DNA of 22,462 nucleotides from Thermodesulfovibrionia bacterium (GTDB lineage: Bacteria; Nitrospirota; Thermodesulfovibrionia; UBA6902), in NCBI GenBank assembly GCA_947258735.1, contig CAMYJJ010000015.1, positions 1 to 22,462 of the forward strand. The letters run 5' to 3'. The notes under the pieces were generated by a model, which made no database searches, was not told the DNA's origin, and saw only the letters and a program-made list of their open reading frames with translations. Of this stretch, positions 1 through 22,462 are shown one piece after another. Each line of letters starts with the position of its first letter. Positions within the stretch are counted from its first letter, which is position 1. The translations under genes and the position numbers were made by a program.

Positions 1-423
1 GGAGGTAATGAGACCTTTAAATTTTTTTCCTTTTACTATCCCGATTTCGGCAAAAACATGCTGTAATGGCACTGCGCTTGACATATAGTGCCTGCCTACC
101 CTGTCATGTACCTCACAGGAATACACCTCCCTGCTGCTGCCGGTCTCATACACCTTGATCATCAGTTTTAAGGAACCTGTGTCAACGGCCTTTCCCCTGC
201 CATTGAGCAGCCCCTTTGTTATTTCCCAGTAAATAAAGTTCAAATCAACATTTACAGGCATGATAACAAGGGTATCCACGTTATATGCCGAGGGAATGTC
301 ACTGTACGTGGGGGTCTGTTTGATATTCTTTATTTCCCTGTTTTTTTTCGGGCGACCCGGCCTGAGCGCTGTCTTTGTGACAGGGCTTTTTTTTGCCGGT
401 CTGCTCATTTTTTTATGAACCAT
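1..423 (-). CDS. DUF4912 domain protein, 3' part beyond the window
   Basis: I translated this frame by hand; it stays open for 141 codons from an ATG at 421-423 to the window edge, so the C-terminus is missing. Residues 1-35 are basic and low in complexity and include RPGRPKK (21-27), which resembles an AT-hook. From about residue 46 the sequence fits DUF4912, with the hallmark hydrophobic strand ending in IYWEI (64-68) and further strands around LKLMIKVYE. The biochemical function of DUF4912 is not established; the domain often sits near glucan genes or fused to GT4 glycosyltransferases, and a second copy in this window is fused that way (17025-18734). The gene diverges from the glucan synthase at 734. 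A second in-frame ATG at 406-408 is possible; neither start has a strong Shine-Dalgarno. Confidence 0.75.
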   Translation of the reverse strand, partial: MVHKKMSRPAKKSPVTKTALRPGRPKKNREIKNIKQTPTYSDIPSAYNVDTLVIMPVNVDLNFIYWEITKGLLNGRGKAVDTGSLKLMIKVYETGSSREVYSCEVHDRVGRHYMSSAVPLQHVFAEIGIVKGKKFKGLITS

Positions 424-733
424 CGCGTTTCCATGTAACAGTAGTCATTTCTATATTATTATCCAAAATCTTATTACCTCAATAAGACAAGACGTATTCA
501 CCTATCTCAGCATATTCTATTATTATACCTGTTTTTTATATGGATGCACCTTATCCCTGTATGTGATATATTATCTCATACCTTTTTTTATTAGTACTAA
601 AATCTTTTGTAACAGCTGATCATTCCCTGTGTAATATCAGCCGGATGTTGATTTTTCGTCTTGCAGCATTTGAAGAAATGTGTCCTTTCAAGATAGTATA
701 CTGGTCTTATAAACATACATTTCAGAAGGTATC
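424..733. other. divergent intergenic region, DUF4912 gene / glucan synthase
   Basis: This AT-rich spacer of 310 bases separates two divergent genes and should hold both promoters. I see no open reading frame of note, no tandem repeat and no strong hairpin. The only promoter-like element I could pick out faces the synthase and is listed separately. Confidence 0.6.
670..702 (+). promoter_or_regulatory. possible sigma-70-like promoter of the glucan synthase
   Basis: TTGAAG at 670-675 resembles a -35 box. It is followed after 18 bases by TAGTAT (694-699), or after 21 bases by the better -10 match TATACT (697-702). The element lies about 30 bases before the synthase start. Neither combination has both good boxes and ideal spacing. 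Confidence 0.25.
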
Positions 734-2206
734 ATGTTTATTGTAATGATAGCATCAGAATGCGCACCCGTAGCCAAGGTCGGCGGTCTGGCCGATGTGG
801 TCTATGGACTGAGCCGTGAGCTGGAGATCAGGGGCAATGATGTTGAGATAATCCTCCCCAAATATGACTGCATGCGATATGACCAGGTGTATGGACTGCA
901 GGAATCATATAATGATCTCTGGGTCCCCTATTACGACCAGTGGGTGCACTGTACTGTTTACTTCGGGTTTGTCCATGGACGCAAATGCTTTTTTATAGAT
1001 GCACACCATTCGAAAAACTTTTTCAACCGCGGTGTTTTTTACGGACACCATGATGACCCGGAGAGATTTGTTTTCTTTTGCAGGGCAGCCATGGAGTTCA
1101 TGCTGAAGTCAGGCAAAAACCCTGATATCATTCACTGCCATGACTGGCAGACCGGTATTGTCCCTGTTCTTCTGTATGATATTTACAAACAGGTCGGGAT
1201 GAGCCACCCGCGGGCATGCTACACACTGCACAACCTCAAACACCAGGGCCTGGTAGGGGAGTACGTCCTGAGAGAAACCGGGTTGAATAATGCGCCCCAT
1301 TATTTTCATTTCGACAGAATGAGGGACAACATCGACCCCTTTGCATTAAATCTCATGAAGAGCGGGATTGTGTACTCGAATTTTGTGACTACGGTCTCCC
1401 CGACATATGCAGAAGAGATCAAGTATACGGACGAGGGATACGGCCTTGGGCATACGCTGCATGTGCATCAGGGAAAATTCGGGGGCATACTAAACGGTGT
1501 TGATTATGATGTATGGAACCCCGAGACAGACCGGCATATCCCATACAGGTATGGCAGGGACAATCTGGATGTCAAGTACGGGAATAAGGAAGTGCTGCGC
1601 CACAGGTTTCTGTTAAAAAATGAATATAAACCTGTCATCGCGTACATCGGAAGACTGGATTATCAGAAAGGGGTACATCTTATTAAACATGCCATTTTTT
1701 TCGCACTGGAGCACGGCTGCCAGTTTGTGTTATTGGGTTCCGGCCCTGATCACGAGATAAACAGCTATTTCTGGAACCTCAAGCATCATCTTAATGACAA
1801 TCCTGACTGTCATCTTGAGATAGGCTATGATGAAGAGCTTTCACACCTTATATATGCAGGCTCTGACATGGTAATCGTTCCCAGCCTGTTTGAACCCTGC
1901 GGACTGACCCAGCTTATTGCAATGAAATATGGGACAGTCCCTGTTGTACGGGACACCGGCGGATTAAGAGACACTGTGTTTGATGCGGATTATGCACAGA
2001 GGCCATTTAATGAACGCAACGGGTATGTCTTTCATAATTTCAATAATGAAGGACTTGAGTCTGCGTTACATCGTGCCATAGGCATGTGGTATGAATATCC
2101 GGATTATTTCAGGCAATTAATGGAAAACGGTATGAACAGTGATCTGTCCTGGAAACATCCCGGGCAGCATTTCCTGAATATATATGACTATATCAGGGAA
2201 AAGTAA
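734..2206 (+). CDS. glgA: glycogen/starch synthase, GT5, resembling the plant SSIII/SSIV type
   Basis: This cytosolic enzyme transfers glucose from a nucleotide sugar, normally ADP-glucose in bacteria, to the non-reducing end of an alpha-1,4-glucan. The 490 residues match the usual GlgA length. The N-terminal substrate loop is AKVGGLADV (14-22), with KVGGL rather than the common bacterial KTGGL. HCHDW lies at 134-138, the phosphate-binding R307 and K312 are in GRLDYQKG, and the catalytic E387 is in FEPCGLTQL. Stretches such as ERFVFFCRAAMEF, GVHLIKHAI and LSHLIYAGSD strongly recall plant SSIII/SSIV and the bacterial enzymes grouped with them; this is from memory, not an alignment. The ATG has AGAAGG just upstream. 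A short spacer with a repeat follows before an unrelated antiporter gene, so it is probably transcribed alone. Confidence 0.95.
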   Translation: MFIVMIASECAPVAKVGGLADVVYGLSRELEIRGNDVEIILPKYDCMRYDQVYGLQESYNDLWVPYYDQWVHCTVYFGFVHGRKCFFIDAHHSKNFFNRGVFYGHHDDPERFVFFCRAAMEFMLKSGKNPDIIHCHDWQTGIVPVLLYDIYKQVGMSHPRACYTLHNLKHQGLVGEYVLRETGLNNAPHYFHFDRMRDNIDPFALNLMKSGIVYSNFVTTVSPTYAEEIKYTDEGYGLGHTLHVHQGKFGGILNGVDYDVWNPETDRHIPYRYGRDNLDVKYGNKEVLRHRFLLKNEYKPVIAYIGRLDYQKGVHLIKHAIFFALEHGCQFVLLGSGPDHEINSYFWNLKHHLNDNPDCHLEIGYDEELSHLIYAGSDMVIVPSLFEPCGLTQLIAMKYGTVPVVRDTGGLRDTVFDADYAQRPFNERNGYVFHNFNNEGLESALHRAIGMWYEYPDYFRQLMENGMNSDLSWKHPGQHFLNIYDYIREK

Positions 2207-2537
2207 ATATGTGTTCAGTACATCTCCTGTGTTAATGTCTCCCATTGGAACCGAAGGAATAAGGGGGATTTTATAATGGCAATATCAATAATTCCCTCTC
2301 GACCCTCTTTAGGAGAAGCTGTCCGATAATTCAATAAATGGAATCTGTGTCATTCTGAATTTATTTCAGAATCTCATATTTTCAATTATTTGTATATGTT
2401 TTAGATCCTGAAACAAGTTCAGGATGACAATTTTCGCACAACCTCTACTAAAAAGGGGAATAAATGTGCCTTATAATATTCTTTAATATCTTCGTAAGCT
2501 GCTTGTCATTACACAATATCCATGATATGTATCTCTT
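2207..2537. other. intergenic region carrying a double-palindrome repeat
   Basis: This spacer of 331 bases lies between the synthase and antiporter genes on the same strand. It contains the repeat at 2349-2428, listed separately. I see no coding potential and no clear T-rich terminator after the synthase. Confidence 0.6.
2349..2428. repeat. double-palindrome repeat, MITE/REP-like
   Basis: Two small palindromes face each other across about 30 AT-rich bases. The left is ATTCTGAA...TTCAGAAT (2352-2372) and the right is ATCCTGAA...TTCAGGAT (2405-2425). The outer ends GTCATTCTGA (2349-2358) and TCAGGATGAC (2419-2428) are inverted copies with one mismatch, so the whole 80 bp can fold as one imperfect inverted repeat. 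The layout recalls dispersed non-autonomous repeats of intergenic DNA in many bacteria. I cannot check copy number from one window. Confidence 0.6.
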
Positions 2538-3755
2538 ATGATAGTTGAGATGATAATAGATTCCTTTCAGGAGGTCATATCAGCAAATAACTCCATCATA
2601 AACCTGCTCATGGTAATGGTAATTATCTGGACCACCGGTGTGCTCTTTCGCACTATCAGACAACCCCCGGTAATAGGAGAGCTTTTGGCCGGATTCATAT
2701 TCGGGCCGCCTGTGCTGGGCATTATACATCCGGATGAGACCCTGCATGTCCTGTCAGAGCTGGGGATCTTCTTTCTGATGTTTTATGCCGGACTGGAAAC
2801 AAACCCTTTTGAATTAAAGCGGATGACAAAACCTTCACTGTTTGTAGCCATTGGTGGTTTTATACTGCCATTTGGTCTGGGTCTTGGGGCAAGCTATTTC
2901 CTGGACCTTACCCTTATCCAGGCCCTTTTTATCGGAATGGCCCTTTCCATTACCGCCATAGCTGTCAACGCGCGGGTGCTTACAGACATGAAGATGACCC
3001 GGTTTCGTGTAACACCGGTCATTATAGGGGCCTCCATCATAGACGACATCCTCTCTCTTGCGCTCTTCACCATAATTATTGATCTTGCCTCAGGAGACCG
3101 TTCTTTGATCGGTCCCCATCTCTTCATACAGATGTTTAAGGTAGCTGCCTTTTTTGGCATATCTCATTTGATAGGAATGCTGCTTTATCCGAAGTTCAGC
3201 AAATATTTCTCATCCCGCGAAGCAAAGGGGTTCACCTTTGCCCTTATCATGGCCTTAACGTTTGGAGTGCTTGCGGAGATGGCTGGATTACATATCATAC
3301 TTGGAGCATACATGGCCGGCCTCTTCGTGCGTGAAGGCATCGTGAGCAAAGAGCTGTTTCAGAAAATTAGTGACAGGTTTGTATCCATAACGTACGGTTT
3401 TCTGGGCCCCATATTTTTTGTCAGCCTTTCCTTTCATATTGATTTCTCTGTACTCACAAGCCATTTCATACCCCTTTCCATCCTGCTTATTGCCGCTGTT
3501 TTGGGAAAACTTATCGGCTCCGGATCAGGCGCACTCGTCGGAAAGATGAACAGGGGCGAAGCAATGGTCATCGGAGCAGCCATGAACGGGAGAGGTGCGG
3601 TAGAGCTTATCATCGCCTCCATCGGCCTGCAGATGGGGATCATTGATAATATCTATTTTTCGATTCTTATCGTAATCGCTTTCCTCACGACGCTCATGCC
3701 GCCTGTATCGCTGCATCTGCTGTTAAAGAGGGTGCATCTCGTCAAACTTGATTGA
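2538..3755 (+). CDS. CPA2-family cation/proton antiporter, transport domain only
   Basis: This inner-membrane transporter most likely exchanges Na+ or K+ for protons. The 405 residues are almost entirely hydrophobic segments, roughly a dozen. QPPVIGELLAGFIFGPPVLG (42-61) is typical of the Kef/NapA branch of monovalent cation:proton antiporters. The ion-binding pair D169-D170 is in ASIIDD, and NGRGAVEL (350-357) near the C-terminus matches the conserved late transmembrane helix. Two adjacent aspartates suggest an electrogenic exchanger, by analogy with NapA and NhaA. There is no C-terminal TrkA-N or USP domain, unlike KefB and KefC. The start lacks a clear Shine-Dalgarno, and an ATG four codons downstream (2550) is an alternative. 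No functional link to the glucan genes is apparent. Confidence 0.9.
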   Translation: MIVEMIIDSFQEVISANNSIINLLMVMVIIWTTGVLFRTIRQPPVIGELLAGFIFGPPVLGIIHPDETLHVLSELGIFFLMFYAGLETNPFELKRMTKPSLFVAIGGFILPFGLGLGASYFLDLTLIQALFIGMALSITAIAVNARVLTDMKMTRFRVTPVIIGASIIDDILSLALFTIIIDLASGDRSLIGPHLFIQMFKVAAFFGISHLIGMLLYPKFSKYFSSREAKGFTFALIMALTFGVLAEMAGLHIILGAYMAGLFVREGIVSKELFQKISDRFVSITYGFLGPIFFVSLSFHIDFSVLTSHFIPLSILLIAAVLGKLIGSGSGALVGKMNRGEAMVIGAAMNGRGAVELIIASIGLQMGIIDNIYFSILIVIAFLTTLMPPVSLHLLLKRVHLVKLD

Positions 3756-4096
3756 CCTGTTGTCTGTACAGCAAAAAGTTGATTACCGTTTTGACATAAT
3801 ATTACATTCTTCTCCCTCTCCTGAAAAGAGAGATCTTTTTAATACATACATATCATCGGGGTATCAGTAATAATGGAGTTGTTACGAATATCTCATAATC
3901 AGTGATTATATTAGGAGTTAAAATTCTTCATAAGCCCCTCTTGTCAAGTTTTGCAACATTTTGAATTTTAAGGATTAACAGAGTTATCAATGCAGCATGT
4001 TAATGCACATCATTATTGATGCTGTGTACTTATGCTGTAACTATTGTTTTGCATCGAAAATGCCGAATGTAATAGATGTATATCACTTGAATACGC
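3756..4096. other. intergenic region, antiporter / GGDEF gene
   Basis: This spacer of 341 bases is AT-rich. It contains a weak terminator-like hairpin at 3816-3840, listed separately. I see no open frame with coding character and no tandem repeat; the promoter of the GGDEF gene should lie here but no box pair is convincing. Confidence 0.55.
3816..3840 (+). terminator. weak intrinsic terminator after the antiporter gene
   Basis: CTCTC (3816-3820) can pair with GAGAG (3828-3832) around a 7-base loop, and a run of five T follows at 3836-3840. The stem is only 5 bp, so efficiency is doubtful. It is placed 60 bases after the antiporter stop. Confidence 0.35.
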
Positions 4097-5017
4097 ATGG
4101 GTTTAATTATGTCAATTAACACTGACCATAACAAAGTACATATCATAGATTCCATTAAGCGGAGCACAAAATACCTTGCCTGGATTGTCATATTAATTAT
4201 CATACACCTGATTATTGTAAACGTGAAAATTATATTTAATTTAGAGCAACAGATCTCTTCGCTTCAATTAATACTGATGCTATCGACTGCGACGGTGCTT
4301 GTACTTTCAGGTTTTTATTTATCCAGAAAAATATCTCTTAATGCAGTTAATAATCTCATAGAATACAGTAATGAAATTGATATGCTACTCGTCACAAAGG
4401 AGCAGGAAATAATCAAACGTAAATCAGCAGAGGAGAATTTAGCAAAATCCAATGAGGAACTTTCAAAAACAGTAATAGCATTAGAAGAGAACATTGCCAA
4501 GCGTAAGCAGTTAGAAGAACAATTATATACATTATCAATTACCGATGAACTGACGGGGCTTTATAATAGACGGGGGTTCTTTGCCCTGGCCGAGCACAGA
4601 TTAAAAATCGCCAAACGGGAAAATGAAGGACTCTTAATGCTTTATGGTGATGTTGATAATTTTAAAATTGTTAATGATACGCTGGGTCACAAAGAAGGTG
4701 ATGCACTATTAGTCGATATTGCTGATCTTCTCAGAGAAACATATCGGGAAACGGACATTATCGGCCGCCTTGGAGGAGATGAATTTGTAGTTTTTCCGGT
4801 AGGCCGTGATAAGAACGAAATTCAGAAAGTTACTGATAGATTGACGGGCAATATTGAGAACTACAATGCGAAAAGAGAAAATGGGTACAAACTGTCGATC
4901 AGTATTGGAATGGCTCTTTATGAACCGGAAAGCGTAGCTAAATTAGATGGACTGCTTGCTGAGGCAGATAGATTGATGTACGAGCAGAAGAAACGAAATA
5001 AAATGATCCTCGTTTGA
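4097..5017 (+). CDS. membrane-anchored diguanylate cyclase (GGDEF)
   Basis: It probably makes cyclic di-GMP from two GTP at the inner membrane. Two hydrophobic helices (about 27-48 and 56-76) with only a few residues between them anchor it. A charged helical stretch at about 90-145, probably a coiled coil, leads into the GGDEF domain. That domain begins at ITDELTGLYNRRG (148-160), with metal ligand D185 in YGDVDNF and the intact signature GRLGGDEF (223-230). An inhibitory-site motif RETD (217-220) lies five residues before GGDEF, so product inhibition is expected. No periplasmic or cytosolic sensory domain is present, so the signal it senses is not evident. The start could also be M5. Codon use is more AT-rich than in the glucan genes. 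Confidence 0.92.
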   Translation: MGLIMSINTDHNKVHIIDSIKRSTKYLAWIVILIIIHLIIVNVKIIFNLEQQISSLQLILMLSTATVLVLSGFYLSRKISLNAVNNLIEYSNEIDMLLVTKEQEIIKRKSAEENLAKSNEELSKTVIALEENIAKRKQLEEQLYTLSITDELTGLYNRRGFFALAEHRLKIAKRENEGLLMLYGDVDNFKIVNDTLGHKEGDALLVDIADLLRETYRETDIIGRLGGDEFVVFPVGRDKNEIQKVTDRLTGNIENYNAKRENGYKLSISIGMALYEPESVAKLDGLLAEADRLMYEQKKRNKMILV

Positions 5018-5212
5018 AATGTTGTCATTACTTTTCCCTTGTGTTCTTATCAAGATTGTTTTGCAGTGAGCAGTATTCAATATCTTTACTTCATCCTGCA
5101 CAATGTGATAAGATGACGCTGCTTATTTTTTAAGTAGACGCAGAAGAAATTAGAATATGTAATATTTCCATTCATATTAAAGTACGGCATTATGTAGTCC
5201 GTATAATATTCA

Positions 5213-5230
5213 GCCGGTTCTCTAACCGGC
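5213..5230 (+). promoter_or_regulatory. perfect hairpin in the leader of the CBM48 gene
   Basis: GCCGGTT (5213-5219) pairs perfectly with AACCGGC (5224-5230) around a CTCT loop. It ends 18 bases before the GGAG ribosome-binding site of the next gene. A weaker 5-bp inverted repeat, TACGG (5183-5187) with CCGTA (5199-5203), precedes it. No T-run follows, so it is not a normal terminator. It may be an mRNA 5' stabiliser or an operator; the function is unknown. Confidence 0.45.
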
Positions 5231-5258
5231 AAAACAATACATTATAAAGGAGAAGTTA

Positions 5259-5732
5259 ATGAGAAGGACAAGTAAAAAAATATCGTTACAAAAAGAGCGT
5301 TCTAAAAAAATAAAAGGGAGTTCTGGCATTACAAAACAGCAGGCCAGCACAAAGAAATCAAGCCCTAAAAATGGGAATGGCAAAAAACCATCCAAGGGTG
5401 CACGACCGATTAATGATAATGAGATATCAGGTATGAAGAAACAGTATCTGAAATCAAATGGCGCATGCAATGTTACTTTCAGATTACCGAAAGAAGCTGC
5501 ACCTGATGCGCAAGTTGTTGCAATAGTCGGTGATTTTAATAACTGGAATGTAACAGAAAATCAGATGAAAAAACTTAAGAACGGTGATTTCAAATCAACC
5601 CTTACATTACACCCTGACAAGGAATACAGGTTCAGGTACTTCATTGATAGCACTCGCTGGGAAAATGACTGGTGTGCAGATAAATACGTTCCCAATACGT
5701 TTGGTTCTGATGATTCATTGGTTATTGTCTAG
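5259..5732 (+). CDS. small glycogen-binding CBM48 protein with polybasic N-terminus
   Basis: The C-terminal half is a stand-alone CBM48 domain, the fold of isoamylase N-terminal domains and the AMPK beta glycogen-binding domain. VAIVGDFNNWN (87-97) carries the sugar-stacking tryptophan W96. YRFRYFID (123-130) and W134 continue the beta sandwich, and the protein ends in NTFGSDDSLVIV, as many AMPK-like modules do. Residues 1-65 are a disordered-looking tail very rich in Lys, Arg, Ser and Gly. There is no catalytic domain and no signal peptide. I infer a cytosolic glucan-binding protein, perhaps a scaffold or granule coat with a tail that binds nucleic acid, membrane or protein. A clear GGAG (5249-5252) supports the start. 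It is convergent with the GH13 gene. Confidence 0.85.
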   Translation: MRRTSKKISLQKERSKKIKGSSGITKQQASTKKSSPKNGNGKKPSKGARPINDNEISGMKKQYLKSNGACNVTFRLPKEAAPDAQVVAIVGDFNNWNVTENQMKKLKNGDFKSTLTLHPDKEYRFRYFIDSTRWENDWCADKYVPNTFGSDDSLVIV

Positions 5733-5787
5733 GCATATAAAATATGGCGCTTAGATTCAGGTAACTGAACTATGTATGTCACGCATA

Positions 5788-7092
5788 TCAGTCTTCAGAT
5801 GCAGCATCTCGCTCTGTTACAAGCACAATTCCCTGACCCGGCCTGAGTTCATAGGAAAATGGCTCCGGTATAAATTCCATACCATGTTCCGGCGATACGT
5901 CAGTCAACCGGGCCTTTGACTGCAACAGGTCACTCAGTCTCTCAGCATAGAAACTCTGATGGTGATAGATATCTTTATTCAGAATAAGGAGAGCTTCGTC
6001 CTGTGAATGGGTCGATGCCTTCCAGAAAAGAAGTATATTCGGATTATCACACTGAAGAATCTCGGAGGGCGACTCTTCATGAAATACCGTATACGTTTCC
6101 TTGATGTTATTAACGTTTCTGATAAATGAAGTAATATCAACCTCTGTCTCTTCCCAGTCTTCAGGCCTGGTCTTCACAACATGCATTCTCTTGCGGAAAC
6201 CAAACTCAAAACCTGACGGCATCATTGTACCGGCTGAAAAAAGCGCGGTAAAAAGATAGCGCTGCTTCAGACCTTCAATATTGCCGTTCAGTTCTTCATT
6301 GAGTCTGACCGTATCATGGCTTTCAGGGAAACTGATTGACGGCGCTATATCTCTGGTAAGGTTATACTGCTCCATAAGCCATGACCCGCGAAAGTCCCAC
6401 CATTTGGCACTGTTAAAAATATAATCAAAACCGGCGCTGGCAGTCTTCCTCGTCTGGTCAGATGAGCATCCCAATGTCTCTGCAAAAAATATCGTGTCAG
6501 GATATTTCGCCTTTGTCTCCTTTATAAGCCTCTCCCACAGACTCCCCGGAAGCTGGTACGCTGCATCACACCGAAAACCATGAAATCCGAGATCAATTAA
6601 ATACGCTACGACCCTGAGAAAAAATCTGAACATTCCTTCTCTGTCTTTTGTGTTTCTGTGATCAAACTTTGCCAGGTCTCCCCAGACGACTTTCCTTCCG
6701 TTTTCAAGGGCAAACGGATGGGCCACCTTTTCTTTTTTTCTCCACTCAAACCATTCCGGATGTTCAACTATCAGTTCAGAGTCAACGGCACAGTGGTTGA
6801 TGACCAGGTCAATCATCATTTTAAGACCATATTGCTCCGCCTGACTGGTGACCTCTTTTATCTGGTCTTCAGGGCTTAATGAACTGTTCTCATCAATGAA
6901 TAAAGGATTGATCTGAAAATAGTCCTTGATCGAATAAAGACTGCCTGAAAACCCCGTTTCCTGGATAGGATTAACAAACACCCAGTTAAAGCCCATGTCA
7001 GCGGCCCTCTTTATGTGACCTTCCCACTGCCCCGCGCTTCCTGCAAGCAGGGGAAATAAATTATATATGATCATCTTTTCCGGTTGTCTCAT
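5788..7092 (-). CDS. GH13 alpha-amylase-family enzyme, short form
   Basis: It is probably a cytosolic retaining enzyme acting on alpha-1,4- or alpha-1,6-glucan or malto-oligosaccharides. The (beta/alpha)8 barrel motifs are all present: DLVINH (95-100), GFRCDAAY with nucleophile D176, FFAETLG with acid/base E205, and SHDT with transition-state stabiliser D260. The chain has 434 residues and no N-terminal CBM48 or other added domain; a short C-terminal beta domain spans roughly 350-430. There is no signal peptide. GSLYSIKDYFQINP (50-63) recalls intracellular GH13 enzymes, but I cannot assign a subfamily or choose between hydrolase and transferase. The ATG has GGAG at a good distance. It lies last in a minus-strand series after the dikinase and isomerase-like genes, while the CBM48 protein convergent with it could supply a binding module in trans. 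Confidence 0.88.
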   Translation of the reverse strand: MRQPEKMIIYNLFPLLAGSAGQWEGHIKRAADMGFNWVFVNPIQETGFSGSLYSIKDYFQINPLFIDENSSLSPEDQIKEVTSQAEQYGLKMMIDLVINHCAVDSELIVEHPEWFEWRKKEKVAHPFALENGRKVVWGDLAKFDHRNTKDREGMFRFFLRVVAYLIDLGFHGFRCDAAYQLPGSLWERLIKETKAKYPDTIFFAETLGCSSDQTRKTASAGFDYIFNSAKWWDFRGSWLMEQYNLTRDIAPSISFPESHDTVRLNEELNGNIEGLKQRYLFTALFSAGTMMPSGFEFGFRKRMHVVKTRPEDWEETEVDITSFIRNVNNIKETYTVFHEESPSEILQCDNPNILLFWKASTHSQDEALLILNKDIYHHQSFYAERLSDLLQSKARLTDVSPEHGMEFIPEPFSYELRPGQGIVLVTERDAASED

Positions 7093-7112
7093 TTTTTCTC
7101 CTGGTTATTACT

Positions 7113-7210
7113 GATCAGGCACATAGGCTCAAAGTTTTAACAGCAAAACATGGAAATTCTAATTCTGTTCCCTATGTGCCTTTGCGCCTTTGTAACTTTG
7201 TGCCTGATTA
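7113..7210. repeat. inverted repeat enclosing an octamer tandem array
   Basis: Four 8-bp units, TATGTGCC, TTTGCGCC, TTTGTAAC and TTTGTGCC, run head to tail at 7173-7204. GGCACATAGG (7118-7127) is an exact inverted copy of CCTATGTGCC (7171-7180). GATCAGGCAC (7113-7122) is also an inverted copy, with one mismatch, of GTGCCTGATT (7201-7210 region). The element fills most of the spacer between the isomerase-like and GH13 genes and reaches to the stop codon of the former. Confidence 0.55.
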
Positions 7211-7211
7211 T

Positions 7212-8018
7212 TTATTCTTTCCACATATTATACAGCCTGTCCCGTGCTTCATTCAGTAATGAAGGTGGTTCAGGCCACTGTTCAAAAATAATCGATCCTG
7301 AAAATCCGCGTCCGTTCATTCTGTCTATAAATCCTGAAATACCTGAAACATTTTCACCTGCAGGTCCGGTAAAGAGCGGAAGATGGCTGTCGCTGTCACC
7401 ATAGTTCTCATGCATATGAATATGAATAATCGGAACTGCAGGGTCCAGCAGATCAAGAAATTTCAAATAATTATTCCGGCTGAAGCTGGACAGGTTGGCA
7501 TGGCCAAGGTCCAGACACATGCCAACCTTTTCCTGTGATGTAATGTTCCGCTCTCGTATAATGTTAAATAAATTATTGAAATCTTTGGGGACCGTAAATA
7601 CGGTATTCTCAATGGCCATCCTGAGTCCTGCCTCCTCAATCTCTCTGATGACAGGAGTTATGGTATCCACAAAATGCTCAATTCCTTTCTCAATACAGAG
7701 ATGCGTATTGATAAGCGTTGCCCCTATCTCCCTGGCAAAGTCGATATCCCTGAGCATTACATCTAATTTGCCAGGTTCACACATCTCGGCCTGTAACGAC
7801 GAATGAACAGAAAGGGCTATATCATGTTTATCAGCAATGGCCCTGATATGAGACCGGGTCTTTATAGCTATATCATTGACGTCCCACCCATCACTCATAT
7901 TCTGTTTATCAGGAAACCACTCAAATGCATCAAACCCGTTTTCTACGGCATACTCAAAGGGCGCCATTACGTCTGATGCAGAAAAAGCTGTCTGGTTTCC
8001 AATCCTGATCTTCTTCAA
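7212..8018 (-). CDS. sugar phosphate isomerase/epimerase-like TIM-barrel protein
   Basis: The 268 residues fit the AP-endonuclease-2/xylose-isomerase-like TIM-barrel family, which contains sugar and inosose isomerases, epimerases and dehydratases. Likely divalent-metal ligands are E137 in AIENT, D170 and H173 in CLDLGHAN, H203 in HIHMHEN and E246 in FEQWP. The substrate cannot be read from sequence. The only start that keeps the first strand (IRIGNQTAF) is a TTG at 8016-8018; it has no Shine-Dalgarno and is immediately preceded by an array of 7-bp repeats. It lies between the dikinase and GH13 genes on the same strand, spaced by 91 and 119 bases that hold repeats, so co-transcription is possible but not certain. 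A role in sugar release from the glucan is inference from position only. Confidence 0.85.
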   Translation of the reverse strand: MKKIRIGNQTAFSASDVMAPFEYAVENGFDAFEWFPDKQNMSDGWDVNDIAIKTRSHIRAIADKHDIALSVHSSLQAEMCEPGKLDVMLRDIDFAREIGATLINTHLCIEKGIEHFVDTITPVIREIEEAGLRMAIENTVFTVPKDFNNLFNIIRERNITSQEKVGMCLDLGHANLSSFSRNNYLKFLDLLDPAVPIIHIHMHENYGDSDSHLPLFTGPAGENVSGISGFIDRMNGRGFSGSIIFEQWPEPPSLLNEARDRLYNMWKE

Positions 8019-8046
8019 GGTAGTTGGTAGTTAGTAGTTGGTAGTT
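8019..8046. repeat. heptamer tandem array, unit GGTAGTT, four copies
   Basis: The units GGTAGTT, GGTAGTT, AGTAGTT and GGTAGTT are contiguous, with one substitution. In the orientation of the flanking genes the unit reads AACTACC. The array directly abuts the TTG start codon of the isomerase-like gene, where a ribosome-binding site would be expected. Confidence 0.8.
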
Positions 8047-8076
8047 ATTTATTTTTAAACTTTGTAAGTTGTTTTT

Positions 8077-8104
8077 CGTTACTCGTTACTCGTCACGCGT
8101 CACC
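8077..8104. repeat. heptamer tandem array, CGTTACT/CGTCACG type, four copies
   Basis: The contiguous units are CGTTACT, CGTTACT, CGTCACG and CGTCACC. It lies 30 bases from the first heptamer array and 5 bases from the dikinase stop codon. Both arrays have the same unit length and copy number but unrelated unit sequence. They recall the short tandemly repeated heptamers known in cyanobacteria. Confidence 0.75.
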
Positions 8105-8109
8105 TGTTT

Positions 8110-11100
8110 CTATATTTGCGGTCTTGTCTGAACTACATAGTACGTGCCTTTGGCATATACCCCTTCGATGTCCTGGGGTGATCCCATGAGCTGTTCAATG
8201 GTAATACCTATATTGGTTATGGCCGATAGTATGTCATTTCTGAATTTTTCATCCCAGACCAGTGGATCTTCTGTATAGCTGACCTGCACCTTTCTTGCCT
8301 CTTCGACCATTACACTGTCATAGAGTCCTGCTCCTGCATATCCCGAGAGGTCTTCTCCATTTGAGTCTGAACGGAAGATCAGGCCTCCTCCACTTAATGC
8401 AACGCTTTTGCTTGGATATGAAATTATCTTTGGTCCGGGTCTCTTTTTACTCGAACTGAAACCAAGGGCCTTACCCGGATAATTACCCACGAGTGTCTCT
8501 CCCAGTCCGGGAACTACTTCAGCATACAGCTCATTGCTGTCGCCGCTCACCGGATCAGACGTATGTATGACAAAAGCATATTCAGCCGTAATAATCTGCT
8601 GAACAAGCACAGCCATATAAAGATCATCATCGGCAATGCCCCGGGTCCTCCGGCTGACAACGGCCCTCTCATTCCACTTGGATGCCCAGACTCCCTTTAT
8701 GCACGTCCACATTTTTTCCCAGTTTTCATGCCAGACAAGACCTTCGTCTTCCATAACGATCCGCAGTGAAGAAACCAGCTCAGGCGGTTCTTTCAGTTCA
8801 TGCAGCTTCTTTTTTATCTCTTCAAGGGTATCGGAAGACTGATCTTTCTCTGTTCGTAACATATGAATGTGCATAGCTGTTTCTTTATTGATATCAAGGG
8901 CAAGCACTTTTTCTGCAACACCAAAGGGGATGGCCACAGATGAAGGAAGGTGGATCCATTCAGGGAGTTGCCCTTTCAGCCTCTTGAGATTTAAAGACTT
9001 TCCTCCAACAATATCCTCTTTGAAATCTGATGATGAAACAACATACCCGTGTGCAGGAGAGATATTTACTTTTCCTACATCAGCTTTACCAGCTAATGAC
9101 TCCGGGATGTTGTCTCCTGTTGACTCATATGTCTCAATATCTCCTGAGGGGTTTATTCTTAAACTGATACGCTCTCCCTTCATTGCCTTTAATCTTTCAA
9201 ATGTGTCCCTGTCATAACAGGTAGCGAACAGAATGCCTGAATTTCTGGCCCTTATTGCTACATGTGCAACCAGGTCCACCAGGTCAGGCGTGATCACGGC
9301 CCGAAGACCTGAGGGCGGTTCTTCATCGCCCCGGACTTTGTCGGCAATAATAATTGTGGGCCTGTCAAATGTTCTGTCCTGCACAGACCGCAGGGATTCC
9401 ACCACCTCAATCACACCGCTTGCCTGACCCGGACTTATAATCTGCCAGTTGCCGAGGTCGGCTTTTTTGCGAAGCATGGGGTCAAGATGATGGATCAGCA
9501 GTGAGAGAATAAAAGACAGCCTTCCCCTCACTATCTCTTCGCTGAAAAGATTGATTGTCCACTTTTCTACATAAAAGGCATCACCGAGGTAGCGTGCATT
9601 CTCCTGAAACAATAAGTAATAACGGTCACTCAGATCAGCTATGGCCCTTCCCAGTCTGTCCAGTACAGATTTGGAATGAAGCGCCCGGTCCTGTCCTGTC
9701 TGTTCGGCCGCCTTGAGTTTCTTCCAGTGCACAGCACATGTTGAAAGTTCAAAATTACCATAAGAATATATCTGGTTCTCAAGCATAAGACTTATGAATT
9801 CAACAAGTTCATCCATGGGGATATGTTCCTGGATGTTCCGCTCCACAATGACCCGCAAATAGTCTTCAAGTGCAAGATCGATATAGATCATCTCCCTGAT
9901 CCGGTATTTGTCTTTATCATTACCCATCCGTTCATTAAATAATTGTCTCAGTCTTGTTATGGTTCCTGCTATCTTGAGCACAGGGACCGAAGCATCGTGC
10001 CTTGCTCGAAAAATGAGATCCAGAAGGTCTCTCATCTCATAATCCATTAAATATCCGGCAGCCTCAGCAGCCCCTTCAAGATCAGTCCCTGCATGGACCG
10101 ATTTGAGAAGCTTAAGGTAATTCTCAAAATCATAAATGAGCGCGTCTTTCAGATGGGGAATAAAATCAGGGTGGGTAACAATGGGACGCTCAAAACTCTC
10201 CAGACGCTGCTTTGTGACGCCTCCAGCCTCAAGCGTTGAATAAAAAAGGTCAAGGTTTCCGTCACTTTTGATAAACTCAAGATATGCCTCGCATATCACA
10301 ATATCATCCGGCGTGGTGTTGTTGTGCAGCTTCTGGTGCCACTCCTCCATAAAGTGTCCTGCCACCTCCTTGATATGATGGCGGTGCATGATCTGGAGGA
10401 TCTCATCCCGTATACGCTGGCCTTCGCCGCCCCTGCCCAGAGTGCTCATGATCAGGCTGATCATTTCCCTGTTATCTGGATAATTAATATAAAGATCTGC
10501 CAGCTTCAGGGTAAGCCTGTCCTGGGCATGGCTCAGTTCTTTCGGCTTCGTATTATAATTGCGCTGCCAGTCCAGCTGGCGTATAAATGAATAGCGCATC
10601 CAGACAAAGAGCAGTGCAAGGCCCTCCTCATCTTTACCGCCCCTGTCCAGGAGGTCATGGCACAGGTTAAAGCGGTGCATCAATGTCCATGAGTTCCGGC
10701 CGGTCTCTGCCTGCACAATGTCCCTGGCAATATGTGCATGAGCGGAAGATCCTTTGAACGCGTTTTGCTTCAGAAGTTCAGCAACAGGTATATGTATATT
10801 CCGGCCCCTGTTATTCAGCCACCTTTTATCATCAGCAAAGGTCAGAACAAAATGAATCCCCAGGGGAGCATCTTTTTCATTAAATTCCAGTTGTAGCCGG
10901 TTCATGTTATCCTGTAACTCAAATGCTGTCTGCACCGCCTTATCATCATATATTGTTGTGTTCGGCGGGAAGATGTGCTCTGGCGGCAATTTCCACTCAA
11001 AGGGGTTCTTAAAGGCGCCTCCCCAGTGTAACAGCAGTTTCCCTGAAATATCGGTAATAAAATGAATACGGAACGAATCCTGTTCACGGGTAACAGCAGC

Positions 11101-11577
11101 AGATATCTCGCCGTCATCATCTATTGTAAACCTCTCCCTGAACAGGACCTCCCCTGACAGGTCCTCTTCCAGGGCCTTGAGCGTATCAGGCCGTTCCTTC
11201 TCAGGCATGGGCAGTCTGATATGGTAATTCTTCCCATGATTATTGTCCCATGTGTCTTTATCAGGATAATAAAAGGCAAAGTTTATGAACCGGAAGTCAG
11301 AAGATGTATCAATACGTACTGTTATCCGGTTTTCATTACCATGTACTTCAAAGGGGCTCTGGATCGCAGTATCACCAAAGGCGATGCTGCCTGCAGGCCA
11401 GAGCAGTTCCGGAGGGATGTTCCACATATTGCTGATTTGTCTGCTCAATCCCCAGTGAAGACGGCAGTTCCCCTGTTTTTCCATATGAATGGACAACTCT
11501 ATGTGATCATCGGCTTTCTCCATATCAACAAGGAGTTTCACATTATTGCGAATTATAATTTCTTCTGTCGTTATCAT
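8110..11577 (-). CDS. gwd: alpha-glucan, water dikinase, plant GWD type with tandem CBM45-like domains
   Basis: GWD splits ATP to AMP and phosphate and puts the beta phosphate on glucosyl residues, mainly O6 in plants. Two CBM45-like starch-binding domains are at about 36-122 and 178-264, each with LHWG at its start and W-x2-N-x-G-x-N-x-H-I near its end. The central region contains EEWHQKLHNNTTPDDIVIC (411-429), almost as in plant GWD1. The phosphohistidine domain has ITPDLVDLVAHVAIRARNS (762-780) with catalytic H772. The C-terminal PPDK/PEP-synthase-like ATP-binding domain, about 850-1155, has FRSDSNGEDLSGYAGAGLYD (1068-1087) and ends QDIEGV...YVVQTRPQI. The length of 1155 is shorter than plant GWD1 (about 1400), mainly through shorter linkers. 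No transit or signal peptide is seen, so it should be cytosolic. The ATG lacks a clear ribosome-binding site. Confidence 0.93.
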   Translation of the reverse strand: MITTEEIIIRNNVKLLVDMEKADDHIELSIHMEKQGNCRLHWGLSRQISNMWNIPPELLWPAGSIAFGDTAIQSPFEVHGNENRITVRIDTSSDFRFINFAFYYPDKDTWDNNHGKNYHIRLPMPEKERPDTLKALEEDLSGEVLFRERFTIDDDGEISAAVTREQDSFRIHFITDISGKLLLHWGGAFKNPFEWKLPPEHIFPPNTTIYDDKAVQTAFELQDNMNRLQLEFNEKDAPLGIHFVLTFADDKRWLNNRGRNIHIPVAELLKQNAFKGSSAHAHIARDIVQAETGRNSWTLMHRFNLCHDLLDRGGKDEEGLALLFVWMRYSFIRQLDWQRNYNTKPKELSHAQDRLTLKLADLYINYPDNREMISLIMSTLGRGGEGQRIRDEILQIMHRHHIKEVAGHFMEEWHQKLHNNTTPDDIVICEAYLEFIKSDGNLDLFYSTLEAGGVTKQRLESFERPIVTHPDFIPHLKDALIYDFENYLKLLKSVHAGTDLEGAAEAAGYLMDYEMRDLLDLIFRARHDASVPVLKIAGTITRLRQLFNERMGNDKDKYRIREMIYIDLALEDYLRVIVERNIQEHIPMDELVEFISLMLENQIYSYGNFELSTCAVHWKKLKAAEQTGQDRALHSKSVLDRLGRAIADLSDRYYLLFQENARYLGDAFYVEKWTINLFSEEIVRGRLSFILSLLIHHLDPMLRKKADLGNWQIISPGQASGVIEVVESLRSVQDRTFDRPTIIIADKVRGDEEPPSGLRAVITPDLVDLVAHVAIRARNSGILFATCYDRDTFERLKAMKGERISLRINPSGDIETYESTGDNIPESLAGKADVGKVNISPAHGYVVSSSDFKEDIVGGKSLNLKRLKGQLPEWIHLPSSVAIPFGVAEKVLALDINKETAMHIHMLRTEKDQSSDTLEEIKKKLHELKEPPELVSSLRIVMEDEGLVWHENWEKMWTCIKGVWASKWNERAVVSRRTRGIADDDLYMAVLVQQIITAEYAFVIHTSDPVSGDSNELYAEVVPGLGETLVGNYPGKALGFSSSKKRPGPKIISYPSKSVALSGGGLIFRSDSNGEDLSGYAGAGLYDSVMVEEARKVQVSYTEDPLVWDEKFRNDILSAITNIGITIEQLMGSPQDIEGVYAKGTYYVVQTRPQI

Positions 11578-11651
11578 GAGATATTAATCAGTATCCTGTT
11601 TGTTATGTTAATTTTGGCCTGTTCATACACCCGGGCCGGCATCTCTTCCAT

Positions 11652-11657
11652 ATTATA
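11652..11657 (-). promoter_or_regulatory. possible -10 box for the dikinase gene
   Basis: On the minus strand a perfect TATAAT lies about 75 bases before the dikinase ATG, in the spacer after the RAYT gene. No good -35 box is found at standard spacing; AAGTTA at 17 bases is weak. It suggests that the dikinase has its own promoter rather than depending on the transposase gene. Confidence 0.3.
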
Positions 11658-11695
11658 CGTATTTTCAGAGGATGTAACTTACTGGTAACTGTAAT

Positions 11696-11709
11696 CTGCC
11701 GAAAGGCAG
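11696..11709. repeat. hairpin CTGCC-GAAA-GGCAG 3' of the RAYT gene
   Basis: A perfect 5-bp stem closes a GAAA loop on the plus strand (TTTC on the minus strand). It lies about 37 bases beyond the RAYT stop. Together with the hairpin at 11715-11747 it makes a REP-like pair next to the transposase. No T-run follows on either strand. Confidence 0.45.
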
Positions 11710-11714
11710 GATGC

Positions 11715-11747
11715 AGGGGGGCATATGTGTGTATTGCATACTCCCCT
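11715..11747. repeat. imperfect hairpin overlapping the RAYT stop codon
   Basis: AGGGG (11715-11719) pairs with CCCCT (11743-11747), and part of the AT-rich interior (GCATATG with GTATTGCATAC) can extend the stem imperfectly. The right arm GCATACTCCCCT (11736-11747) has a near direct copy, GCATGTCCCCT (12281-12291), just outside the other end of the RAYT gene. Confidence 0.4.
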
Positions 11748-12276
11748 AAGACGGCTCAACCTGAATATTCAGAGGATTATCTTTATCAAATGCCCATCGC
11801 ACCGGATTGCTCATCATATAATCCCTGATTTTATTTAATTCAATATCATTCCGTATCATATGTTCAAAATAGTTTTTTTGCCAGACGGGAATACCCGGTG
11901 TGTTGCGGATCATGTTAATCTGCCTGGTTGTTCTGTCTTTAAATGTGGAAATTATTGATCCTATTGTGTGTTTTGGCAAACGCAATACATCATGTGAAGG
12001 GATACTGCGGTTCATATTCACAATTACATGAATATGGTTTGGCATTACGATAAAATTATCCACATCAATATGAGTGGCTGCATGTTTATTGTGTCTCCAT
12101 GCCTGTTCAACAATCATCCCATATTTATTTAATTCCATGTTGCCGCTAATAATTTCACCGAATATAAACCCTCTTAACCACGAGCAGATCGTTATAAAGT
12201 ACGCCCCTGGTTCGGAAAATTCATATTCGGCTGGATAAACGCAGCGGCAATGATGTTTTTCCGGATCAAATATCAA
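11746..12276 (-). CDS. REP-associated tyrosine transposase (RAYT), Y1/HUH family
   Basis: This is a single-strand DNA transposase-like protein of the IS200/TnpA-REP family, thought to cut and move short palindromic repeats. EFSEPGAYFITICS (19-32) is the usual first strand. The metal-binding HUH motif is MPNHIHVIV (78-86) with H81 and H83, and the nucleophile is probably Y136 in KNYFEHMIRND. The 176 residues are a normal, complete length with all key residues kept. The only in-frame start before the first strand is a TTG at 12274-12276, preceded by AGGGGA about ten bases upstream; the frame closes by TGA at 12316-12318 without an ATG. Hairpins sit next to its 3' end. No second transposon gene is present, so it is a domesticated or solitary RAYT rather than a full IS605. 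Confidence 0.88.
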   Translation of the reverse strand: MIFDPEKHHCRCVYPAEYEFSEPGAYFITICSWLRGFIFGEIISGNMELNKYGMIVEQAWRHNKHAATHIDVDNFIVMPNHIHVIVNMNRSIPSHDVLRLPKHTIGSIISTFKDRTTRQINMIRNTPGIPVWQKNYFEHMIRNDIELNKIRDYMMSNPVRWAFDKDNPLNIQVEPS

Positions 12277-12400
12277 TTCAGCATGTCCCCTGTTACACTG
12301 CTTTGCCGGATTATATCATAAAGAACATAAGATATTTCCAGCGTTTGTCAGGACTTTTGAGGTTTTTTCAGAATTTCAAGTTAAAATTCCAGTTATCGGC

Positions 12401-12406
12401 TATAAT
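12401..12406 (+). promoter_or_regulatory. possible -10 box for the SWIB gene
   Basis: TATAAT lies 60 bases before the SWIB start codon, in the divergent spacer with the RAYT gene. A convincing -35 box at 16-18 bases is absent; TTCAAG (12375-12380) is 20 bases away. The call rests on the -10 match and its position. Confidence 0.3.
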
Positions 12407-12465
12407 ATGTGCCGCCTGTCAGTTATTCAGGCAATATAAAAAATAAATGCATAAAGGAGTTAACA

Positions 12466-12792
12466 ATGGCAGAAGCAAAAGGATTGAGTAAACCGGTAAA
12501 GCTGAAAAGGGAGCTCTCAGAGTTTCTCGGAGCAACTGAACTTCCCAGAACTGAAATCACAAAAAAATTATGGGACTATATAAAAGCGAATAAACTTCAG
12601 ACAAAGACCGAAAATGGACAGCCTGAGAATGCAGGCAAGTTCATCGTGGCTGATGCAAAATTGCTCCCCATATTCAAGAACACCAAGTCTACAAGCAAAT
12701 CAGGCAAGGTCACTGACTTTACAAATCTGCAGGAAGGCCAGACAATCAACATGATGCAGATGGCCGCTGTTGTCGGCGCAAACATAGAATAG
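12466..12792 (+). CDS. SWIB/MDM2 domain protein
   Basis: This small protein of 108 residues is essentially one SWIB domain, a fold shared with eukaryotic BAF60/SMARCD and MDM2. LSEFLGATELPRTEITKKLWDYIKANKLQ fits the SWIB core, spanning residues 17-45, and continues with the KFIVADAKLLPIF strand-helix (58-70). Bacterial SWIB proteins are known in Chlamydiae, where they may bind DNA, but their role is unclear. A gap of about 15 residues between the IKANKLQ helix and FIVADAK looks like a loop insertion (TKTENGQPENAG). I chose the ATG at 12466 because AAAGGAG lies seven bases before it; a GTG at 12409 would add 19 residues but has no ribosome-binding site. A strong hairpin follows the stop codon. 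Neighbours give no functional hint. Confidence 0.88.
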   Translation: MAEAKGLSKPVKLKRELSEFLGATELPRTEITKKLWDYIKANKLQTKTENGQPENAGKFIVADAKLLPIFKNTKSTSKSGKVTDFTNLQEGQTINMMQMAAVVGANIE

Positions 12793-12802
12793 GCTTATCA
12801 CA

Positions 12803-12831
12803 CAGGCCTGTATATGAAATATGCAGGCCTG
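12803..12831 (+). terminator. strong 3' hairpin after the SWIB gene
   Basis: CAGGCCTG (12803-12810) and CAGGCCTG (12824-12831) pair with each other. The stem continues through a G-U pair and ATAT/ATAT to a GAA loop, giving about 13 paired positions. It starts 11 bases after the SWIB stop codon. No T-run follows, so it may be a factor-dependent terminator or mRNA 3' stabiliser rather than a classic intrinsic terminator. Confidence 0.55.
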
Positions 12832-12878
12832 ATACCATCTGCGCCTCACTAAATTCTGACGTTTAGACATAACACAAT

Positions 12879-13364
12879 ATGTTTATGGATAAACTCATAC
12901 TGCTTATGGATGGAAGCGTAAATCCCCAATCACATACCGGCTATGGGGCGTACCTCGCTGTGTCTGAATTCCCCCTTTCAATGGATTCGCTGAAAGAGCG
13001 GGTGAAGGTGAAACGGTTTACGCATACGTCTTCTACGAAACTGGAGCTGCAGACGCTCTTATGGGCCTTCAGGGAAATACAATCATCGGATATAAAAGTG
13101 ATTGTGTATACAGATTCTCAAAACATCATGGGATTACAGGGAAGACGTGAACGGTTTGAGAAGAATAATTTTCGATCGAAGAAGAACAGGCGTATCAAGA
13201 ATCATGAGCTGTATCAGGAATTTTACAATATAACTGATCAGTTAAAATGTTCATTCGTGAAGGTACGTGGACATCAGGTATCGAACCATAAAAATAATAT
13301 AGACAGGCTATTTACCCTTGTGGACAGAGCTTCAAGGAATGCGTTGCGGGAAGAAAACCGATGA
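12879..13364 (+). CDS. RNase H-like protein
   Basis: The protein has the RNase HI fold and probably cleaves RNA in RNA-DNA hybrids. All four expected acidic residues can be placed: D11 in LLMDGSVNP, E56 in KLELQTLLWA, D79 in YTDSQN and D149 in VDRASRNALR, with the catalytic loop histidine H132 in VRGHQ. The 161 residues are close to bacterial RNase HI length, but a basic stretch GRRERFEKNNFRSKKNRRIKN lies after the third strand where RNase HI has its basic protrusion. Sequence similarity to housekeeping RnhA looks low, so it may be a divergent paralogue. The start is uncertain between M1 and M3 (12885), with no Shine-Dalgarno. It lies alone between the SWIB and porin genes. Confidence 0.82.
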   Translation: MFMDKLILLMDGSVNPQSHTGYGAYLAVSEFPLSMDSLKERVKVKRFTHTSSTKLELQTLLWAFREIQSSDIKVIVYTDSQNIMGLQGRRERFEKNNFRSKKNRRIKNHELYQEFYNITDQLKCSFVKVRGHQVSNHKNNIDRLFTLVDRASRNALREENR

Positions 13365-13453
13365 GCTGTTGCTGTCAGCATGAATCATTGATAGAATTAC
13401 AGATATATTATGGATAGTACTTCATCATTCATGTGGATGGGGGTTGGTTCACT

Positions 13454-14734
13454 ATGAGAAAACTGGCTGTTAGAGTTATTCTGTCAATTCTGATGATACC
13501 TTTATTTCCCCCACACGTCTCGTCTTCCGGCTTTGCACTGTACAACCATAGTTCTGCATCCATAGCCCAGGGCGGTGCTGTTATTGCCCATAATGATGAC
13601 TCCTCTGCGGTTTTTTTCAACCCTGCGCTTATGAATAAACTGGAGCCCCGGGTCAAGCTCGGCATAAATTATCTCAACAACTCCGTTGAATTCCAGAGTG
13701 ACGCAACGGGTAAAACATTCAAACAGAAGGACACTTCCCATTTTATCCCTACAGTATTTGCCATTCACAGGATCAGCGACAGAATATCTGCAGGACTCGG
13801 GATATTTTCACAGTTCGGTCTTTCATCAACCTGGGATGATGCATGGGAGGGCAGATATCTGGCCACTCATTCTGAATTAAAAACAATCACCGTTAACCCT
13901 GCTGTTTCCTTCAGGGTAACTCCGCAGGTCTTTATTGCCGGAGGAGCAAGTATTTCAATGCTTGATGCTGAGTTGAACAGGATGTTACCCATTAACCCGG
14001 CTGATCCTGCTCTTGATATCAGTCAGAAACTCACCGGAGATGATACAGTTTTTGGATACAATGCCGGTCTCCTTGTTGATATGACGGAGGATGTCTCTAT
14101 CGGTATTTCATATCGCAGCAAAATGAAGACAACATTTAAGGGAGAAGTGGTGCATCAGATTCCTGCAGTTGTTCAATCATTGCCGCAGGCAGCACTGTTT
14201 CCGGATACATCAGCCAGGACTTCAGTACATCTTCCTCCACAGGCCTTTGCCGGAATTGCATGCAGGGGTATTGATTCATTCGTACTGGAAGTATCAGTAA
14301 GATGGGAAGGATGGTCCGCATATGACGAACTGAGGATTCTCCTGGATGATCCGATAGCCGCTAAATCAACGGTCACGCTTTCAAGGAAATGGGAGGACGT
14401 TTATCCTGTAAGTGTTGGCTCACAGTACCGGGTAAATGATATGTTTGATATACATGCCGGTTACACCTATGATCCAAACCCGGTACCGGACGACACATTT
14501 GAACCTTCCTTACCTGACAGTGACGGACACATTTTCTCACTGGGCACTGACATAAAATTTCGTAATTTCGAGGTGGGACTGCTCTATGCTTACAAAACAT
14601 ATGCTGATAGAGAGAAGAACAATGCGCAGGATGACGATCCCGACGATGGTAATGTAAATCCCCTGACCAGTGTGAACGGAACATACAAAAGCAGCGTCCA
14701 CATGATGGGTGTAGATGTTGCGTATGTTTTTTAG
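13454..14734 (+). CDS. FadL/OmpP1/TodX-family outer-membrane transporter
   Basis: FadL-type proteins are 14-stranded outer-membrane barrels that let long-chain fatty acids or other hydrophobic molecules pass. A signal peptide (MRKLAVRVILSILMIPL) precedes a mature end at about SGFALYNHSSASIAQGGA, which matches the FadL plug start. NPALMNKL follows a few residues later, as in the family. The rest alternates polar and hydrophobic residues in barrel strands and ends in VDVAYVF, a typical outer-membrane C-terminus with terminal phenylalanine. The length of 426 is normal. I prefer the ATG at 13454 over the GTG at 13433, because it places the positively charged end of the signal peptide first. The substrate is unknown. 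Confidence 0.88.
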   Translation: MRKLAVRVILSILMIPLFPPHVSSSGFALYNHSSASIAQGGAVIAHNDDSSAVFFNPALMNKLEPRVKLGINYLNNSVEFQSDATGKTFKQKDTSHFIPTVFAIHRISDRISAGLGIFSQFGLSSTWDDAWEGRYLATHSELKTITVNPAVSFRVTPQVFIAGGASISMLDAELNRMLPINPADPALDISQKLTGDDTVFGYNAGLLVDMTEDVSIGISYRSKMKTTFKGEVVHQIPAVVQSLPQAALFPDTSARTSVHLPPQAFAGIACRGIDSFVLEVSVRWEGWSAYDELRILLDDPIAAKSTVTLSRKWEDVYPVSVGSQYRVNDMFDIHAGYTYDPNPVPDDTFEPSLPDSDGHIFSLGTDIKFRNFEVGLLYAYKTYADREKNNAQDDDPDDGNVNPLTSVNGTYKSSVHMMGVDVAYVF

Positions 14735-14859
14735 TGTAAACACCTCTGCGTGAATCTTGTCGATTTCAATCCCATTACCCCTTACTTGTCTTTTCTTTTT
14801 CCCCATAATCCATAACCTGTCTTTTAACCTTTTATTTAAATTGCATAATCCTGCTCAAT

Positions 14860-14890
14860 TTGATATACAAAGAGAAAGATCTTTTATAAC
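14860..14890 (+). promoter_or_regulatory. possible promoter of the cytochrome P460 gene
   Basis: TTGATA (14860-14865) and TATAAC (14885-14890) resemble -35 and -10 boxes, but the spacing is 19 bases, longer than ideal. It lies 18 bases before the start codon and would give a very short leader that contains the AGGAGG at 14899-14904. Confidence 0.3.
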
Positions 14891-14908
14891 TATCAATTAG
14901 GAGGCATT

Positions 14909-15412
14909 ATGAAAAAAATATTATTATTAACCGCAGCGCTTACTGCCTTTTTGTTTATACATTCATTTGCTCATGATAAAGCACTCCCATCACCTAACGG
15001 AATCAATCTGCCCGACGGTTATAAGGACTGGCCTGTTATCAGTGTGTCGCACAGGGATGATAATAATACACTGAGGACCATCCTCGGTAATGACATTGCA
15101 ATAAAGGCTGCAAGAACGGGAAAGACCAATCCCTGGCCTGACGGTTCAATAATCGGGAAGCTCGTCTGGAAAGACACCAATCATGAACAATGGCAAAAAG
15201 CTATTGTACCGGGCGATTTTGTTCATGCAGAATTCATGGTTAAGGATGCAAAAAAATATGCATCAACAGGCGGATGGGGATTTGCAAGATGGAAGGGTAT
15301 GGACCAAAAACCCTATGGCGACGATGCATCATTTGTCCGGGAATGTTTTGGCTGTCACACTCCTGTAAAAGATAATGATTATGTGTTCACCCGTCCTTCT
15401 TTAATGCCGTAA
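14909..15412 (+). CDS. exported cytochrome P460 family protein
   Basis: Cytochromes P460 are periplasmic c-type haem proteins with a lysine-haem cross-link; in Nitrosomonas the enzyme oxidises hydroxylamine, and related proteins may act on nitric oxide. Residues 1-21 form a signal peptide ending FAHD. The region IAIKAARTGKTNPWPDGS (63-80) and the W-rich GGWGFARWKG (121-130) fit the family. The single haem site is CFGCH (146-150) near the C-terminus, as expected. I cannot say from sequence alone which lysine would cross-link, nor whether this one has hydroxylamine oxidase activity. A perfect AGGAGG lies four bases before the ATG. It is convergent with the GH57 gene and has no partner redox gene next to it. 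Confidence 0.9.
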   Translation: MKKILLLTAALTAFLFIHSFAHDKALPSPNGINLPDGYKDWPVISVSHRDDNNTLRTILGNDIAIKAARTGKTNPWPDGSIIGKLVWKDTNHEQWQKAIVPGDFVHAEFMVKDAKKYASTGGWGFARWKGMDQKPYGDDASFVRECFGCHTPVKDNDYVFTRPSLMP

Positions 15413-15431
15413 ATCATATCATTATTTAAGA

Positions 15432-15451
15432 GCACGGGCACCGTGCCCCTA
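15432..15451. repeat. GC-rich palindrome between convergent genes
   Basis: GGGCAC (15436-15441) and GTGCCC (15443-15448) form a near-perfect palindrome with one central base; CACGG/CCGTG is an alternative stem. The element overlaps the stop codon of the GH57 gene and lies 20 bases after the P460 stop. It resembles GGGCACGGTGCCC-type short repeats scattered in many genomes and could act as a two-way transcription stop, although no T-run is seen. Confidence 0.5.
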
Positions 15452-17032
15452 CACAAATAACTTGTAATCAATATCAGGGAAAATATTGTCCATGTGTTCA
15501 ATGGCAGAAAGGTATTTTTCTTTAATGTCTTTTTTTGAAATCGCGTTTGCCAGATAGTGAAATCTCGCTACGTGGTCCTTTACCCTTCGTTCAGCATACT
15601 CAACAGATGTTCCGCCATTTATAATAAAAGGCCAGTCTGAGCTCTGTACCAGCAACAGCTCACGCATGCACTGGTTCAGTGCGCGTCTGGTCAGTGCCGC
15701 TACCCTGCCCTTTCCATGATTTACTGCAAGCTTCTCCATTCTGTGAGCACATTCATGAAGCTGTGGATATATCCACTCAGTCTTACTGTTTAACCATGTC
15801 TGAAAGTATCCCTTATGACCCCAGGTAGATGAAGCGGGTATACTGGTCTGATGCACAGGATGGCGTTCCAGGTATGCTGAAGGTGTTATGAGCTCAAGCA
15901 CGTCCTGGTCATACGCAGCCTTGCGGATTACATAGTCAAGCCACTGCGGGCCCTCAAACCACCAGTGCCCTAAGAGCTCCGCATCAAATGGAGCGACAAC
16001 AACAGGGCTGGTCTCCATGGCAGATGCAAGGTATTCAATGTGGGCAACGCGCTTATGCAGAAAATCTCCGGCATGCTGTGCAGCACGCTCTTTCGCCACA
16101 TCGGGATTATAGTATTCCTTCCAGCCTGATGGTCCGGTTATCCTGTGGTACTTGATGCCCGTATCAACACGGATGTCCCCGGAAATGTAGGGGTGAATAT
16201 AATCATGGTCGAGGTCATATCCGATATCCCGGTAAAACTCCCGGTAATCAGGATCACCCGGGTATCCCTCTCTTGCGGACCAGACCTGTTTTGTACTTGC
16301 CCTGTCGCGACCGAATGCAGCTATCCCTGACGGAGTAACGATCGGTGCATGTACCCCGTAAAAAGGAGATACGCCTGCATTCTCAACACCGCGTGCTTCC
16401 ATAAAAAAATAAGTTATGCCCTCTTTGCAGAGAATGTCATCAAGGTCCCTGCTGTAAGCGCATTCAGGCAGCCACATGCCACCGGGCCTGAAACCGAACA
16501 CGCTTTCAACATAATCAAGCCCGTTTCTTATCTGGGCATTAACTGCCTTTGGCTGTGATGAGATAAGAGGGAGTATGGCATGAGTTGAAGACGAGGTGAT
16601 AAGTTCAACAACACCTTTTTTATGTAAATCAAGAAATGCCCGGGAGATTCTTTTTTTGTATTTTTTTGAAAATATCTCCCGCGCCTCTTTAAAAAGTGTG
16701 TTATACATAGTAGCAAGGTATTGAAGGTGGGGATCACCGGATGTTCTGTCGATCTCTTTTTTACTCAGCCTGATAAGTCCTGTCAGATGGGTCTCGTACC
16801 TCTGCTGAAGCAGTTCATCTTCCATCATCGCAAGAAGGGATGGTGATATGGATAAGGTGGTCCTGAAAGGTACTTTTTCTTTGACCAGCCGGTCAAAGAA
16901 TTTTATAAGAGGCAGGTAGGTCTCTGTCATAGCCTCAAAAAACCACCTCTCTTCAAGAAATGCTTCATACTCCGGATGACGCACGTAGGGAAGGTGCGCA
17001 TGAAGGACAAAAGCGAGATATCCCTTAGCCAC
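15449..17032 (-). CDS. GH57 1,4-alpha-glucan branching-type enzyme
   Basis: GH57 branching enzymes cut alpha-1,4 chains and reattach them by alpha-1,6 bonds. The 527 residues match the TTHA1902/TK1436 type. Motif 1 is HAHLPYVRHPE (11-21), the nucleophile is probably E190 in GGMWLPECAYS, and the acid/base is D350 in APFDAELLGHWWFEG. The C-terminal helical region (about 400-527, DUF1957-like) carries W403 and W412. There is no signal peptide. A GTG start at 17030-17032 is used; it overlaps the end of the upstream glycosyltransferase gene by 8 bases, which suggests translational coupling. No GH13 GlgB is visible in the window, so this may be the main branching enzyme. Branching activity is inferred by family; some members are poor branchers. 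Confidence 0.9.
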   Translation of the reverse strand: MAKGYLAFVLHAHLPYVRHPEYEAFLEERWFFEAMTETYLPLIKFFDRLVKEKVPFRTTLSISPSLLAMMEDELLQQRYETHLTGLIRLSKKEIDRTSGDPHLQYLATMYNTLFKEAREIFSKKYKKRISRAFLDLHKKGVVELITSSSTHAILPLISSQPKAVNAQIRNGLDYVESVFGFRPGGMWLPECAYSRDLDDILCKEGITYFFMEARGVENAGVSPFYGVHAPIVTPSGIAAFGRDRASTKQVWSAREGYPGDPDYREFYRDIGYDLDHDYIHPYISGDIRVDTGIKYHRITGPSGWKEYYNPDVAKERAAQHAGDFLHKRVAHIEYLASAMETSPVVVAPFDAELLGHWWFEGPQWLDYVIRKAAYDQDVLELITPSAYLERHPVHQTSIPASSTWGHKGYFQTWLNSKTEWIYPQLHECAHRMEKLAVNHGKGRVAALTRRALNQCMRELLLVQSSDWPFIINGGTSVEYAERRVKDHVARFHYLANAISKKDIKEKYLSAIEHMDNIFPDIDYKLFV

Positions 17033-18734
17033 GTGTGTCCCCCCGGTGTTTATTCAGCACGATCTCATAGTACATGTAATGCTGTGCGGCAATACTTTCC
17101 ATGGACGGTGACCGGCCGGCACTCGTCCGTGCTGCAGAAATCATCATGCTGTCCTTCAGGGGATTGTGCAGCAGTTCCTGGATCCCCCATACAATCGAGC
17201 CGGGATTATCAAAGGTAAGCAGCCCGTTTTTTCCATGATCAATACTGTTCACACCTGACTGGTGTGTTGCAAGCACAGGTTTGCCGTGGTCCATGGCCAT
17301 CTGCGCAAGCCCCTCACCCTGCCATGACCTTGCAGGGATGACGACAAAGTCTGATGTCATAAGAACGGCCTCAAAGGCCTTTTCGGACAGATGCCCCGGG
17401 AAACGGCACCTGTGGCTCACCCCCATATGATGTGCCCTTGCCTCAATCTCACCCTTGAGAGGTCCTTCACCGGCAAAGATAAAATATGATTCCCTGTGGT
17501 TCCGGCAGACCGTGGGAAGTGCATCCAGCATAAGGTCTGCTCCTGCAGCATGTGACATCTCACCGGAAAAAAGCACAACGCTGCTCTCACCGGGAATACC
17601 AAACCACTGTCTCGCCTCTGAAGAGAAACGGGACTGGTCAGCATGCGTATCACTCATGACATCAGGGATGATAACGACTTTTTCGGGCGGCGCATTGTAT
17701 CGTCCGGTTACCTGCTCATAGGTAGCAGAGCGGGGAACAATTACAAGGTCTGCTTCCTTGACCGATTTTTTTTCGATTGAACAGATCTTCCTTGAAAGGA
17801 CTGTCAATTTACCGGATGTCGTTCTTTGATACTCTGTGGAATGGAGAGAAAGGATCAAAGGCAGTTTTAATTTTTTCCTGGCATGTATTCCCGGCTGCGA
17901 TGAATACCAGTCATGGCAATGGACCAGGTGAAAGGCTGTTTTATTGTGCGTCTGCTCAATGTCTTTGTAAATGGTTTGTGAAACCCTGTCGATTGATGTA
18001 AATATGGACGTATCTGACACATCTAATGCATCTTTTTTGTTCTGCGTAAATACAGTTGCCCTGCTGTCAAATAGTTTCAATCCCTCAGACATGTTCATGA
18101 TAAACGTGCCGATAGAACTCTCTTCTAATGTCTCTCCATGAACATGTATGTTCACAACAGCGGCCTTAAGGGCTTCAGTTCTTCTTAACGTTGAAAGCTC
18201 ACTGTTCATCCTCTCGTACACAGGGGCATCAAAGATATTCTCAACCGTAAAGTTCCTGTTTATCATCCCCCTGATAAACATGCCCGCAGTATTGTAAACG
18301 CCCGATGGCCGGTCACGGTCAAAAAATACTGCTTCAGACCGGGCAACAGCATGAAATGAACTCCTGTGTGTAAATCCAACCTCTGCAAGATAATGCCTGG
18401 CAGTGTTCTCTATGATGAATGAGTAGTGTCCTTCATGGCTTTTTACCATCAGGTCAAAATGAGTATGTGAGTTGGCACCATCAAACATAATATCCGTGAC
18501 GTCATGAATACGCACAACCGGACGTGTCTTTTCTGCGGATATCTTCTGCTTCTTAATGAATGCATTTATTGTCCTTTCCCGGACATGCCAGTGAACATGC
18601 CCCTGTCCGGGAGTGATCATAAGAAGGGAAATATAATCAGAAGAATGTGATACAGGATAGTGCTGACCCACCTCCCATGCGATCTCCCTTAAGCGGGACT
18701 GAGAGGGCGCTGCCTTTTTCTTTTTTACCGCCAC
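17025..18734 (-). CDS. DUF4912-GT4 glycosyltransferase fusion
   Basis: An N-terminal DUF4912 domain (about residues 26-146, with LLMITPGQGHVHWHVRE) is fused to a GT-B glycosyltransferase of GT4 type. The N-lobe carries VHCHDW (271-276) and the C-lobe SGEMSHAAG and FIFAGEGPL. The usual GT4 E-x7-E motif looks altered: the region reads SWQGEGLAQMAMDHG (470-484), one residue short and lacking the second glutamate. It may be inactive, or use another residue. I chose a GTG at 18732-18734 because AGGAGG lies five bases upstream; an upstream TTG at 18836 would add 34 residues of poor coding character. The gene is coupled to the GH57 branching enzyme, so a role in glucan synthesis or priming is likely but inferred. 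Confidence 0.82.
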   Translation of the reverse strand: MAVKKKKAAPSQSRLREIAWEVGQHYPVSHSSDYISLLMITPGQGHVHWHVRERTINAFIKKQKISAEKTRPVVRIHDVTDIMFDGANSHTHFDLMVKSHEGHYSFIIENTARHYLAEVGFTHRSSFHAVARSEAVFFDRDRPSGVYNTAGMFIRGMINRNFTVENIFDAPVYERMNSELSTLRRTEALKAAVVNIHVHGETLEESSIGTFIMNMSEGLKLFDSRATVFTQNKKDALDVSDTSIFTSIDRVSQTIYKDIEQTHNKTAFHLVHCHDWYSSQPGIHARKKLKLPLILSLHSTEYQRTTSGKLTVLSRKICSIEKKSVKEADLVIVPRSATYEQVTGRYNAPPEKVVIIPDVMSDTHADQSRFSSEARQWFGIPGESSVVLFSGEMSHAAGADLMLDALPTVCRNHRESYFIFAGEGPLKGEIEARAHHMGVSHRCRFPGHLSEKAFEAVLMTSDFVVIPARSWQGEGLAQMAMDHGKPVLATHQSGVNSIDHGKNGLLTFDNPGSIVWGIQELLHNPLKDSMMISAARTSAGRSPSMESIAAQHYMYYEIVLNKHRGDTRG

Positions 18735-18810
18735 ATGGTCCTCCTGAGACAATTCATTTGAGGTTTGATAGGCAATTTTATCATACTCGGTAAAGTCATG
18801 CACTGAACAG

Positions 18811-18820
18811 GTACATGTAC
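18811..18820. promoter_or_regulatory. 10-bp palindrome GTACATGTAC upstream of the GT4 gene
   Basis: A perfect 10-bp palindrome lies 77 bases before the chosen start of the DUF4912-GT4 gene and about 140 bases before the divergent GH57/DUF3536 gene. It would suit a dimeric regulator of the divergent pair, but nothing else supports that. Confidence 0.25.
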
Positions 18821-18960
18821 CCGCAGTAGCATGCAATGATATTATTTTCCTCTCATTCTGTCCCTGTTTAAGAATATCGTATCTAAGCTGGAGTATGAGA
18901 TTTAATCATGCGATCTGGTATAGAATATTTCCATTATAAGAGTATATACAGAGGGATTAC

Positions 18961-21378
18961 ATGAACCGGCATATATGTATACATGGACATTTTTATCAGC
19001 CGCCAAGGGAAAACCCATGGCTGGAGATGATTGAGACCCAGGAGTCTGCCTATCCCTACCATGACTGGAATGAGCGTATAAACGCAGAATGCTATGAGCC
19101 GAACTCTGTCACCCGGATTCAGGACAGGGAAGGCAGGATCAACCAGATCGTCAATAACTATGAAAAAATAAGTTTCAATTTCGGTCCCACTCTTCTCGGC
19201 TGGATCGAGGAATACGCCCCCCGGGTATATGCTGCCATTCTTGAAGCTGATAAAATAAGTATTGAGAAGTTCGGCGGCCATGGGAATGCCATAGCCCAGG
19301 CCTATAACCACATGATCATGCCGCTTGCAAACAGGCATGATAAAATCACCCAGGTCATCTGGGGAATCTCTGATTTTAAAAAAAGATTTGACAGGCTGCC
19401 TGAGGGAATGTGGCTGCCTGAGACAGCTGTTGACCTTGATACCCTGAGGATCCTCCACGATCATGGCGTAAAATATACGATACTCGCACCCCGGCAGGCA
19501 AGAAAATTCAGAGACATCGGGCATGACCAGTGGACTGATGTCTCTGACGGATCAATAGATACAACCCGTCCCTACAAGGTAACGCTGCCTTCAGGCGGTT
19601 TTATAAGCGTGTTTTTTTATGACGGCGGACTTTCCCATAACATCGCCTTCGGTGATACACTTAACAAGGGGGAAGACCTTGCAGACAGACTGCTCAGGGC
19701 ATCCGGTGGCAAAAAGGAGACTCCCCATCTGGTCCATGTTGCTACTGATGGTGAGACCTTTGGCCATCATCACAAGTTCGGTGAAATGGCCCTTGCATAC
19801 TGCCTTGACCATATTGAATCAAATAAGCTTGCAAAGGTCACCAACTATGCCGAATATCTTGAATCATTTCCTCCTGCTCATGACGTCGAGATCTTTGAAA
19901 ACTCTTCATGGAGCTGCGTGCACGGTATTGAACGGTGGAAGAACAACTGCGGATGTAATTCAGGGGGCAATCCCGGATGGACGCAGGCATGGAGACGGCC
20001 TCTCAGAAACGCAATGGACTGGTTAAGGGATTCACTTATTTCCATGTATGAACAGGAGTCCTCCCCATTGTTCAGAAATCCCTGGGACGCACGAAATGGA
20101 TACATCGAGGTCATTCTTGACCGGTCTCCCGAAACTATTGAAACGTTTTTGAGTGTTCATGCAAGCAGGGACCTTTCAAAGGAAGACAAGGTCAGGGCCC
20201 TTAAGCTTCTGGAGATGCAGAAAAATACCATGCTCATGTACACGAGCTGCGGCTGGTTTTTTGACGAGGTTTCAGGCGTTGAAAATATCCAGATCATGCA
20301 GTATGCATCCAGGGCCATTCAGTATGCTGCAGAACTTCAGGGCACATCTCTTGAGCAGCAATACACAGACCTGTTAAAAGAGGCCCCCTCCAATAAATTT
20401 GAACACGCTGCCGCGGCATATGATACATATGTAAAGCCGGCGCAGTGCGACCTGTTAAGAGTAGCTGCCCACTACTGTATTTCATCAATTTTTGAGGATT
20501 ACAGTTCAGAAACCAGGATATGCTGTTACACATCAAAGAGTGATTTTTATGACCAGCTTGAAGCAGGAAAAATGAAGTTTGCCGTCGGACAGACACATAT
20601 AAGGTCTGACATAACCTGGGAAGAACGGAACATAAGCTTTGCTGTTCTCCATTTTGGGGATCATAATATAAACGCAGGAGTCAGGGACTTTATCAGCAAC
20701 GAGCAACTGAAGGAAATGAAGAAGGAATTAAAGGCCTCATTTTCCCAGGGCAATATCCCTGAACTCGTCAGGCTCATGGACAAGTATTTTGAACAAAAAA
20801 TGTATGCGTTATGGCATCTCTTTAAGGATGAACAGAAAAAGGTTCTGGACCAGATACTTGAGCTCACATATGAAGGAGTTGAGACTGCTTACCGCCAGAT
20901 TTATGAAAACAACATCACCATCATGAATTTTTATGAAAACCTCAGGCACCAGATACCGCGGCCATTTGTGGCTGCTGCCGAGTATATCATCAATACTGAT
21001 CTGAAGAAAATGTTTGAAGAAGAGACATTTGACAAGGTCCGTCTTAATCGTCTCATCGATGAGATCAGCAGATGGTCTATCAGAATTGACAGCACCACCA
21101 TGGGCTTCAAGGTCGGGGAATGGATAAATACAAAGATGGAGCACTTCAGGGACGAACCGAACAAGACCGTCCTGCCCGAGAGGATCAATGATGCGCTGGA
21201 AACCCTGGAGCCGTTATCTTTGTCACTGAATTTATGGAAGGCACAGAACATCTACTTTTCGATCAGCCAGGACTTTTTCAGAGTGATGAAGAACAGGGAA
21301 GATAATGGGGATGACTATGCGAAAAAGTGGGTACAATGCTTTTTGAAACTCGGCATTAATCTGCATGTAACGGTTTAG
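18961..21378 (+). CDS. GH57 glucan enzyme with C-terminal DUF3536
   Basis: It is likely a cytosolic enzyme acting on alpha-glucan or malto-oligosaccharide; the exact reaction of DUF3536-bearing GH57 proteins is not established. The N-terminal GH57 barrel (about 1-320) has HGHFYQPPRE (8-17), the probable nucleophile E154 in EGMWLPETAVD and the probable acid/base D263 in HVATDGETFGHH. A cysteine-rich loop WKNNCGCNSGG follows. The C-terminal half, about 480-800, is the all-helical DUF3536 region. The 805 residues are typical. The ATG has GAGGG (18951-18955) upstream. The gene diverges from the DUF4912-GT4/GH57 pair. Its stop lies eight bases before the malQ start and overlaps malQ's ribosome-binding site, so the two are co-transcribed and probably translationally coupled. 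Confidence 0.9.
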   Translation: MNRHICIHGHFYQPPRENPWLEMIETQESAYPYHDWNERINAECYEPNSVTRIQDREGRINQIVNNYEKISFNFGPTLLGWIEEYAPRVYAAILEADKISIEKFGGHGNAIAQAYNHMIMPLANRHDKITQVIWGISDFKKRFDRLPEGMWLPETAVDLDTLRILHDHGVKYTILAPRQARKFRDIGHDQWTDVSDGSIDTTRPYKVTLPSGGFISVFFYDGGLSHNIAFGDTLNKGEDLADRLLRASGGKKETPHLVHVATDGETFGHHHKFGEMALAYCLDHIESNKLAKVTNYAEYLESFPPAHDVEIFENSSWSCVHGIERWKNNCGCNSGGNPGWTQAWRRPLRNAMDWLRDSLISMYEQESSPLFRNPWDARNGYIEVILDRSPETIETFLSVHASRDLSKEDKVRALKLLEMQKNTMLMYTSCGWFFDEVSGVENIQIMQYASRAIQYAAELQGTSLEQQYTDLLKEAPSNKFEHAAAAYDTYVKPAQCDLLRVAAHYCISSIFEDYSSETRICCYTSKSDFYDQLEAGKMKFAVGQTHIRSDITWEERNISFAVLHFGDHNINAGVRDFISNEQLKEMKKELKASFSQGNIPELVRLMDKYFEQKMYALWHLFKDEQKKVLDQILELTYEGVETAYRQIYENNITIMNFYENLRHQIPRPFVAAAEYIINTDLKKMFEEETFDKVRLNRLIDEISRWSIRIDSTTMGFKVGEWINTKMEHFRDEPNKTVLPERINDALETLEPLSLSLNLWKAQNIYFSISQDFFRVMKNREDNGDDYAKKWVQCFLKLGINLHVTV

Positions 21379-21386
21379 GAGGATAT

Positions 21387-22462
21387 GTGATAAAAAGGGG
21401 CAGCGGCATTCTTCTTCATATAACTTCATTACCATCTCCGTATGGGATTGGTGATATGGGACCGGATGCCTACCGGTTTGTTGACTTCCTGGCCGAAGCC
21501 GCTCAGAGCTTCTGGCAGATACTCCCGTTAAACAGGACAAGTGCTGACTATGGTAATTCACCGTACAGCAGTGTCTCTGCCTTTGCAGGTAATCCCCTGC
21601 TGATCAGCCCTGACAGACTGGTTAAAACCGGGTTCCTCGATAAGGATGATATAAAAAAACCTCCTGGCCTATCGGTCGAGAGGGTCTCTTATAAAAAAGT
21701 GTCTGCATACAAGGAATTACTGCTTGAGCGGGCATTTGAGAAAATCCGAAACGAACTGGCAGTGCATCAGGATTTTCAGCGTTTCTGCACTGACAACGCA
21801 TACTGGCTTGAAGACTTCAGCCTTTTTATGTCCATCAAGGAAAATAACAAAGGAGCGGAATGGGGAGACTGGCCTGAAGATCTCAGGGACAGGAATAAAG
21901 AGGCATTAATGGAATGTCAAAGTACATTCAGTGCCGGTATATTGAAAGAAAAATTTCTTCAGTTTCTGTTTTTAAACCAGTGGAAGGCATTGAAACATTA
22001 TTGTGAGAGTAAGAACATACAGATTATCGGAGACATCCCCATTTATGTTAATTATGACAGCGCAGATGTGTGGGCTCACCCTGACATATTCAGTCTTGAT
22101 ACCTCCAGAAAACCTGATCATGTTGCAGGGGTGCCACCCGATTACTTCAGCGCAACAGGACAGTTATGGGGTCATCCGGTGTATAAGTGGGACGTCATCA
22201 GACAGTCAGGGTATGCATGGTGGATAGAGAGAATACGTCATAATTATGATCTTTTTCACGTGTTCAGGCTGGACCATTTCAGGGGATTTGTGGGGTACTG
22301 GCAGGTACATTCATCAGAAGATACCGCCATAAACGGTAAATGGGTGCCGGCGCCTGCAGATGATTTTTTCAATACCCTTTTAAAACATGTACCGGCCGGC
22401 GCTATCATTGCCGAGGACCTTGGGATCATCACTGATGATGTGCGGGCAATTATAAGCAGGTT
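21387..22462 (+). CDS. malQ: 4-alpha-glucanotransferase, 3' part beyond the window
   Basis: MalQ (disproportionating enzyme, GH77) transfers maltosyl and longer units between alpha-1,4-glucans and releases glucose. I translated this frame by hand; it stays open for 358 codons to the window edge, against about 500 for a full enzyme. It starts GSGILLHITSLPSPYGIGDM (5-24), the standard MalQ opening. PLNRTSADYGNSPYSSVSAF fits the family but has NRTSAD where many have LGPTGYG. The nucleophile D296 is in FRLDHFRG and the acid/base E343 in IIAEDLGI; the third acidic residue lies beyond the window. The start is GTG with AGGAGG four bases upstream, and that site overlaps the stop codon of the preceding GH57 gene. 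Confidence 0.95.
   Translation, partial: MIKRGSGILLHITSLPSPYGIGDMGPDAYRFVDFLAEAAQSFWQILPLNRTSADYGNSPYSSVSAFAGNPLLISPDRLVKTGFLDKDDIKKPPGLSVERVSYKKVSAYKELLLERAFEKIRNELAVHQDFQRFCTDNAYWLEDFSLFMSIKENNKGAEWGDWPEDLRDRNKEALMECQSTFSAGILKEKFLQFLFLNQWKALKHYCESKNIQIIGDIPIYVNYDSADVWAHPDIFSLDTSRKPDHVAGVPPDYFSATGQLWGHPVYKWDVIRQSGYAWWIERIRHNYDLFHVFRLDHFRGFVGYWQVHSSEDTAINGKWVPAPADDFFNTLLKHVPAGAIIAEDLGIITDDVRAIISR

Follow-up and report, generated by a model that had tools for sequence, protein, structure and literature searches.

The closest described relatives of the locus reported here are the enzymes that phosphorylate and dephosphorylate starch in plants and algae: alpha-glucan, water dikinase (GWD1; EC 2.7.9.4), PWD (EC 2.7.9.5), and the phosphoglucan phosphatases SEX4, LSF2 and laforin, whose fold and chemistry differ from those of the TIM barrels described below. 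The positions phosphorylated by the plant enzymes are treated in part of a recent article (PMC11986951). In the available part of another study, GWD is described as exclusive to starch accumulators, and its origin is suggested to coincide with that of the primary plastid; the same study presents a GWD tree that includes bacteria, and some bacterial copies are considered to have possibly been gained by transfer (PMC6260743). A 2026 review, in the portion available, places GWD and PWD in a chloroplast pathway (PMC12892837), and the word "dikinase" is absent from the first 300,000 of the 445,374 characters of a 2024 review on prokaryotic alpha-glucan enzymes (PMC11046441). Among the matches listed in a search of open-licence PMC articles, no title or abstract mentioned a bacterial PWD, a fusion of a TIM barrel with a dikinase, or a prokaryotic phosphoglucan phosphatase.

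The DNA analysed here, referred to as the window, is a 22,462-nucleotide stretch from a Thermodesulfovibrionia bacterium, with Nitrospirota as its closest named relatives in the comparisons made here. It encodes a GWD homologue surrounded by genes associated with alpha-glucan metabolism:

734..2206, (+): glycogen/starch synthase GlgA, 490 aa
5259..5732, (+): CBM48 protein, 157 aa
5788..7092, (-): GH13-type alpha-amylase/glucanotransferase, 434 aa, behind TIM1 on the same strand; homologue in 27 of 64 loci
7212..8018, (-): TIM1, a TIM barrel of the AP-endonuclease-2 type (PF01261), 268 aa, next gene after GWD; putative phosphoglucan phosphatase
8110..11577, (-): alpha-glucan, water dikinase (GWD), 1155 aa, ATG start, as assigned by Pfam, structure-sequence matches and a predicted model
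15449..17032, (-): GH57 1,4-alpha-glucan branching enzyme, 527 aa
17025..18836, (-): DUF4912 - glycosyltransferase, 603 aa
18961..21378, (+): GH57 protein with DUF3536, 805 aa
21387..22460, (+): GH77 4-alpha-glucanotransferase, incomplete at the window end

GlgC-like and phosphorylase-like genes were matched in all three near genomes, with GlgC above its cut-off in two. A GlgX-type debranching enzyme likewise scored above cut-off in two of the three, which is too weak a pointer to be used on the conjecture of an earlier note on this DNA that the storage glucan may be insoluble or partly crystalline.

Domain architecture of the window GWD

Pfam searches of the window protein revealed two stretches of PF23166 (the GWD1 Ig-like N-terminal domain, which we take to be CBM45 of the CAZy classification; E 3.3e-47), followed by PF22973 (the GWD1 phosphohistidine domain, residues 710-818; E 1.1e-35) and PPDK_N (E 3.9e-24). 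The predicted structure (mean pLDDT 83) agrees with this order, with beta domains at approximately residues 2-121 and 143-264, helices at 278-706, a phosphohistidine domain at 711-818 and an ATP-binding domain extending to 1153. The earlier note, made from the letters of the DNA alone, had proposed that the parts of plant GWD1 follow one another in order, including the two CBM45-type domains. The domains are encoded as follows:

11215..11574, (-): first CBM45-type beta domain, residues 2-121 (PF23166; model strands 2-121)
10786..11151, (-): second CBM45-type beta domain, residues 143-264 (PF23166 at 147-265; model strands 143-264)
9460..10746, (-): helical connecting domain, residues 278-706, with EEWHQKLHNNTTPDD (9ha9/9qvi matches; model helices)
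9124..9450, (-): phosphohistidine domain, residues 710-818 (PF22973), with the H772 codon at 9262-9264
8119..9039, (-): ATP-binding domain, residues 847-1153 (PPDK_N; model)

Conserved residues within these domains are likewise held in common with the plant enzymes. In alignment, H41, W42, G43, W52 and W110 of the first CBM45-type domain and H184, W185, W195 and W253 of the second are shared by the window protein and plants, and the sequence EEWHQKLHNN begins at residue 411. The histidine that the earlier note had assigned to the phosphohistidine motif is indeed residue 772, the H of LVAHVAIRAR, and this position is occupied by H in all 40 aligned GWD sequences (the window protein, 36 database homologues and three plant GWDs).

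Among sequences of solved structures, the top matches are 9ha9 and 9qvi, representing the helical domain of a chloroplastic alpha-glucan water dikinase (E 1.4e-87 and 5.3e-87), and E-values of this magnitude exclude a chance match. PEP synthase chains align with the ATP-binding part only (best E 1.3e-12). Since several relatives carry the database name phosphoenolpyruvate synthase, and since NCBIfam yields weak matches confined to the PEP synthase/PPDK superfamily, the window protein could be viewed as a misnamed enzyme of central metabolism. This reading is exceedingly improbable. The NCBIfam matches fall at the ATP-binding end and far below threshold (64 bits at best, against a cut-off of 866), genuine plant GWD and PWD produce the same weak pattern, and the GWD-specific domains are found in the window protein, which is 40-41% identical to three plant GWDs and much nearer to these than to PEP synthase. 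In comparisons with PWD and PEP synthase, of the kind that the earlier note had called for, the window protein came out closer to GWD than to either. A fold comparison using the whole protein matched rifampin phosphotransferase and PEP synthase through their ATP-binding domain; plant GWD entries were absent among its best 50 rows, and the comparison is therefore uninformative on the N-terminal domains.

Domain order, catalytic histidine, paired CBM45-type domains and level of identity together identify the protein, by its sequence, as a plant-type GWD from a bacterium, and by analogy with the plant enzymes it is likely to have a kinase role. Relative to plant GWD1, it is shorter (1155 aa, compared with 1464 aa in potato) and its gene adjoins that of a TIM barrel. 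A further difference concerns the redox-active cysteine of the plant CFATC motif, which corresponds to position 783 in the window protein: this position is Leu in all 37 non-plant sequences and Cys in all three plant sequences. Lacking the CFATC disulfide pair, the window protein is a GWD but does not belong to the redox-regulated chloroplast subtype, and the bacterial GWDs appear to be without the plant thioredoxin switch. The pair is also missing from red algae, according to the part of the text available (PMC11986951).

Distribution of GWD among bacteria

When compared with 5.8 billion proteins, the window GWD gave at least 1582 matches at E<=0.001 among 7994 candidates scored. The 120 matches listed all contain the three Pfam domains, with a best non-self identity of 79%. 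The earlier note had suspected that such homologues sit in databases under generic PEP-utilising names. Among the matches listed this is true of some, which are named phosphoenolpyruvate synthase, and others are hypothetical proteins; many, however, are already called alpha-glucan,water dikinase (JGI). Bacterial GWD by itself is already known, both from these database names and from a 2018 tree with some bacteria. The novelty is the adjacent TIM barrel, the PWD homologue in related operons, and the association of both with GWD, features that the earlier note had overlooked. Neither a PWD behind GWD nor a TIM1 behind GWD or fused to the front of PWD was found in print among the matches listed.

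A pattern scan of species genomes identified 63 GWD loci from 69 matched stretches, in records titled Nitrospirae, deltaproteobacteria/Desulfobacterales, the anammox Scalindua and Anammoxibacter, Verrucomicrobia, Nitrospinota, an Acidobacterium and some Proteobacteria. Together with the window, these loci yield 65 GWD ORFs (split and cut ORFs included), every one of which scores higher against potato GWD than against Arabidopsis PWD. In addition to two-CBM45 forms, the bacterial GWDs include shorter forms with one PF23166 stretch (three of three scanned). Searches by tblastn placed GH13 in 27, the GH57 branching enzyme in 13 and GlgA in 11 of the 64 loci, window included, counts that represent lower bounds because many loci are short. 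When genomes are counted evenly, the distribution is sparse: of the 295 genomes from the phylum of L001, 23 have PF22973 above the family cut-off, as do 3 of 297 from the phylum of L032 and none of 14 control genomes.

A TIM barrel adjoining GWD

TIM1 was detected by tblastn in 39 of the 64 loci (window included; a recount placed it in L010 and L016). Of the 52 loci with at least 1 kb of downstream sequence, 37 have TIM1 no more than 2 kb behind GWD; in 14 it was not found in the locus by tblastn, and in L033 it is farther off. The predicted structure (pLDDT 93) is that of a TIM barrel in which H72, H106, E137, D170, H173, H199/H201/H203, D210, H212 and E246 are invariant in 36 of 36 sequences. 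These metal-type residues resemble the trinuclear ligand set of Endonuclease IV (Endo IV), with H106, E137, D170 and H173 aligned directly and the others assigned by order and spacing; the ligand set used for comparison was taken from the available part of an Endo IV study (PMC13113976).

In a profile search of PDB sequences, the nearest entry to TIM1 is MJ1311, a protein of unknown function, followed by Endo IVs (E 2.5e-5 and 0.004) and an AP endonuclease (E 0.011). TIM1 belongs to the PF01261 superfamily, like Endonuclease IV (Nfo) and the CbiR phosphodiesterase, and has metal-type residues resembling theirs; it falls below the NCBIfam cut-offs of both (23.7 against 129.65 bits for Nfo; 30 against 105 bits for CbiR). 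The Nfo score being under its cut-off, we do not class TIM1 as an Endo IV, and regard it instead as a metal-type TIM barrel and putative phosphoglucan phosphatase.

The fold of TIM1 matches that of sugar 3-epimerases. An alternative is that GWD phosphorylates a glucan while TIM1, and the second barrel described below (TIM2), serve as isomerases or epimerases of sugars or sugar phosphates, with the phosphorylated glucose set free during glucan degradation as their substrate. Epimerases use a one-metal ligand set that is smaller than the Endo IV-type set, whereas TIM1 conserves all nine positions assigned, by alignment or by order and spacing, to Endo IV-type ligands, and its profile ranks Endo IVs above PDB proteins named sugar isomerase or epimerase (E 0.039 and up). 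We consider an isomerase or epimerase role unlikely. That the two barrels remove glucan phosphate, taken as a proposition by itself, has close to an even chance of being correct.

A second dikinase and a second barrel in related loci

A second dikinase is encoded behind GWD in 23 of the 64 loci (tblastn, window included), and the arrangement is invariably GWD-TIM1-PWD. The tblastn search detected no PWD in the window, where the order is GWD, a TIM1 barrel alone, and GH13. The second dikinase is mostly 1130-1220 aa long where uncut, and its ORF matches Arabidopsis PWD better than potato GWD in 23 of 23 cases. Identity to Arabidopsis PWD is 35-42% in 22 of 23 and 32% in L038, mostly over approximately 900-970 columns, and an LSH...R phosphohistidine motif resembling the one in plant PWD is present in all 23 bacterial sequences compared (the cut L026 excluded, L074 included).

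In 21 loci TIM1 and PWD form a single ORF; they are separate in L027 and L038. Pfam resolved the architecture TIM barrel - GWD1_pHisD - PPDK_N in five of five second dikinases scanned, with the TIM barrel occupying the N-terminal position at which plant PWD carries CBM20. In G001, the genome of L001 and the nearest complete relative, GWD lies at 0.04 Mb in a locus ordered as in the window, and PWD lies on the same record at 2.11 Mb, with neither a barrel nor CBM20 nor any other N-terminal domain. Homology over the PWD core without CBM20 marks these proteins as PWD homologues of another architecture. Judged by sequence, then, the second dikinases are bacterial PWD homologues in which a TIM barrel replaces the plant CBM20 (21 loci) or the N-terminal domain is missing (G001).

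The gene after TIM1-PWD encodes TIM2, a different barrel of approximately 340-380 aa. A GH13 label for genes of this size was considered and rejected, as the genes are TIM2. By tblastn, TIM2 is present in 17 of the 18 PWD loci that extend far enough to contain it (including L024, on a recount; it is missing in L020) and in none of 41 loci lacking PWD. In G001 it overlaps the end of PWD by 4 bases. TIM2 gave no Pfam match at E<=0.1 and no NCBIfam match at E<=0.001; Endo IV-like metal-ligand residues are conserved in it as in TIM1.

Co-occurrence across genomes

Using a TIM1 profile of 34 rows at E<=1e-30, we detected TIM1 in 24 of 26 genomes containing the GWD phosphohistidine domain and in none of 566 genomes without it, across two phyla. 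In the phylum of L001, TIM1 occurs in 21 of 295 genomes, all among the 23 with PF22973 and none among the other 272 (Fisher 3.6e-30, uncorrected, like the values below, for genome kinship). In the second phylum, the same three genomes of 297 contain both PF22973 and TIM1, and the other 294 contain neither (Fisher 2.3e-7). Two genomes in which PF22973 scored below cut-off (G078 and G552) were counted as lacking the domain. TIM2 occurs in 7 of the 295 genomes, all among the nine with a PWD-like match (Fisher 1.0e-12), where PWD-like denotes a second, lower-scoring PF22973 match that was read as sequence for G001 alone; in G013 this second match is a second GWD. A SEX4-type DSPc domain was found above cut-off in 4 of the 23 GWD genomes.

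These patterns bear on the possibility that GWD alone matters and that TIM1, TIM2 and PWD are passengers in a conserved gene cluster, for which the shared operon order and the two genomes with GWD and no TIM1 (G011 and G013) would speak. In 10 of the 21 genomes with TIM1, its gene lies at a distance from GWD or on a separate contig, so adjacency alone is insufficient to explain their association. Three observations make passenger status very unlikely: TIM1 tracks GWD where the two are not neighbours, it is absent from all 272 and all 294 genomes that lack the domain, and in 21 loci it is joined to PWD within one ORF. At the unlinked sites (8 of 10 examined), GlgA, GH13 and GH57 lie beside TIM1 in G202 only; at the others, a scan of ten TIM1 neighbours revealed no glucan genes. 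A common TIM1 neighbourhood is seen in G077, G098 and G114.

Relationship to the plant dikinases

In a quick tree (91 rows thinned to 80 at 80% identity, the eukaryotes being six GWD and six PWD rows from flowering plants), the plant sequences were nested in the bacterial ones for both enzymes, on starred branches for GWD and on unstarred ones for PWD. We have given up this nesting and do not claim it, because the likelihood is slightly better when the 47 bacterial GWD rows (AU p 0.558) or the 21 bacterial PWD rows (AU p 0.641) are held together. The GWD-PWD pair occurs in loci assigned by title to several phyla, and so at the least extends beyond plastid-bearing lines.

A proposed phosphorylation-dephosphorylation cycle

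The observed domains, conserved residues, homology, gene order and co-occurrence are best explained, we think probably correctly, by a system in which GWD, joined in many relatives by PWD, phosphorylates a glucan and an Endo IV-type TIM barrel dephosphorylates it in place of plant SEX4. GlgA and the GH57 branching enzyme, whose genes are present, would make a storage alpha-glucan. By analogy with the plant enzymes, GWD would transfer the beta-phosphate of ATP via H772 to C6 of glucose units, and PWD, where present, would add phosphate at C3. The phosphate would open packed chains to the GH13, GH57 and GH77 enzymes, whose genes are observed and whose activities are presumed. TIM1 would then dephosphorylate the GWD product and TIM2 the PWD product, both the phosphatase activity and this division of labour being predictions. 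The barrels would thereby fill the role of plant SEX4 and LSF2, a proposed job that is their sole likeness to the SEX4/LSF2/laforin enzymes. All phosphoglucan phosphatases known to us are of the SEX4/laforin type; a phosphatase role would make the TIM barrels the first exception.

As many relatives of this bacterium keep GWD together with PWD and the metal enzyme, the whole phosphorylation-dephosphorylation cycle may exist in bacteria. We put forward more tentatively, as somewhat short of an even chance, the broader proposal that at least five phyla (by the titles of mostly metagenome-assembled records) run the full cycle with GWD, PWD and Endo IV-type phosphatases, TIM1 acting at C6 and TIM2 at C3 and PWD and phosphatase forming one protein in many species, and that this is an old prokaryotic pathway that was the source of, or is shared with, both plant dikinases.

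If they are phosphatases, the TIM barrels would be useful for producing starch with chosen phosphate. The bacterial GWD-PWD operon provides more compact relatives of the two enzymes, together with a test bed for the origin of starch phosphorylation, which, if the proposal is true, would be an old prokaryotic pathway despite having long been tied to the origin of plastids.

Genes neighboring GWD and variant arrangements in related loci

In the window, we also observed the following:

1-423 (-), DUF4912 gene, partly seen
11746-12276 (-), REP-associated tyrosine/IS200-type transposase-like gene
14909-15412 (+), Cytochrome P460 family protein
17025-18836 (-), DUF4912 gene

The transposase-like gene, whose family scores fall below the cut-offs, lies directly upstream of the alpha-glucan, water dikinase (GWD). 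DUF4912 thus appears two times in this glucan region: at 17025-18836 it is combined with a glycosyltransferase, and at 1-423 no glycosyltransferase is present in the visible part. The P460 protein is encoded amid the glucan genes, and homologues equal to it in length are present in the related GWD loci L001 and L039.

The GWD of L039, a relative with 75% identity, is split over two ORFs of 537 and 594 aa (L039:9998-13421), and is therefore considered broken or misassembled. Two Nitrospirae-titled genomes each carry two diverged GWD copies (L043 and L058; L047 and L062), and tblastn of the locus DNA detected TIM1, the putative phosphoglucan phosphatase, in none of these four loci.

TIM2, the different TIM barrel encoded after the second dikinase, PWD, in related loci, shares a single ORF with a GH13 enzyme at L031:16463-18808 and L061:13451-15817, which ties TIM2 to glucan breakdown.
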